A program made the translations under genes and the position numbers. A stretch of DNA of 64,000 nt from Luteitalea sp. TBR-22. Its GTDB lineage: Bacteria > Acidobacteriota > Vicinamibacteria > Vicinamibacterales > Vicinamibacteraceae. Below, one piece after another: positions 1 through 64,000 of this stretch. The notes beneath the pieces are model-generated. The model did not search any database and was not told where the DNA came from. It saw nothing but the letters and a program-made list of their open reading frames with translations. The stretch lies in the NCBI RefSeq assembly GCF_016865485.1, contig NZ_AP024452.1:2502501-2566500 (forward strand). The letters run 5' to 3'. The stretch's first letter is position 1. Each line of letters opens with the position of its first letter.

Positions 1-54
1 GCGACCACGACCTGGGCCGCCGGCACCAACGCCGTGGCCATGCCGCTGCCGTAG
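1..54 (+). CDS. C-terminal end of an unidentified protein (partial)
   Basis: Frame 1 is open from the first base to a TAG stop and encodes 17 residues, ending in AVAMPLP. The composition suits coding sequence, and the stop lies just before an intergenic heptamer array, as at other gene ends in this window. The fragment is too short to name. If real, the gene is convergent with ispG. Confidence 0.3.
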   Translation, partial: ATTTWAAGTNAVAMPLP

Positions 55-60
55 GGGGCT

Positions 61-190
61 GACGTCTGGCGTCTGACGTCTGACGTTTGACGTCTGACGT
101 TTGACGTCGGTACCTCTTCGCCTGGGCGCTTCGCCTGAGCCTCGAGCCCTGAGTGCTGAGCCCCGTCAAGCGTTAGACGTCAAGCGTCAA
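61..190. repeat. Heptanucleotide tandem array in inverted arrangement
   Basis: Seven consecutive 7-base units of the form GACGTYT run from 61 to 109. Four units of the form GAGCCYT/GAGTGCT run from 137 to 164. Units complementary to the first set (CGTCAAG, CGTTAGA, CGTCAAG) run from about 164 to 190. The outer blocks could pair as a long imperfect hairpin with the GAGCC block in the loop. The right arm includes the stop codon and last codons of ispG. Units vary at one or two positions, so this is a degenerate family rather than a perfect microsatellite. Confidence 0.75.
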
Positions 191-1411
191 CCTGCGGTAG
201 CGCGTCGCCACGTAGTCCTCGACCAGCGCCTGGAACTGCGCCGAGAGTTCCTCATACGTGCCGCGCAGCGTCATCGCGTGCCGGCCATCGATGAAGACGG
301 GGCAGTTGGGCGCTTCGCCCGTGCCGGGCAGCGAGATGCCGATGTTGGCCGCCTTGGACTCGCCCGGGCCGTTCACCACGCACCCCATCACGGCGAGGGT
401 CATCTCCTCGACGCCCTCGTACTCCTGCTTCCAGGTCGGCATCCGTTCGCGGATGTAACCCTGGATGCGCTCGGCCAGTTCCTGGAAGGTGGTGCTGGTG
501 GTGCGGCCGCACCCGGGACAGGCGGTCACGCTCGGACTGAAGGCCCGCAGGCCGAGGGCCTGCAGGATCTCGCATGCCGCGTAGACCTCCTCGCAGCGAT
601 CGCCGTCGGGCCGCGGCGTCAACGACACGCGGATCGTGTCGCCGATGCCCTCGTGCAGCAGGACGCCCATCGCGGTCGACGACCACACCAGGCCCTTCAT
701 GCCCATGCCCGCCTCGGTGAGCCCGAGGTGGAGCGGCTGGCGCGTCGCCCGGGCGAGCCGACGGTAGACGTCGATCAGATGGAGCGGCCGCGACACCTTG
801 CACGAGATGATGATCTGGTCCTCGCGCAACCCGGCCTCGAGCGCCAGCTCGGTCGAGGTGACGGCCGACTCCACCATGCAGTCGTTCAGGATCTCGTCCG
901 ACGACTTGCCGAGGTTGCCGTCGGTGTTCTCCTGCATGCGGCGCATCACCAGTTCCTGGTTCAGCGACCCACCGTTGACGCCGATCCGCACGGGCTTGTC
1001 GTGCTCGCGCGCCACGGCACAGATCATCGCGAACTGCTCGTCGCGCCGCGCGCCGGTGCCGACGTTCCCCGGGTTGATCCGGTACTTGTCCAGCGCCCTG
1101 GCGCACTCGGGATATCGCGTCAGCAGCAGGTGACCGTTGTAGTGGAAGTCGCCGACGATCGGGACCGTGCAGCCCTGGTCGAGCAGCCGGCGCTTGATTT
1201 CGGGGACCGCGGCGGCCGCTTCGGGCACGTTGACGGTGACGCGGACGATCTCCGAGCCGGCGGCCGCGAGCGCCGCGACCTGGGACACCGTCCCGGCGAC
1301 GTCGGCGGTGTCGGTGTTGGTCATCGACTGGACGACGACCGGGGCGCCCCCGCCGACCTGGACGTGGCCGACCTTGACGCCGATGGTGCGATGGAGACGA
1401 GCGATGGTCAT
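173..1411 (-). CDS. ispG: 4-hydroxy-3-methylbut-2-en-1-yl diphosphate synthase (IspG/GcpE)
   Basis: IspG is a cytosolic [4Fe-4S] enzyme of the non-mevalonate isoprenoid pathway. It reductively opens methylerythritol cyclodiphosphate to HMBPP. The 412-residue product has the TIM-barrel N-terminus (VQSMTNTDT near residue 28) and the C-terminal cluster-binding motif CPGCG, with cysteines near 297 and 300. The third cysteine lies in GCVVNGPGE near 343, followed by the conserved glutamate. The ATG at 1411 is chosen because an AGGA box lies 6-7 bases upstream and homology begins at [15 protein letters not shown]. The ATG overlaps the stop of the upstream PilZ gene (ATGA), so translation is probably coupled. 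The last residues (LTLDV) and the TAA stop lie inside a heptamer repeat array, which suggests the repeat has reshaped the C-terminus. Confidence 0.97.
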
Positions 1412-1797
1412 GAATGGTCCTGCAAGAGGGTGACGCGGGGGGCGTCGAGGGCCTGCAGCAGCGCCGACAACTGTGCGGCGTGCGCGGGCGACACGTGCTG
1501 GAACGCCACTCCCGCCAGGCACGCCGGCGGCTCGCCATAGCGCACGGCGAGGATCAGGCGACTGTGGGCGACGTGTCCGTCGAGCGGCCCGATGGTCGTC
1601 GCACCGGCACCGAGGGTGAAGCGCAGCGAATCGCCCGCCGCGAGCGGCCGCGTCGATGCCACGACCATCCCACCGGCACTCAGCTCGTGGACCCGCCACG
1701 GCTCGTCCTCGCCCTGCACGACGGCGTGGCAGGCGATGGTGACCGGCCGGCGATCGGCCCGGCGACGGTCGGGCGTCCACGAATCCGGCATCACCAT
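1408..1797 (-). CDS. PilZ domain protein
   Basis: The 129-residue protein is a stand-alone PilZ domain, a family that often binds cyclic di-GMP. The arginine motif RRRADRRP is near residue 11, and the second motif appears as ELSAGGMVV, where (D/N)xSxxG is usual. The Asp/Asn position is Glu here, so ligand binding is uncertain. The stop overlaps the ispG start by four bases and the start lies four bases after the GNAT-like gene, so the three form one minus-strand operon. Two in-frame ATGs (residues 1 and 3) leave the exact start open. No flagellar or pilus gene lies nearby to suggest a target. Confidence 0.85.
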
Positions 1798-1801
1798 CAG
1801 C

Positions 1802-2401
1802 CTAGCGGCGACCGTCCTCGAGGCGGGTCCGCGCGCTGCGATGCAGGTCGAGCACGTGCGGCCCGAGCTGCTTGCTCAGGAACACCTTGGACTCGAGGTT
1901 CTCGATCGGGTTGGGCGCGTACTTGATCACGTTGAAGTGCAGGTTGGCCAGCGTGCCGCGCATCTCGTAGTGGCGGTTCTTCGTCTTGACGACCACTTCA
2001 TCGAAGCCCGCGCTCACCGCCCAGGCTTCCTGCTCCTCGGTGAGCGCGCGGAACTGGCCCTGGCCACGCCAGTCGATCCGCGTGCCACCGATCCAGCTGT
2101 AGAGCACGCGCCGGCCGTCGAACTGCACGACGTCCTCGAGCTGGGCCGCGAGGTCGGCCAGGCGCGGATCCGACTCGTTGGCGAACAGCTCGTGGCACAC
2201 CTTGTAGGCGACGGGCACCAGGGAGCCGGGGTCGTCGGGGAGGGCGGCCACCGCCATCACGATGAGATGCTCGCGATCGGCGAGTCGAGCGGTGATCTCG
2301 GCTGACGTCTTGCGGCGGGCGAACTCGCCGAAGAATTCCTCGATGTATTCAATCTCGAGGGCGCCCTGTTCGAGCCCGTAATGGCGGATCAGATACTCCA
2401 C
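1802..2401 (-). CDS. GNAT-like acyltransferase domain protein
   Basis: The product is 199 residues. The C-terminal half has the look of a GNAT acetyltransferase: an acyl-CoA pyrophosphate-binding-like motif WRGQGQFRAL near residue 113 (R/QxxGxG/A type), then a helix and the strand VVVKTKN. The segment MRGTLANLHF resembles the usual late GNAT helix with an Asn. The N-terminal 60 residues are acidic and helical (IEYIEEFFGEF). The substrate cannot be told. It is the first gene of the operon leading into PilZ and ispG, although nothing links it to isoprenoid synthesis. Family assignment is by motif only. Confidence 0.7.
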   Translation of the reverse strand: MEYLIRHYGLEQGALEIEYIEEFFGEFARRKTSAEITARLADREHLIVMAVAALPDDPGSLVPVAYKVCHELFANESDPRLADLAAQLEDVVQFDGRRVLYSWIGGTRIDWRGQGQFRALTEEQEAWAVSAGFDEVVVKTKNRHYEMRGTLANLHFNVIKYAPNPIENLESKVFLSKQLGPHVLDLHRSARTRLEDGRR

Positions 2402-2545
2402 GTGCGGTTCGCGCCTCGCAGCCTTCTGTGAAGCCCGGCGCGCGAGCGCGGCTGGGCAATCCCGTCATTCTACCCTCCTGGCGGACGGCGATGCGGTCCA
2501 CCCGGTCACGGCCTAAGATCGGCGCATGACGACGTGGATGGCCGC

Positions 2546-2677
2546 ATGAGTCGGCCCCTGGTGGTGCTCGTGCTCGGGATCACGGCCCTGATGGTGCTGT
2601 CGTGGGCCCTCGGCCGGGTGATCTTCTGGCTGAGGAGCACCTTCCCGCCCAATCCCCCTCGCCGCCGGCAGCGGTGA
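2546..2677 (+). CDS. Small single-pass membrane protein, hypothetical
   Basis: A 43-codon frame starts at an ATG that overlaps the stop of a seven-codon leader frame (2526-2549, ATGA overlap). Residues 4-30 are strongly hydrophobic (VVLVLGITALMVLSWALG, then IFWL). They are followed by a short proline/arginine tail ending RRRQR, so the topology is probably N-out/C-in. There is no recognisable family. It lies in the gap between the divergent GNAT-like operon and the 3' end of the decayed phosphodiesterase. The hydrophobic pattern and basic tail support it, but expression is unproven. Confidence 0.45.
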   Translation: MSRPLVVLVLGITALMVLSWALGRVIFWLRSTFPPNPPRRRQR

Positions 2678-2696
2678 CGCGCGGCGCGTCCTGGAC

Positions 2697-2710
2697 GGGA
2701 GTCGGGAGTT
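2697..2710. repeat. Two-copy heptamer (GACTCCC type)
   Basis: Two adjacent 7-base units read GACTCCC-like on the minus strand. They sit just behind the 3' end of the decayed phosphodiesterase frame. The same unit is repeated three times at 10518-10538, also behind a gene, which links this short site to the dispersed heptamer arrays. Confidence 0.45.
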
Positions 2711-3226
2711 GCAGCCGTCGGCCCTGGCCGTAGGGGCGGCTCCGCGGAAACAGGTCCGGGTTGTCGGTGAACAGGCCGTCCACCCGGTCGGTCTCGATCG
2801 CCCTGCGCAGGCCGTCGGCCGTGACCCAGCGCCGGGCGGCCTCGTCGTTCCCCAGCAGGAAGGTCCGCGGCACGGCAGGCCGCCGCGCCGCCAGCACCTG
2901 CAGGCTTTCTTCCTCCAAAGACTGCCGCCAGACGACCGGACGCCCCTGCACGCTGGCCTCGGTGAGTCCGTTGTGGGTGAGGGCCGCCACCACGGCATCC
3001 TCGAGGCTGAGGCCCTTGGCCCGCAGGCGGCCGGGGCCCTTCAACTCGGGGAACAGGCCGGCCTTGCCCTTCACGAGAGCCGGTAAGCCTCCAGCGTGTG
3101 TTCCGGCGCATACGCGGAGGCACCGCGATGGGCGATGCTGTAGGCGTGCGGGGCGGCGCTCTGCACGAGCGGCAACGCCAGCGGCAGGACGACGAGGACC
3201 GTGACGAGGGCACGCACGAACACCAT
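2700..3226 (-). pseudogene. Decayed glycerophosphodiester phosphodiesterase
   Basis: From the ATG at 3226 the frame encodes a signal peptide ([14 protein letters not shown]). It then gives the start of a GDPD domain, [20 protein letters not shown], with the catalytic His-Arg. It stops almost at once at TGA near 3076. In another frame the domain resumes far downstream as LFPELKGPGRLRAKGLSLED, near the middle of the family, and continues to DGLFTDNPDLFPR, the usual C-terminal signature. More than 100 residues that normally carry the metal ligands are missing. A second segment before DGLFTDNPD also looks shortened. The gene is therefore an internally deleted and frameshifted relic. The true end is unclear, and a two-copy heptamer lies at it. 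Confidence 0.8.
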
Positions 3227-3716
3227 GGTGGATCAGGTCGACGGAACGCAGCACGGCCGCGTCGAAGCGCTCTGGGTGAAGCGGGCGCATCGCGGCCCGA
3301 TGGACGAGGCGCGGGAGGTGACCTTCGTGGAAGGCCAGGGCGTGCTCGGCAGCGCCGATCGGTCGCGCTTCCGGCAGGTCACGCTGATCAGCGAGGAGCG
3401 CTGGCGGCGTGTCGAGTCGACGCTGGGCTGGGTGCCCGACCCCTCGGTGCGGCGCGCCAACGTGATGGTCGGCGGCATCGTCCTCGACCTGCGTCGCGGC
3501 GACATCCTGTGCCTGGGGGAGGCGCGCGTGCGCATCAAGGGCGAGACGCGTCCCTGCGAACGCATGGACGAGGCGGCCGACGGCCTGCGCGCTGCGCTGG
3601 CGGCCGACCTCGGCGGCGGGGTGTACGGCGAAGTGGTGACCGGCGGGGTGGTGCGCGTGGGCGACCCGGTACGCTGGGAAGCGACCGGACAACCCACGCT
3701 CGAACTGCAGGCCTAG
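3225..3716 (+). CDS. MOSC domain protein
   Basis: The 163-residue protein matches small stand-alone MOSC proteins, relatives of the C-terminal domain of molybdenum cofactor sulfurase. It opens with [15 protein letters not shown], then [19 protein letters not shown] and the conserved [11 protein letters not shown] carrying the family cysteine (about residue 108). These proteins are thought to handle sulfur for Mo or other metal centres. The ATG at 3225 shares a CCATGG palindrome with the start codon of the decayed phosphodiesterase on the other strand, leaving no room for a promoter between them. Translation may therefore start a little later, at GTG 3228. The 3' end overlaps the helicase gene by four bases. 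moaC lies 23 kb away and is not linked. Confidence 0.85.
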
Positions 3717-5320
3717 GCCTCGGTGTCCTGATCCTCACCGCCTGATGGCGGCGCGTCGTCTGCCGCGGCCTCGACGCCCTCGGCACGCGGTCCGCTGCGC
3801 CGCCGGCGCCGGCGGCGGCGCTTCCTGGGTGCGTCGCCGTCGGCGGTGGTGGCCTCTGGCGCCTCGCCCGGCTCGCCGTCGACGTGTGCCGCGCCTTCCG
3901 CCGAATCCGGGGCTGGCGCGTCGGCTTCCGGCGTCGCGACGGCGGTGACCGTGCCACGCGGACGACGAGGCCGACGGGCGCGTGGCGGCGCGGGCTCTGT
4001 CGGCGCGATGGGGGTCACGCCGTCGGGGCCATCCACCTGCTCGCCGGCCTCGACGAGTTCCTGGTGCGCGTCCTCGAAGAGCACGAGCCCGAACGCGTCG
4101 GCGATCGCTTCCATGTCCTGCCGTTCGTCGGGCGACACCAGCGTGATCGCCGTGCCGGTCGACCCGGCGCGACCGGCGCGACCGACGCGGTGCACGTAGG
4201 CCTCGCGGTTGAACGGCACCTCGACGTTGACGACCGTCTCGATGGCGTCGATGTCGAGGCCGCGGGCGGCGATGTCGGTCGCCACCAGCACCTTGTGCGT
4301 CCCTGACTTGAATCCCTCGACGGCCCGCAGCCGATCCTGCTGCGTGCGGTCGGCGTGCAGCGCGGCGGCGCGGATGCCCTGTGACTGCAGGTCGCGGGCG
4401 AGCCGATCGGCGCCCCGCTTGGTCGCCGAGAACACCAGCGTCGGCCCGCTGGCTCGGCGCAGGAACCTGGCCAGCCACGCGGTCTTCTCGTGCCGCCCGA
4501 GCAGTTCGGCCTTGTGCGTGATCGTGGCGGCCGGCGCGTTGCGCGACCCGATCTGCACCAGCTTCGGGCTGCGCATGATCTCGAGCGCGAAGCCCATGAT
4601 CTCCTCGGGCATCGTCGCCGAGAAGAGCAGCGTCTGCCGCGCCCGGTCGGTGGGCAGCTGCGACACGATGAACTTCACGTCGGGCCAGAACCCCATGTCG
4701 AGCATGCGGTCCGCCTCGTCGAGGACGAGGATCTCCAGCCCGTCGAACTTGGCGATCCCGGCGCGCAGGTGGTCCATCAGGCGCCCCGGCGTGGCGACGA
4801 CGATGTCGACGCCGGCCTTGAGGGCCTGTTCCTGCATGTCCATGCCGACGCCGCCGAAGACGGCCGCGCAGCGCATCGAGGTGTGGTACCCGAACCCCTG
4901 CACGTCGTCCTCGATCTGCACGGCGAGCTCGCGGGTCGGCGCGAGCACGAGGATGCGGGCCGAGCCTTCGCGCTCGCGGTTCTCCTGCAGGAGCCGCTGC
5001 ATCAGCGGGAGCAGGAACGCCGCGGTCTTGCCCGTGCCGGTCTCGGCGCAGGCGACCAGGTCGTGCCCGGCGGCCACGGTGTCGAACACGGCGCTCTGGA
5101 TGGGCGTGGTCTGCTCGAACCGTCGGTCCTCGACGCCCAGCAGCAACTCGGGCACCGTGATCAGGTCGGCAAAACGCCGTGGCGCGGTGTCAGGCGTGAG
5201 GGTCTCGAACTTGGCCAGCAACTCCGCGTTGCGGGCCGACGCCTGGGGGCGGGCGGGGGGGCGACGCGGACCGGACCGGCTGCGGCCGGTCCGGGCGCCT
5301 CGTTCAGGGCGTGGGCTCAC
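3713..5320 (-). CDS. DEAD-box RNA helicase, RhlE-like
   Basis: The 535-residue ATP-dependent RNA helicase acts in the cytosol, probably in RNA remodelling or decay. All core motifs are present: Q motif FEQTTPIQ (68-75), Walker A AETGTGKT (92-99), PTRELAVQ, DEAD (201-204), SAT (234-236), and HRVGRAGRAG in the second RecA domain. About 150 C-terminal residues are a low-complexity tail rich in Pro, Ala and Glu. It contains a basic run of arginines after PRK that could bind RNA. The start is GTG at 5320, overlapping the stop of the RRM gene (GTGA), so the two are translationally coupled. A family letter (RhlE or other) cannot be fixed by eye. Confidence 0.95.
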   Translation of the reverse strand: MSPRPERGARTGRSRSGPRRPPARPQASARNAELLAKFETLTPDTAPRRFADLITVPELLLGVEDRRFEQTTPIQSAVFDTVAAGHDLVACAETGTGKTAAFLLPLMQRLLQENREREGSARILVLAPTRELAVQIEDDVQGFGYHTSMRCAAVFGGVGMDMQEQALKAGVDIVVATPGRLMDHLRAGIAKFDGLEILVLDEADRMLDMGFWPDVKFIVSQLPTDRARQTLLFSATMPEEIMGFALEIMRSPKLVQIGSRNAPAATITHKAELLGRHEKTAWLARFLRRASGPTLVFSATKRGADRLARDLQSQGIRAAALHADRTQQDRLRAVEGFKSGTHKVLVATDIAARGLDIDAIETVVNVEVPFNREAYVHRVGRAGRAGSTGTAITLVSPDERQDMEAIADAFGLVLFEDAHQELVEAGEQVDGPDGVTPIAPTEPAPPRARRPRRPRGTVTAVATPEADAPAPDSAEGAAHVDGEPGEAPEATTADGDAPRKRRRRRRRRSGPRAEGVEAAADDAPPSGGEDQDTEA

Positions 5321-5994
5321 TCTTCGTCGTCCGTCACGTCATCGGGCTGGTCGACGTCCGGATCCTTGCGGCTGGCTGCGGGATCGTCGAACTCGACCGA
5401 GGCTTCCAGATCCTCGTCCTCGTCGTACAACCGGCTGACCGGACGCTCCTTGATGGGGCCGCGGGGACCCTTCTCGTAGGTCTGCTTGCGGGCCGGTCCC
5501 TTGGCCGGACCCCGCGCGCGTCGGCTGTCGCCGGCAGGCGGCGGCATGCCCGGATCGCGCGGGACGAACGGGCGCGGAGGGCCACCGGGGCGGGGACCGC
5601 CGAAGCCGCCTCCCCCCTCGGGCCGCGGCCCACCGAAGCCGCCCGGCCGCGGAGCGCCGCCGCCGTACCCACCTCCACCGTAGCCGCCGGGGCCACCGGG
5701 GCGCGGTCCGCCGTACCCGCCGGGACGCGGTCCCGCGGGACGATCCTCACGGGCGCGCGCCTCGCTGACGGCGAGGGGACGACCGTTGAAGGGTTGGCCG
5801 TTGTACCGCTGCACCACCTGTTCAGCGTGCTCGCGCTCGGCGAAGTCGACGAACGCAAAGCCGCGTGGACGTCCTGTCTCGCGGTCGGTCGGTAGCACCA
5901 CCTGTTGCGGCTCCGCGACCTCGGAGAAGAGGGCGCGCAAGTCGGCTTCGGTGGCACTGTACGGAAGGTTTCCAATGAATAAGCGAACGCTCAC
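5317..5994 (-). CDS. RRM-type RNA-binding protein with glycine-rich tail
   Basis: The 225-residue protein has one RNA recognition motif: RNP2 LFIGNLP (5-11) and RNP1 RGFAFVDF (44-51). A tail of about 85 residues follows, rich in Gly, Pro and Tyr (GGYGG, PRPGG repeats), then a charged end. It resembles cyanobacterial cold-inducible Rbp proteins and eukaryotic glycine-rich RNA-binding proteins. The GTG at 5994 is chosen because GAGGA lies six bases upstream and the RRM begins straight after. Longer frames upstream have no domain. The pair with the helicase suggests a shared role in unwinding structured mRNA, perhaps under cold or stress. That role is inference. Confidence 0.92.
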   Translation of the reverse strand: MSVRLFIGNLPYSATEADLRALFSEVAEPQQVVLPTDRETGRPRGFAFVDFAEREHAEQVVQRYNGQPFNGRPLAVSEARAREDRPAGPRPGGYGGPRPGGPGGYGGGGYGGGAPRPGGFGGPRPEGGGGFGGPRPGGPPRPFVPRDPGMPPPAGDSRRARGPAKGPARKQTYEKGPRGPIKERPVSRLYDEDEDLEASVEFDDPAASRKDPDVDQPDDVTDDEE

Positions 5995-6218
5995 GACGTC
6001 CTCACGGGCTGGCCAGGCCTCCGTCTGGCGGTAAACAGGTGAACGACGCATGCAGCGATGCGGGACACCACGGGGAACTGGGTTACGGAGAAGGCGGGGA
6101 AAAGACTGATGGGCTCGATGCGGTACTCGGCTGGAAGGCGGCGCGTCAGAATCGCATACTTCTCCTGCCCGGCGCAACCAGTAGACTGGGAGCCCGACCT
6201 GCTTCCTCCTTTCGACCG

Positions 6219-6710
6219 ATGCCACGCCAGCCCTTCGCCTCGTTGCCCGACTCGGCCCGCTTGTGGGTCTTTGCCGCGGCGCGTCCCCTCGACTCACAGG
6301 AACGCGATGCGCTCCTGACCGCCGCCGACGCGTTCCTCGACCAGTGGAACGCCCACAAGGTGCCGCTGGCCTGCGCGCGCGAGCTGCGCCACGACCAGTT
6401 CCTGCTCGTCGGCGTTGACGAGGCCGCCTCCGGCGTGTCCGGCTGCTCGGTCGACAGCCTGGTCCGGACCATGAAGGGGTTGGGACAGCAACTCGGCGTC
6501 GACCTGCTCGATCACGCCTCGGTCTTCTACCGCGACGGCGAGGCGGTGCGGCGCGTCTCGCGGGAGGCGTTCGCCGATGCCGTCGCCAGCGGCGGCGTCG
6601 ACCTGGCCACGACCGTCTTCGACAACACGGTGCCCACCGTCGGCGCCCTGCGCGCCGGCCGCTGGGAGTCGCCGGCCTCGGAGACGTGGCACGCCAGGGC
6701 CTTCTTCTGA
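6219..6710 (+). CDS. Conserved uncharacterised protein (family often misnamed 'ABC transporter ATPase')
   Basis: This 163-residue soluble protein has no Walker motif. Its sequence pattern (RLWVFAAARPL, FLDQWNAHKVPL, SGCSVDSLVRTMKGLG, VFDNTVPTVGAL, ending ETWHARAFF) fits a short family common in Bacteroidetes. Members there carry the label ABC transporter ATPase without the matching domain. The SGCSVDS segment and paired aromatic residues look conserved, but no function is known. The start at ATG 6219 follows the point where similarity begins. Upstream to the RRM gene is about 220 bases of divergent promoter space, with no strong sigma-70 boxes seen. The CDF transporter gene follows one base after its stop. 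Confidence 0.8.
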   Translation: MPRQPFASLPDSARLWVFAAARPLDSQERDALLTAADAFLDQWNAHKVPLACARELRHDQFLLVGVDEAASGVSGCSVDSLVRTMKGLGQQLGVDLLDHASVFYRDGEAVRRVSREAFADAVASGGVDLATTVFDNTVPTVGALRAGRWESPASETWHARAFF

Positions 6711-6711
6711 G

Positions 6712-7659
6712 GTGACCCCGTCCTCCGAGCCGCGCGCGCCGGCCCCCCGTGGCCTGCACTCCGGGCGGCGCGTCGCCGCGATCAGCGTCGTGGTCAACGC
6801 GCTGCTCGCGGCCCTCAACGTCAGCGTGGGGACGCGCGGCGGTTCGCTGACCGTCGTCGCGTCGGGCATCGAGTTCGCCGCCGACGTCGTGGCGTCGCTG
6901 GCGGTGCTCTTCGGCTTCTGGTACGCGTCGCGCCCCGCCGACCACCGCCACCCCTACGGCCATGGCCGCGCCGAGACGCTCACCGGCCTGCTGATCGGCC
7001 TGGCGCTGTTCGTCATCGGCGGATCGATCGCGGTACACGCGCTCCGCGACGTCTACGCCGTCCATCCGCCGCCCGCGACCTACACCCTGTGGCCTCTGGC
7101 GATCGCCCTGGCCGTCAAGACCGCCCTCATGGTCTCCAAGGTGCGCGTGAGCCGCCGGACCGGCAGCCAGGCGCTACTGGCCGATGCCTGGAACGACAGT
7201 GTCGACGTGCTGTCGTCGCTGGCGGCGATCCTGGCCCTCGGACTCACGCTGTACGACCCGGAGACCTACCGGGCCGCCGACCACGTCGGCGGCGTGCTGG
7301 TCGGCGTCTTCGTGATCGTGGCGGGGCTCGGGGTGGTGCGCTCCACCTCGGCGGACCTGATCGACACGATGCCGCCCGAATCGCTGCTCGACCAGGTGCG
7401 GCGCGTCGCCTGTCGCGTCGACGGCGTACGTGGCGTCGAGAAGCTGTTCGGCCGCAAGACCGGCCTCCAGTACCACGTCGACCTGCACCTCGAGGTCGAC
7501 GGATGGATTTCGGTCGACGCCGGCCACGACATCGCCACGCGGGTTCGCGAGCGGATCAGGCTCGACGTCGAGGAAGTGAGTGACGTGTTGGTGCACGTCG
7601 AGCCGGCCGGGCTCGGCGACGCGGCACGGGCGACGCCGCCGCGGGACGGTCAGGCGTGA
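6712..7659 (+). CDS. Cation diffusion facilitator family metal transporter
   Basis: The 315-residue inner-membrane protein exports divalent metal by proton antiport. It has about six transmembrane segments and the DHRHPYGHGRAE loop typical of the family. A cytosolic C-terminal domain follows (VRGVEKLFGRKTGLQYHVDLHLEVD). The transport site is unusual. The TM2 motif is ExxxD (E54, D58) where DxxxD is common. The TM5 motif is NxxxD (N161, D165) where zinc exporters have HxxxD. Asn at that place is typical of manganese-type members, so Mn or Fe may be the substrate; this is inference. The GTG start at 6712 follows the stop of the preceding gene by one base, so the two are probably co-transcribed. 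Confidence 0.92.
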   Translation: MTPSSEPRAPAPRGLHSGRRVAAISVVVNALLAALNVSVGTRGGSLTVVASGIEFAADVVASLAVLFGFWYASRPADHRHPYGHGRAETLTGLLIGLALFVIGGSIAVHALRDVYAVHPPPATYTLWPLAIALAVKTALMVSKVRVSRRTGSQALLADAWNDSVDVLSSLAAILALGLTLYDPETYRAADHVGGVLVGVFVIVAGLGVVRSTSADLIDTMPPESLLDQVRRVACRVDGVRGVEKLFGRKTGLQYHVDLHLEVDGWISVDAGHDIATRVRERIRLDVEEVSDVLVHVEPAGLGDAARATPPRDGQA

Positions 7660-7670
7660 GGCGTCGCCGG

Positions 7671-7690
7671 GCGGACCGGACGAGGTCCGC
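7671..7690. terminator. Hairpin between convergent genes
   Basis: A perfect 7-base stem GCGGACC/GGTCCGC with a 6-base loop fills most of the 31-base gap between the convergent CDF and hydrolase genes, ending directly before the hydrolase stop codon. There is no T tract on either side, so termination by this hairpin is only plausible. Confidence 0.4.
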
Positions 7691-8578
7691 TCAGCGCGAC
7701 GCGGCGGGCGCGTCGCTGCCGAGAGACGTCGCCAGGAACGTCCGGATGGCGGCGAGGTAGCGCGCCGCGTCTGCGCGGTTGGGGTGCACGTGGCCCCCCG
7801 TCAGGGTGACCAGCGTCTTCGGCTCACGAGCCAGCGTGAGCAGGCGTTGGCCGTGCGCGTACGGGACGATGGTGTCGTCGGCCGCATGCAGGAGCAGCAG
7901 CGGGCTGCCGATCGCGCCGATGCGATCGCGCGAGGCGAACCGCGTGCGGATCATCAGCCGGATCGGCAGCCACGGGTACAGTTCCGCGGCGCGATCGTCG
8001 ACGCCGGTGAACGCGCCCTCGAGGATGACCGCGCGCTCGTCCACCTCGCTGGCCAGCGCCGTGGCCAGGCCCGATCCCAGCGACCAGCCGTAGATCACGA
8101 TGCGCGTCGGCGCGACGCCCTGCGATCGCAGCCACGCGTAGGCGTCGCGTGCCGCCGCGACGAGTCCCTGCTCCGACGGGACCCCGGGGAGCCCGCCGTA
8201 GCCGGGGTACTCGGGAGCCACGACCTGCAGCCCGAGATCGCGGAGGTGCTGGTACCGCTCGACGTTGACCGAGGCACCGACGGTGGCGCCGTTCCCGTGC
8301 AGGTAGACGGCCCACGGCGCCTGCGGTGTCGCCGGCTGGCGCAGCACCCACAGCCGACCCCTCGCGCCGTCCGGCAGGCTGCGAGGCAGTTGCTCGAGGC
8401 CCGCGGCGAGAGCGGGCGGGACGGCCGGCGTCGTCTGCGGCGGCACGAAGACCAGCGAGACCTCGTTGGCCATCAGGTACGCAATCGCCGTGGGGTAGGC
8501 CAGGACCACGGCCGCCAGGGCGCCGCGCAGGCTCCAGCGCAGGAAGCGCCGTGCGGCGGTGTCGTCAGCGCGAGACAC
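7691..8578 (-). CDS. Alpha/beta hydrolase, membrane-anchored
   Basis: The 295-residue protein starts with an N-terminal hydrophobic segment (LRGALAAVVLAYPTAIAYLM) and continues with a serine hydrolase fold. It has an oxyanion region YLHGNGATVG, nucleophile elbow GWSLGSG, acid HAADDTIVP and catalytic histidine in GGHVHPN. The pattern is that of the BEM46/ABHD13-like group, usually esterases or lipases of unknown substrate on the periplasmic face. The GTG at 8578 overlaps the 3' end of the PEGA gene by 14 bases and is the first start that includes the membrane anchor. It is co-directional with, and probably coupled to, the PEGA gene. Confidence 0.88.
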   Translation of the reverse strand: MSRADDTAARRFLRWSLRGALAAVVLAYPTAIAYLMANEVSLVFVPPQTTPAVPPALAAGLEQLPRSLPDGARGRLWVLRQPATPQAPWAVYLHGNGATVGASVNVERYQHLRDLGLQVVAPEYPGYGGLPGVPSEQGLVAAARDAYAWLRSQGVAPTRIVIYGWSLGSGLATALASEVDERAVILEGAFTGVDDRAAELYPWLPIRLMIRTRFASRDRIGAIGSPLLLLHAADDTIVPYAHGQRLLTLAREPKTLVTLTGGHVHPNRADAARYLAAIRTFLATSLGSDAPAASR

Positions 8579-9515
8579 GCAGCGTCGTGACCTGGCCGGC
8601 GCGGACGTCCACCTGCCGGGCGCTGCCTCCGACGAGCACGTCGTGACGTCCCGGCTTGATCTGTCCGAGCGTGATGGGCGTGACGCCGCGCGGGCGGCCG
8701 CCCATCGTGACGGGCAAGCCGGGCGGCGTGCTCTCGATGGCGACGGCACCGGTCGTCTCGGACACCGCGTCGGCCCCGCCGGCGGCAGCGACCGAGCCCG
8801 GCGCCGGCGAGGCGAGCGTCCCGTCGGCTGCGGTCGCCTGCCCCTGCGGCCCCGCCTGGGCGGCGGACGCCGGAGAGGTGAGTGGCAGAAGGACGACCGT
8901 GCGCCCACGGCTGATGGCCACCCGCTCGGCGCGCACGGCCGAGCCTCCATCCTGGACCTCGACCTGATACACACCCGGGGCGAGGTCCTGCTCGACCGGG
9001 GCACGGCCCACCGGCTGGCCGTCGATCCGCACCTCGGCGCCGTCGGGGCCATCGACGCGAAGGTGCCCCTCGGTCACGACGGGCTGGGCCGAGTGGAGAT
9101 ACCAGATGTAGCCGGCTTCGGCCAGCGCCAGCACGGCCAGGAGCGCGGCGACGACGCCGATCCACGGGGAGCGCTCGGGCACCTCGACAGGCGACGTCCG
9201 CAGGCGCAACTCACTCCAATCCGGCCGCGAGAAGGACTGCGCGGGTGCGGCAGGCGTTGCCGAGGCCGGCGCCGCGACGGACGCGCCCTGGGCTCCCTGC
9301 CCCTCGTCGTTGTGGACATCCACCACGTCGTAGTGGTCGAGCTCGCGGTCAGGTGGGGGCCACGTGACGCTGAGGGGCGGGCCGGTCGGGGACGCGGCCC
9401 GCTCGGCCCGGAGTGCGTGCGTTCTCTTGAGGAGCGCCTCCAGGCGCGCGCTGATTTCTTCCGGGGTAGGTCCCCCGGAGGGCGCGCCGGCCGGGCGTTC
9501 TGGTTCAGTCACCAT
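8565..9515 (-). CDS. PEGA domain membrane protein
   Basis: In this 316-residue protein a cytosolic N-terminal part begins with a short helical segment (EEISARLEALLKRTHALRAE). A single membrane span lies near residues 140-165 (WIGVVAALLAVLALAEAGYIW). Two PEGA-type beta repeats then lie outside: GHLRVDGPDGAEVRIDGQPVG near 173 and GAVAIESTPPGLPVTMGGRP near 265. They are joined by an Ala/Gly/Pro linker. PEGA repeats are common in surface and kinase-linked proteins and are thought to bind wall or surface carbohydrate. No enzymatic domain is seen. It is the first gene of a two-gene operon with the hydrolase. Confidence 0.85.
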   Translation of the reverse strand: MVTEPERPAGAPSGGPTPEEISARLEALLKRTHALRAERAASPTGPPLSVTWPPPDRELDHYDVVDVHNDEGQGAQGASVAAPASATPAAPAQSFSRPDWSELRLRTSPVEVPERSPWIGVVAALLAVLALAEAGYIWYLHSAQPVVTEGHLRVDGPDGAEVRIDGQPVGRAPVEQDLAPGVYQVEVQDGGSAVRAERVAISRGRTVVLLPLTSPASAAQAGPQGQATAADGTLASPAPGSVAAAGGADAVSETTGAVAIESTPPGLPVTMGGRPRGVTPITLGQIKPGRHDVLVGGSARQVDVRAGQVTTLRVSR

Positions 9516-9648
9516 CGGTTTGTATCCTACGGACTACGCAGCGTCAACCGAAGGCGGCGGTCACGGCTCGGCGGCCGCCCCCGAGTGTCCGCTTCACCAG
9601 ACGGCAAGGCGGCTCGACAGTGGCAGTCCGATTGCAGAGTCGCCGGGC

Positions 9649-10482
9649 ATGCCTACCATCCTCTCCCGTGTCGCGCGGTCGACGACGGCGATCACCCTGG
9701 CGGTGGCCATGGGATCGGGGAGCGTCGCCGCGGTCGCGCTGTTGTCGGTGCAGGACGAAATCCAGATGGGACGCGAGGCGCAGGCCGAACTGCTCCGTGA
9801 GGTGCCGGTGGTGCGGGATCATGGCGTGCGCCAGTACGTCGACGGCCTCGGCCGAGAACTGGCCGGTTACGCGTCGGGCGCCGACTACCCGTACAGCTTC
9901 ACGACGGCCGATTATCGCGACCTGAACGCCTTCGCCCTGCCGGGCGGGCCGATCTGGATCAACCGCGGGGTGCTCGACGCGGCCGAGAACGAGGCGCAGG
10001 TCGCCGGTGTCCTCGCCCACGAAATCGCGCATGTGTCGCAGCGTCACTCGGCCAGGCACATGACCAAGAGCCTGGTCACGACGGGGATCCTGTGGGCGAT
10101 CGCCGCGGCCATCGACGGCAGGGACGATGACTGGCGCGCGCAGGCGGTCAACCTCGCGGCCATGGTCACCGCGAGCAGCGTGCTGCTCAAGTTCTCCCGC
10201 AACGACGAGAAGCAGGCCGACCGCGAAGGCGTGCGGATCCTGGAACAGGCCGGATACGATCCGCGCGGCTTGCTCGAGTTCATGCAGATGCTCGACGCGC
10301 AGCAGGGGCGCTCGCCCAACGCGGTCGCGCGCTTCTTCTCGACCCATCCCGATCCGAAGAGCCGTGTGCGCGACCTCGGCCTCCTCATCGCCGATGCCGA
10401 GCCGGGCCGTCGCGACAGTGCGGAGTTCTCCGCGCTCAAGCAGCGCCTCTCGAGACTCGGGCCCGCGCAGCCGATGCCCTGA
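9649..10482 (+). CDS. M48 family zinc metalloprotease, first tandem copy
   Basis: This 277-residue exported protease has a signal/anchor segment (ITLAVAMGSGSVAAVALLS). It carries the HExxH motif AHEIAHVSQRH (H124, E125, H128) and the downstream zinc ligand in EKQADREG (E187). The segment YSFTTADYRDLNAFALPGG is typical of BepA/LoiP-like M48C periplasmic proteases, which act in outer-membrane protein quality control. The length suits a protease domain without the TPR tail of BepA. The ATG at 9649 is chosen as the last start before the hydrophobic segment. It is followed by a heptamer array and a close paralogue. Confidence 0.92.
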   Translation: MPTILSRVARSTTAITLAVAMGSGSVAAVALLSVQDEIQMGREAQAELLREVPVVRDHGVRQYVDGLGRELAGYASGADYPYSFTTADYRDLNAFALPGGPIWINRGVLDAAENEAQVAGVLAHEIAHVSQRHSARHMTKSLVTTGILWAIAAAIDGRDDDWRAQAVNLAAMVTASSVLLKFSRNDEKQADREGVRILEQAGYDPRGLLEFMQMLDAQQGRSPNAVARFFSTHPDPKSRVRDLGLLIADAEPGRRDSAEFSALKQRLSRLGPAQPMP

Positions 10483-10484
10483 AG

Positions 10485-10545
10485 AGCCTCGAGCCGGGAC
10501 CTGTCGGGGATCGAGTCGACTCCCGACTCCCGACTCCCGGCTCGT
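10485..10545. repeat. Heptanucleotide array behind an M48 gene
   Basis: Units GAGCCTC and GAGCCGG start three bases after the stop codon. Three perfect GACTCCC units (10518-10538) and a variant GGCTCGT follow. Left and right parts are partly complementary (GAGCC.../...GGCTC), so a hairpin is possible. The array fills the 103-base gap between the two tandem metalloprotease genes. Confidence 0.65.
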
Positions 10546-10585
10546 CGAGCTGGCCCATGGCAGCCGCTTTGCACCGGCTGGCGGC

Positions 10586-11416
10586 ATGTCACGACCCTGT
10601 GCATTCGCTCGACGAACAGGCTCCCTGCTCCTGGCGCTCTCGTTGACATCGGCCGGTGTGGCGGCGTTCCAGCTGATCTCGGTGCGCGACGAGGTGCAGC
10701 TGGGCCGGCAGGCCCAGGAGGAGTTGCGGCGTCAGACGCCCGAGGTCTCCGACCCCCGAGTCCGCGCCTACGTGGCCGATCTGGGCGCGCGGCTGGCGTC
10801 ACACGCGTCAGGAGAAGCCTACCCGTACAGCTTTTCGGTGGCCGACTACCGTGAACTGAATGCCTTCGCCCTGCCCGGCGGCCCCGTGTGGGTGCATCGC
10901 GGCGTCCTCGAGGCGGCCGACGCCGAAGCGCAGCTGGCCGGCGTCCTGGCGCACGAGATCGCGCACATCTCGGAGCGGCACGCGGCGCAGCAGATCACCA
11001 AGGGGACCGTCGCCAACGGGTTGCTCGGGTTGCTCGGCGCCATCGTCGGCGACCGCGGGGCCGGCGCCGCGGCAGCGCAGGTGGCGGCCGGCGTCACGGC
11101 CAACTCCTTCATGCTGAAGTTCTCGAGAGACGACGAGCGCGAGGCCGATCGCGAGGGGGTCGGCCTGCTGCAGCGAGCTGGCTACGATCCGCGCGGGTTG
11201 CTCGAGTTCATGCAGGTGCTGGCGCGGCAGGAGGGACGGTCGCCGGGGTCGGTGGCGCAGTTCCTGTCGACGCATCCGGCGCCGGCCAGCCGGGTGCGCG
11301 AGCTGAGCCAGTTGGTGGCCCGGGCGCCGGCCGGCCGTCGGACGAGCGCGGCGTTCACCGATGCCCGTCGTCGACTGGCGAGCCTGCCGGCCGCCCGGCC
11401 GATGCCACGCCGATGA
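10586..11416 (+). CDS. M48 family zinc metalloprotease, second tandem copy
   Basis: The product is 276 residues and closely similar to the preceding gene along its whole length (for example YPYSFSVADYRELNAFALPGG and YDPRGLLEFMQVL). It has its own signal segment (LLLALSLTSAGVAAFQLIS), HExxH at 123-127 (AHEIAHISERH) and EREADREG as the second zinc motif. Differences cluster in the loop after HExxH and in the C-terminus. The pair is a tandem duplication with both active sites intact, so the copies may differ in substrate or expression. The start ATG at 10586 precedes the signal peptide. The gene converges on the symporter gene. Confidence 0.92.
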   Translation: MSRPCAFARRTGSLLLALSLTSAGVAAFQLISVRDEVQLGRQAQEELRRQTPEVSDPRVRAYVADLGARLASHASGEAYPYSFSVADYRELNAFALPGGPVWVHRGVLEAADAEAQLAGVLAHEIAHISERHAAQQITKGTVANGLLGLLGAIVGDRGAGAAAAQVAAGVTANSFMLKFSRDDEREADREGVGLLQRAGYDPRGLLEFMQVLARQEGRSPGSVAQFLSTHPAPASRVRELSQLVARAPAGRRTSAAFTDARRRLASLPAARPMPRR

Positions 11417-11454
11417 GACCGGAATCGCAGGACCCTGCCGCCGACCGTCGGACC

Positions 11455-12681
11455 TTACCGGTAGATGTTGAGGAAGGTCGTGATCACGACGTTGTTGACC
11501 ACGTCGATGAAGAAGGCCCCGACCATCGGCACCACGAGGAAGGCCCGGGGGGCGGGGCCGTACCGCTCCGAGAGGGCCTCCATGTTGGCCATCGCATTGG
11601 CGGTGGTGCCGAGCATGAACCCGATGAAGCCACTCGACATGACGGCCGCGTCGTAATCGCGTCCCATGAGTCGGAAGATGAGCGGCGGCGCGACCAGCGC
11701 CACGAAGACGACCTGCACGACCAGCAGCAGGGCGAGAGGCAGGGCCAGGCCGGCGAGCTGCCACAGCTTGAGCGTCATCAGCGCGATGGCGATGAAGAAC
11801 GCCAGGGCGACCGTGCCGAGGTCGTCGATGATGGCCTGCGAGATGCCGAACCAGCCGGTGAACTCGTCGAGGTTCCTGAGCACGATGGCCGCGAGCATCG
11901 CGCCGATGTAGCGGGGCAGGATGACGCCCATCGCGGTGAGCCAGTCGCTGATGCCGGCGCCGACCCACATGGCGAAGAGCAGCAGCGCGGTGGCCTTCAA
12001 CAGGGCGTAGGCTTCGCGGTCCTCGCTGCCGGGAGCCTCGGCCGATCCGGGCAGCGCCGACTCCACCACATGGTGGGCGACGAGGTCCTCGTGTCCGCCG
12101 CCGGGGCGCAGGCCCCGGTGGAGCCGGTGCTCGATGAGCCACGTGCCGACCGGGCCGCCGAGCAGGCCGCCGGTGACGATGCCCGCCATGGCGGCCGCCA
12201 CGGCGATGGTCTCGGCGCCGGCGACGCCGGCCTGCTCGAAGAGGGGCGCGAAGGCGAGGCCGGTGGCGGGGCCGCCGGCCAGAGTGACCGAACCGGCGAG
12301 CACGCCGAACAGTGGCGGCTGACCGAGCAGGCGCGCCGCGACCACGCCGAGCACGTTCTGCAGGACGGTGAAGACCGTGGAGGCGGCGAGGAACCACAGC
12401 ACGAGCGGACCGCCGCGCTTGAGGAGGCCGACGCTGGCGCCGAAGCCGACGCTGGTGAAGAACGCGATCATGAGGGGATCGCGCAGGGTGGTGTCGAACG
12501 TGAACGGCACGTGGCCGCGCGCGTAGCCGACGGTCATCGCGATCGAGACCAGCAGGCCGCCGATGACCGGCGCCGGGATGTTCAGTCGCGCCAGCCACCC
12601 GAGGCGACGCCGGATCGCGTAGCCGGCAAACAGCACGACGCCGGCGAAGGCCAGCGTATGGATGGCGTTGATCGCGAACAC
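11455..12681 (-). CDS. gltS: GltS-type sodium/glutamate symporter
   Basis: The 408-residue inner-membrane carrier has ten or more hydrophobic segments. It has the glycine-rich reentrant motifs of the GltS family: GSVTLAGGPATGLAFAPLF in the first half and SSGFIGFMLGTTANAMANM in the second, matching the inverted-repeat design. The C-terminus VGAFFIDVVNNVVITTFLN is also typical. Length agrees with E. coli GltS (about 400). It is expected to import glutamate or a similar acid with sodium. The start is the GTG at 12681, giving VFAINAIHTLAFAG; a longer frame upstream has no similarity. It is divergent from the cardiolipin synthase gene with little or no intergenic space. Confidence 0.9.
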   Translation of the reverse strand: MFAINAIHTLAFAGVVLFAGYAIRRRLGWLARLNIPAPVIGGLLVSIAMTVGYARGHVPFTFDTTLRDPLMIAFFTSVGFGASVGLLKRGGPLVLWFLAASTVFTVLQNVLGVVAARLLGQPPLFGVLAGSVTLAGGPATGLAFAPLFEQAGVAGAETIAVAAAMAGIVTGGLLGGPVGTWLIEHRLHRGLRPGGGHEDLVAHHVVESALPGSAEAPGSEDREAYALLKATALLLFAMWVGAGISDWLTAMGVILPRYIGAMLAAIVLRNLDEFTGWFGISQAIIDDLGTVALAFFIAIALMTLKLWQLAGLALPLALLLVVQVVFVALVAPPLIFRLMGRDYDAAVMSSGFIGFMLGTTANAMANMEALSERYGPAPRAFLVVPMVGAFFIDVVNNVVITTFLNIYR

Positions 12682-12714
12682 GCCGCGATGATACACAAGG
12701 CCGTCCCGGCCTCC

Positions 12715-14172
12715 ATGGCTTCCCCCCGGCGCGGTCCCTCGTCGCGGCCCAGGGCGCACCTGGACGCCTTGCGTCAGCGCCCGGTTCCGCGTCGCTGGCG
12801 CACCCTGCAGGAGCAGCGCCGGCCGCGCGGCGCCCCGTGGCTCAGCACGCGCATCCGCCGGGTGATCTGGCTCTGGCAGCCATGGGCCCTGCTGACCGGC
12901 TGGTTCCTGATCCAGGATCGCTGGTACTGGTCGGCCGGAATGCTGGCGCTCGCCTTCGTGACGTTCGTGCTGCGGCCGGCCGAGCGGCCGCCGCGCCTCG
13001 GCCTCGAGCACACCGACCCGGCGGGGTCGCGCGGCTTCCTCGACACGATGATCGGGGTGACGGGCGTCGACTTCGTGCCGGGCAACCGGATCGACATCCT
13101 CAACAACGGCGACGCGTTCTACCCGGCGATGCTGGCGGCACTGCGACAGGCGCGGCGGTCGATCTGCATCGAGCAGTACATCTTCTGGGCGGGCGAGACG
13201 GCCGAGGCGTTCTGCGCGGTGCTGGCCGAGCGGGCCCGCGCCGGCGTGCAGGTCAAGCTGCTGCTCGATGCCGTGGGATCAGCGACGCTCGGCGAGCGCG
13301 CGTACGCCACGCTGTCGGAGGCCGGCTGCCAGATCGCCTGGTACACGCCGATCCGGTGGTACACCGTCGGGCGGTTCAACAACCGGACGCACCGCAAGAC
13401 GGTGGTGGTCGACGGCCGCGTCGGGTTCACCGGCGGGGCGGGCATCGCCGATCACTGGCGCGGCACGGCGCAGCCGCCCGACGAGTGGCGCGACATGATG
13501 TTCCGCCTGGAGGGGCCAGCCGTCGGGCCGCTGCTGTCGGGGTTCGCGCAGAACTGGCTGCGCACGACGGGCGAGATCGTGCAGGGCGAGGCGTTCTTCC
13601 CGCCGCGGCGAGAGGCCGGGCCGCTCGAGGTGCAGGTGATCCACTCGTCGCCGGATGCCGGCGCGTCATCGGCGCGGCTGATGTACTACCTGGCCATCGT
13701 CTCGGCGCGACGCCGCATCGACATCGTCAATCCCTACTTCGTGCCCGACGAGACCGCGATCGACACGCTGGTGGAGGCGGTCGCGCGGGGCGTGCAGGTG
13801 CGGGTCCTCATGACCGGACGCCGCACCGACAACTGGCTGGCCCGTCAGAACAGCCGCCGGCTCTACGGCGTCCTGCTGGACGGCGGCGTGCGTCTGTACG
13901 AGTATCACCACTCGATGCTGCACCAGAAGGTCATGCTCGTGGACGGCTGCTGGTGTACCGTGGGCACCAGCAACTTCGACAACCGGTCCTTCGCCCACAA
14001 CGAGGAGACGAGCGTGTGCGTGTGCGACACGGGCTTCGTGGCCGCGATGACCGACCTGTTCGAGGAGGATCTGGCGGCCAGCCAGCCGGTGGCGCGCGAG
14101 GACTGGCAACGCCGCAGCGTGCTGACGCGCGGCCAGGAACTGCTGGCATCGTTGCTCAAGGAGCAGGTGTGA
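12715..14172 (+). CDS. Cardiolipin synthase (phospholipase D family)
   Basis: This membrane enzyme joins two phosphatidylglycerols (or PG with another lipid) to cardiolipin. The product is 485 residues. A basic N-terminus is followed by two transmembrane segments (VIWLWQPWALLTGWFLI, WSAGMLALAFVTFVL). Two phospholipase D half-sites follow: HRKTVVVDGRVGFTGG and HQKVMLVDGCWCTVGTSNFDNRS, both complete HxK(x4)D motifs. The start is uncertain. ATG 12688 adds nine residues but leaves only six bases to the divergent gltS start, so 12715 is preferred. The next gene overlaps its stop (GTGTGA), so three genes appear to form one operon. Confidence 0.93.
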   Translation: MASPRRGPSSRPRAHLDALRQRPVPRRWRTLQEQRRPRGAPWLSTRIRRVIWLWQPWALLTGWFLIQDRWYWSAGMLALAFVTFVLRPAERPPRLGLEHTDPAGSRGFLDTMIGVTGVDFVPGNRIDILNNGDAFYPAMLAALRQARRSICIEQYIFWAGETAEAFCAVLAERARAGVQVKLLLDAVGSATLGERAYATLSEAGCQIAWYTPIRWYTVGRFNNRTHRKTVVVDGRVGFTGGAGIADHWRGTAQPPDEWRDMMFRLEGPAVGPLLSGFAQNWLRTTGEIVQGEAFFPPRREAGPLEVQVIHSSPDAGASSARLMYYLAIVSARRRIDIVNPYFVPDETAIDTLVEAVARGVQVRVLMTGRRTDNWLARQNSRRLYGVLLDGGVRLYEYHHSMLHQKVMLVDGCWCTVGTSNFDNRSFAHNEETSVCVCDTGFVAAMTDLFEEDLAASQPVAREDWQRRSVLTRGQELLASLLKEQV

Positions 14173-14927
14173 GTCGTCCGGCACAGCTGTCGTTCCCCTG
14201 GCGCGAGTGCGCCGAACGCGACGAGGCGGCGCCGATGCTGGCCGTGGCGCCTTCGCCGGCGATGCCTTCGCCGGCGCTCACCTTCGTGCGCAACGGCCGC
14301 GCGCGCCGCTACATCCTCCGGGTGCTGCCCGACGCGACGGTGCGCGTGACGATCCCGCGTTACGGATCGCGGCGCGAGGCCGAGGCCTTCGTCAGGACCC
14401 GCACGCGCTGGATCGACGAGCGGCGGCAGGAGATTGCCGGGCGGCGGCACGACCTGCGGTGGCGTCAGGGCCAGCGCATCTGGTGGCGCGGCCTGCCGGT
14501 GATCCTGGACGTGGCGCAGGTCGACGCGACCCGCGTCGTGGTGCGCTGCGGCGACCTTGTGGCCACGGTGCCTCCGCGCGACGACTACCGGCCCGTGATC
14601 GAACCCCTCATGCGGGCCCGTGCGGCCGCCGAGTTGCCACCGCGCCTGCTGGCGTTCGCCGCGCGGCACGACCTCACGGTGTCACGAGTCACGGTGCGCA
14701 GCCAGCGTTCGCGCTGGGGGTCCTGTTCGCGCGACGGCAGCATCGCGCTCAACTGGCGGCTGCTGCAGATGCCGGCGGAGGTGTGCGACTACGTGCTGCT
14801 CCACGAGCTGATGCACCTCAGGCAACCGAATCACTCGCCCCGATTCTGGGCGGAGGTCGCCGCAGTCTGCCCCGACTACGCGACCTCGCGGGCGTGGTTG
14901 CGCGCGGAAGGCCTGGGCCTCTGCTGA
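14169..14927 (+). CDS. YgjP-like zinc metallopeptidase (M48-related, DUF45)
   Basis: The 252-residue protein has the DUF45/YgjP signature. A beta-rich N-terminal half (RRYILRVLPDATVRVTIPRYG) precedes the conserved RSQRSRWGSCS and the zinc site HELMHLRQPNHSPRFW, where HExxH and a later histidine bind metal. YgjP-type proteins are cytosolic and their substrates are mostly unknown; some sit with restriction systems, but none is here. The GTG start at 14169 overlaps the cardiolipin synthase stop, and the stop overlaps the next ATG by one base, so expression should be coupled. The first 30 residues are low-complexity (APSPAMPSPA), so a start further in is possible. Confidence 0.88.
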   Translation: MSRPAQLSFPWRECAERDEAAPMLAVAPSPAMPSPALTFVRNGRARRYILRVLPDATVRVTIPRYGSRREAEAFVRTRTRWIDERRQEIAGRRHDLRWRQGQRIWWRGLPVILDVAQVDATRVVVRCGDLVATVPPRDDYRPVIEPLMRARAAAELPPRLLAFAARHDLTVSRVTVRSQRSRWGSCSRDGSIALNWRLLQMPAEVCDYVLLHELMHLRQPNHSPRFWAEVAAVCPDYATSRAWLRAEGLGLC

Positions 14928-15835
14928 TGCCGACACGGACTGCCGACGAGGGCGCCATGGTCGACACGAGCGCGGCGCTGGCCTCGCTCTATCAGGGCCC
15001 GCTGGCCGAGTTCATCACGCGCCGGCGCGCCGTCGTCTCGCAGTTGAAGGCGAGCGGGCACAAGGACGTGGCGGCCCGACTCGCGACCGCGGCCAAGCCC
15101 TCGCGCGCCGCGCACCTGGTGAATCAGGTGTTCTGGCGCGCCCGCCCGGCGTACGACGCGCTGCTCGACGCCGGCATGGCGGCGCGTGCCGCGCAGCAGG
15201 CTCGGCTCCTCGGGGACGGCGACGCCGATCTCTCGCTCACCCTGCGCCTGCGCGACCAGGCCGTCCAGGCGGCGGTGGACGAGGCCCTGTCGATGGCCTC
15301 GAGCGAGGCGATGGGCATCGGCGAGAGCCTTGCCGGTCCGGTCCGCGCCTCGTTCGAGGCGCTGGCCGCACACGGACGGGACGGGCGACTCGCGCACGGC
15401 CAGTTGGTGGAGGAGGTGCCGTTGCCGGGACTGCAGGCCCTCGCCGGCCTGGTCCTGCCAGCAGGAGCGCCACCCCCTGCCCGGCGCTTCGAGATCGTGG
15501 CCCGCCAGGCGACGCCCGAACCCGCGGTGCCGCGCGCGCCCGACCCACAGCGGCTGGCCGCCGAGGCCCGTCTCTCCGATGCCCAGGAGCGCGAGGCTCT
15601 GGCCCGGGAACGGCGGGTGGAACTCGAGCGTGCCCTCGAGGCTGCTTCCGGCGAGTTGAACGACGCCGAGCGGGAGTTCGAGGCCGCGCGCGCGCGGCTC
15701 GCGTCGGCCACTCAGGCCGTGGAGGCCGGGCGCACGGCGCTCGACGCGGCGGCGCGAGAGGCCGAGCGCCGACAGGAGGCGCTCGCGGCGGCGGCGGCGG
15801 CCGTCGCGGCGTTCGACACCCCCTCCAACCCTTAG
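14927..15835 (+). CDS. Coiled-coil protein of unknown function
   Basis: The 302-residue protein begins SLYQGPLAEFITRRRAVVSQ, then LKASGHKDVAARLATAAKPS and a segment ending HLVNQVFWRARP. This N-terminal pattern (enzyme-like spacing of Arg/Ala, 'K-P-S-x-A-x-x-V-N-Q') recurs in an uncharacterised bacterial family common in Actinobacteria and Acidobacteria. From about residue 195 to the end the sequence is a long Ala/Glu/Arg coiled coil. No signal peptide or catalytic motif is visible. The start ATG overlaps the stop of the metallopeptidase gene (TGATG). The function is not known. Confidence 0.75.
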   Translation: MPTRTADEGAMVDTSAALASLYQGPLAEFITRRRAVVSQLKASGHKDVAARLATAAKPSRAAHLVNQVFWRARPAYDALLDAGMAARAAQQARLLGDGDADLSLTLRLRDQAVQAAVDEALSMASSEAMGIGESLAGPVRASFEALAAHGRDGRLAHGQLVEEVPLPGLQALAGLVLPAGAPPPARRFEIVARQATPEPAVPRAPDPQRLAAEARLSDAQEREALARERRVELERALEAASGELNDAEREFEAARARLASATQAVEAGRTALDAAAREAERRQEALAAAAAAVAAFDTPSNP

Positions 15836-15854
15836 GCTCGACCTTCCGCGCCCT

Positions 15855-17090
15855 TCAGCCGGCCCCGGTGTCGTCCAGGCGGGAGGCCCATCGGATGCGA
15901 TCGAGGCGGGCCCCGGCCGCCGCCACCAACGCGTGAAGGCGTGTCGCTCCGCTGAAGCTTTCGCTCTCGCTGCACGACGCGGCCCATCGGTCGCGATCGA
16001 GGAGGTGCAGCACCAGCCAGTCGGCGGCGCGCAATGCATTGGTCATTCGGCCAAATGTCATGGGGGCGTCAGGACTCGACGTCAGCGCCAGGACGACCAG
16101 CGCGTGGCAGGCGATCAGCGACCCGGTGACCGACAGCAAGCCCTCACCCTGATACGCCACCCATGACGCGCACAGCCGCGTGCCGAGGTACCGCGCCAGG
16201 GCGCGTTCGGCATGTGGGCGCGTCAGTGGACGATCGTCCGACGAAGGCTCCGGCAGGTCGGCAGGCCAGTCTGACGGTCGCCAGTCCTCGGGTACGTTAT
16301 TTATTAGGTCTTTCAGCAGATATCCCAGGGGGTCGTCGCCGTCCGCGGTCGCGCGCCTGCCGCGCCACTGGAGGGCGCGAGCGTGCTTGTCGACAAAATC
16401 AACCAGGGCGGCGTCTGTGGCCTGCCATTCTCTCACCGCAGACGTGAAGTGGACCAACGTCTCTAGCACGACCGTGAGCGAGTGGGCGGTGCCGGCCCTC
16501 GGCAGGAGGTCGGCAAGCACGACCCGCTCCCAGGCGGCATAGCCATCGTGGCCCGCCAGGACACCCGGTCTCAGGAGCGGAGGCCATGTCGTGCTCGCAT
16601 CGAGGCCCTCGACATGGACCCTTGGGACAGCCTCAATGAGGGCGAACGATAGAAATCCTGCGGTGCTGACCGAGTCATCGAGCAGGAGCGCGGCCGAGGA
16701 GCCACACCACGCCGACAGGGTCTGCTGCCAGCCCCGCGCGTCGAGCAGCAGGATCCGGGGGAACTGGCGGCAGCTGTGGGGAAGGGCCAGATGGCCGAGC
16801 TGCTGCTCGAGCGTGCACCCCGGCTGCTCGGCGTGACTCGCATGAAAACCGCACTCGCCGTCGGTCAAACGACCGAGTATATTGCCCTCTTCAACGGCCA
16901 CATCTGCTCGTGTGGACACCCGCCCAGCGACGAGTCCTTGGCGCAGGAGCAGCAGCGGTGCTGGCTCGACCGGGATGGGCCACCCCGCCCGACAGCAACT
17001 GCCCGAGTGTCGGCATTCGTAGCGCGAGAGCCCGGCAAGCGTGCGGACGAGGGCCCCCGATTCGGGGCCAGCCGTGGCGACTGCTGGCAT
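15855..17090 (-). CDS. Cysteine-cluster protein (YkgJ/FliB-like)
   Basis: The 411-residue protein has an N-terminal cysteine cluster YECRHSGSCCRAGWPIPVE (residues about 20-40). Further cysteines follow in GECGFHA, PGCTLEQ and SCRQFPR, the arrangement of YkgJ-type zinc/iron-binding proteins and of flagellin lysine N-methylase FliB. The remainder is alpha-helical with no transmembrane span. No flagellin gene is in the window, so methylation of flagellin cannot be claimed. Codon use is a little less GC-biased than neighbours (AAATCAACC, TTATTTATTAGG stretches near 16300), hinting at a different history. The ATG at 17090 follows the small membrane protein gene by eight bases. Confidence 0.7.
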   Translation of the reverse strand: MPAVATAGPESGALVRTLAGLSRYECRHSGSCCRAGWPIPVEPAPLLLLRQGLVAGRVSTRADVAVEEGNILGRLTDGECGFHASHAEQPGCTLEQQLGHLALPHSCRQFPRILLLDARGWQQTLSAWCGSSAALLLDDSVSTAGFLSFALIEAVPRVHVEGLDASTTWPPLLRPGVLAGHDGYAAWERVVLADLLPRAGTAHSLTVVLETLVHFTSAVREWQATDAALVDFVDKHARALQWRGRRATADGDDPLGYLLKDLINNVPEDWRPSDWPADLPEPSSDDRPLTRPHAERALARYLGTRLCASWVAYQGEGLLSVTGSLIACHALVVLALTSSPDAPMTFGRMTNALRAADWLVLHLLDRDRWAASCSESESFSGATRLHALVAAAGARLDRIRWASRLDDTGAG

Positions 17091-17098
17091 CGGCCGGG

Positions 17099-17284
17099 TC
17101 AGCGTGATCTGAGCCTGGTCGGGCCCCTGTGGGCCAGCCATCCCGCGCCGAGCACGCCCATCCCCCAAGCGAGCACGAACGCCATCCGCGTCCGGGCGTT
17201 GCCGGGCGTCGGCTGGCCGAGGACGAGCGAGAGCATCGCCCAGAGGCTCGTCGCGGCGAGGAGCAGGCCAGCCCAGGAGGTCAT
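17099..17284 (-). CDS. Small two-span membrane protein, hypothetical
   Basis: A 61-codon frame starts at ATG 17284, 20 bases after the tRNA 3' end. It encodes two hydrophobic helices (WAGLLLAATSLWAMLSLVLG and MAFVLAWGMGVLGAGWLA) joined by a polar turn (QPTPGNARTR), with a basic tail ending RLRSR. The pattern is clearly that of a small integral membrane protein. No family is recognised. It is directly upstream of the cysteine-cluster gene in the same direction and may share its transcript. Confidence 0.6.
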   Translation of the reverse strand: MTSWAGLLLAATSLWAMLSLVLGQPTPGNARTRMAFVLAWGMGVLGAGWLAHRGPTRLRSR

Positions 17285-17304
17285 GGGATGCCGAGGAAGA
17301 AGTA

Positions 17305-17390
17305 TGGTGCCCGCTCTCGGACTCGAACCGAGATGCCCTTGCGGGCGGGGGATTTTGAGTCCCCTGCGTCTGCCATTTCGCCAAGCGGGC
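17305..17390 (-). tRNA. tRNA-Leu (anticodon CAA)
   Basis: Reading the minus strand, a full cloverleaf can be drawn. The acceptor stem is GCCCGCT pairing with AGCGGGC. The D arm contains GGCGAAATGGCAGACGC. The anticodon stem GGGGA/TCCCC encloses loop CTCAAAA, giving anticodon CAA for codon UUG. A long variable arm (CGCCCGCAAGGGCA) is followed by a T arm with GGTTCGAGTCC. The 3' CCA is encoded. The long variable arm is the class II feature of tRNA-Leu. Confidence 0.96.
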
Positions 17391-17454
17391 GCGGACGGCA
17401 GTCTACCAAAACGCCGCCGATTCGTGACGCGGCCCTGCCGGGCGGCGGCCGAGG

Positions 17455-18048
17455 TCAGGGCTTCGGCGTGTTGGCGCCGACCGTCCAGAGGTAGAGCGTG
17501 CGGCTGGTGCCGTTGGCGTCGGTGAACGTTTCGACCTTGTCCGGCTGCCAATCGCCCATACCGAACTGGTGCGACACGACGCGCGCACCCGGCTTCAACT
17601 GGCTCAGCAGTCGTGGCCGCAGCTTCACGTTCGAGGACGACAGGAGATAGAGCGTGACCACGGTCGCCTGCGAGAGGTCGGCCTCCAACGCATCCTGCTG
17701 TCGGAACTCGACGCGGGACTCGACCCCTGCCGCCTTGGCATTGGCCCGCCCCTCGGCGATGCGGGCCGGATCGATGTCGATGCCGATGCCCCGGGCCCCG
17801 AACTTCTTTGCCGCCGTCACGACCAGCCGGCCGTCTCCCGAGCCGAGGTCGATGACCACGTCGTTGGCGCCGACCCCGGCCATGGTGAGCATCCGCTCGA
17901 CGACGTCCTGTGGGGTGGGCACGTAGGGCGCCAGCGTCGGCTGGCCCGCTGCCGGCGCAGGCCCGGCCGCCTGCAGGGCAAGCGGGGGCGCCAACATGGT
18001 GAGTGCCATGGACAGAGCGCCGAGCGAACGGAACACGCGTAAACTCAT
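17455..18048 (-). CDS. Exported class I SAM-dependent methyltransferase
   Basis: The product is 197 residues. An N-terminal signal peptide (LGALSMALTMLAPPLALQAA) is followed by a short proline-rich stretch and a Rossmann methyltransferase domain. The SAM-binding motif is VIDLGSGDGRLV (near 65), the acidic loop is GIGIDIDPARI, and the post-motif region is RQQDALEADLSQATVVTLYLL. Small methyltransferases with signal peptides occur in acidobacteria and proteobacteria, but their substrate and source of SAM outside the cytosol are unknown. The gene is divergent from carD, sharing about 185 bases of promoter space. The start ATG fits the signal peptide. Confidence 0.85.
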   Translation of the reverse strand: MSLRVFRSLGALSMALTMLAPPLALQAAGPAPAAGQPTLAPYVPTPQDVVERMLTMAGVGANDVVIDLGSGDGRLVVTAAKKFGARGIGIDIDPARIAEGRANAKAAGVESRVEFRQQDALEADLSQATVVTLYLLSSSNVKLRPRLLSQLKPGARVVSHQFGMGDWQPDKVETFTDANGTSRTLYLWTVGANTPKP

Positions 18049-18166
18049 CGGTGTGGTCTCTCCACGGCAGTCGAACGCGGGCCTGCCGGCGCCCTTACGA
18101 CGTCCCGGCCCCGCACCTGGTTGGATGGCGGGTCTCGGTGGCTGGGAAGACGCTCACGTTCTACGC

Positions 18167-18172
18167 TATACT
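18167..18172 (+). promoter_or_regulatory. Possible -10 box (TATACT) for carD
   Basis: TATACT stands out in a GC-rich region 62 bases upstream of the carD start. No convincing -35 box is found 17 bases upstream, so the call rests on the -10 match and position alone. CarD family members act at promoters with weak elements, which fits but does not prove it. Confidence 0.3.
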
Positions 18173-18233
18173 GACAGCGTTTCTCGGACCATATCGCTGG
18201 AACCGCTACCTGTGCATCATTCCGGAGAGAGGG

Positions 18234-18848
18234 GTGCCTGTGACATTTCAGGTCGGTGACAAGGTCATCTACCCGAATCATGGCCTCGGTGTCGTTGAAC
18301 GAATCGAGACCAAGACGATTCTGGGAACCGTGTGCGATTTCTATCAATTGCGCATGGTGGCAAACGAGACGACGGTGCTCGTGCCCGTCAACAACGTCGA
18401 GAGCGTCGGCCTTCGCCGCGCGGTGTGCGACGAAGAAATCCAGAAGCTGTACGGTTTGCTTTCCGACGGCAACATCGACAGTCACCAGAACTGGAAGGGT
18501 CGCTTCAAGGACAACTCGGATCGGATGCGAACGGGCTCCATCTACGATGTGGTCGAAGTACTGAAGAGCCTCTGTTACCTCAGCAAGTCGAAGAACCTCT
18601 CCTTCCGCGAGAAGCGCATGCTCGACAGGGCCCGCTTCCTCGTCATCTCGGAAATCTCCGAAGTCACCCACCAGCCGATGGCCGGCGTCGAGACCATGGT
18701 CGACGAAGCCCTGTGCCGGTGTTTCAAGACCAAGGACGAGACCACCCCGGCTCGCCGGCCGGCAGTCGCCATGGCGGCCAAGGTGGTCGCGCCGAAGGTG
18801 GCGACGGCGTCTCGTGCAACGGCTCGCCGCGCCCTCAGCGGCAATTAG
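18234..18848 (+). CDS. carD: CarD family transcriptional regulator
   Basis: CarD-type proteins bind RNA polymerase beta through an N-terminal Tudor-like domain and stabilise the open complex, often at rRNA promoters. The 204-residue product opens MPVTFQVGDKVIYPNHGLG, the family hallmark, and continues VERIETKTILGTVCDFYQLR. The helical C-terminal domain contains WKGRFKDNSDRMRTGSIYDV and SFREKRMLDRARFLVISEIS. A basic Ala/Lys-rich tail of 35 residues follows. GTG 18234 is chosen over GTG 18240 because GGAGAG lies about six bases from it. A terminator hairpin follows the gene, so carD is probably monocistronic. Confidence 0.95.
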   Translation: MPVTFQVGDKVIYPNHGLGVVERIETKTILGTVCDFYQLRMVANETTVLVPVNNVESVGLRRAVCDEEIQKLYGLLSDGNIDSHQNWKGRFKDNSDRMRTGSIYDVVEVLKSLCYLSKSKNLSFREKRMLDRARFLVISEISEVTHQPMAGVETMVDEALCRCFKTKDETTPARRPAVAMAAKVVAPKVATASRATARRALSGN

Positions 18849-18885
18849 GTTCCGCGCAGTCCACGGTTCCCGATGAAACCGCGGG

Positions 18886-18918
18886 GAGCCCGGTGGTCGA
18901 AAGATCGCCGGGCTCTTT
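18886..18918 (+). terminator. Rho-independent terminator after carD
   Basis: An 8-base stem GAGCCCGG/CCGGGCTC with a 14-base loop is followed by TTT. It lies 38 bases after the carD stop and before plsC. Confidence 0.7.
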
Positions 18919-18961
18919 CGCGTAGAGCGCCCGCCTTTCCCCGGCCGAGACAGACGCCCAC

Positions 18962-19723
18962 GTGTTCACGCTGATCACCGCCATCCGCAGCATCGTCGCC
19001 TACGTCTTCGTGATTGCGTACATCGTGATCATCGGCACGCCGGCGCTGCTCGTCGCCCTCCTGACCAACACCCACCGGCACCTGATCGTCCTCGGCATCA
19101 ACTGCGTCCGGATCGCCATGGCCATCCTGGGCATCCGCGCCGAGGTGGTCGGCAGCGAGTACATCCAGCACCACCGCTCCGCGCTCTACACGGTCAACCA
19201 CGCGAGCAACGTCGAGCCCCCCATCCTGTTCGCCGTGCTGCGCAGCCTGACGCCGAAGCTGAAGGTCGTCTACAAGGCCGTGCTGCGCAAGACGCCGATC
19301 CTGGGCCGTGGCTTCGACCAGGTGGGGTTCGTCCCCATCGAGCGCGAGAACCGCGAGCGCGCCACGCAGGCCATCGATCGGGCCACCGCGAGCGTGCAGT
19401 CGGGCAACTCACTGTTGATGTTCCCCGAGGGCACCCGCAGCCGGACCGGCGAGTTGCTGCCGTTCAAGAAGGGCGCCTTCGTGCTCGCGCTCAAGGCCCA
19501 GGCGCCGATCGTGCCGACGGCGATCTTCGGAGCGGCGCGCGCCATGCGACCGGGCAGCCCGTTGATCTGGCCGACGACGGTGCGCGTCCATTTCGGGCCC
19601 CCGGTCGAGACCGTCGGTCTGCAGATCGCGCAGCGCGACGAGCTCACCGAGCGCGTGCGCAACGAGGTGGCCCGCCTGCTGGTCGAGGCGGCGGCCGCCG
19701 ATGCCGCGTCGACGCGCGGCTGA
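18962..19723 (+). CDS. plsC: 1-acyl-sn-glycerol-3-phosphate acyltransferase (PlsC-like)
   Basis: The enzyme acylates lysophosphatidic acid to phosphatidic acid at the inner membrane. The 253-residue product has an N-terminal membrane segment (VAYVFVIAYIVIIGTPALLVALL). The acyltransferase blocks follow: NHASNVEPPIL (block I, H80), RGFDQVGFVPIERENRE (block II), LLMFPEGTRSRTGEL (block III) and APIVPTAIFGA (block IV). Block I is odd: the HX4D catalytic pair reads HX4E (H80, E85). Glu may serve as the general base partner, but this is not the norm. The GTG start at 18962 is supported by the membrane segment beginning at once. Confidence 0.9.
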   Translation: MFTLITAIRSIVAYVFVIAYIVIIGTPALLVALLTNTHRHLIVLGINCVRIAMAILGIRAEVVGSEYIQHHRSALYTVNHASNVEPPILFAVLRSLTPKLKVVYKAVLRKTPILGRGFDQVGFVPIERENRERATQAIDRATASVQSGNSLLMFPEGTRSRTGELLPFKKGAFVLALKAQAPIVPTAIFGAARAMRPGSPLIWPTTVRVHFGPPVETVGLQIAQRDELTERVRNEVARLLVEAAAADAASTRG

Positions 19724-19802
19724 GCGACTCACCCCGCCGCCCGGACACGCTTCGGGGTAGCCTGAGAGGCGGGGGCGCCGGGTGCTCCCGAGGAGCGCAG
19801 AC

Positions 19803-20408
19803 ATGGACATCCTCGTGACGCTGGGCCGCACCCTCGGCTTCTCGATGACCGCGGGCGTCAACCTGTACGCCACCGTCGGCATCCTCGGCCTCGCCGCTCG
19901 GTACGGGTGGGTCTCGCTGCCCGCGCAGTTCAAGGTGTTCGACCACGACGCGATCATCTACTCGGCACTGGCCCTGTTCGTCATCGAGTTCGTCGCCGAC
20001 AAGATTCCCTGGGTCGACACGCTGTGGGACAGCGTCCACACCGCCATCCGTCCCCTTGGCGGCGCGCTGATCGCCGTCAGCACGCTCGGCGAGGCCTCTC
20101 CCCTGATGCAGGGGCTCGTCGCGTTGCTCGGCGGCGGGCTCGCGGCCTCGAGCCACCTGACCAAGGCGGGCGCGCGCGTCACCGTGAATGCGAGCCCAGA
20201 GCCGTTTTCCAACTGGATCCTGAGCCTGTCGGAGGACGTCTTCGTGCTCGGGCTGGCCATGCTCGCGCTGAGGTACCCCGTCCTCGCCCTCGCCGTCGTC
20301 GCGATTGCGTTCGTGGTGTCGCTGGTCGCGCTCTCCATGGTCATCGGGAGCCTGAAGCGCCTGTTCGCCCGTCGCCGCCGCGCCCTGCTCGGCGACCAGC
20401 CCGCCTGA
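19803..20408 (+). CDS. DUF4126 family membrane protein
   Basis: The 201-residue protein has four to five hydrophobic helices and the family pattern: GFSMTAGVNLYATVGILGL at the start, then VIEFVADKIPWVDTLWDSVHT and ALIAVSTLGEASPLMQGLVALLGGGLAASSHLTKAGAR. It ends in a basic tail (LKRLFARRRRAL). DUF4126 proteins are widespread inner-membrane proteins without a known role. The Asp/Lys pair in the DKIPWVD segment and the conserved Gly runs suggest a transport or channel-like fold, which is inference. SD-like GAGGAG lies nine bases upstream of ATG 19803. The LpxB-like gene follows after four bases. Confidence 0.85.
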   Translation: MDILVTLGRTLGFSMTAGVNLYATVGILGLAARYGWVSLPAQFKVFDHDAIIYSALALFVIEFVADKIPWVDTLWDSVHTAIRPLGGALIAVSTLGEASPLMQGLVALLGGGLAASSHLTKAGARVTVNASPEPFSNWILSLSEDVFVLGLAMLALRYPVLALAVVAIAFVVSLVALSMVIGSLKRLFARRRRALLGDQPA

Positions 20409-20412
20409 CGCC

Positions 20413-21537
20413 GTGCTGCACCTGCTCGTGGCGGTGCTCGAGTCCGACGCCGACGGTCTTGCCGTCGGCGTGGTGCGGGCCTTGCGTACCGTGGCACCGT
20501 CGCTGGACGTCTCTCGCCTCGGGGGCATCGCGCTGGCCCGCGAGGACACCCGCGACATCGCCATCAGCGGCTCGCTGACGTCCGGTCTGCAGCGCACGCC
20601 CGTCGACGCGGCGCTGTTGGTGGGCGGTGGCCGGGTGGGGCAGGCGAGGCTGGGCAGGCGCTTGCGTCGGCATGGCGTGCCGGTGGCGATCCTGGCAGGG
20701 CCTGCCCGCATCCAGTGGCCGTGGCCGGCCTCACGGCTCGCGGCGGCCTGCGATCTCGTGATTGCGTCGCCCATCGACGACGTGGAGGACTTGCTGGCGG
20801 CCGGGGCGACAGTGCACCGCGTCGGCCATCCGATGGCCGACGACGTGACGTTGCCGCTGGCGGAGGACCGCGCGGCGGCGCGCCGCACGCTGGGGCTCGG
20901 TGAGGATCTGCCCGTGGTGGCCGTGTGCGCGGGCGCGGCCGGCGGCGACCTGCCGTGCCTGGCGCCGGTGCTCCGCGAGGCGCTGCGGCACTGGCAGGGA
21001 AGTGGCGAGCGTCTCCAGGTCGCCATCGCGGTATCGGGCGCGGCGCAGGCCGACCCGGCGCGTCGGCTCCTTGGCGGCGCACCCGGTGTCACCGTGCATG
21101 CCGCGCCGGCGCGCACCGTGGTGACGGCGGCCGATGTCGCCCTCTGCAGCGATGGCGAGACGACGCTGTTGGCGGCCCTGTTGGGGACGCCGCTGCTGCT
21201 CGCGCGTCGACGGACGTGGACCGAACGCGCCGCGCAGGCCGTTGCGCCGAGCCTGGGGGGCCGCGTGGTGCCGTTCGAGGCATGGCCGAACCGGGTCGCT
21301 GGCGAGTTCGTCGTGCCGGAACTGGTCGACGACGACTTCCGGGGCGCGCGCCTGGCACGCGAGGTGGTGGCGCTCGTCGAGCATGCCGCCGATCAGGCCC
21401 GGCGGCTCGCCGACGTGCGCAAGGCGGTGCGTGCCGACCGTGCCTGGGCGAGCATCGCGCGCCTGCTGGTCGACCTGGCCGTGGCCGGAGCCCCGCCCGC
21501 GACCGGTCAGCCGCCGACGGTGAAGCGCAACTCGTAA
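20413..21537 (+). CDS. Divergent LpxB-like glycosyltransferase
   Basis: The 374-residue protein follows the lipid-A-disaccharide synthase (GT19) plan. VGHPMADD near 137 matches the VGHPL(A)D motif. The stretch AGPARIQWPWPASRLAAACDLVIASPIDDVE aligns with the usual PSVWAWR...FE region, and ATVHRVGHP ends it. The N-terminal GEASGD motif is only loosely present (LESDADGLAVGVVRAL). The catalytic D of IDAPDF and the GSR/E sugar-nucleotide region are not clear. It may have another substrate or be inactive. It is probably a cytosolic peripheral-membrane protein. Its 3' end overlaps the convergent Ig-like gene by 31 bases. Confidence 0.7.
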   Translation: MLHLLVAVLESDADGLAVGVVRALRTVAPSLDVSRLGGIALAREDTRDIAISGSLTSGLQRTPVDAALLVGGGRVGQARLGRRLRRHGVPVAILAGPARIQWPWPASRLAAACDLVIASPIDDVEDLLAAGATVHRVGHPMADDVTLPLAEDRAAARRTLGLGEDLPVVAVCAGAAGGDLPCLAPVLREALRHWQGSGERLQVAIAVSGAAQADPARRLLGGAPGVTVHAAPARTVVTAADVALCSDGETTLLAALLGTPLLLARRRTWTERAAQAVAPSLGGRVVPFEAWPNRVAGEFVVPELVDDDFRGARLAREVVALVEHAADQARRLADVRKAVRADRAWASIARLLVDLAVAGAPPATGQPPTVKRNS

Positions 21538-22655
21538 GGGGCGAGCGGCTGGTTGTCGAAGGCGACGATGCCGGGCGCGAGCCGGATGATCACGGTGCGG
21601 AAGCGATCGAACGGGCCCGAGAACTTCAGCTCGAGCATCCGCCGGCCCTGGTCGTAGTTGGCGACGAACGGCGGCGGCTGCGTCTGGGGGACGCCGCGCT
21701 CGGCGGCCTCCTTCGGGTCGTAGGCGGCCTGGACGTTGCCCTTGAACGACTCGGCGGTCATGTCGCGGGAGAACTGGATTCGTACCCGGGCGTCGGCCGG
21801 CACGTCGATCTCGTTGGCCGTCGGTGTGCTGAACACGACCTGCGGCGCGGGCGGGGGCGGCGCGACTTCCGTGACCGTCTCGGCCGGTGCCGCGTCGGTG
21901 ACCGCCTGCGTCGTCCTGATCGAGATGGCCTCGATGTAGACCAGGCCCTTGGCCGTGCGGAGGTCGCCCTGGATCTCCAGCCAGCGGCCGGTGTCGACGC
22001 GGGCTTCGACGTTGAGGTCGAAGCCCGGGCCCTTGGGGCGCCGGCCGACGACCCAGACGCTGGCGTCGGCCAACTGGATCACGAAGTCGAACTTGCTGCG
22101 GGCCGGGGCCGCAGGCTGGTCGCCGAACAGGTTCCGGCCGCGGAACCGGCCGCTCACGGTCACCGACTGCCCCTCGAACCGCGCCGGCTCGAGCGCGAGC
22201 GCGCGCACCGACGCCGCGGTGAGCGGCTCGGACTTCTTCACCTCGGAGACGAGCAGGACCGGCAATTCGCCCTGCCCGGGCCAGTCGCGCTGCAGGACCT
22301 TCTGCGACAGGGCGACCAGGCTGTAGGTGCCGACGCGCTGGTCGTCCTGCTGCAGGCGCCCGACGTCGATGAACGTGCCGGTGGCTTCGACTTCGCCTTC
22401 CACCTGCGCCACGGCGGCCTCGCCGACGGTCAGCAGGCGGGTCTGCCCGCTCAGCAACGCCGTGCCGACCTGGTCGGTGACGAGCTTGCCGCGCACCCGT
22501 ACGGCCTGCAGGTGGTAGAAGCCGGCGTACGCGACCAGCGCGTCGAGCGTCGTCGCCTTGCGCCCCGACGAGGTCTCCGCCCGTAGTTGGGCGCGGGCCG
22601 GGACGCTGCCGGCCAGGACCAGGACGAGGGCAAGGGCGAACGCGCGCTGGAGCAT
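21507..22655 (-). CDS. Secreted protein with C-terminal Ig-like domain
   Basis: The 382-residue protein has a signal peptide (FALALVLVLAGSVPARAQ). An N-terminal half forms two OB-like/nucleotide-binding-like repeats (AVRVRGKLVTDQVG and GQSVTVSGRFRGRNLFGDQ, each followed by WLEIQGDLRTAKG-type strands). A proline linker (VAPPPPAPQ) follows. The Ig-like domain of the Big_5 type contains FSTPTANEIDVPADARVRIQFSRDM. It ends LAPYELRFTVGG. It is probably periplasmic or attached to the cell surface, in the same minus-strand operon as the OPT transporter (28-base gap). The function is unknown. Confidence 0.75.
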   Translation of the reverse strand: MLQRAFALALVLVLAGSVPARAQLRAETSSGRKATTLDALVAYAGFYHLQAVRVRGKLVTDQVGTALLSGQTRLLTVGEAAVAQVEGEVEATGTFIDVGRLQQDDQRVGTYSLVALSQKVLQRDWPGQGELPVLLVSEVKKSEPLTAASVRALALEPARFEGQSVTVSGRFRGRNLFGDQPAAPARSKFDFVIQLADASVWVVGRRPKGPGFDLNVEARVDTGRWLEIQGDLRTAKGLVYIEAISIRTTQAVTDAAPAETVTEVAPPPPAPQVVFSTPTANEIDVPADARVRIQFSRDMTAESFKGNVQAAYDPKEAAERGVPQTQPPPFVANYDQGRRMLELKFSGPFDRFRTVIIRLAPGIVAFDNQPLAPYELRFTVGG

Positions 22656-22683
22656 ATGGTGATACGACGCCGGCCGAGCCGTC

Positions 22684-24624
22684 TCAGTTGACGCGACGTC
22701 GGCCGACCCGCGCCAGGATGACGCCCAGCCCGAGGAAGACGACCAGTCCGATCAGGTGCCCGACCGTGCCTTCGTGCAGCGCCGGGATGCGGCCGAGGCT
22801 CTCCTGGGCGTCCTCGACCCGCAGGGCCGTCGGCATGTACTCCCGCGAGCCGTAGAGCACCGCGTAGATGATGCCCGCGATCGATCCGCCCGCAATCAGG
22901 CCCGAACTGAACAGGGTGCCGGCGCTGACCTCGGACTCTTCGTGCTGGCCCGTCGAGCGCTCGACCAGCCAGCGCACCACGCCTCCGACGAAGATCGGCG
23001 CGGTCGTCGCGATCGGCAGGTAGGCGCCGACCGCGAACGACAGCGACCGCACTCCGCACAGTTCCATCGTGACGGCGATGAACACGCCGGTGAGGACGAG
23101 GCCCCACGGCAGGTTCTGGCTCAGGAGGCCCTTGATGATGGTCGACATCAGGGTGGCCTGCGGCGCCGGCAGCGCGTTGGAACCGATGACCATGACCTTG
23201 TGGAGGTACAGCGTCGTGACGCCGATGATGAGGGCCGACACCAGCACGCCGATCACCAGACCGATTTGCTGTGAGCGGGGCGTGGCACCGACCAGGAAGC
23301 CGGTCTTGAGGTCCTGCGACGTCGCCCCCGCGTTGGCCGCGGCGATGCACACGACGGCGCCGACGGTGAGGGCGATGGGCGCGTAGACATCGCCGGTCCA
23401 GCCGATGCTCACGAAGATCGTGCACGTCAGGATGAGCGTGGCGATCGTCATGCCGGACACCGGGCTCGACGAACTCCCGATGAGGCCGACGATGCGCGAG
23501 GCCACCGTCACGAAGAAGAAGCCGAAGATGACGACGAGCGCCGCGGCCAGCGGGTTGCCCTGCGTCGGCATGCCGGGCGCGATCGCGAGCACCACCGCGA
23601 GCAGCAACGTGCCGCCGAGGACGACCGCCACCGGCACGTCCCGCTCGGTGCGCAGTTGCGTGCGGCCGGCCGAGTCGGCGCGGAAGTCCTTCACCGAGTC
23701 GCGAAACGAGCCGATGATCGTCGGAATCGTGCGTGCCAGCGTGATCAGGCCCGCCGCGAGCACCGCGCCGGCGCCGATGTACCGGATGTACTGGCTCCAG
23801 ATCTGGCCCGGCGCCATGTCGACGATCCGCAGGCCGTCGGGCGGAGCGGGCGGGAAGGGCGTCGGCATGTAGGCGCCGAGGATCGTCAGCAGGGGCAGCA
23901 GCACCATCCAGGAGAGCACGCCACCGGCCACCATCTCGCCGGCGATGCGGGGCCCGATGACGTACCCCACGCCCATGTACTCGGGCGAGATGTCGACGTT
24001 GAGGGTCGCGTTGGGGAAGGCGCTGGTCTTCGGCGTCGTGTAACCCACCTCGGTGCGTACGAGCTGGAAGATCCAGGGGAGCGCCTTGAACAGGGCGCCA
24101 ATCCCGAGTCCCTGGAACACGAGCGTCGCCAACTGCCCGCCGCGTTCGCCGGCGATGAGCACGTCGGCGCAGGCGGCGCCCTCGGGGTAGGGGAGCACGC
24201 CGTGCTCCTTCACGATCAGCGCCCGGCGGAGCGGCACCATGAGCAGCACGCCGAGGATGCCGCCGGCAAAGGCCAGCATGGTGATCTGGAAGTAGTTGAA
24301 ATAGGCCGGGCCGTAGGGCGTGAGGAAGATGAGGGCCGGGATCGTGAACACCACGCCGGCGGCGACCGACTCTCCTGCGGAGCCGATCGTCTGGACGATG
24401 TTGTTCTCCAGGATGGTGGAGCCGCCGAACTTCTTCAGGACCGAGATGGCGAGCACCGCGATGGGAATCGACGCGCTCACGGTCAGTCCGGCCCGCAACC
24501 CGAGGTAGACGGTGGAGGCGCCGAACAGCAGGCCGAAGAGGGCGCCGAGGAGCACGGCCTTGGCCGTGAACTCCGGCGGGGCCTGGTCCGGGGGCACATA
24601 CGGGGTGAACGTGGGCTGGGCCAT
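22684..24624 (-). CDS. OPT family oligopeptide transporter
   Basis: The 646-residue inner-membrane protein has about fourteen transmembrane segments. It opens [36 protein letters not shown], the family start. It continues with the conserved [24 protein letters not shown] and [21 protein letters not shown] (probable substrate-binding region). This is the bacterial OPT group (SP-type), proposed to carry oligopeptides or metal-chelate complexes by proton symport. The Ig-like gene lies 28 bases downstream in the same operon. The ATG 24624 begins [20 protein letters not shown], a typical short lead. Confidence 0.92.
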
Positions 24625-24719
24625 GGAGGGGGAAGGTACCGCAGATCAGGTGACAACGGGACACGCGAGGGCCTCGAGCCCACGCTGTCCGCCATCGCGT
24701 GGCTATGATGAGGCGACCC

Positions 24720-25631
24720 ATGGCCGCCCGAATCACAGGACTTGCGGCGCTGTTGCTGCTGGTCGCCGCCCCTCTGGTCGCCAACGCGCTCGGCGCGGTG
24801 CTCGCGTCGCGGCCGCGTCCGGGCGTCGCATCAGCAGTGCCCCCGTGGAACTGGAGGGCGAGCTGCTCGTCGGCGCTGCTCTACACGCTGGCGTTCAACG
24901 TCACGTTCTTCATCCAGGAACTCTTCCTCGTGGTGCCGAAGGCCCTCACGCCCGGCCTGCGGCCGGTCCTCTATCACAACAACCATGACTGGGGCGGCGA
25001 TCACCCCCTTGCCGAGTTGTTCCAGGGGACCGGCGCCCTCGCCATCCTGGTCTCCGCGGCGGTGTGCCTGCTGCTGCGGCGTGCCACCACGCGGCGCCCG
25101 ACGACCACGCTGTTCCTGATCTGGATGACGTACCAGGGGGCGGTGCAGGCGTTGCTGCAGGTGGTGGCGGCGGTCCTCGACGCGCGCAGCGACGTCGGAC
25201 GGGCCTTCGCTTTCATCGGGCTCGGTGATGGCCTGCAGACGACGGCTGCCGTTCTGGCGGTGGTTGCGATCGTGGCGGTCGCGCTCACCGTGACGAGAGC
25301 GGTGCTGGCGATGGTCGACGACCCTGGCGCACTGGCCACCGCCGGCCCGCGGGCCCGCGTCGTCCTGCGATTGGCGACGGTCCCGGCGCTGGTTGCGATC
25401 CTGCCGATCATCGCGTTTCGCGTGCCGCGGGAACTGCCCGAAGTCGTCGGGCCCCCCGTCATCGTGACCCTGGTCGGCATCGCGTGGGTGCAGGCGTGGT
25501 CCTGGCCGGCCGCGCGCGTCACTCCGCTCGGCGGCGCCTCCGGCCTGCAGGTGGCTGGTCCGGCGGTGGCCGTGATGTTGACCCTGTTGTTCTTCCAGGT
25601 GGTGCTGCGGCCGGGAGTTCCGTTCTTCTGA
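24720..25631 (+). CDS. Multi-pass membrane protein of unknown function
   Basis: The 303-residue protein has seven or eight hydrophobic helices, starting ITGLAALLLLVAAPLVANALG. A conserved-looking patch around residues 70-110 reads FIQELFLVVPKALTP, then LYHNNHDWGGDHPLAELFQGTGALA. The His/Asp/Asn-rich loop could bind metal, which is inference. No family is recognised. ATG 24720 is preferred over the nearby ATG codons at 24705 and 24708 because GATGAGG lies about six bases upstream of it. It is divergent from the OPT gene across 95 bases and followed by 112 bases before rex. Confidence 0.65.
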   Translation: MAARITGLAALLLLVAAPLVANALGAVLASRPRPGVASAVPPWNWRASCSSALLYTLAFNVTFFIQELFLVVPKALTPGLRPVLYHNNHDWGGDHPLAELFQGTGALAILVSAAVCLLLRRATTRRPTTTLFLIWMTYQGAVQALLQVVAAVLDARSDVGRAFAFIGLGDGLQTTAAVLAVVAIVAVALTVTRAVLAMVDDPGALATAGPRARVVLRLATVPALVAILPIIAFRVPRELPEVVGPPVIVTLVGIAWVQAWSWPAARVTPLGGASGLQVAGPAVAVMLTLLFFQVVLRPGVPFF

Positions 25632-25743
25632 GACCATCGCCGACCAGGCTGACGGCCGACAGTGGCTGCCTCCCTGGTGTGCGTCCTCTCGGTGATGTCC
25701 TCCCTCCGTGGGGCCCGTCGCCTGATGTCTTATCCTGTCCTCC

Positions 25744-26409
25744 GTGTCCGACCTCGCGCGTGACCGGCCCGGTGGGGACCAGGTCTCCGAACTCACCACG
25801 GCGCGGTTGTCCGTCTACCTGCGGTGCCTCGAGGCGCTCGACGCCGCCGGGGTCAAGACCGTCTCCTCGCAGGGGCTGGAGGCGCAGTTCCAGCTGAATG
25901 CGGCGCAGATCCGCAAGGACCTGGCGCATTTCGGCGAGTTCGGCATCCGCGGGGTCGGCTACTACGTCAAGGACCTCAAGCGCCACCTGCGGCAGATCCT
26001 CGGCCTGGACCGCAGCATCAAGGTGGTGATCATCGGCGCCGGCAACCTCGGGCTCGCCCTGGCCGACTACCCCGGATTCAGGGTGGACGGCTTCGACGTC
26101 GTGTCGCTGCTCGACACGGCCAGGGAGAAGGTGGGGCAGTACTCCCGCAGCGGCGTCCCGATCCGGCACGTCCGCGACCTCGCGCGGCTGGTCGAGCGGG
26201 AGAAGATCGACATCGCCGTCATCAGCGTGCCGGCCGAGGCGGCCCAGGGCACGGTCGACGACGTCGTGGCCACCGGCATCCGTGCGATCCTGAACTTCTC
26301 CCCCGGGAACCTGCGTGTCCCGTCCCACGTGAAGTTGAAGAGCATGGACCTCACCGTCACCTTCGAGAGCCTCTCGTTCTTCCTCGCCCATGGCCACGTC
26401 GCCCCGTAG
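25744..26409 (+). CDS. rex: Redox-sensing transcriptional repressor Rex
   Basis: Rex senses the NADH/NAD+ ratio and represses fermentative and respiratory genes when NADH is low. The 221-residue protein has the winged helix ([44 protein letters not shown] with the recognition helix). A Rossmann domain with [17 protein letters not shown] and a C-terminal swap helix ending LAHGH follows. Length matches the family (about 210-220). No Rex operator (TTGTGAANNNNTTCACAA-like) was found upstream by eye. The gene overlaps moaC by 20 bases, so it is first in a three-gene run. GTG 25744 is the annotated start. Confidence 0.95.
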
Positions 26410-26887
26410 GCCCCGCGCGCTCACGCACGCCGACGCCGAGGGCCGCGTCCGGATGGTGGACGTCTCGGCCAAGCCGGTGACCCATCGCGTGGCGGTGGCG
26501 CGTGGCTTCGTCCACGTCTCGGCAGCGGCGCGTCGACTGGTGCGCACCGGCACCGTGAAGAAGGGCGACCCCCTGCAAGCGGCGCGCATCGCCGGGATCA
26601 TGGCCGCCAAGGGGACGGCGACGCTCATCCCGCTGTGCCATCCCCTGCCGTTGAGCGGGGTCGACGTCTCGGTCGAACTGGCGCGCGGCGGGATCGCGAT
26701 CGAGGCCAGCGTGCGGACCACCGGGCAGACGGGTGTCGAGATGGAGGCGCTGACGGCCGTGGCGGTCGCGGGACTCACCGTCTACGACATGCTGAAGGCC
26801 GTGGACAGGGAGATGGTCATCGACCGGATCCGGCTCGTCGAGAAGCGCGGCGGGCAAAGTGGTACCTTCAAGGCACGCACATCCTGA
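26390..26887 (+). CDS. moaC: Cyclic pyranopterin monophosphate synthase MoaC
   Basis: MoaC with MoaA turns GTP into cyclic pyranopterin monophosphate, the first step of molybdenum cofactor synthesis. The 165-residue protein has the conserved [29 protein letters not shown] (metal-binding His), [18 protein letters not shown] and [13 protein letters not shown] blocks, ending [12 protein letters not shown]. The start ATG 26390 lies inside the end of rex (20-base overlap). It lies between rex and an acyl-CoA ligase. No moaA is in the window. Confidence 0.96.
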
Positions 26888-26900
26888 ACTGGGAGAGACG

Positions 26901-28817
<1,917 letters not shown>

Positions 28818-28873
28818 GGCGCCCGTCTCGCCTGACGTGTCGCGACCCACCAACCGTTTTTCGAGGAGGATGC

Positions 28874-29398
28874 ATGAGTTCCCGGGTGTACGAGGCCATC
28901 AACGATCAGGTGAACAACGAGCTTTCGGCGTCGCACAGCTACCTGGCGATGTCGGGCGTGTGCGAGCAGCTCAACTTCCCGGGCGCGGCGCACTGGTTCC
29001 GCGTGCAGAGCGAGGAAGAGCGTGGGCATGCCCTGCGCCTGTTCGACTTCATCCACGCGCGCAACTACGGCGTGACCCTTCGCCAGATTCACGTGGAGAC
29101 CGTGCCCGTACGCACGCTGCTCGAGGTGTTCCGCGCGTCGCTCGCCCAGGAAGAGCAGGTCAGCAAGCAGATCGACGCCCTCTACGAGATCGCGATGCAG
29201 GAGAAGGACTTCGCGGCCGTGGTGGAGATGCAGTGGTTCGTGACCGAGCAGGTCGAGGAAGAGAAGTCGGCGCGCGACGTCATCGCCAAGCTCGAGATGG
29301 CGGGCAGCGATGCGCGGGCCCTGCTGGAGATCGATCGGGAACTCGGTGCGCGGGCCGGCGAGGGCGGCGGCACGGGGGGCGAGGGCGCGCGAGGGTGA
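28874..29398 (+). CDS. ftn: Ferritin
   Basis: This four-helix-bundle iron-storage protein assembles as a 24-mer shell. The 174-residue product has the ferroxidase ligands: E16 in NNELSASHSYL, then EEERGHA (E and H ligands near 49-53), and later EMQWFVTEQVEEE. It resembles non-heme FtnA-type ferritins rather than bacterioferritin (no haem-ligand Met in the expected place). The last 20 residues are Gly/Ala-rich (AGEGGGTGGEGARG) and probably disordered. GAGGAGG lies four bases from ATG 28874, the best Shine-Dalgarno in the region. A hairpin follows the gene. Confidence 0.95.
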   Translation: MSSRVYEAINDQVNNELSASHSYLAMSGVCEQLNFPGAAHWFRVQSEEERGHALRLFDFIHARNYGVTLRQIHVETVPVRTLLEVFRASLAQEEQVSKQIDALYEIAMQEKDFAAVVEMQWFVTEQVEEEKSARDVIAKLEMAGSDARALLEIDRELGARAGEGGGTGGEGARG

Positions 29399-29418
29399 AC
29401 GGCTCGGGCCGACCCACG

Positions 29419-29450
29419 GCAGGCGATCAGGCCGTCGGCCTGTCGCCTGC
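29419..29450. terminator. Bidirectional hairpin between ferritin and lepB
   Basis: A near-perfect palindrome, GCAGGCGA then CAGGCC, a GTC loop, GGCCTG and TCGCCTGC, with one bulged base, lies between the convergent ferritin and lepB stop codons. It can stop transcription from either side, although it lacks a U tract. Confidence 0.6.
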
Positions 29451-29461
29451 GACGGGGGGCT

Positions 29462-30097
29462 TCACTCGAACACCGTCGCCCGGGGCAGCGGCCACCAGCG
29501 CAACTGCACCTTGCCGATGATGTACTTCTTGGGGACCGTGCCCCAGTGGCGGCTGTCGGAGCTGTTGTTCCGGTGGTCGCCCATCACGAAGTAGTAGCCC
29601 TCCGGAATCTCCTGCGGCCCCCAGTCGTCGTGCCCCCGGTACTCGGACGGCACGTAGGCGTCCTCGAGCTGGACGTCGTTGACGAACACGCGCCCGTCGA
29701 CGATGCGCACGCGATCGCGTGGCTCGGCGATCACGCGCTTGACGAACGACTTGTCCGGATCCACCGGGTACCACAGCATGACGATGTCGCCGCGCTGCGG
29801 CTCGCCGACCTTGTAGATCGCCTTGTTGACGATCAGCCGGTCCTGATCCGACAGGGTGGGGGCCATGCTCTGGCCCTCGACCCGCGCCACCTGGAACCCG
29901 AAGGTGACGATGAGCGTGGCGTAGACGGCGGCCGAGGCCAGCGTCTTGAACCACGTGAAGAGTTCCTCGGCGGCGCGCATCCAGATCGAGGGGCGACGCA
30001 CCTCTGCCGTTGCGGCCCTGAGCGCTTCGTCGGCGGCCTGGGCGCTCACCGGCGCCACGACCGGGGTGAAGCCGGACGGCGGGTTGGGCCCGACCAC
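29462..30097 (-). CDS. lepB: Signal peptidase I
   Basis: LepB is the membrane serine protease that removes Sec/Tat signal peptides on the periplasmic side. The 211-residue product has one clear span (AAVYATLIVTFGFQVARVEG). Ser77 sits in EGQSMAPTL and Lys120 in SFVKRVIAEP, the catalytic dyad. Box E appears as GDHRNNSSDSRHWG. It has the short, one-span, Gram-positive-like or acidobacterial form. The N-terminal 25 residues carry a proline repeat (PSGFTPVV). The same phrase PSGFSPVV is encoded just upstream of the GTG 30097 in the same frame, so translation might begin earlier at a non-standard codon. It is downstream of the LytR/LytS pair, possibly in the same transcript. Confidence 0.93.
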   Translation of the reverse strand: MVGPNPPSGFTPVVAPVSAQAADEALRAATAEVRRPSIWMRAAEELFTWFKTLASAAVYATLIVTFGFQVARVEGQSMAPTLSDQDRLIVNKAIYKVGEPQRGDIVMLWYPVDPDKSFVKRVIAEPRDRVRIVDGRVFVNDVQLEDAYVPSEYRGHDDWGPQEIPEGYYFVMGDHRNNSSDSRHWGTVPKKYIIGKVQLRWWPLPRATVFE

Positions 30098-30129
30098 GGG
30101 GGAGAAGCCGGACGGCGTCGGCTCGATCG

Positions 30130-30906
30130 TCAGAGCTGCAGGTAGTCCCGGAGCCGCTTGGTCTGCGCCCGGCTCACGGGGATCTCCGTCGACTTCGCGT
30201 CGCGCATCCTCAGGATGAAATTCCGGCTGAACCAGGGGACTATCTCCTTGATCTTGTTGATGTTGACGAGGTACGAGCGATGGACCCGCCAGAACGTCGC
30301 CTGGTCGAGCTGGGCCTGCAACTCGTCGAGCGTCCGGTAATTGGACGTCCCCGTCACCTGACTGGCTACGATCGTGACCTCGTCCTCGTTCAATGAGGCG
30401 TACACGAGATCCTCGGCCTGCACCAGCAGGATGCGGTCGTCGACCTTGACGACGATGGGCGATCGCCGCGCCTGCCGCGCGGCCACCGCTTCCACGATCT
30501 CGGCCAGCGCCTGCGGCGACACGACTCCCGACCGTGCCCGGTCGATGCGGCTACGGGCCCGAGCCAGCGCCTCCTCGAGGCGCGCCGGCTCCACCGGCTT
30601 GAGCAGGTAGTCGACCGCGTTCACCGTGAAGGCGTCCAGCGCGTACTGGTCGAACGCCGTCACGAACACCACGTGTGGCGGCCGCGGCCGCTGCGCGAGC
30701 TGCCGCGCCACCTCGAACCCCGTCAGCCCCGGCATCTGCACGTCGAGAAAGACGATGTCGGGCTCGAGGTCGTCCAGCAGGTCGAGCGCCGCGATGCCGT
30801 TGTCGGCCTGGCCGGTCACCTCGACCGAGGCGTCCTTCGAGAGGAGGTAACACAGTTCCTCCCGCGCCAGCTGTTCGTCGTCGACCACAAGGACGCTGAC
30901 CTTCAT
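30130..30906 (-). CDS. LytTR-type response regulator
   Basis: The 258-residue regulator has a receiver domain (LVVDDEQ, phospho-acceptor D55 in FLDVQMPG, T/K switch region in VVFVTAFDQYALDAFTVNAVDYLLKPVE). A C-terminal LytTR DNA-binding domain contains VKVDDRILLVQAEDLVYASLNE, TFWRVHRSYLVNINKI and PVSRAQTKRLRDYL. LytTR proteins bind direct repeats upstream of their targets. None could be identified here. The ATG at 30906 lies one base from the histidine kinase stop (TAA-A-ATG), so the pair is translationally coupled. Target genes are unknown. Confidence 0.94.
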   Translation of the reverse strand: MKVSVLVVDDEQLAREELCYLLSKDASVEVTGQADNGIAALDLLDDLEPDIVFLDVQMPGLTGFEVARQLAQRPRPPHVVFVTAFDQYALDAFTVNAVDYLLKPVEPARLEEALARARSRIDRARSGVVSPQALAEIVEAVAARQARRSPIVVKVDDRILLVQAEDLVYASLNEDEVTIVASQVTGTSNYRTLDELQAQLDQATFWRVHRSYLVNINKIKEIVPWFSRNFILRMRDAKSTEIPVSRAQTKRLRDYLQL

Positions 30907-30907
30907 T

Positions 30908-32236
30908 TTACGCCGTCCGCCTCCCTGGCAGCAGGATGTCCGGGATCTCCAGCCGCACCCGCGTGCCCTGGTCCGCTGCACTGTCGATCGACAGGCGACC
31001 CTGGGCGCCGTACATGACCCGCAGGCGTTCCGCCACGTTGGCCAGCCCGATGCTGCTGCCGCTGCCGGTGCTGCGGGCGGGCCGGGTGTCGTCGATGCCG
31101 ACGCCGTTGTCGACGACCTCCAGGACCAGGAGGCCGGCCTGTCGCTGCGACCGGAGGGTGATCACGCGATCGCCGAGCTTGTCGGCCAGGCCGTGCTTGA
31201 TCGAGTTCTCCACGAGGGGCTGCAGGATCATGCTCGGCACGACCTGGTCGAGGGTCGCCGGATCGATGTCCTTGTCCACCCGGAGCGACGGGCCGAAACG
31301 CACGCACTCGATGTCGAGGTACTCGTCGACCGCCGTCAGTTCGTCGCGCAGGGACACGAAGTGGTCGTGGGCGCGCAGGCGGCGGCGCAGCAACCCCGAG
31401 AGCCGGTTGATCAGCATGCGTGCGGTGTCGGGGCGCGTGCGGATCAACGACGAGATGGACGTCAGGGTGTTGAAGAGGAAGTGCGGGTTGATCTGGCTGG
31501 TGAGCGCCTCGATGCGCGCCTCGAGCAGGAGCGCCTCCTGCTCCTGCAGCTTGTGCTCGATCCGCGCCGAATTCCAGACCTTGATGGGGATGGCCACGGT
31601 GAGCGTCGTGGCGAGCAGCGTCAGGGCCAGCATGCCGGGAGAGTGCGCCGGGAAGAAGAACAGGCGTTCGATGCCGTAACGATGGCCGAGGGCCTGATGC
31701 AGCACCTCGAGCGCCAGCGGCGCCGCGATGAGCAGCATCTGCCAGTCCACCTCGAACCGGCGCACCAGCTTCCAGAGGTAGCGCAGCAACCCGGTCAGCA
31801 CGAACGGGGAGAAGTGCCAGATGGCATCCTTGGGGCAGATCTCGCGGAGGCCGCCGCCGGCGAAGCCGCAACCGACGTACAGCGGCACCGCGATCCACTC
31901 GCCGCCGGCCATCGCGGTGAGCCCCACCATGGCGCCGACGATGGCGCCGGCGTAGGGACCGGCGACCAGGCCGGCCATGTAGGCGCCGCCGAGGGAGACG
32001 TCAGCAGCCGCGTAATTGAGGAGCAGCCGGCTGGCGACGCCTGCTGACAGCGGGATGCCGAGGGCGCCGATGAACTTGACCCGCTCCGGCCAGTCGCGGC
32101 GCTCGGTCAGCAGGAGCGTGCGAAACCTCCGGAACCGCACCAGCATCGTCGACAGCGCGGCCACGGCGGCCAGCTGCACGATTTGCGTCACGAGCAGGTA
32201 CTGCTCGAACGTCAGGAAGCGCGGACCCTGGGGCAC
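30908..32236 (-). CDS. LytS-type sensor histidine kinase
   Basis: The 442-residue inner-membrane kinase has an N-terminal 5TM-5TMR_LYT domain (several helices, GGAYMAGLVAGPYAGAIVGAMVGL). A His kinase domain follows with the motif SQINPHFLFNTLTSIS, in which His (near 250) is phosphorylated. The ATPase lid is LQPLVENSIKHGLADKLG plus DNGVGIDDTRPARS. These kinases sense membrane or wall stress, or pyruvate-like small molecules in Bacillus. The ligand here is unknown. GTG 32236 is chosen because the first helix starts soon after. GGAGG lies a little far upstream (12 bases), so the exact start is uncertain. Its partner regulator follows directly. Confidence 0.92.
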   Translation of the reverse strand: MPQGPRFLTFEQYLLVTQIVQLAAVAALSTMLVRFRRFRTLLLTERRDWPERVKFIGALGIPLSAGVASRLLLNYAAADVSLGGAYMAGLVAGPYAGAIVGAMVGLTAMAGGEWIAVPLYVGCGFAGGGLREICPKDAIWHFSPFVLTGLLRYLWKLVRRFEVDWQMLLIAAPLALEVLHQALGHRYGIERLFFFPAHSPGMLALTLLATTLTVAIPIKVWNSARIEHKLQEQEALLLEARIEALTSQINPHFLFNTLTSISSLIRTRPDTARMLINRLSGLLRRRLRAHDHFVSLRDELTAVDEYLDIECVRFGPSLRVDKDIDPATLDQVVPSMILQPLVENSIKHGLADKLGDRVITLRSQRQAGLLVLEVVDNGVGIDDTRPARSTGSGSSIGLANVAERLRVMYGAQGRLSIDSAADQGTRVRLEIPDILLPGRRTA

Positions 32237-32361
32237 AGGGCAGTGTAACCTCCGGCCGGGCTGTCGCTGGTCGGCGCCGGCCGGCGGCTGCAGAAACACG
32301 ACGGCCGGGCACGCCGCAGGGCGCGTCCGGCCAGGTCGGATCCGGATTCAGGCCGAGCCGG

Positions 32362-32985
32362 TCAGCGCCGACGTCGACGCAACAGGCCTGCGGAGGCGAG
32401 GGCCAGGCCGGCCAGCGTGAGGCTCGCAGGCTCCGGAATGCGGCGCACCGTCGAGGCCACCGTGTACGACGCCGACACGGATCCGAGTTCGTCGTCGCTA
32501 CGGCGGCCGCCGATGCGCGTCTGGGTGGCCGAGAAGGTGAGGCTCATCGGGCCCGGCGTGAACGTGCTGACCAGCCCCTGCGGCACGAAGGTGCCGAAGG
32601 CCGTCACCGACACCGATCGGTTGGTCGACGTGCTGCCCGGGTTCAGGGCGGCGGTGGTCACCGTGCCCGTGAAGTCGCCCCAGGCGGCATCGAAGCTGAC
32701 CGGCGCGCCCACCGTGGCGGTGATCGACTGGGTGACCACGGCGGCCGCCGGGTTCACGGCCGGCGGGACGAAGCCCGGAACGATGGTCAGGGCGCCGGTG
32801 CCGCCCGTGAACAGGGAGTAGGTGAAGTTGAAGGTGGTCCCGACGTTGATGAGGACGGCCGGCGTCCAGTCCGCGACACCGAGGGAGACCTGACCCGTGG
32901 CCGAGATCGGCGCCGCCTGCGCCGGAGCGCTGGAAGACAGGCCGACGAAGAAGGAGAGGGCAGCGACGAAATGGGTGAGCTTCAT
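32362..32985 (-). CDS. PEP-CTERM sorting-domain surface protein
   Basis: The 207-residue protein has a signal peptide (HFVAALSFFVGLSSSAPAQA). A beta-rich, Thr/Ser/Val-rich body follows (FNFTYSLFTGG, SVSVTAFGTF). The C-terminal sorting signal has a proline-glutamate-proline start (IPEPASLTLAG), a hydrophobic helix (LALASAGLL) and a run of arginines. PEP-CTERM proteins are processed by an exosortase, usually with an exopolysaccharide system. No exosortase gene lies in this window, so it must be elsewhere. It is probably exported and anchored. The body has no known domain. It stands alone, flanked by divergent promoter space. Confidence 0.85.
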   Translation of the reverse strand: MKLTHFVAALSFFVGLSSSAPAQAAPISATGQVSLGVADWTPAVLINVGTTFNFTYSLFTGGTGALTIVPGFVPPAVNPAAAVVTQSITATVGAPVSFDAAWGDFTGTVTTAALNPGSTSTNRSVSVTAFGTFVPQGLVSTFTPGPMSLTFSATQTRIGGRRSDDELGSVSASYTVASTVRRIPEPASLTLAGLALASAGLLRRRRR

Positions 32986-33241
32986 TGTTGAGCGCTGATT
33001 ATGCAGCAAATGCGCCAAAGGGCCGAGCTTTCTCCGCCTGAGCCGGCGGACGCTCCCGTACCCTCAAGAGGGATGATTGATCCAGACTTCGCGACTCTTG
33101 TCTCTGCAGGGGTAGACTAATTCGAGCGGCGCCGGGCCCGTCCCCTGCCACCTTCGATACCCGCATGTCGTTCTTGTTGTTACACTACGAAGTGGTTCCG
33201 TGCCCTGGTGGGGCGACGGGGCCCACCGGAGGCTCAGACAG

Positions 33242-33688
33242 ATGATTCGTCCCTGGATCGTCGGGTTCAAGACCACGCTCGGGCACATGTTCAAGAAGCC
33301 CATCAGCGTGAACTACCCGGACGAGAAGGTTCCGATGTTCCCGAAGTGGCGCGGCAAGCAGGTCTTGATGCGCGACGAGAACGGGTTGGAGAAGTGCGTG
33401 GCATGCGGGCTCTGCGCCGTGGCATGTCCCGCCGATGCGATCTACCTCGAACCTGCCGAGAACGACGGCAGCGTGATGGCCGGGCCGCGTTACGCCCGCA
33501 CATATCAGATCCACAAGACCCGCTGCATCTTCTGCGGGTACTGCGAAGAGGCCTGTCCCGTGTCTGCCATCTTCATGGGCAAGGACTACGAACTGGCCGT
33601 GTACAGCAAGGACGACTTCGTGTGGGACAAGGAAGACCTCCTCGTCCCCGTGCCTGGCCAGGCTCAGGCGCCGGCGGCGCGCAAGTAA
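33242..33688 (+). CDS. nuoI: NADH-quinone oxidoreductase subunit I
   Basis: NuoI carries iron-sulfur clusters N6a and N6b in the peripheral arm of complex I. The 148-residue product has two complete 4Fe-4S motifs: CVACGLCAVACP (C52, C55, C58, C62) and CIFCGYCEEACP (C95, C98, C101, C105). The N-terminal IRPWIVGFKTTLGHMFKKP matches the family. The rest of the nuo operon is not in the window, so this nuoI is an isolated gene or copy. GGAGG lies 10 bases upstream of the ATG. It shares a direction and close spacing (eight bases) with the following methyltransferase fusion. Confidence 0.95.
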   Translation: MIRPWIVGFKTTLGHMFKKPISVNYPDEKVPMFPKWRGKQVLMRDENGLEKCVACGLCAVACPADAIYLEPAENDGSVMAGPRYARTYQIHKTRCIFCGYCEEACPVSAIFMGKDYELAVYSKDDFVWDKEDLLVPVPGQAQAPAARK

Positions 33689-33696
33689 CCCCGTCC

Positions 33697-35574
33697 GTGA
33701 CCGAGTCCTTCCTCGACGCCCTGCGCGCTCGGGTGCTCATCTGCGATGGCGCGATGGGCACCCAGCTCTACGCCCGCGGCGTCTTCCTCAATCGCGCGTT
33801 CGAGGACCTGAATCTCACCGAGCCCGACCTCGTCGTCGGGGTCCATCAGGCCTACGTGCGCGCCGGCGCCGAGATCATCGAGACCAACACCTTCGGCGCC
33901 AATCGCCTGAAGCTGGCCAGCTTCGGGCTGGCCGAGAAGGTGCACGCGATCAACGTGGCCGGCGCGCGCATCGCGCGCCATGCGGCGCGCGACGGGGCGT
34001 GGGTGGCCGGCTCGATCGGGCCGCTCGGCGTGCGCGTCGAGCCGTGGGGCAAGACGGGCCTCGACGAGGCGGCGGCGATCTTCGCCGAGCAGGCGCGTGG
34101 CCTGGCCGACGGGGGCGTCGACCTCTTCGTGCTGGAGACCTTCCGGGACGTCAGCGAGATCGGCGCCGCCATCCGGGCCATCCGCAGCGTCAGTGATCGC
34201 CCGGTCGTCGCGATGCTGACCACCGCCGAGGACGGCAACACGCTGGACGGCACACCGGTCGAGCAGTTCGGGCCGCAACTGGTGGAGTTCGGCGCCGACG
34301 TCATCGGCGTCAACTGCAGCGTCGGACCGGCGGCGATGCTCGACACGGTCGAACGGCTGGCCAAGGTCGTGCCCGGTACGCTGCTCGCCGCGATGCCCAA
34401 CGCGGGCAAGCCCCGCGACGTCGACGGCCGCAACCTGTATCTCTGCTCGCCCGACTACATGGCGTCGTACGCGCGGCGGTTCGTCGGCGCCGGCGTGCGG
34501 CTGATCGGCGGCTGCTGCGGCACCACCCCCGATCACGTGCGCCAGATCGCCCTTGCCGTACACGCCCTCGGAGCGCCGGCCCCGACGTCGCCCTCGGTGA
34601 CCGGGACCACCCCGGTGCGCGAAGCCGTGACGCCCGTGCCGGTCGAGTCGAGATCGCGCCTGGCCAATGCCCTGCGGCGGGGGCGTTTCGTGACCGGCGT
34701 CGAGTTGGTGCCGCCGGCCGGCTTCGGACACGACCGCATCGCGCAGCAGGCGCGCGAGGCCCGCATCAACGGCCTCGATGTGGTGCTGGTGAGCGACGGG
34801 TCGGGCACGCGAGCCCGCATGAGCGCCCTGGCCAGTGCCGTCACCGTGGAGCAGAGTGCCGGTGTCGAGGCCATCCTGGAATACAGCTGCCGCGACCACA
34901 GCCTGCACGCCATGCAGGCGGACCTGCTTGGCGCGCACGCGCTCGGGCTGCGCAACCTCCTGTTGGTGACGGGACGGCCCTTGCGCCGGTCTGCCTATCC
35001 GGACGCCACCGCGGTGTTCGATGTCGATTCGATCGGCCTGACCAACGTCGCCGCCCGCTTCAACCGCGGCGAGGATGTGGGGGGCCAGCCCATCGGGGTG
35101 CCCACCGGCTTCCACATCGGCGTCGCGGCCAACCCGACGGCGGTGATGCCCGAGCGTGAGCTCTCGCGCTATCGGTACAAGGTGGAGGCCGGCGCCGAGT
35201 TCGTGGTCATGGGCCCCATCTACGACGTCGACGCGCTGCGGCAGTTCCTCGACGAGACGACCGAGCAGCGGGTGCCGGTGCTGGCCATCGTGCGCCCCTT
35301 CGAGAGCGCGCGTCAGGCCGAGCAGTTGGCCAACGAGGAACCCGGCGTGAGCGTGCCCGAGGCTCTGGTGACGCGCATGGCAGAGGCCGAGCGGACCGGT
35401 CGCGTGCATGAGGAGGCGCTCACGATCGCCCGTGAACTCGTCGTGGCGATCCGGCCGCTGGTCGCTGGCATCATCGTCGCAGCCGCCGGTGGTCGGGTGG
35501 CGACGGCGCTGGACGTGCTCGGCGCCCTGACGAGGTCGGAGGACCTCCTGCCCCAGGTGGGGCAATCCGCGTGA
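33697..35574 (+). CDS. Homocysteine S-methyltransferase fused to 5,10-methylenetetrahydrofolate reductase
   Basis: The 625-residue protein joins two domains. Residues 1 to about 300 form a BHMT/MetH-like barrel (DGAMGTQLYARGVF, ETNTFGANRLKL). Its zinc-binding cysteines lie in GVNCSVGP (near 207) and GGCCGTTP (272, 273). After a Pro/Thr linker, residues about 330-620 form a MetF-like reductase (VTGVELVPPAGFGHDRIAQ, LLLVTGRPL, FHIGVAANPTAVMPERE, FVVMGPIYDVDALRQFLDE). The plan is that of Bacillus YitJ, which makes methyl-THF and passes the methyl group to homocysteine. The start is the GTG at 33697. It lies with nuoI on one strand and is followed by a separate methyltransferase gene. No S-box or SAM riboswitch was seen upstream. 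Confidence 0.92.
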   Translation: MTESFLDALRARVLICDGAMGTQLYARGVFLNRAFEDLNLTEPDLVVGVHQAYVRAGAEIIETNTFGANRLKLASFGLAEKVHAINVAGARIARHAARDGAWVAGSIGPLGVRVEPWGKTGLDEAAAIFAEQARGLADGGVDLFVLETFRDVSEIGAAIRAIRSVSDRPVVAMLTTAEDGNTLDGTPVEQFGPQLVEFGADVIGVNCSVGPAAMLDTVERLAKVVPGTLLAAMPNAGKPRDVDGRNLYLCSPDYMASYARRFVGAGVRLIGGCCGTTPDHVRQIALAVHALGAPAPTSPSVTGTTPVREAVTPVPVESRSRLANALRRGRFVTGVELVPPAGFGHDRIAQQAREARINGLDVVLVSDGSGTRARMSALASAVTVEQSAGVEAILEYSCRDHSLHAMQADLLGAHALGLRNLLLVTGRPLRRSAYPDATAVFDVDSIGLTNVAARFNRGEDVGGQPIGVPTGFHIGVAANPTAVMPERELSRYRYKVEAGAEFVVMGPIYDVDALRQFLDETTEQRVPVLAIVRPFESARQAEQLANEEPGVSVPEALVTRMAEAERTGRVHEEALTIARELVVAIRPLVAGIIVAAAGGRVATALDVLGALTRSEDLLPQVGQSA

Positions 35575-35626
35575 GCAACGGGGCCGTGGTAGACTTCCGC
35601 ATCGTTCGCAGCAGGAGAGCCGATTG

Positions 35627-36328
35627 ATGGCATTGTTGGGGCAGGATCGGACGCGTACCGACGAAGAGGTGCTGCAGGGCGACGCCGCCACTCGCGCACT
35701 GTCGGTGACGGCTGTCGAGAACGACTTCGTCGAGAAGGTCTACGACCGTCTCGCGAGCGTCTACGACCTCACGTTCGGGCCCACGCTGCACCCCGGGCGT
35801 GTGCAGGCGCTCCAGCGCATGCAGATCCACCCCGGCGACAGGATTCTCGAGGTGGGCGTCGGCACCGGCATCAACTGCGCGATGTACCCGAGCAACACCG
35901 AGATCACGGGCATCGACTACTCCGATGCCATGCTCGAGAAGGCGCGCGAGCGCGTCGCTCGCAAGGGCCTGAAGAACGTCCGACTGCTGCAGATGGACGC
36001 GCAGGACCTCAAGTTCGACGACAACGCCTTCGACATCGTCTACGCGCCGTACCTGATCAGCGTCGTTCCCGACCCGGTCAAGGTGGCGCAGGAGATGCGC
36101 CGGGTGTGCAAGCCCGGGGGCCGCATCATCTTCCTGAACCACTTCCTCAGCCCCAACAAGCTGTTGTCGAAGGCCGAGCGGCTCATCTCGCCGCTGATGG
36201 TCCACATCGGCTTCAAGTCCGACCTCGACCTGCCGGCCTTCCTCGCCCAGGCCAATCTCCAGCCGGTCTCGATCGAAAAGGTCAACATCCCCAGGATCTG
36301 GTCGCTGGTCACCTGCATCAAGGACTGA
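35627..36328 (+). CDS. Phospholipid N-methyltransferase-like (PmtA-like) class I methyltransferase
   Basis: The 233-residue methyltransferase has the SAM motif ILEVGVGTGINCAMYP, then GIDYSDAMLEKARERV and the region DAQDLKFDDNAFDIVYAPYLISVVPDP. The sequence around GIDYSDAML is like PmtA-type phosphatidylethanolamine N-methyltransferases, which make phosphatidylcholine from PE at the membrane. Substrate identity is an inference. An internal basic/aromatic helix (LSKAERLISPLMVHIGFKS) may contact the membrane. ATG 35627 is preferred over TTG 35624; AGGAG is 9 bases ahead. A rho-independent terminator follows directly, ending the transcript. Confidence 0.8.
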   Translation: MALLGQDRTRTDEEVLQGDAATRALSVTAVENDFVEKVYDRLASVYDLTFGPTLHPGRVQALQRMQIHPGDRILEVGVGTGINCAMYPSNTEITGIDYSDAMLEKARERVARKGLKNVRLLQMDAQDLKFDDNAFDIVYAPYLISVVPDPVKVAQEMRRVCKPGGRIIFLNHFLSPNKLLSKAERLISPLMVHIGFKSDLDLPAFLAQANLQPVSIEKVNIPRIWSLVTCIKD

Positions 36329-36334
36329 GACCTG

Positions 36335-36357
36335 AAGGGCGCCTTGCGGCGCCCTTT
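36335..36357 (+). terminator. Rho-independent terminator
   Basis: A perfect 9-base stem, AAGGGCGCC with GGCGCCCTT and a TTGC loop, continues into TTG. It lies six bases after the methyltransferase stop and is the clearest terminator in the window. Confidence 0.85.
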
Positions 36358-36398
36358 GTGCTTCAGTCGGCCTTCGTCATCGGGCCGTCGGCCTTCGA

Positions 36399-37496
36399 TC
36401 AGGCCATCGCGCTGAGCATGCCCGCAGCCACGTCGGCGCCGTTGACCAGCGGTCGCTCGGCAGGATGCGGCTGCCCGAGCAGCGCCTCGACATCCTCATC
36501 CCAGCGCGCGTTGGCCAGCGCCTCGCTGGCCAGGAATCGGCAGCGCAGCACCGACGGCATCTGCTCGACCATCACCGGATATTCGCGGAAGCGCCCGCGA
36601 TCGGTGTAGAGCAGGGCCGTGCCGTTGGCCACGCATTCCGACACGATGCCGTAGCCGGGCTTGGACACGACCACGTCGCACGCCGCCACCAGGTCCTCGT
36701 AGCGCAGGTCGAGCGCCTCGAGGCGGTCGCGGTCGGCGTGCAGGGCATCGGCGGGCGCGTCCGTGCTGCCATGCTGGGCGCCCGAGGACAGGACCAGCCG
36801 GTACGGCGCCCCGTCGTGCTGCGCCAGTGTCATGCCCGCCACCCCATAGCCGCCGAACGAGACGAGCACGTGCGGGCGGCCCTGGTCCATGCCGAGCAGG
36901 CGGCGGGTCTCGGACGGGTCGCGCCGCGCCCGTCGCGCGACCCACGGGAAATCGAGCACGGTCCGGACCGTCGAGAAGCCGCCGTACATCGGGAGCCGCC
37001 ATGCCGCCTCGGCCTCGGCGTAGCGCCGCCCGAGACGCCGGGGCAGGTCGTCGAACCCCGGATGGTCGGCGGTGAAGTCCTCGTAGATCCAGTCCCACGT
37101 GAAGTTGGCCAGGACGATGGCGCGAGCCCCGGCGAGGACGGCCGCGGTGCAAGGCATTGCCGGCGCGTCGCAGACCACCACCCGCGTGCCGTTTGCCCTC
37201 AGCGCATCCGCCAGGGCGACGGCTGACGCGTCGGCCTCCTGTTCGAATCCACGCGCTGCCTCGAGCGTGGCGGGGATGTCCAACCGAAGGCTGTCGCGCT
37301 GGATGGCCCCCGTGTCGACGGCCCACGGGCGACGCGCCACCGGGACGCGCACGGTCCGGTCCAGCAGCCAGGGCGACGCCTCCGTGAAGATCGTGATCGG
37401 CACGTCGGGGCGCAAGGCCCCGAACGCGTTGATGACCTCGACCTGCCGGCTGGCGTGCCCGAAGCCGTGCCCGGAGATGCAGAACGCGACGGCCAC
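36399..37496 (-). CDS. Glycosyltransferase-like protein
   Basis: The 365-residue cytosolic protein has a GT-B look. It opens FCISGHGFGHASRQVEV, a motif shared with the UDP-sugar-binding/L-arabinokinase-type N-domain and GT28-like proteins. A mid-protein segment LVSFGGYGVAGM is followed by CDVVVSKPGYGIVSECVANG, which resembles the nucleotide-sugar binding region of MurG-like transferases. The sugar donor and acceptor cannot be named. The GTG start 37496 lies three bases after the lon stop, so the two are co-transcribed from lon. Next to the 3' end two GTCGGCCTTCG copies appear. Confidence 0.75.
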   Translation of the reverse strand: MAVAFCISGHGFGHASRQVEVINAFGALRPDVPITIFTEASPWLLDRTVRVPVARRPWAVDTGAIQRDSLRLDIPATLEAARGFEQEADASAVALADALRANGTRVVVCDAPAMPCTAAVLAGARAIVLANFTWDWIYEDFTADHPGFDDLPRRLGRRYAEAEAAWRLPMYGGFSTVRTVLDFPWVARRARRDPSETRRLLGMDQGRPHVLVSFGGYGVAGMTLAQHDGAPYRLVLSSGAQHGSTDAPADALHADRDRLEALDLRYEDLVAACDVVVSKPGYGIVSECVANGTALLYTDRGRFREYPVMVEQMPSVLRCRFLASEALANARWDEDVEALLGQPHPAERPLVNGADVAAGMLSAMA

Positions 37497-37499
37497 GCG

Positions 37500-40187
<2,688 letters not shown>

Positions 40188-40385
40188 GAATCGTCATCTC
40201 CGGAACGGGGAGCCGGGCTCCGTGCCGCGGCTCCTCACCATTTGACGTCGGGACGCCGCGTCGTGTCCGTGGACCCGGGCGATTGGCCGGGGCGCCCCGA
40301 GAGGGCGGGGCGCAGTCCTGAGGCCGCGCGTCGCCCACGGTCAGTCTATCAGCGGGCGACCCGGGGGGCGCGCTATCATCCGGCC

Positions 40386-40892
40386 ATGCTGGCGATGCGT
40401 CCCCAGGCTGATGAGTACGGCGCGTTCTACGCGGGTTACGTGGCGAGGGTGCCCGACGGCGCCTGGCTGGAGCGGTTGTACCGGCAGCCAGGCGAACTCG
40501 AGGCTCGACTGGCGGGGGTGGCCGACGAGCAAGCGGCGCTGCCGCTGGCGCCGGGCAAGTGGTCGCTCCTCGACATGATCACGCACCTGAGCGACACCGA
40601 ACGGGTGTTCGCGTTCCGGTTGCTCTGGTTCGCCCGCGGCGATGCGGCCGAGTTGCCGGGGTTCGATCAGGACGCGTGGGCCCGCGAGAGCGGGGCGTCA
40701 CGGCGGACGGTGGCCCAGGCGCTCGACGAGTTCGCGGCGGTGCGCCGCGCGACCATCGCCCTGGTGGAAGGCCTGCCGGAGCAGGCCGCCAGTCGACGGG
40801 GGATCGCCAACGGGCATCCGATCTCGGTGCGCGCGCTCGCCTGGATCATCGCCGGGCACGTGCAGCACCACCTGGAGCACCTGGCAATTTGA
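40386..40892 (+). CDS. DinB family protein
   Basis: The 168-residue protein is a four-helix DinB/YfiT-type fold. The probable metal site uses His in ITHLSDTE (near 62) and the C-terminal HVQHHLEHL. DinB proteins include thiol-transferases that use bacillithiol or mycothiol, and stress-linked proteins with no known activity. The specific role here is unknown. The segment GVADEQAALPLAPGKWSLLDM is the typical start of the family. The stop codon itself is part of the following ATTTGAA heptamer, and the array continues past it. It is convergent with the methyltransferase gene. Confidence 0.85.
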   Translation: MLAMRPQADEYGAFYAGYVARVPDGAWLERLYRQPGELEARLAGVADEQAALPLAPGKWSLLDMITHLSDTERVFAFRLLWFARGDAAELPGFDQDAWARESGASRRTVAQALDEFAAVRRATIALVEGLPEQAASRRGIANGHPISVRALAWIIAGHVQHHLEHLAI

Positions 40893-41008
40893 AATTTGAC
40901 ATTTGAAATTGACCGGCGGCCGGCCTGTCGGCCTTGACGCTCGAGACGTCCGGAGGCGCGTGGCCGAAGGCCAGCGCCGCGCGAATTTCCAATCTCGAAT
41001 CTCAAATT
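40887..41008. repeat. ATTTGAA heptamer array as inverted repeat
   Basis: Units ATTTGAA, ATTTGAC, ATTTGAA and a partial ATTGACC run from 40887 to 40914. The inverse, read on the other strand as ATTTGAG, ATTCGAG, ATTGGAA, ATT, lies at 40984-41008. The 69 GC-rich bases between them are the loop. The arms can pair as an A/T-rich stem, unusual in a 70% GC genome. The left arm supplies the stop codon of the DinB gene and the right arm lies eight bases from the stop of the convergent methyltransferase gene. Confidence 0.8.
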
Positions 41009-41015
41009 GCCAGCG

Positions 41016-41741
41016 TCAGTAGATGCCGGGCACCATCCGCCACCGCACGGTGCGGCGGTACGCGCGGTACGGCTCGCCGAAGTTCTCGATCAGGCCGCGC
41101 TCCTCGAACGGGATTGCGATGACCAGGTACAGGACGCTCACCACCGCGAACAGCAGGCGCGTCGAGGTCATCAGCGGCGCGCCGCCGACGAACAGCACCC
41201 ATCCGAAATAGATCGGATGGCGCACGAGGCGGTAGAGGCCGCGTGTCTCCAGCGTCGGCGGTTCGGTGGTCGATCTGACCTGGCGCGCCGGGTCGAGCCC
41301 CATCAGTTCCTTCAGGCTCAAGGTCCGAGCGGCCAGCAAGGTGACCGCCACGCCGAGCCATTGGACGGCGGCGCCGACCCACCACCACGCGCCGGTGAGC
41401 GCGTACCACGTGCCCGGTAGTGGCCGCCATCCCCAGGTGCAGGCGAAGAACAGCGAGCTGGCCAGGATCACGTAGAGGGCGCGCTCGACGTCGGGGCCGA
41501 CCCGCGCGTGCAGCCACTGTTTCAGTGGCGTGCGTGCCAGCACGCTGTGGTGCAGCGCGAAAGCGGAAAAGAGGGCCACGTCGATCAGCAGTGGCACGAG
41601 GCCCGACGAGCCGGCCGGAGCGACCGCGTCGAACCGCTGGAAATAGGCCCTGCCGCCCCACGCGAGCGACCACACGAAGAGGATGGCGCCGACCCATTGC
41701 AGCGCGCGGACGAACACGGACGAAGACGCGGAGGCAGGCAC
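41016..41741 (-). CDS. Isoprenylcysteine-methyltransferase-like integral membrane protein (NnrU/ICMT type)
   Basis: The 241-residue protein has five to six transmembrane helices. It has the PEMT/ICMT signature near the end: RGLYRLVRHPIYFGWVLFVGG, then FEERGLIENFGEPYRAYRRTV. These motifs bind SAM at the cytosolic face of the membrane. Substrates in the family include isoprenylated cysteine, phospholipids and others, so no substrate is claimed. The GTG start at 41741 lies just upstream of a palindrome and is divergent from the ketosynthase gene. A second ICMT-like gene (44243) lies in the neighbouring operon, but the two are not close in sequence. Confidence 0.8.
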   Translation of the reverse strand: MPASASSSVFVRALQWVGAILFVWSLAWGGRAYFQRFDAVAPAGSSGLVPLLIDVALFSAFALHHSVLARTPLKQWLHARVGPDVERALYVILASSLFFACTWGWRPLPGTWYALTGAWWWVGAAVQWLGVAVTLLAARTLSLKELMGLDPARQVRSTTEPPTLETRGLYRLVRHPIYFGWVLFVGGAPLMTSTRLLFAVVSVLYLVIAIPFEERGLIENFGEPYRAYRRTVRWRMVPGIY

Positions 41742-41753
41742 CGTTCAGCTCGA

Positions 41754-41775
41754 GGCGGCATAGTATAGTGCCGCC
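41754..41775 (+). promoter_or_regulatory. Palindrome with embedded TAGTATAG, at the ketosynthase start
   Basis: The perfect inverted repeat GGCGGCA/TGCCGCC (7-base arms, 8-base spacer TAGTATAG) ends one base before the ATG of the ketosynthase. The spacer looks like a -10 box (TAGTATA). It could be an operator or part of a leaderless-type start region. It could equally act as an RNA hairpin over the start. The function is inferred from structure only. Confidence 0.4.
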
Positions 41776-41776
41776 C

Positions 41777-43069
41777 ATGGGGCCTCCACCCCGCATCGTC
41801 ATCTCGGGCATCGGCGTCGCATCGCCGTTCGGTGCGGGCCGGGAGTGCTTCTGGGATCACGTCCGGCGGGGCGCCAGCGGCACGCGCCGCATCGACGAGT
41901 TCGACCCCAGCCCCTACGCGTGCCAGGTCGCCGCGCCGTTGCCGGCGCTGTCGATCGAGCATGCCCCGCGTCCGGACATCCACCCCGATCTCGATCCCCG
42001 TGCCGTCGACGACGTGCTGCGTGATCGCGCGGAGGCGAAGCGGTACTCCCGCGCCTCGCTGGCGGGCGTCATCGCGGCGCGCGAGGCCTGGGCCGATGCC
42101 GGCCTGCGCATCGGCGAGCCCGGCGCGGGCGTGATCATCGGCACCGGCGGCGGAGGCATCGAGCTCGGCGAGAAGCAGTACCGCGAGTTCTTCACCGACG
42201 GGCAGAAGCGCGTCACCCCGTACGCGATTCCCATCTCCATCTGCGGCATGCTGTCGAGCGAGATCTCGATGGCCCTGCAGGCGCACGGCATCAGCCACGT
42301 CCTGTCCACCGGGTGCACCAGCTCGACCGACGCCACGGGCTACGCCCTCGGCCTGCTGCGGGCGGGCGAGGCCGACGTGCTGCTGTGCGGTGGCGTCGAC
42401 GCGTGCGTGACGCCGGGCATGATCTTCGGCTTCTCGCGCATGCGCGTCGTGTCGACGGCGTTCAACGACGTGCCGGAGCAGGCCTCGCGTCCGTTCGACG
42501 CCACCCGCGACGGGTTCGTCCTCGGCGAAGGCGCGTGGATGTACGTCCTCGAGCGCGAGGACCGCGCCCGGGCGCGCGGCGCGACCATCTACGCCGCCGT
42601 CGAAGGCTACGGCTCGACCTGCGACGCCTATCACCGTGTGCAGATGGATCCCGAAGGCGTGCAGATCGTCCGCGCGATGCGCATGGCCCTCGATCGCGCC
42701 GGGCGCGCCCCCGAGTCGATCGGCTACGTGAACTTCCACGGCACGTCGACGCAGCTGAACGACGCCATCGAGATCCGCTGCGTCCGCGAGGTCTTCGACG
42801 GGTACGCCGATCGCGTGCCAGGGTCGTCCACCAAGTCGATGGTGGGGCATCCACAAGGGGCGAGCGGCGCCTGCGGCGTGGTGACCACCGCGCTGGCTCT
42901 GCAGCGCGGCTTCCTGCCACCGACGATCAACGTGCGGTCGCTCGACCCGGCGTGCGACATGGACGTGCTCCCCAACGAGGGCCGCGCCGCCGAGGTCGAG
43001 GCCGCGCTGTGCAACTGCCTCGGGTTCGGCTCCAAGAACAGCGCCGTCGTGCTCGGCCGGGCGTCATGA
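41777..43069 (+). CDS. FabF-type beta-ketoacyl synthase
   Basis: The enzyme condenses a malonyl-type unit with an acyl chain on carrier protein. The 430-residue protein has the thiolase fold with active-site Cys180 in STGCTSSTDA, His321 in NFHGTST, Lys353 in SSTKSM and His358 in MVGHPQGASG. This is a complete Cys-His-His triad, as in FabF. The start VVISGIGVASPFG and DAYHRVQMDPEG match KAS II. No acyl carrier protein gene lies beside it. Its neighbours are an FAD oxidoreductase and a membrane methyltransferase, so it may belong to a specialised pathway rather than to general fatty acid synthesis. ATG 41777 lies one base after a palindrome. Confidence 0.92.
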   Translation: MGPPPRIVISGIGVASPFGAGRECFWDHVRRGASGTRRIDEFDPSPYACQVAAPLPALSIEHAPRPDIHPDLDPRAVDDVLRDRAEAKRYSRASLAGVIAAREAWADAGLRIGEPGAGVIIGTGGGGIELGEKQYREFFTDGQKRVTPYAIPISICGMLSSEISMALQAHGISHVLSTGCTSSTDATGYALGLLRAGEADVLLCGGVDACVTPGMIFGFSRMRVVSTAFNDVPEQASRPFDATRDGFVLGEGAWMYVLEREDRARARGATIYAAVEGYGSTCDAYHRVQMDPEGVQIVRAMRMALDRAGRAPESIGYVNFHGTSTQLNDAIEIRCVREVFDGYADRVPGSSTKSMVGHPQGASGACGVVTTALALQRGFLPPTINVRSLDPACDMDVLPNEGRAAEVEAALCNCLGFGSKNSAVVLGRAS

Positions 43070-43097
43070 CGACACGCGCACGAGGCATGCGCCGGCC

Positions 43098-44246
43098 ATG
43101 AGGGCCGCCGACGTCGTCGTCGCCGGCGCCGGGCCCGCCGGTGCCCTCGCGGCGCTCACGTTGGCGCGCGGGGGCGCCCGCGTGGTGCTGGTCGACAGGG
43201 AGACGTTCCCGCGGCACAAGCTCTGCGGCGACACCCTCAACCCTGGCGCCATGGCGCTGCTGGAGCAGATGGGCCTGGCGGGACCCGTGGCCACGGAGGG
43301 CCTGCCACTCGACGGCATGCTCGTGACGGGTGGGACGGGGGTGGCCATCGACGGCCGTTACGGCGACGGTCTCGTCGGCCGGGCGTGGCCACGGGCGCGG
43401 CTCGATGCGCACCTGCTCGCCGCCGCTGCCGCGGCAGGCGTCGACGTGCGGACCGGCGTGCACGTCGTCTCGCCGCACCTGCACGACGGCCGCGTCGACG
43501 GCGTCGTGACGCGCGACGCGGCGGGGCGACGGTCGACGATCGGGGCGCGATGGACGGTGGCCGCCGACGGGCGACGCTCGCCGCTCGGCCTGGCCCTCGG
43601 GTTGGTCAGCCATCCGCGCACGCCACGGCGCTGGGCGGTGGGCACCTACGCCGAGGGTGTCGAGGGGCTCGGACGCCGCGGCGAGATGCACGTGCGTGAC
43701 GGCTACTACATCGGCGTCGCGCCAGCCGAAGGCGGGCTCGCCAACCTGTGCCTGGTGACCGCGGATCGCACGGGCATGGGCGACCCCGGCGCGCGTCTCT
43801 GGAGCCTGGTCAGGCACGACCCGGTGTTGCGCGAGCGCTGTCGCGCGGCGCGGCAGGTGGCGCCGGCCGTCACCCTGGGGCCCCTGGCGGTCGATGCCAG
43901 CGGGGTCGGCGTGCCTGGCCTGCTGCTGGCGGGTGACGCGGCGGGCTTCGTGGATCCGATGACCGGCGACGGGTTGCACCTGGCGCTGCGTGGCGGCGCG
44001 CTCGCCGCCGAGGCCATCCTGTCGGCCGGCGCCAGCGTCGATGCTCGCGTGCTCGGGCAGCTGGCCGCCGCACGACGCGAGGCGTTCGGGGCCAAGCTCC
44101 GCTTCAACCGGGCCCTGCGGGCACTGGTCGGATCGCCGATGGGCGTGCGGCTCGGGGCGCTGGGGGCCTCGTTGGCGCCCGCGGTGTTGCGGCTCGTGAT
44201 CGCGACCGCCGGCGACGTCAGCCGGGCTCGCGCCAGGGCCGCATGA
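43098..44246 (+). CDS. FAD-dependent oxidoreductase (geranylgeranyl-reductase-like)
   Basis: The 382-residue flavoprotein has the dinucleotide-binding motif VVAGAGPAGALAALTLA (GxGxxG at 10-15). The conserved PRHKLCGDTLNPG near 40 and LLAGDAAGFVDPMTGDGLHLAL near 280 are typical of the geranylgeranyl reductase/PHBH superfamily. Such enzymes either reduce isoprenoid double bonds or hydroxylate aromatic lipids. Its place between the ketosynthase and an ICMT-like gene recalls SrsC, a hydroxylase acting on phenolic lipids. The ATG 43098 lies 28 bases after the ketosynthase stop, and the next gene overlaps it by four bases. Confidence 0.88.
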   Translation: MRAADVVVAGAGPAGALAALTLARGGARVVLVDRETFPRHKLCGDTLNPGAMALLEQMGLAGPVATEGLPLDGMLVTGGTGVAIDGRYGDGLVGRAWPRARLDAHLLAAAAAAGVDVRTGVHVVSPHLHDGRVDGVVTRDAAGRRSTIGARWTVAADGRRSPLGLALGLVSHPRTPRRWAVGTYAEGVEGLGRRGEMHVRDGYYIGVAPAEGGLANLCLVTADRTGMGDPGARLWSLVRHDPVLRERCRAARQVAPAVTLGPLAVDASGVGVPGLLLAGDAAGFVDPMTGDGLHLALRGGALAAEAILSAGASVDARVLGQLAAARREAFGAKLRFNRALRALVGSPMGVRLGALGASLAPAVLRLVIATAGDVSRARARAA

Positions 44247-44767
44247 CGAGCGCCTGGTCGATGCCGGTGGTCGGCCTGCTGGTCGCGTTCGGCACCATGG
44301 GGCTCGAGGCGCTGCGGTCGACGGCCAACGAACGGCGTCTCCTGGCCCGCGGCGCCCGCGTTGTCGACGACCCGAGCTATCGGTGGATGCGGGTCGCCTA
44401 CCCGGCCGGATTCCTGCTCGTCTGCCTCGAGGCGTGGTGGCGCGCGGCGGCATGGTCGATGCCGGCCCTCGCAGGACTGGGCATCTTCCTGGCAGGAAAG
44501 GCCATCAAGTACCTGGCGATTGCGACGCTCGGCGACCGCTGGAGTTTCCGCGTGCTCGTCCTGCCGGGAGCGCCGCTGGTCGCGTCGGGCATATATCGGT
44601 GGCTTCGTCATCCCAACTACGTCGGCGTCGGGCTCGAGGTCGTCGGCATCGCGTGGTGGATGCGCGCGCCGTTCACCGGTACCCTGTTCGGCGTGACGTT
44701 CGGCCTGATTCTCCTGTGGCGGATCCGCGTCGAGGAACGCGCGCTCGGCCTGGCCTCCCGCGCATGA
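44243..44767 (+). CDS. ICMT-like membrane methyltransferase
   Basis: The 174-residue integral membrane protein has four to five helices. It has the ICMT/SrsB signature GIYRWLRHPNYVGVGLEVVG and the end LLWRIRVEERAL. A middle motif reads GDRWSFRVLVLPGAPLVASG. Members methylate isoprenylcysteine in eukaryotes and phenolic lipid hydroxyls or carboxyls in bacteria (SrsB type). It starts at ATG 44243 inside the ATGA overlap with the oxidoreductase, and ATG of the next gene overlaps its own stop, so three genes are tightly coupled. Confidence 0.88.
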   Translation: MTSAWSMPVVGLLVAFGTMGLEALRSTANERRLLARGARVVDDPSYRWMRVAYPAGFLLVCLEAWWRAAAWSMPALAGLGIFLAGKAIKYLAIATLGDRWSFRVLVLPGAPLVASGIYRWLRHPNYVGVGLEVVGIAWWMRAPFTGTLFGVTFGLILLWRIRVEERALGLASRA

Positions 44768-46233
44768 CCGTCGACGCCGTTCCTGGCACCGACGCCCCTC
44801 GCCCGGTGTGGCTGCGGCTGCTCGACACCGCGATCGGGGTGGTGGTGGTGCTGCTGCTGTCTGCCCTGCTCACCGGCGGCCTGCGCGTGCGCTTCGACGA
44901 CCTGCGGATCACCGCGGAGTCGCCGTGGCGGCTCGGCGTGGTGGCGGCAGCGCTGCTGGCGCTGCGCGCGTGGGCCTGGCGCGGCGACTCGTGGTGGTCG
45001 CGCGTCGCCCGTCGCTGGCGCGCCGTGCGGCAGGACCGGGGCGTGCGGGCGGCGCTGCCCTGGGTGTTCACGACCCGGGTGCTGGTGCTGTACGCCACCT
45101 ACCTCGCGGTGGTGGTGATCGGGTATCCGCAGGCCGCGCCGCCGTTCCGCATGGCGCAGAACGAGTGGCGCAACCTCCTCGGACGGTGGGATGCCGGCTG
45201 GTACGTGACGATTGCGGAGGGCGGCTACAACTACTGGGGCAACGCGCAGACGCAGACCAACGTGGCCTTCTTTCCGGCCTACCCGCTCACCGTCCGCACG
45301 GCCGCGGCGTTGCTCGGCGCGCGATGGGGGTCACCGGACGATCCGACCGACAGCTTCGAGGCGTTCACCGAGCGGCGCAAGGTGCGGCTGCTGCAGGCCG
45401 GGTTCCTGGTCTCCGTGCTCGCGTTCGTGTGGGCGCTGGCGTACCTGTTCCGGTTGGCCCGCGAGTTGACGGGCGACGAGGCGGCCGCGACGAGCGCCCT
45501 CGCGCTCATCGCCACCTATCCGTTCGGGTTCTTCTACGGGGCGGTCTACACCGAAGGGCTGTTCCTGTTGGCGGCGACGGGGGCCACGTGGCACTTCCGT
45601 CACCGTCGGTGGCTGCCGGCCGCCGCGTTCGGGTTGCTGGCCGGCCTGTCACGCCCCAACGGCTGCTTCCTGAGCGTGCCGCTCGGCCTGCTCGCCCTCG
45701 ACATGTGGCGGCGCGATCGGTGGCGCTGGCAGACGCTGGCCGCCGCGATGTCGACTGCCGCGTGTGCCGGTCTCGGAATGCTCGCCTTCACGGCGTTCCT
45801 CTATGCCCAGAGCGGTGAGTGGTTCCTGTGGATGAAGGCGCACGCCGCGTGGGGGCGCCACTTCTCGGGCGTGCACGTGCTCGCGATGCAGCGCTGGCGC
45901 GACCTGATGGGCCTGGGGGTGTACACGTATTCGGTGGTCCACGCCGTCGAACTGCTCAACATGGCGGCGACATTCCTGGTCATCGGCGTGAGCTGGCCCG
46001 TCGGTCGTCGCCTGGGCTGGGCCTGGAGCGCGTTCCTGCTCGTGATGGTCCTGCCGCCGCTCTTCATGGGCGGCTTCCTGTCGATGGGTCGGGTGACCTC
46101 GACCCTGTTCCCGATGTTCATCTACCTGGGCTGGCGACTGCGCGGGCAGGTCCTCCAGCACGTGCTGCTGGCCGGCTTCGGGCTCCAGGTCGCCCTCGCG
46201 GTGCTCCATTTCACGTGGCGCCAGGTCTACTGA
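44764..46233 (+). CDS. PIG-V-like membrane mannosyltransferase
   Basis: The 489-residue integral membrane protein has about ten helices. It has PIG-V/GPI mannosyltransferase-II features: FTTRVLVLYATYLAVV early, then WDAGWYVTIAEGGY (the 'RWDAxW' motif before the luminal loop), NVAFFPAYPLTVR, ALIATYPFGFFYGAVYTEGLF and GLSRPNG. The family uses polyprenyl-phosphate mannose to add mannose to lipids or proteins. Its place at the end of the ketosynthase operon suggests it glycosylates that lipid product, but this is inference. The ATG overlaps the preceding stop by four bases. Confidence 0.85.
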   Translation: MTVDAVPGTDAPRPVWLRLLDTAIGVVVVLLLSALLTGGLRVRFDDLRITAESPWRLGVVAAALLALRAWAWRGDSWWSRVARRWRAVRQDRGVRAALPWVFTTRVLVLYATYLAVVVIGYPQAAPPFRMAQNEWRNLLGRWDAGWYVTIAEGGYNYWGNAQTQTNVAFFPAYPLTVRTAAALLGARWGSPDDPTDSFEAFTERRKVRLLQAGFLVSVLAFVWALAYLFRLARELTGDEAAATSALALIATYPFGFFYGAVYTEGLFLLAATGATWHFRHRRWLPAAAFGLLAGLSRPNGCFLSVPLGLLALDMWRRDRWRWQTLAAAMSTAACAGLGMLAFTAFLYAQSGEWFLWMKAHAAWGRHFSGVHVLAMQRWRDLMGLGVYTYSVVHAVELLNMAATFLVIGVSWPVGRRLGWAWSAFLLVMVLPPLFMGGFLSMGRVTSTLFPMFIYLGWRLRGQVLQHVLLAGFGLQVALAVLHFTWRQVY

Positions 46234-46314
46234 GCGTCATGGCGCCATCCGAACGGCGGCGCGGCACGTCCTACTGAGCACGAGCGGCGTGGACGTGGGG
46301 TCCTCGTCGGGTTG

Positions 46315-46375
46315 CCTGAGTGCAGTCGAGGGACTCACCCTGAGGCGAAGCCGAAGGGGCAGGGTCGACGGGAGC
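46315..46375. repeat. Degenerate direct repeat in a promoter gap
   Basis: In the gap between the mannosyltransferase and TPR genes, CCTGAGTGCAGTCGAGGG (46316 on) is followed by CCTGAGGCGAAGCCGAAGGG (46340 on) and a third partial GGGTCGACGGG. The units share CCTGAG and a G(A/T)CGA(A/G)GGG end. Similar 'CTGAGCGAAGTCGAAGGG' elements are dispersed in many genomes. The remaining gap shows nothing else clear. Confidence 0.4.
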
Positions 46376-46382
46376 GTGTGCA

Positions 46383-46388
46383 TATAAT
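46383..46388 (+). promoter_or_regulatory. Possible -10 box TATAAT
   Basis: A perfect sigma-70 -10 hexamer lies inside the small palindrome GCATATAATGC, 67 bases upstream of the preferred start of the TPR-gluzincin gene. The -35 region is poor (CAGGGT at about 17 bases). If used, transcription would start near 46395 and the operon would begin here. Confidence 0.4.
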
Positions 46389-46449
46389 GCGGGCACAGGC
46401 GCAGATGTCGCGGTGGCACGCCACGGGTGCATCCCCAGCCCGCCAGGCG

Positions 46450-49029
46450 ATGCGGGCTTTGCTCCGCATCGCATTCGTCGTCGGTGGCCTCTGCCTGCCA
46501 GCGACCTTCACCCGCGCGCAGGGCGCGCCGCCGGCGTTCACCGTCCCGCGGATCATCACCCCCGGCGTCTCGCAACAGCCCGCCGCCAGCGAGCCGGCCC
46601 CTGAGGTCGTGCCCGCGTGGCGTCGTCCGCTGGTCGAGGGCAGGTTCGACGAGGCGCTCGCGCAGGCGGCTGACGTGCCGTGGGCCAGGGCCTACATCTC
46701 GGGCCGCGCGGCCGAGCGTCGTGGCGCGTACGACGAGGCCGAGCAGTCGTACCGGGTGGCGCTCGTCGAGCAGCCGACCGGCGAGCCGGCCGTTGCGCTC
46801 GCTGAACTGCTGACGCTGCTCGGCCGGCGCGACGAGGCCGTGCCGCTGTGGTCGGCCATCCTCCGAGCCGGTCAGGCGCAGCGGACCGGCACCGCGATCG
46901 GACGCGCGGCGCGCGCGGCGCAGGCGCTCACGCAGGTGCGACTGGCCAACTCGTACTTCCAGAGCGCCACCAACCTGTCGCCCGACGACGCGCAGATCCA
47001 CACGCGGTGGGGCGACCTGTTCCTCGAGAAGTTCAACGAGGCCGAGGCGCGCTCCTCGTACGAGACCGCCCTGAAGGCCGACAGCCGCTACGTACCCGCC
47101 ATGGTCGGGCTGGCCCGGTCGCTCGCCGACAGCAACCCGACGGCCGCCGAGGCCGCGGCACGTGAGGCGCTGGCCATCGATCCGTCCAACCCCGACGCCA
47201 TCGTGCTGCTGGCCGCCGAGGCGCTCGATGCCAGCAAGCGGCCCGAGGCTCGCGCCGGACTCGAGCAGGTGCTGGCGATCAACCCCCGGCACGTGGAGGC
47301 GCTGGCGCTGTCGGCGGCCATCGCGCAGATCGAGGACCGGCCAGCCGACGTCGCCGCCTTCACGCAACGGGCGATGGCGGTGCGCGAGCGCAACCCGGAC
47401 GTGCCCCGCATCATCGGCGAGCGTGTCGCTCGCCAGTACCGCTTCGAGGAGGCGGTGCGCTTCCTGCGCCAGGCCGTCGAGTTCGATCCGGAGAACAGTC
47501 GTGCGCAGGCCTCGCTCGGCCTGCACCTGCTGCGCACGGGTGACGAGGCCGGCGCGCGCGCGGCGCTCGATGCCGCCTTCACGAAGGACCCGTTCGACAC
47601 CGTCACGTACAACCTGCTGACGATGCTCGACGGGCTCGAGAAGTTCGTGTCCGTGCCGGCGCGCAACCTGGTGGTGAGGTTGCACGAGGCCGAAGCCCCC
47701 GTGCTGCAACCGTACCTGGTGCCGCTCGCCGAGCAGGCGCTGGCCGATCTGTCGAAGCGGTACGCGTTCACCCCGCAGGGGCCCATCCTGGTCGAGGTCT
47801 TCCCGCGCCACGACGACTTCGCCGTGCGCACCATGGGCCTGCCCGGCATGCTCGGGGCGCTCGGCGCGTGCTTCGGCAAGGTCGTGACGATGGACTCGCC
47901 CAAGGCGCGTCCGCCGGGCACGTTCAACTGGGCGGCGGTGCTGTGGCACGAACTGGCGCACGTGATCACGCTCCAGATGTCGGGCAACCGGTTGCCGCGC
48001 TGGCTCAGCGAGGGCATTTCGACCTTCGAGGAGACGCGGGCCCGCGCCGGGTGGGGCAGGGAGTCCGAGCTGCTGTTCGCGCAGGCGTATGCGACCGGAC
48101 GCCTGTTGCCGCTCAAGGACCTCAACAGCGGCTTTGCCAAGATCGAGACGATCAACCTCGCGTACCAGCAGGCGTCGGTGCTCGTGGCCTACCTGGTGGA
48201 GACGCACGGCGACGAGAAGCTGCAGGCGTTCGTGCGGAGTTTCGGCGAGGGACTCGACAACGAGGCCGCGCTGACGCGTGCCTACGGCCGCACCTGGGAG
48301 ACCCTGCAGCCCGAGTTCGACGCCTACGTGAAGCAGAAGTACGGCCCCTACGTGCCGGCCCTTACCGAGGTGGACGCCCCGCCCCCCGGCCGGACCGCCA
48401 CGGCCGCCGACTGGAAGGCGTTCGCCGATCAGCACGCCGGCAATTTCCGGCTGCAGATGGTGGCGGCCTCGCCGCTGCTGCGGCTTGGCGACCTGGCCGG
48501 CGCCCGTGTGGTGCTGGAGCGCGCGGCCGCACTGGTGCCCTTCGCCTCGGGGGACGCGAGCCCCTGGCGCCTGCTGGCCTCGACGGCGCTGAAGCAGGAA
48601 CAGGCTGCCGACGCCCGGCGCTTCATGGTCGAGGTGCTCGATCGCGACCACACCGCGGCGCAGACGCTGCGCCAGCTGGTGGCGCAAGCGCAAGCGCCGG
48701 AGGACGCGGCGTTGCGGCAGCGGGCCGCCGAGCGGGTCATCGAGATCGACCCCTTCGACGCGGCCGCGCACACGGCCCTCGGCGATCTGGCCCTGGCCCG
48801 CGGCGACGTCCCCACGGCGCTTCGCGAGCTCAAGGCGGCGGTCGATGCCGGACCGACCAATCCCGCCGAGGCCCTGACCTCGCTCGCCGAAGCGACGATG
48901 CGCTCGGGACGGAGCGACGAAGCCAAGCGTCACCTCATCAGGGCGCTCGAGACGACGCCGCGCCACGAGCGGGCGCAGGAGTTGCTGCTGCGCATCATCG
49001 ATGGCCCCGGGGGAGGAGACAGGCGATGA
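46450..49029 (+). CDS. TPR-containing gluzincin (peptidase MA-like)
   Basis: The product of about 859 residues has a signal peptide (IAFVVGGLCLPATFTRAQG). At least six TPR-like helix pairs follow (FDEALAQAADV, YDEAEQSYRVAL, FNEAEARSSYETALKAD, AEAAAREALAIDPSNP). A zinc metalloprotease domain of the peptidase MA type then has WHELAHVITLQMSGNRLPRWLSEG (H500, E501, H504 and E521). A C-terminal TPR set ends the protein. It is expected in the periplasm or outer surface. The start is uncertain: ATG 46387 or 46408 also work in frame, but the TATAAT box at 46383 would overlap the former. 46450 puts the signal peptide first. It is first in the MoxR-vWA cluster, overlapping the next gene by four bases. 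Confidence 0.85.
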   Translation: MRALLRIAFVVGGLCLPATFTRAQGAPPAFTVPRIITPGVSQQPAASEPAPEVVPAWRRPLVEGRFDEALAQAADVPWARAYISGRAAERRGAYDEAEQSYRVALVEQPTGEPAVALAELLTLLGRRDEAVPLWSAILRAGQAQRTGTAIGRAARAAQALTQVRLANSYFQSATNLSPDDAQIHTRWGDLFLEKFNEAEARSSYETALKADSRYVPAMVGLARSLADSNPTAAEAAAREALAIDPSNPDAIVLLAAEALDASKRPEARAGLEQVLAINPRHVEALALSAAIAQIEDRPADVAAFTQRAMAVRERNPDVPRIIGERVARQYRFEEAVRFLRQAVEFDPENSRAQASLGLHLLRTGDEAGARAALDAAFTKDPFDTVTYNLLTMLDGLEKFVSVPARNLVVRLHEAEAPVLQPYLVPLAEQALADLSKRYAFTPQGPILVEVFPRHDDFAVRTMGLPGMLGALGACFGKVVTMDSPKARPPGTFNWAAVLWHELAHVITLQMSGNRLPRWLSEGISTFEETRARAGWGRESELLFAQAYATGRLLPLKDLNSGFAKIETINLAYQQASVLVAYLVETHGDEKLQAFVRSFGEGLDNEAALTRAYGRTWETLQPEFDAYVKQKYGPYVPALTEVDAPPPGRTATAADWKAFADQHAGNFRLQMVAASPLLRLGDLAGARVVLERAAALVPFASGDASPWRLLASTALKQEQAADARRFMVEVLDRDHTAAQTLRQLVAQAQAPEDAALRQRAAERVIEIDPFDAAAHTALGDLALARGDVPTALRELKAAVDAGPTNPAEALTSLAEATMRSGRSDEAKRHLIRALETTPRHERAQELLLRIIDGPGGGDRR

Positions 49030-49865
49030 GCGGGCGCCTCGGGTGGACCGCCTGGTACCGGGAAGCCGGGCGGCGCGGGCGTGTACGGGGCGCGATCGGC
49101 GTGCTCGTCTGCGCGGCCGCGCTGCTGGGCCCCTCGCTGCTGCCCCGCGTGTGGGCGCAACTCGGGCAGGACAGCGACCCGCGGTTCGCCGGCCTGCGCT
49201 GGCAGTTCACCCGCATCCGCTACGACGCCCACAACGCCCAGCAGTTCCGGGCGCGGTACTGGAGCGATTCGTGGGCCATCGATGGGCCGGCCGCCGAGCA
49301 GAACCTGTCGCGCCGCCTGCGGTCGGTCACCAACATCGACGTCGGCGAGCCGGTGGTGCTGCGAATCGAGGACCCCGAGCTGTTCAACCATCCGTGGGTC
49401 TACTTCGTGGAACCCGGGACGCTCCGGCTGAAGGAATCCGAGGTGCCGATCCTTCGGGAGTTCCTCCTGCGCGGTGGCACCGCCGTGATGGACGACTTCC
49501 ACGGCGACATCGAGATGGAGAACGTGCTGCAGGAGATGAAGCGGGTGTTCCCGGAGCGGAAGGTGATCACCCTGCCGCCGTCACACCCGATCTTCTCGTG
49601 CTTCTACCAGCTCGACGGGTTCCCGCAGGTCCCGGGGCTCGGCTCGTTCTTCGCCGGGCGCACGTGGGAGAAGGGCGGCATCAATCCGGAACTGCGCGCC
49701 ATCGAGGACGACAACGGCCGCGCCATGGTGCTCCTGAACTGGAACACCGACATGGGCGACGGCTGGGAGTGGTCCAACGCCGAGCAGTACCCGGGGTACA
49801 TACAACACACCGCGCAGGCGTACCGGATGATGATCAACGAGGTCATCTACACGCTGACGCATTAG
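49026..49865 (+). CDS. DUF4159 family protein
   Basis: The 279-residue protein has a signal-anchor near residues 21-45 (IGVLVCAAALLGPSLLPRVWA) and a DUF4159 domain. The domain contains RFAGLRWQFTRIRYDAHNAQQ, then HPWVYFVEPG, LLRGGTAVMDDFHG and EKGGINPELRAIEDDN. DUF4159 has a GATase-like flavodoxin fold but no catalytic motif that can be pointed to. The gene is found beside MoxR/Bat genes in many bacteria. The start ATG overlaps the TPR gene stop (ATGA). A heptamer array follows the stop directly. Confidence 0.85.
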   Translation: MSGRLGWTAWYREAGRRGRVRGAIGVLVCAAALLGPSLLPRVWAQLGQDSDPRFAGLRWQFTRIRYDAHNAQQFRARYWSDSWAIDGPAAEQNLSRRLRSVTNIDVGEPVVLRIEDPELFNHPWVYFVEPGTLRLKESEVPILREFLLRGGTAVMDDFHGDIEMENVLQEMKRVFPERKVITLPPSHPIFSCFYQLDGFPQVPGLGSFFAGRTWEKGGINPELRAIEDDNGRAMVLLNWNTDMGDGWEWSNAEQYPGYIQHTAQAYRMMINEVIYTLTH

Positions 49866-49866
49866 G

Positions 49867-49986
49867 GGCTCCAGGCTCAGGGCTCATGGCTCAGAAAGCA
49901 CACAGCCTGGAAGAGTGCTCTCTGAGCGTCGAGCCCGTAGCCTTGACGCCACGACCGAGAACTCCGAGCCTTGAGCCCTGAGCCTT
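49867..49986. repeat. Heptanucleotide array behind DUF4159 as inverted repeat
   Basis: Four units, GGCTCCA, GGCTCAG, GGCTCAT, GGCTCAG (49867-49894), start two bases after the stop. The complementary type, GAGCCTT, GAGCCCT, GAGCCTT (49966-49986), lies 71 bases later. The centre contains TGCTCTCTGAGC (49916-49927), which recurs exactly at 60774-60785 in the next array. The array fills most of the 135-base gap before moxR. Confidence 0.75.
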
Positions 49987-50000
49987 CGCATGAGGATCGA

Positions 50001-51038
<1,038 letters not shown>

Positions 51039-51043
51039 TCGCC

Positions 51044-51952
51044 ATGGCCGTGTCCGCGCCGGGCCCATCGCGGTTCCTGTCGCCGGAGGTGGTCGCCGGC
51101 CTGGGCACGCTCGAGCTGAAGGCTCGCACGATTGTCGAAGGCCTGTTGCTCGGGCTGCATCGCAGCCCGTTCCGCGGGTCGAGCGTCGAGTTCGCCGAGT
51201 ACCGGCAGTACATGCCCGGCGACGACCCCGGCACGGTGGACTGGAAGGTCTACGCGCGCAGCGATCGCCATTACGTCAAGAAATTCGAGCACGACACGAA
51301 CGTCGAGGTGCAGTTGCTGGTCGACACCAGCGCGTCGATGGCGTATCGCAGCGGGACGGGCATGACCAAGCTGCAGTACGCGCAGTGCCTGACGGCAGCG
51401 TTGGCGTACCTGCTGACGGGGCAGCGCGACGCGGTGGGGCTCGGCCTCTACGACGACCGGCTGCGCGACTACGTGCCGTCGGCGGTCAAGGCGGGGCAGC
51501 TGACGCGACTGCTCGTGGCCCTCGATCATGCCCGCCCCGGCGCCACGTCGGACACGGCGGCGGCGCTCAAGCAGGTCACCGATCGGCTGCGGCGACGCGG
51601 GCTCATCGTCGTCTGCTCCGACCTGCTCGACGACCAGGCGCGCGTGGTGGAGGGCCTGCGGCTGCTCCGCGCGCGCGGCATGGAAGTGGTCGTCTTCCAC
51701 GTGCTCGACGAGGCCGAGCTGACGTTCCCCTTCGAGCAGGCCGGCACGTTCCGCGACGTCGAGACCGGTGAGGAGATCCTGACGCATGGCGCGTCGGCCC
51801 GGCAGGCCTACCTCGACGCCGTCGGGGCGTGGCGCGAGACCTACGTCACCGAACTGCGCGCGGCGGGCGTCGACTACCAGCTGGCGCGGACCAGCGCGCC
51901 GCTCGACCTGTCGCTGCTCGGCTGGCTGGGCGCCCGCGGGAGGACCCTCTAG
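51044..51952 (+). CDS. DUF58 domain protein
   Basis: The 302-residue protein has the DUF58 pattern: VEGLLLGLHRSPFRGSSVEFAEYRQYMPGDDPGTVDWKVYARSDR near the N-terminus, then VQLLVDTSASMAYRS (a vWA-like MIDAS motif DxSxS) and LIVVCSDLLDDQARVVEGL. DUF58 is a degenerate vWA-related domain, thought to form the substrate side of the MoxR system. No transmembrane segment is seen, so it is cytosolic. It is five bases from moxR and two bases from the next gene, so the genes should be co-transcribed. Confidence 0.93.
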   Translation: MAVSAPGPSRFLSPEVVAGLGTLELKARTIVEGLLLGLHRSPFRGSSVEFAEYRQYMPGDDPGTVDWKVYARSDRHYVKKFEHDTNVEVQLLVDTSASMAYRSGTGMTKLQYAQCLTAALAYLLTGQRDAVGLGLYDDRLRDYVPSAVKAGQLTRLLVALDHARPGATSDTAAALKQVTDRLRRRGLIVVCSDLLDDQARVVEGLRLLRARGMEVVVFHVLDEAELTFPFEQAGTFRDVETGEEILTHGASARQAYLDAVGAWRETYVTELRAAGVDYQLARTSAPLDLSLLGWLGARGRTL

Positions 51953-51954
51953 CG

Positions 51955-53838
51955 ATGGGCCTGCTCGCGCCGATCTTCCTCGCCGGGCTCGCCGCGATCG
52001 CCGTGCCGATCGTGCTGCACCTGTTCCGTCGCGAGGTTGCGCCGCCGGTGCCGTTCACGGCCGTGCGCTTCCTGCAGAAGCGCACGATCGAGCGGCAGGA
52101 GCGCCAGCGGATTCAGGATCCCTGGCTCTTGCTCCTGCGCGTGATCGCCCTTGCGTTGCTGGCGCTGGCGTTCGCGCGGCCGTACCTGCGCGGGGACGTC
52201 CCCGTCGTGCCGCCGGTCGTCATCGCGATGGACCTGTCCTACAGCATGGGGGCTCCCGGACGCCTCGACGCGGCGCGCCGGGCGGCGACCGCCGCGCTCG
52301 ACGAGTTGCCCGGCTCGACGCCCGTCGGCCTGGTGACCTTCGCCGACCGTGCGCAGGTGGTGGCCGAGCCGAGCACCGATCACGGTGCCGTACGCGCGCA
52401 GTTGGCGACGCTGCAGGCCGGTCCCGGCGCGACGCGATACGCCGGTCCCCTCGAGGCGGCCCGCGGGCTGCTCGACGGCCGCGCCGGGCGCATCGTCCTG
52501 GTCACCGACATGCAGGCGGGTGGCTGGTCGCGCGGCACGACGAGCCTGCCCGACAACGTCCGGCTCGACGTGCGGGCGGTCGGCGCGCGGGTCGACAACG
52601 TCCTGCTGCGCGACCTGGTGGTGTCGCGTGAGCAGGCGCGCGTCGTGGTGAGCAACGCCGGGCAGGTGCCCGCCGAGTTGACGGTGACCCTCGGCCGCCT
52701 CGACGGCGGCGGCGCCACCCAGCAGGTGTCGCTCGACGGCGGCGTGTCCCGGGAACTCGTGTTTCCGGGCCCGCACGCCCCGGGCGGCTTCGTGGCGCGC
52801 GTGCGACACGAGGGCGGCTTCCCGGCCGACGACCAGCGCTTCGCGGTGCTGCGCGACACGGCTCCGACTCGCGTGCACGTGCTGGTCGGCGACGAGGTGG
52901 ATCGCCCCCGCGCGCTCTTCGTGGACCGGGCCTTCGGGGCGCTCGGGGCGTCGGCGGCCACAGGCTTCACCGTGCAGGTGGCCACCGGCGCGGCGGCGTT
53001 CGGTCGGGACGCGGTGGCCCAGCGTGCCGGCGACCTCGTGATCTGGCTGTCGGCCACCGGCATCGACAGGCGCGCGGTGGCCTCGCTGGAACCCTTCGTT
53101 CGCGACGGCGGCCGCCTCGTCGTGGCCTGCGGTCCCGGCCTCGACCCACGCGTCGCCGACGTCGTGACGCGCCCGTTCGGCATCACGCTCGGCGGGCGCA
53201 ACGACCGACAGGGGCCGCCCGGCAGCCTGGTGGTCGAGGATCCCCGCCACCCGATGCTCGCCGCGCTCGGCGAGGCGCGCCAGGATCTGGCCCGGACCGA
53301 CGTGGCGGACGCGTGCGACATGGGGGTCGCCGCGCCGGCCAGCACCATCGTGCGCTTCTCGAATGGCCGACCCGCGATCGCCGAGGCGCGCGTCGGAGCC
53401 GGGCACCTGCTGGTGCTGGCGACCGACCTCGGTCGCCAGTGGAACAACCTGCCGGTGCAGGCCGCCTTCGTGCCGCTGATCGGCGAGCTGGCGCGACACC
53501 TGTTGGGGGATGGCGCGGGGCAGCGCGTCGCGCTGGCGACCATCGAGGATCCGCGGTACCAGCGCCCCGGCATCTGGCCCGTCGGCCCCCGCGGGCAGGA
53601 GGCGGCCGTCAACGTGGACGTCTCGGAGGCCGACCAGACCGCCATCGGCGTCGAGGAATTCGCACAGGCCATCGCGCGGCCGCCGGCCGACGAGGCGCGC
53701 GTCGCGCGTGTGGAAGCCGTACGGCTCGAGCGTGATCAGGGATGGTGGCGCTACGGGATCGCCTTGCTCGGGCTGACGCTCCTTGTCGAGAGCGTGCTCG
53801 CCCGCCGGCCCCGTGTCGCCACGGAGGGAGTGTCGTGA
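51955..53838 (+). CDS. BatA-like vWA membrane protein
   Basis: The 627-residue protein opens with two hydrophobic segments (FLAGLAAIAVPIVLHLFRR, the usual BatA/aerotolerance start; LLLLRVIALALLALAFARPYL). A vWA domain follows with the MIDAS motif VVIAMDLSYSMG, then a long beta-rich region with a GATase-like stretch. It ends with a C-terminal membrane helix (GIALLGLTLLVESVLA). It is expected to sit in the inner membrane with the vWA domain outside or inside depending on topology. It partners MoxR and DUF58. The ATG is at 51955 and the next gene overlaps its stop (GTGA). Confidence 0.92.
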   Translation: MGLLAPIFLAGLAAIAVPIVLHLFRREVAPPVPFTAVRFLQKRTIERQERQRIQDPWLLLLRVIALALLALAFARPYLRGDVPVVPPVVIAMDLSYSMGAPGRLDAARRAATAALDELPGSTPVGLVTFADRAQVVAEPSTDHGAVRAQLATLQAGPGATRYAGPLEAARGLLDGRAGRIVLVTDMQAGGWSRGTTSLPDNVRLDVRAVGARVDNVLLRDLVVSREQARVVVSNAGQVPAELTVTLGRLDGGGATQQVSLDGGVSRELVFPGPHAPGGFVARVRHEGGFPADDQRFAVLRDTAPTRVHVLVGDEVDRPRALFVDRAFGALGASAATGFTVQVATGAAAFGRDAVAQRAGDLVIWLSATGIDRRAVASLEPFVRDGGRLVVACGPGLDPRVADVVTRPFGITLGGRNDRQGPPGSLVVEDPRHPMLAALGEARQDLARTDVADACDMGVAAPASTIVRFSNGRPAIAEARVGAGHLLVLATDLGRQWNNLPVQAAFVPLIGELARHLLGDGAGQRVALATIEDPRYQRPGIWPVGPRGQEAAVNVDVSEADQTAIGVEEFAQAIARPPADEARVARVEAVRLERDQGWWRYGIALLGLTLLVESVLARRPRVATEGVS

Positions 53839-56800
53839 GTCCTGCACTGGATCCGGTCCGCCGATCGCTCGAGGGCCTTGCCGTGGCGTGGTGGCGCGTA
53901 CGCTGGCTGCGCGTGGTGGCGCGCACGACCGCCGTGGTCACCGGCGTGCTGCTGGCGTGGGCGTTGGTCGACCGTCTCCGGCCCCTCGGGCGCTGGCCGC
54001 TGCTGGCTTCCGGGGCGCTGGTGGCCTGCATCGTCGCCGCAGCGGCATGGTGGATGCGCCGACGCGCGCTGGCTCACCCGGCAGCCGAACGCATGGCGCG
54101 CCTGGTGGAGGAGCAGTGCCCCGAGCTCGAGGCGACGTTGCGGACGGCCCTCGACCCCGCCGTCGAGCGCAGCCCGCTCGGCGCGATCGTCCAGGCCGAT
54201 GCCGCTGACGCGCTCGCGCGCCTCGACGAGGCGCGGATCATCGACCCCGACGACCGGCGCCGGGCGATGCTCTGGGCCGGTGCGGCGGTGGCCTCGGTAC
54301 TCGTCGCGGCGGGACTGGCCGCGCCGACGGCGGTGCGCGCGGCGCGCACGGCGCGCTTCGTCGTGGCGCCGCCGTCGCTCACGCTGCGCGTCACCCCCGG
54401 TGCCCAGCGACTGGTGAAGGGGACGCCGCTGACGATCACGGCGGCGGTCGAGGGCGCGCCGCGCGATCTCGACGTCGCCGCGCCGACGCTGCAGGTGGAA
54501 GGCGAAGGGGTCCGGGCGGCCGGGGCCCTGACGCGTCGCCCCGACGGCGTGTACGAAGTGCGCATCCCGTCGGTCGATCGCGACTTCTCGTACCGGGTCG
54601 TCGCCGGCGGGCTGCGATCGGACCGCTATCGTGTCGAGGCGCTCGACCGCCCGCGCGTCGAGGGCATCGACCTCTCGTACGTGTATCCGTCGTTCTCCGG
54701 ACTGAAGCCGCGCACCGAGACCGACACCGGCGACATCTATGCGCCGGCCGGCACCACGGTCACCGTGCGGGTGCGCACGAGCAAGGCGTTGCGTGCCGCC
54801 GAGCTGCGCGCCACCGATGGCGAGGGCGCGCGCGCGCTGCCGCTGTCGCTGGTGGGCGACAAGGCCGGCGAGGTGGCGTTCACCGTCGCGCGTGATGGCG
54901 CGTATCGCATCGCCCTCACCGACATCGACGCGATCGCCAACGGCGACGAGACCGAGTACTTCGTGCGCGTGATGGACGACCGTCCGCCCGACGTCCGCAT
55001 CATCAGGCCGGCCGGCGACCGCGGGGCCACTCGCCTCGAGGAGGTCCGGCTCGAGGCGCGCGCCGAGGACGACTACGGCGTGCAGGCGCTCGAGCTCGTC
55101 TACGCGGTGCGCGGCGGGCCCGAGAAGGTGGTGCCGCTGGGCGGCGGCGGGGCGACGGCCGTGAGCGGCGCGCACACCATCTACCTCGAGGATCTCGACG
55201 TCAAGCCGGGCGACTTCGTGAGCTATTACGCCCGGGCGCGCGACATCGGCCGGGGCAAGCGATCGACCGAGGCGCGCAGCGACATCTTCTTCCTCGAGGT
55301 CAAGCCGACCGCCCAGGAGTTCACGGCGGCGCAGAGCAGCGCGATGGCCGGTGGTGGCGGGGGCGGCGGCGAGATGGACGACCTGGTGGCCGCGCAGAAG
55401 GACGTCGTGTCGGCGACGTGGAAGCTCGAACGCCGCGCGGCCGGCGGACGCTCGGCCACCGACATCAAGGCGGTCGGCCGGGCCCAGGCCGAGGTGCGCG
55501 AGAAGCTGCGGCAGCAGGCGGCCGGGGCCGGCGGCGCACCGTCTCCCTCGCCGCGCCGACGCCGGGGCGTCGACCCCGCCGAGGCGGAGGCGCCCCCGGT
55601 ACCGCTGCAGGCAGCCGGCGAGGCGATGGACCGCGCCGTGGCGCAGCTCGACAAGCTCGACACGCGCAGCGCGATCACGCACGAGATGACCGCCCTCAAC
55701 GAGCTACTGAAGGCCGAAGCGGAGATCCGGCGGCGGCAGCTGGCACGCCAGCAGGGCGGGCAGGGCAGCGGTCGGATGCGCACCGGCAACGAGGACCTCT
55801 CGGCCCTGTTCGATCAGGAGCTGATGCGCCAGCAGACCAACTACCAGCAGCAGAGCAGCGTCGAGTCGCGCCAGGAGGCCACCAAGGGCCAGTCGGCCCT
55901 CGATCGGATCCGCGAGCTGGCGCGCCGGCAGGACGACCTGGCGCGCGAGCAGCAGCAGCTGGCGCGCGAGCGCTCGCAGCTGACTGCGGAAGAAGCAAAG
56001 CGTCGCCTCGAGCGGCTGACGCGCGAGCAGCAGCGGCTGCAGCAGGAGGCGCAGCAGCTCGCCCAGCAGATGCAGAACGGGCAGCAGTCCCAGCAGTCCC
56101 AGCAGTCGGCCCAGGCGGGGCAGCAGGGCAGCGAGCAGCAGCAGAACGGCCAGCAGCAGGCCAGCCAGCAGGGGCAGCAGTCCGGACAGTCGCGCGGCCA
56201 GCAAGGGCAACAGGGCCAGCAGGCGTCCTCCGGCGGTGGGCAGTCGCAGGGGGCCTCCAACGCGTCGCGTGATCGCCTGCGCGAGGCGGCACAGCAGATG
56301 GGCGAAGCCACCTCGCAGCTGCAGCAGCAGTCGCCGGAACAGGCCGCCGCGCGCGGATCCCGATCGGCACAGGCCCTCCGCGACGCCGAGCGCGCGCTGC
56401 AGGCCGGCACTCCCGGCGAGCGGCAGCGCGCGGCCGGCGACGTGCAGCTCGAGGCGCGGCAGCTCGCGGAGGCCCAGCGCCAGCTGGCGCAGCAGGCGGG
56501 CGAGCTCGGCCAGCCCCAGAGCGGCGCGTCGGCCAACGAGCGGCGACGCCAGCTGGCCGGTGAGCAGGGGCGCCTCGCCGACCGTGTGGCTTCACTGGAG
56601 CGGCAGGTGCGCGAGCTCGCCCGCGGGGCGGACCCGGCACGTGACCCCTTGGGGCAGGCCTCGCGCGAACTGCAGCGCAGCAAGGCTGCCGAGCAGTTGC
56701 AGCAGGCCGCGCGGCAGTTGCGCGAGGGCGGCACGCCGCAGGGCACCGACCTGGCCCGGCAGCAGCGCGACGCTGCGCGCGTCCTCGACCGCGTGTCGGC

Positions 56801-57479
56801 GCTGGCCGGGCAGGCGAGCGGCCGCGGCACCGGCGAGACGCAGGCGCTCTCGGAGCGGCTGTCCGACGCACGGGATCTCCGCGATCGCTTGCGCTCGCTC
56901 GAGGATCGGATCGCTCAGCTGGCGCAGCAGGCGGAGCGCGAGGCCAACGGGGCCCCGACGCAGGGCGGCCAGCAGGAGCGTGCCGACGGCCAGCAGGGGC
57001 AGCGCGGAAGTTCCAGTGCCGCACAGCAAGGGCCGCGTGGCGATCAACAGGCGTCGCAGGCCGGCTCGCGCGGCTCGGCGCAGGGGCAGGGGAGAGGCCA
57101 GGCCGGCGACACGCTCGAGCAGTTGCGGCAACTGCAGCAGGAGTACGCCCGCGAGCTGCAGGACGCCGCCCGCATGGTGCAGGGGCGCGACGGCGGGCAG
57201 GACCGCGGTGGCCGGATGGCCACGCCCGAGGGCCACGAGTTCAGTCGCTCTGCCCCCGGCACCGAGGCCTTCAAGCAGGACTTCGCCCGGTGGGAGTCGT
57301 TGCGCAAGGGCGTCGCCAACGCCATGGACCGCTACGAGGCGTCGATCGCCCAGCGCCTCGCCGAGCGTGAGGCGGCCGAGCGGGTGCAGGCCCCCTTGCG
57401 CGACAAGGTCCCCGACCGCTACGCCGAGTCGGTCGTGCGCTATTACCAGTCGCTGAGCCGACGCCCGGAGTCCCGCTGA
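53835..57479 (+). CDS. Giant Q-rich coiled-coil membrane protein (DUF4175-like)
   Basis: The 1214-residue protein has two N-terminal membrane helices (VVARTTAVVTGVLLAWALV and LLASGALVACIVAAAAWWM) and a later one (LWAGAAVASVLVAAGLAAP). Several beta-domains of the DUF4175/Ig type follow (RLVKGTPLTITAAVEGAP, DYGVQALELVYAVRGG). A Gly/Asp linker and a long Gln/Ser/Ala/Arg-rich coiled coil take residues about 680-1150. That part is low-complexity with repeats such as three copies of a CAGCAGTC(C/G) codon block at 56082-56108. The C-terminal AESVVRYYQSLSR is a usual end in the family. DUF4175 proteins are found next to MoxR/Bat. Its start GTG overlaps the preceding stop. Confidence 0.88.
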   Translation: MSPALDPVRRSLEGLAVAWWRVRWLRVVARTTAVVTGVLLAWALVDRLRPLGRWPLLASGALVACIVAAAAWWMRRRALAHPAAERMARLVEEQCPELEATLRTALDPAVERSPLGAIVQADAADALARLDEARIIDPDDRRRAMLWAGAAVASVLVAAGLAAPTAVRAARTARFVVAPPSLTLRVTPGAQRLVKGTPLTITAAVEGAPRDLDVAAPTLQVEGEGVRAAGALTRRPDGVYEVRIPSVDRDFSYRVVAGGLRSDRYRVEALDRPRVEGIDLSYVYPSFSGLKPRTETDTGDIYAPAGTTVTVRVRTSKALRAAELRATDGEGARALPLSLVGDKAGEVAFTVARDGAYRIALTDIDAIANGDETEYFVRVMDDRPPDVRIIRPAGDRGATRLEEVRLEARAEDDYGVQALELVYAVRGGPEKVVPLGGGGATAVSGAHTIYLEDLDVKPGDFVSYYARARDIGRGKRSTEARSDIFFLEVKPTAQEFTAAQSSAMAGGGGGGGEMDDLVAAQKDVVSATWKLERRAAGGRSATDIKAVGRAQAEVREKLRQQAAGAGGAPSPSPRRRRGVDPAEAEAPPVPLQAAGEAMDRAVAQLDKLDTRSAITHEMTALNELLKAEAEIRRRQLARQQGGQGSGRMRTGNEDLSALFDQELMRQQTNYQQQSSVESRQEATKGQSALDRIRELARRQDDLAREQQQLARERSQLTAEEAKRRLERLTREQQRLQQEAQQLAQQMQNGQQSQQSQQSAQAGQQGSEQQQNGQQQASQQGQQSGQSRGQQGQQGQQASSGGGQSQGASNASRDRLREAAQQMGEATSQLQQQSPEQAAARGSRSAQALRDAERALQAGTPGERQRAAGDVQLEARQLAEAQRQLAQQAGELGQPQSGASANERRRQLAGEQGRLADRVASLERQVRELARGADPARDPLGQASRELQRSKAAEQLQQAARQLREGGTPQGTDLARQQRDAARVLDRVSALAGQASGRGTGETQALSERLSDARDLRDRLRSLEDRIAQLAQQAEREANGAPTQGGQQERADGQQGQRGSSSAAQQGPRGDQQASQAGSRGSAQGQGRGQAGDTLEQLRQLQQEYARELQDAARMVQGRDGGQDRGGRMATPEGHEFSRSAPGTEAFKQDFARWESLRKGVANAMDRYEASIAQRLAEREAAERVQAPLRDKVPDRYAESVVRYYQSLSRRPESR

Positions 57480-57481
57480 CG

Positions 57482-59704
57482 TTGGGTATCCGGTTCGCGC
57501 ATGCCCTGCCACCGTGGGCCTGGGGAGTCGGTGGCCTGGCGCTCGTGCTCTTCGCGGTCGCCGCGTACCGGCACGCGCGCACCGTCCTCTCGCCCGGGCG
57601 CTGGCTGCTGCTGGTGGCGCTGCGCACCCTGGCGCTCGCCGGCGTCGCGATCATCCTGATGCGCCCGGTGCGTCTCGAGCCGGCGCCCGCCGCCACCGGC
57701 CGTGCCGTCGCCGTGGTGGTCGACGACTCGCGTTCGATGCAGTTGCCCGACGCGCAGGGCACCGAGACGCGGTTGCAGCGAGCCCGCCAACTGGTCGCCA
57801 CCCGCCTGCGACCCCTGCTCCAGGGCGACTTCGACCTGCGCGTGTTCGCGGCCGCCGACGCGCTCCGCGAGATCCCCTCGGAAGACGCGCTCACCGGCGG
57901 CGGTCGCGGCTCCGATCTGGCCGGCGCGGCCTCGGCGATGGCCGAGCGCGCGGCGGCCGGCGAGTTCGTGGGGATGGTGCTCGTCAGTGACGGAGCGGCC
58001 TCCACGCCGGTGCCGCCCTCGCCGGGGACGTTGCCCGTCTTCACCATCGGCGTCGGCGCGGCGGGCAGCGTGATCGATCGCGAGGTCCGCGATGTGGCGG
58101 TGAGCGACGTCTCCGTGGTCGACTCGGTGGCCGAGGTGACGGCCAGCCTGGTGTCGCACGGTCCACGCGACACGGTGGACGTGCGCCTGCTCGAGAACGG
58201 CCGGCCGCTCGAGGTCCGGCAGGTGCGCCTGCCCGGGAACAGCCAACCCGTGCGCGAACGCTTCCGCGTGACGCCGCCGCGGACGGCCGCCACCGAGTAT
58301 CGCGTGGAGGTCGCCGAGGTGGCCGGCGAGCTCACCGCGGCCAACAACCGGGGGACGGTGTTCGTGCCAGCGCCTGGCGAGCCGCACGCCGTCCTGATCC
58401 TGGAGGGCGCTCCCGGTTTCGAGCACAACTTCCTGACGCGCGCGCTCGCCCGCGACACCGGCCTCGACGTCGACATCGTCGTGCGCAAGGGCCGCAAGGA
58501 GAACGGCGATCCGACGTTCTACGTGCAGGGCGCGGCGTCGCGCACCGCGGCGCTCGTGGACGGGTTCCCGAAGACCCGCGAGCAGTTGTTCAGGTACGCG
58601 GCCATCGTGCTCGGCAACGTCGAGGCCGACTTCCTCAGCCGCGCGCAGCTCGACATGCTGCTGTCGTTCGTCGAGCAGCGGGGCGGCGGTCTGGCGATCA
58701 TCGGCGCGCGTTCGTTCGGCGAGCGCGGCGTGATCGGCACCGAGCTCGGGCGCGTGCTCGGCGTCGAGGCGCGGGGCGCGGGCGCCATCAACGCGGCCGC
58801 GGCGGCCAGTTCGCGGCAGGGAACCCGGATCGATCTGACCTCGGCAGGGCAGCGGCACCCGGTGATGACCCTTACGCCGGCGCCCGGCAGCGATGCCTCC
58901 GTCTCGCCGTGGAGCAGCCTGCCGTCGCTGGCCGCGGCGGCGGCGGTCGGTCGCCCGCGGCCGGGGGCCGAGATTCTCGCGATGGTGTCGGGCCCGGCAG
59001 GGGAACCGCAGCCACTGGTCGCCGTGCAGCGCGCCGGGCGCGGTCGCACGCTCGTCTTCACCGGCGAGGGCGCGTGGCGATGGCGGATGGGACTCCCGGC
59101 CAGCAACCTCGCGTACGAGACCTTCTGGCGCCAGGCGTTGCGGTGGCTCGCCGTGCAGGCGCCGGCCCGCGTCGCCGTCGAGGTCGAGGCCCCCTCGATC
59201 GGTGCGCCCACGCCGATCGCCGTGCGCGTCGTCTCGCCGGAATTCGAGCCCATCGGTGATGCGAACGTGCAGGTGCGCGTCGAGGAGCCGGGGGGCGCGA
59301 CGCGGACGCTGCCGGCCGTGCTCGACGCCGGCGAGCCCGGCCTCTACCGCGCGACGCTGCTCACGCTGAATGCCGGCGTGCACCGGCTCGACGTCGAGGC
59401 GCAGCGTGCGGGCGCCTCGCTCGGCCGCAGCAGCGTGCAGGTGTTCGCCGGCGGGCAGGACCCCGAGTTCGTGGACCCTCGACGCAACGACGCCCTGCTG
59501 CAGCGGCTCGCCGAGTCGACCGGAGGGACCCGCCTCGACCGGAGCGATCTCGAGGGGCTTCCGGCGCTGATCCGCAAGGCAGCCGCCTCGCCCACCGCGC
59601 GTCTCGTCGAACGCGACCTCTGGCACAATGGCTGGAGTTTCCTGGGGCTCTGCATGGTGCTCGGCACCGAGTGGGCACTGCGCCGACGATGGGGGTTGCG
59701 ATGA
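57482..59704 (+). CDS. vWA/GATase-like membrane protein
   Basis: The 740-residue protein has two N-terminal hydrophobic segments (AWGVGGLALVLFAVAAYR, LLLVALRTLALAGVAIILM). A vWA-type domain carries the MIDAS-like VVVDDSRSMQLP. Beta-sandwich regions follow, then a GATase1-like domain around 340-430 (LILEGAPGFEHNFLTRAL, FVEQRGGGLAIIGARSFGERG). It ends with a membrane helix (FLGLCMVLGTEWALRR). The start is TTG at 57482, two bases after the previous stop; no ATG or GTG in frame would keep the first helix. It is coupled to the caspase-like gene by ATGA overlap. The function is not known. Confidence 0.88.
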   Translation: MGIRFAHALPPWAWGVGGLALVLFAVAAYRHARTVLSPGRWLLLVALRTLALAGVAIILMRPVRLEPAPAATGRAVAVVVDDSRSMQLPDAQGTETRLQRARQLVATRLRPLLQGDFDLRVFAAADALREIPSEDALTGGGRGSDLAGAASAMAERAAAGEFVGMVLVSDGAASTPVPPSPGTLPVFTIGVGAAGSVIDREVRDVAVSDVSVVDSVAEVTASLVSHGPRDTVDVRLLENGRPLEVRQVRLPGNSQPVRERFRVTPPRTAATEYRVEVAEVAGELTAANNRGTVFVPAPGEPHAVLILEGAPGFEHNFLTRALARDTGLDVDIVVRKGRKENGDPTFYVQGAASRTAALVDGFPKTREQLFRYAAIVLGNVEADFLSRAQLDMLLSFVEQRGGGLAIIGARSFGERGVIGTELGRVLGVEARGAGAINAAAAASSRQGTRIDLTSAGQRHPVMTLTPAPGSDASVSPWSSLPSLAAAAAVGRPRPGAEILAMVSGPAGEPQPLVAVQRAGRGRTLVFTGEGAWRWRMGLPASNLAYETFWRQALRWLAVQAPARVAVEVEAPSIGAPTPIAVRVVSPEFEPIGDANVQVRVEEPGGATRTLPAVLDAGEPGLYRATLLTLNAGVHRLDVEAQRAGASLGRSSVQVFAGGQDPEFVDPRRNDALLQRLAESTGGTRLDRSDLEGLPALIRKAAASPTARLVERDLWHNGWSFLGLCMVLGTEWALRRRWGLR

Positions 59705-60702
59705 GTCCGCGAGTGCTGATGACCGGGGTGGTCGGCGTTGGCCTGTGGCTGGCTGCGGCGACTGCGTACGGCCAGGGAGCGCCGCCGCGGCCGCCTCAGT
59801 CGCGTGTGCTCGTGGTTTCGGGTGCCGCCGGCAGCGAGGAGTACGCGGCGCGCCAGAAGCAGTGGCGCGAGACCCTGGTCACGCAGCTCACGACGCGATT
59901 GGGCGTGCCCGCCTCGCGCGTGACGGTGCTCGCCGAACAGGCCGGCGAGGGCCTGCAGGCCTCGACGGCGGTCAATCTCCGGCAGGCGCTGGCGACCCTG
60001 AAGGCCGCGCAGGGCGCCGACGACACGCTGCTCATCGTCCTGTTCGGCCACGGCACCTTCGACGGCGTCGACGCCAAGTTCAACCTCGTGGGCCCCGACC
60101 TGACCGCGCGCGACTGGCGCGACGCATTGCAGGGCATGCCAGGGCGCGTGGTGTTCGTGCAGACCGCCAGCGCGAGCTTTCCGTTCCTCGCGGCCCTGTC
60201 GGCGCCCAACCGCGTGGTCGTCACCGCCACCGATTCGCCGCAGCAGAAGTACGACACCGTGTTCGGGGAGCACTTCGTCGCGGCGTTCACGCCCGAGGCC
60301 GCAGAGTCCGACCTCGACAAGGACGGGCGCATCTCGATCTGGGAAGCGTTCGCCTACGCGGCCGACGCGTCCAAGCGCTACTACCAGCAGCGCGGTCAGC
60401 TGTCGGTCGAACGGGCACTGCTCGACGACACCGGCGACGGCGTCGGCCGCGACCTGGCCAAGGCGGGCGACGACGGCCTGCTGGCCAGCCGGGTGTTCCT
60501 CGATCCCGACCCGGCCACCGCCACGGGCGACCCCAGCGTCACGCTGCTCATCGGCCGACGCAACACGCTCGAGACCGAGCTCGACGAACTCCGACGCAAG
60601 AAGGGGTTCATGCCCGACGACGCCTACGCCCGCGAACTCGAGCGCATCATCGTCGACATCGCCCGCACGTCGCGCGACATCAGGCGTCGGCTCAAGAGCT
60701 AG
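59701..60702 (+). CDS. Secreted caspase-fold (peptidase C13/C14-like) protein lacking the catalytic cysteine
   Basis: The 333-residue protein has a signal peptide (VVGVGLWLAAATAYGQG) and a caspase-like Rossmann fold. The catalytic histidine is present in LIVLFGHGTFDG (H117), but the cysteine position reads VVFVQTASASFPFL (A156). There is no cysteine anywhere in the protein. The typical later blocks follow (RVVVTATDSPQQKYDTVFGEHF, DLDKDGRISIWEAFAYA, ERALLDDTGDGVG). Asp-rich segments resemble EF-hand calcium loops. It is the last gene of the MoxR-vWA operon. It is probably a non-enzymatic binding or regulatory protein, but this is inference. Confidence 0.8.
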   Translation: MSPRVLMTGVVGVGLWLAAATAYGQGAPPRPPQSRVLVVSGAAGSEEYAARQKQWRETLVTQLTTRLGVPASRVTVLAEQAGEGLQASTAVNLRQALATLKAAQGADDTLLIVLFGHGTFDGVDAKFNLVGPDLTARDWRDALQGMPGRVVFVQTASASFPFLAALSAPNRVVVTATDSPQQKYDTVFGEHFVAAFTPEAAESDLDKDGRISIWEAFAYAADASKRYYQQRGQLSVERALLDDTGDGVGRDLAKAGDDGLLASRVFLDPDPATATGDPSVTLLIGRRNTLETELDELRRKKGFMPDDAYARELERIIVDIARTSRDIRRRLKS

Positions 60703-60705
60703 AGC

Positions 60706-60851
60706 GAGGCTCGAGGCTCGAGCACCCCAGGCCAGCTCCGGCACGAGCGCCGCGGCTCCGAGTCCATTCAGAATGCTCTCTGAGCCTTGAGCCCTCAGCC
60801 TTCAGCCCTGAGTCCTCAGTCCTCAGTCCCGAGTCCCGAGCCCCGAGCCCG
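60706..60851. repeat. Ten-unit heptanucleotide array before the sulfatase gene
   Basis: Two GAGGCTC units and GAGCACC (60706-60726) start four bases after a stop. After 55 bases, ten consecutive units run from 60782 to 60851: GAGCCTT, GAGCCCT, CAGCCTT, CAGCCCT, GAGTCCT, CAGTCCT, CAGTCCC, GAGTCCC, GAGCCCC, GAGCCCG. Left and right parts are complementary (GAGGCTC vs GAGCCTT/C). TGCTCTCTGAGC (60774-60785) is shared with the array at 49916. This is the longest uninterrupted heptamer run here. Confidence 0.85.
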
Positions 60852-60871
60852 AAGTGATAGCCTCTCGCCCC

Positions 60872-62752
60872 ATGTGCACTCGAAGGCTCCTGATCCAGGC
60901 CCTCGTGCTCGTGTCCCTCCTCGCGACGGCGTCGATCGCGCTCGCTCAGGAGCAGCCCAACATCCTCTGGCTCTCGAGCGAGGACAACGGGCCGCAACTC
61001 GGCGCGTACGGCGACGCGTACGCCACCACGCCCGCGCTCGACCGGCTCGCCGCCCGCGGCGTGCGGTTCACGCGCGCCTGGGCCGCCGCGCCGGTGTGCG
61101 CGCCGTCACGCACCGCCATCATCACCGGCCTGTCTCCGCAGACCACCGGCGGCCACAACATGCGCAGCGAGGTGCCGCTCCCGGGCGACATGCCGATGTT
61201 TCCGGCACTGCTGCGCGCGGCGGGGTACTACACGTCCAACAACGTGAAGGAGGACTACAACCACCCGACGCCCGCCGGCACCTGGGACGACTCGTCGAAG
61301 ACCGCTCATTGGCGTGGCCGGCGACCTGGCCAGCCCTTCTTCGCCGTCTTCAACAGCGTCACGACGCACGAGAGCCAGATCCGGCGACGTCCGCACACCG
61401 CGGTTCACGACCCGGCGAAGGTGCGGGTGCCGCCCTATCACCCCGACACGCCAGAGGTCAGGCAGGACTGGGCCCAGTACTACGACAAGCTGACCGAGAT
61501 GGACCGCGAGGTCGAGGCGCGCCTTGCCGAACTCGAGGCCGACGGGCTGGCCGAGTCGACGATCGTCGTGTACTGGGGCGACCACGGCGTGGGACTGCCG
61601 CGAGGCAAGCGCTGGCTGTATCCAGCGGGCCTCGACGTGCCGCTCATCGTGCACGTCCCGCAGCGCTTCAGGCACCTGGCACCCGAGGGGTACAGCGCCG
61701 GCAAGGCGCTCGACCGACTGGTCAGCCTGATGGATCTCGGTCCGTCGATGCTCAGCGCGGCAGGAATCCGCCCGCCGGCCTGGATGCAGGGGCAGGCGTT
61801 CATGGGACCGTTCGCGGCGTCGCCGCGCGCGTGGCTGCAGGCCGGCCGGGATCGGATGGACGAACGCGTCGACATGTCGCGCGCCATCACCGACGGCCGG
61901 TATCTCTACATCCGCAACTTCCGTCCCGATCGCAGGCAGGGCGAGTACCTCGCCTACATGTTCGAGACGCCGACGACACAGGTGTGGAAGGCCAGGCACG
62001 ACGCCGGGCAGCTCACGCCGGCACAGGATTCGTTCTGGCGCGAGAAGGCGCCGGAGGAACTCTACGACCTCCGTGCCGATCCGGATGCCGTCCGCAACCT
62101 CGCCGGCGACCCCGCCCACCGGGCGGCGCTGGAGCGATGCCGCGCCGCACTCCGCCGTCACCTGATCGCCTCGCGTGACCTCGGCCTGCTGCCCGAGGGC
62201 GACATGCACCGCCGCCGGGGCACGCGCACGGCGTTCGACCTGGGACGCGATGGGACGGCGTTCCCGGTGGAACGCGTTCTCGAGCACGCCTGGATGGCGT
62301 CGATGCGCGATGCCGGGGCCGCCGAGACGCTGCGCCGCGGGCTGGGCGACCGGGATGCCGCGGTGCGGTACTGGAGTGCCACCGGCCTGCGCCTGCTCGG
62401 CGCGTCGGCTGTGGCGGCGCACGAGGCCGCGCTGCTGGCACTGCTGACCGACGACGTGGCACCGCGCGTCGCGGCGGCAGACGCCCTGGTGCGCCACGGT
62501 TCGCCGCAGGCCCGCGCGCGGGCGTTCGAATCGCTGTCGGCGCTGCTGGACTACCGTGCCGTGGGACACCACGCCACCATGCTGGCGCTCGACACGCTGG
62601 TGGCCCTCGGCGACCTCGCAGCACCGATCCGCCTCGCTGCGGCCGCCGCGCCCGCGCCGGGCAAGGACGTGCCGGCGCGCGAACAGGAGTACATCGCGCG
62701 CCTGGCCCTGCGGTTGCGCGAGCAGGCTGCCGCGGTCACGCCGATGCGCTGA
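60872..62752 (+). CDS. Secreted sulfatase with C-terminal HEAT-like repeats
   Basis: This is an alkaline-phosphatase-superfamily sulfatase. The 626-residue product has a signal peptide (LLIQALVLVSLLATASIALAQ) and the metal site PNILWLSSEDNGPQLGAYG. The formylglycine motif CAPSRTAIITG contains Cys76 (C-x-P-S-R), so it needs oxidation by a formylglycine-generating enzyme, not seen in this window. It continues with FVHVP-type core segments and WGDHGVGLPRGKRWLYPAGL. From about residue 470 the sequence becomes HEAT-like alpha repeats. Substrate (polysaccharide or other sulfate ester) is unknown. ATG 60872 is preferred over GTG 60854 because the signal peptide fits. Confidence 0.92.
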   Translation: MCTRRLLIQALVLVSLLATASIALAQEQPNILWLSSEDNGPQLGAYGDAYATTPALDRLAARGVRFTRAWAAAPVCAPSRTAIITGLSPQTTGGHNMRSEVPLPGDMPMFPALLRAAGYYTSNNVKEDYNHPTPAGTWDDSSKTAHWRGRRPGQPFFAVFNSVTTHESQIRRRPHTAVHDPAKVRVPPYHPDTPEVRQDWAQYYDKLTEMDREVEARLAELEADGLAESTIVVYWGDHGVGLPRGKRWLYPAGLDVPLIVHVPQRFRHLAPEGYSAGKALDRLVSLMDLGPSMLSAAGIRPPAWMQGQAFMGPFAASPRAWLQAGRDRMDERVDMSRAITDGRYLYIRNFRPDRRQGEYLAYMFETPTTQVWKARHDAGQLTPAQDSFWREKAPEELYDLRADPDAVRNLAGDPAHRAALERCRAALRRHLIASRDLGLLPEGDMHRRRGTRTAFDLGRDGTAFPVERVLEHAWMASMRDAGAAETLRRGLGDRDAAVRYWSATGLRLLGASAVAAHEAALLALLTDDVAPRVAAADALVRHGSPQARARAFESLSALLDYRAVGHHATMLALDTLVALGDLAAPIRLAAAAAPAPGKDVPAREQEYIARLALRLREQAAAVTPMR

Positions 62753-63203
62753 GGCGCTCGCGCGCCAGCTGGGGCAGGGCGGCGTTGCCCTGCTGCCAGG
62801 CGGCGGCCAGCGTCATCGCGTCGATGCGCCACGTGCCATCGGCACGGGTGAACGTCCACTCGTACCGGCCTCCGACGACCCAGCAGTCGCCGTCCGGCGG
62901 GGAAGGATCGGTCAGGAAGTGGTGTCCGATCACTGGCGCCAGGGCGCTCGCTCCGCCGCCGTCCACGCGTACCAAGACGGACCCGATCGTGTGCTGCGTG
63001 CGCGTGAACCCCGGGACGAGCCCTTGCCAACCCGCAACCAGGTCGTTGCGCGTCAGAGTGGCCGCCTCCCCGCCGAAGAGTGACGTGTAGTCCACCCGCA
63101 CCCGCGGTGCGAAGCAGTCGAGGACGTCGTCCCACCGCCGCATGTCGATGGCGAGGGCCAGGCTCGCGACCAGGTCGAGGAGCCGCGCACGGTCATCCAG
63201 CAT
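62736..63203 (-). CDS. SnoaL-like (NTF2 fold) protein
   Basis: The 155-residue protein has the NTF2/SnoaL_4 pattern: RARLLDLVASLALAIDMRRWDDVLDCFAPRVRVDYTSLFGG, then GHHFLTDPSPPDGDCWVVGGRYEWTFTRADGTWRIDAMTL, the conserved end of the fold. Members include limonene-epoxide-hydrolase-like enzymes and non-enzymatic proteins. No activity is claimed. Its ATG 63203 overlaps the stop of the upstream hydrolase by 11 bases, so the two are probably co-expressed. Its end overlaps the convergent sulfatase gene by 17 bases. Confidence 0.82.
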   Translation of the reverse strand: MLDDRARLLDLVASLALAIDMRRWDDVLDCFAPRVRVDYTSLFGGEAATLTRNDLVAGWQGLVPGFTRTQHTIGSVLVRVDGGGASALAPVIGHHFLTDPSPPDGDCWVVGGRYEWTFTRADGTWRIDAMTLAAAWQQGNAALPQLARERLSASA

Positions 63204-64000
63204 GCGGCCCTCCGCGAAGCGTGTCGGCGAACCAGGGCAGCACGTGCGCCAGCGCGCGATCCACGTGCTCCGGGTCATCGTAGAAATCGGTCTGCTGCCC
63301 CTCGACCCAGGCGAGCTGCCGCGGACCCTGCAAGGCGTCGTGCACCTGCCGCACGTGAGCGGGCAGCACGCAGCCGTCGCCGTGCACCAACAGCGTGGGT
63401 GTCGAGACGCGCGCCGCCGCGCCGAGGCCATCGAACGTGAGCCAGTGCAGCCAGCTCATCTCGTCCATCTCGTTGCGCCACGTCGCGACCGCGCCGCGCT
63501 CCGGGCGCGCGTAGTAGTCCACGGGAAAGAACATGCCGGCACGATCGTCGCCGTCGGCATACGCCGGCACCAGGCGTGGAGACTCGCCGGCCGCCAGTGC
63601 CTGCGCGGCGGCCGCCGCCCGGGCGAGCCGGCTGGCCACGCCCTGGTCGCCGCCATAGAAGGCTTTCACGGTCTCAGCATCGTGGTACCAGCCTGCGACG
63701 CTGGCAAAGGCCCGGATGGGAGCGCCCGCGGCCAGCGCCGCCAGCGCGTACTGGGCGCTGGCGCAGATGGAGAGAAGGCCGAGCGGACGCGAGAGGCCCC
63801 ACTGCCGCAGCACGAAATCGGCGGCTCCCCGGATGTCGCCGATCTTGCGCGTCGGCATCTCGACCTGCCGGGGCGAGCCACCGCTGGCGCCGAAGCCGGC
63901 GAAGTCGAAGGTCAGCGCGGCATAGCCTGCCGTGGCGAGCCGCCGGGCGTAGACGGCCGGCATCTGCTCCTTCACGGTGAGCCACGACCCGGTGACGATG
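63193..64000 (-). CDS. Alpha/beta hydrolase (partial, runs off the window)
   Basis: The frame is open beyond the end of the window. The visible 269 residues start inside the family N-terminus (IVTGSWLTVKEQMPAVYARRLA), with the conserved FDFAGFGASGGSPRQVE. The nucleophile elbow reads LSICASAQY, where Cys replaces the usual Ser. This is typical of the dienelactone-hydrolase-like YcjY group. The later acid is in TLLVHGDGCVLP. The C-terminal His would normally be just after VEGQQTDFYDDPEHVDRALA. The substrate is unknown. It is followed by the SnoaL-like gene with 11 bases of overlap. Confidence 0.8.
   Translation of the reverse strand, partial: IVTGSWLTVKEQMPAVYARRLATAGYAALTFDFAGFGASGGSPRQVEMPTRKIGDIRGAADFVLRQWGLSRPLGLLSICASAQYALAALAAGAPIRAFASVAGWYHDAETVKAFYGGDQGVASRLARAAAAAQALAAGESPRLVPAYADGDDRAGMFFPVDYYARPERGAVATWRNEMDEMSWLHWLTFDGLGAAARVSTPTLLVHGDGCVLPAHVRQVHDALQGPRQLAWVEGQQTDFYDDPEHVDRALAHVLPWFADTLRGGPHAG

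Follow-up and report, generated by a model that had tools for sequence, protein, structure and literature searches.

A gene at positions 59701-60702 of the + strand, in the 64,000-nucleotide stretch of DNA that was analysed here (the window), encodes a protein, P0001, that belongs to a family with a predicted caspase-type fold conserved across phyla together with its catalytic histidine and without its nucleophile. The fold prediction, the state of the cysteine column, its conservation throughout the family and the linkage to neighbouring genes were all computed directly. On this basis we consider it probable, though far from assured, that P0001 is an exported caspase-fold pseudopeptidase acting as an adaptor of a MoxR/DUF58/VWA envelope complex.

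The P0001 gene and its family

The open reading frame runs from an ATG start to a TAG stop, the former overlapping the stop codon of the upstream gene as ATGA (59701-59704), and encodes 333 amino acids. The motifs LFGHGTFDG, QTASAS, DLDKDGRIS and LDDTGDGVG were all verified in the translation, which, just as the first-pass annotation had stated, contains not a single cysteine. However, as cysteine accounts for 0.33% of the residues encoded by the nine window genes counted, a protein of 333 residues would be free of cysteine with a chance of about 0.33; a cysteine-free P0001 is thus ordinary and weak evidence when taken alone, and its total lack of cysteine was dropped as an argument in its own right. 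Pairwise comparisons (NG86) with the relatives L003 (dN 0.11, dS 0.62, dN/dS ∼0.17) and L004 (dN 0.19, dS 0.67, dN/dS ∼0.28) indicate that P0001 is under purifying selection. The 6.47 Mb genome, which consists of one contig, carries a single full match to P0001.

Residues 1-24 (59701..59772, +) resemble a signal peptide, with a hydrophobic 11-mer of mean KD 2.2 and a cleavage site placed by eye. Of 149 family members, 137 have a comparable hydrophobic stretch, whereas shuffled sequences would give 51.3, and the family is thus probably exported, which is consistent with the earlier suggestion of a secreted protein.

With P0001 as the query and a threshold of E 1e-5 or better, matches were obtained in 113 of 396 Acidobacteriota genomes and in 32 of the 294 from Planctomycetota, the phylum of the Pirellulaceae record L014, and a plasmid search yielded one record, from Gemmatirosa kalamazoonensis (Gemmatimonadota), at 39% identity. 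The family is therefore one that spans three phyla, Acidobacteriota, Planctomycetota and Gemmatimonadota. A profile search, in which the best first-look candidates were scored (up to eight per genome for the family and up to four for the partner described below) and in which non-matching genomes may consequently be misses, gave a family match in 71 of 257 Acidobacteriota genomes. Whole copies scored about 300-414 bits; next came two genomes in which the copy is split and a partial one at 69.7 bits, and everything else remained at 48 bits or less, a gap that marks a sharp family boundary.

A predicted caspase-type fold

The AlphaFold2 model of P0001, based on an alignment of 13 sequences, reached a pLDDT of 77.6 and a pTM of 0.77, with values below 50 in the stretch 119-132 just after His117. 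Foldseek returned metacaspases as the best matches to this model (E 1.1e-6), and VIA-align superposed it on metacaspase-4 (6w8r) with a Z of 18.5 and 3.3 Å over 212 residues and on legumains with a Z of about 16-18; the matches span residues of about 30-274, the one to metacaspase-4 covering 32-276. Residues 278-332 (60532..60696, +) lie outside the caspase fold and form a C-terminal extension, modelled as two helices (278-299 and 306-332). In a search with profile A2, built from 69 relatives, Arabidopsis metacaspase-4 was matched at E 2.7e-8 and several further metacaspases with weaker E-values. The caspase fold that had been proposed from the motifs is thus backed by the sequence profile as well as by the predicted structure.

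As a single sequence, P0001 was hardly recognized by any library. Its Pfam scan gave no family that would explain it (only ACP_syn_III_C, E 0.068), with no match to Peptidase_C14 (PF00656) at E 1 or better and none to Peptidase_C13 (PF01650); NCBIfam gave only caspase_w_EACC1 (E 0.016), and among PDB sequences a nopaline-binding protein (E 0.034) ranked best and metacaspase-4 reached E 0.49. Among the 69 relatives, PF00656 matched one (E 0.0068) and PF01650 matched 29 at E up to 0.1 (best 1.8e-7). P0001 thus has both the caspase-type fold, as predicted, and the GHG histidine that characterize the clan CD caspase-like fold, and lacks the catalytic cysteine of an active clan CD cysteine peptidase, having Ser157 instead.

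The catalytic columns

Conservation was examined in 155 distinct family members scoring 143 bits or more, out of 240 loci scanned, and in a distant set of 25 rows below 75 bits, the interval from 72 to 143 bits being empty. The distant rows are a selected sample, taken from 20 regions with weak genome-profile matches and six from another search. Column 157 was alignable in all but nine of them; three of these nine (L186 and L116 in two pieces) represent fragmentary family members. His117 of LFGHG (60049..60051, +), at the position of the catalytic histidine, was His in 154 of the 155 members. Ser157 (codon AGC, 60169..60171, +) aligned to Cys139 of metacaspase-4 and thus occupies the catalytic-cysteine column, and the profile alignment placed the cysteine of weak bacterial relatives in this same column. 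The first-pass annotation had located the expected cysteine site in QTASAS, a motif that the window protein shares with its nearest relatives L003, L004, L015 and L016; the site is indeed without cysteine, and can now be refined to Ser157 for the nucleophile column and Ser159 (60175..60177, +) for the conserved serine of C-x-S-G. The latter residue is shared by 149 of the 155 members and, among the 16 distant relatives that align here, by 13.

At column 157 the family showed Ser in 109 members, Ala in 10, Glu in nine, Gly in eight, Pro in seven, Thr in four, Asn in four and Cys in four, against Cys in 15 of the 16 alignable distant relatives and Arg in the remaining one. As it accepts Glu, Gly, Ala and Pro, this column does not look like that of a nucleophile. 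Cysteine was present one or two positions away in other members (column 155 in 18, column 158 in 10), and 31 of 155 had any cysteine within columns 155-159. Chance does not give such a pattern of His117 in 154 and Cys157 in four of 155 members, and it is therefore the family-wide pattern that matters. Serine codons as a relic of an ancestral cysteine were also considered and rejected: AGC/AGT made up 73 of 107 codons at column 157, but 126 of 147 at Ser159 too, both enriched over the 1317 of 3870 serine codons overall, so that the enrichment at column 157 is not diagnostic.

All four members with Cys157 (L147, L148, L151 and L152) belong to the Planctomycetota. L147, L148 and L151 carry the partner gene and a DUF4175 gene upstream, whereas L152 has neither. 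The former three were nested inside the family in two trees, which required at least four and at least three changes of the cysteine state, and in the 36-row tree, with at least three changes, a single clade for the 28 cysteine-less rows was rejected (p-AU 9.2e-6). In both trees long outgroup rows were placed inside the family, and the trees thus fit either loss or regain of the cysteine. The first-pass annotation had held that homologues with an intact cysteine and protease activity in the same context would imply a local mutation, and on this point the outcome is mixed: the three partner-linked loci do have Cys157, but 151 of 155 members lack it, and the window copy has therefore not suffered a local mutation.

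Acidic loops

The segment around DLDKDGRIS forms an EF-hand-like loop, D204-x-D206-x-D208-G-R-I-S212-x-x-E215 (60310..60345, +), with ligands at loop positions 1, 3, 5, 9 and 12 at the level of the motif. Across the 155 members D204 was kept in 151, D or N206 in 149, D or N208 in 144, S212 in 137 and E215 in 150. As all 14 of the 25 distant rows that are alignable here also have the first Asp and the last Glu, the loop was probably inherited. P0001 matched none of the Pfam EF-hand models at E 1 or better, and EF-hand_5 was found in seven of the 69 relatives (best E 0.0049). Of the calcium loops proposed earlier, the EF-hand-type ligand pattern in DLDKDGRIS thus stands as a motif, but not as a trait of the cysteine-less form, because cysteine-bearing relatives share the loop. 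A second segment, VERALLDDTGDGVG (consensus TEHALLDDNGDGxG; 60406..60447, +), constitutes a signature loop of the family, with E237 in 153 and D243 in 152 of 155 members, and column 237 was unalignable in 23 of the 25 distant rows. Two features are specific to the family: this near-invariant TEHALLDDNGDG loop, with E237 and D243, and the C-terminal helical hairpin.

Gene context and the upstream partner

P0001 is the last of eight genes that follow one another on the + strand. These encode a TPR protein with a Peptidase_MA_2 domain (Pfam; 46312..49029), a DUF4159 protein (PF13709, E 1e-40; 49026..49865), a MoxR AAA+ ATPase (49971..51038), which matched AAA_3 at E 2.7e-62 and far less well bpMoxR (PF20030; 36 bits, cut-off 27), a DUF58 protein (PF01882, E 9.6e-51; 51044..51952), a BatA-type double-anchor VWA protein (Pfam BatA and VWA_2, NCBIfam two_anch; 51949..53838), a DUF4175 protein whose true start is probably further in (PF13779, E 1.5e-10; 53742..57479), the partner (57482..59704) and P0001 itself.

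The partner, whose stop codon overlaps the start of P0001, is a candidate membrane protein with VWA-like and GATase1-like parts, both below the Pfam thresholds (GATase1_like 21.8 bits with a cut-off of 27; VWA_2 E 0.1). Its D-x-S-x-S motif (D81, S83, S85) was near-invariant in 10 sequences, and helices 11-28, 38-60 and 717-736 of its model appear membrane-like by eye. The VWA protein that had been suggested as a binding partner in the same operon thus corresponds to the gene directly upstream, by virtue of this motif and the sub-threshold Pfam match. Foldseek with the partner model gave an oligosaccharyltransferase chain as the best match (TMq 0.22), as well as GH42 enzymes and many multi-domain matches, all with low TM-scores and hence to be taken as a hint only; presumably these matches fit a GATase1/GIFT-type domain.

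Of 154 loci, five had too little upstream sequence for an assessment; in 137 of the other 149 the partner gene was the immediate upstream neighbour, in the same orientation. Among the 12 exceptions, L011 and L081 show the partner upstream in another context scan and L053 only at -6889. With the best candidates scored, 71 of the 257 Acidobacteriota genomes had both pseudopeptidase and partner, two the partner only (G156, in which the pseudopeptidase is partial, and G219, with a weak partner match), and none a full pseudopeptidase only. Where 5 kb of sequence flanked the gene in either direction (63 loci, almost exclusively from Acidobacteriota), MoxR was encoded on the same strand in 57 cases. 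Loci differ in the arrangement of the remaining genes, whereas the pseudopeptidase-partner pair is mostly intact; in Gemmatirosa all eight genes occur together, with the pair followed by TPR, DUF4159, MoxR, DUF58, BatA and DUF4175. At seven loci (L040, L041 and L043-L046, from one family group within the taxonomic order of the window, and L029) the gene stands behind the TPR gene and the partner is not directly upstream. The 20 Planctomycetota regions contained the partner in 19 and DUF4175 in 14, with no MoxR or DUF58 gene within about 7 kb, so that the MoxR link is one seen at loci outside this phylum. A PADLOC search with five proteins gave no match, and an assignment to a defence system was not adopted.

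Discussion

What had been read from the sequence at the outset was supported in part, namely for the fold, the missing cysteine, a signal-like start and a VWA-like partner, and not for the calcium loop as a mark of the cysteine-less form. In the model that we favour, a family of clan CD fold has kept the histidine, the fold and the EF-hand-like loop while nearly all of its members lack the cysteine nucleophile, and its function would most likely have moved from cutting to binding, a step that we infer. P0001 would dock on the VWA/GATase-like protein encoded directly upstream, a contact suggested by gene order, at the external surface of the cytoplasmic membrane, and there it may bind a peptide or protein segment without cutting it, with calcium stabilizing its loops. 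It would thus serve the MoxR/DUF58/BatA complex as an adaptor, placed on the VWA/GATase-like protein and, in most of the Acidobacteriota, beside the MoxR complex. Several findings count against this adaptor: His117 is retained more strictly than a purely structural role would predict, serine is the commonest letter in the cysteine column, three partner-linked members have Cys157, seven loci lack the partner directly upstream, no MoxR or DUF58 gene was seen within about 7 kb in the 20 Planctomycetota regions, P0001 matches no EF-hand model, and model confidence is low just after His117.

The strict retention of the histidine and the preference for serine leave as the main rival, unlikely in our estimation, a hydrolase or transferase that has swapped its nucleophile, in which Ser157 (or Ser159) and His117 would form an active Ser-His dyad; QTASAS in the window protein and its four nearest relatives would suit such an enzyme, as would the counts of Ser157 (109) and His117 (154) among the 155 members. 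However, Ala, Glu, Gly, Pro, Thr or Asn takes the place of this serine in 42 of 155, including the histidine-keeping L005 (Gly) and L021 (Ala) from the same taxonomic order as the window, and Ser159 looks structural since most alignable distant relatives have it as well. A more elaborate form, in which the whole family exchanged its nucleophile to yield a calcium-gated Ser-His caspase-fold enzyme working outside the cytoplasm with the MoxR/VWA machine, the cysteine state having changed at least three times (36-row tree), seems to us slightly less likely again.

Improbable to a similar degree, if a little more so, is a decoy or dominant-negative role, in which P0001 would regulate a true caspase of its own cell by binding this enzyme or its substrates. 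Inactive peptidase domains have been proposed as dominant-negative regulators or peptide binders in MoxR-vWA systems (PMC7159879), and the genome does contain two Peptidase_C14 matches above the Pfam cut-off, one of them (L242) with GHG and DACHSG and, by eye, a signal-like start and TPR-like repeats; for the second (L241), the one frame scanned against Pfam gave no family. Both are nevertheless located elsewhere in the genome, and the neighbour that stays constant among genomes is the VWA/GATase-like protein rather than a caspase. We give still less credence to an active cysteine peptidase family whose cysteine has, in certain lineages, shifted one or two residues and of which the window copy is a dead branch: the cysteines at columns 155 (18 members), 158 (10) and 157 (four) could be read in this way, but just 31 of 155 members have any within columns 155-159, and the window protein is under purifying selection relative to L003 and L004. 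A decaying gene or a local mutation, for which the missing cysteine and nothing else speaks, is scarcely credible, as 151 of 155 members and the Gemmatimonadota copy lack Cys157 and the dN/dS values are low (∼0.17 and 0.28); it was ruled out by the family-wide conservation.

The adaptor reading is of interest as MoxR/DUF58/VWA operons are poorly understood, and a constant, probably exported pseudopeptidase offers a handle on the role of the complex outside the cytoplasm. The natural cysteine-bearing members beside the same partner gene moreover allow a direct comparison. Our literature search, which left most subscription journals outside its coverage, found no title or beginning of an abstract describing the P0001 family, and the family is likewise absent from the descriptions in the available parts of PMC6426788, PMC3501461 and PMC7159879, the words Acidobacteria and Planctomycetes not occurring in the main text of the first. 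The survey of prokaryotic caspase homologues reports substitutions and a retained dyad in 64% of those from Planctomycetes (PMC3501461).

P0001 resembles the metacaspases and orthocaspases (Peptidase_C14; closest solved structure Arabidopsis metacaspase-4, 6w8r/6w8s) in its predicted fold, its GHG histidine and the C-x-S-G position, but differs by Ser for Cys, the absence of a PF00656 match, the signature loop and the C-terminal hairpin. Its likeness to the legumain family (Peptidase_C13, PF01650) consists in the superposition at Z about 16-18 and in the 29 of 69 relatives matching PF01650, whereas P0001 itself has neither the catalytic cysteine nor such a match. The pseudo-orthocaspases of cyanobacteria and Alphaproteobacteria, in which, according to PMC6426788, Tyr-Ser replaces the His-Cys dyad, are likewise caspase-fold proteins without that dyad, but the P0001 family keeps the histidine and has no Tyr-Ser. 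Inactive caspase domains are also reported from MoxR-vWA ternary conflict systems, where a peptide-binding or dominant-negative role was proposed (PMC7159879), and P0001 would likewise be an inactive caspase domain in a MoxR-vWA context; in those systems the caspase is fused to vWA or VMAP, whereas P0001 stands alone, has a signal-like start and is encoded next to one constant partner gene.

Variation among relatives of P0001

In three family members (loci L147, L148 and L151) of the Cys-less caspase-fold protein P0001 (59701-60702, + strand), the catalytic column, occupied by Ser157 in P0001, holds a Cys that was either kept or regained, and upstream of each lie genes for the VWA/GATase-like partner and DUF4175. 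The family members of two genomes of the same genus (L117 in G253 and L121 in G041) showed an insert of ∼55–63 residues, in a single open frame, immediately N-terminal of the EF-hand-like loop (residues 204-215 of P0001). At L186 (genome G156), the readable part of the family member comprised only the C-terminal half (71.5 bits); as unknown bases are present within this locus, it may be a cut copy and not a genuine half gene. The partner match of this genome was located ∼0.8 Mb from L186. On a 1.1 Mb replicon of Gemmatirosa kalamazoonensis, all eight genes from TPR/Peptidase_MA to the pseudopeptidase were matched (L243:6437-18907), the pseudopeptidase being split over two reading frames.

P0001's own genome also encodes a Peptidase_C14 protein (L242, C1:1211052-1211753) with GHG and DACHSG, whose start and repeats were judged by eye to be signal-like and TPR-like, respectively.

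Surroundings and partner of P0001

The next gene after P0001, on the same strand (+), encodes a sulfatase (60854-62752). The intergenic stretches 60765-60855 and 49865-49980 have short units in common (tgctctctgagc, gagccttgagccct) and appear to be related repeated elements.

A second partner gene was detected in each of five genomes (G107, G167, G191, G206 and G213), with no second pseudopeptidase among the matches listed for them. The partner (57482-59704, +), a bacterial VWA-like membrane protein, possibly contains a GIFT-type GATase-like domain; the top Foldseek matches of its predicted model, at low TM-score, were eukaryotic oligosaccharyltransferase chains and GH42 enzymes.
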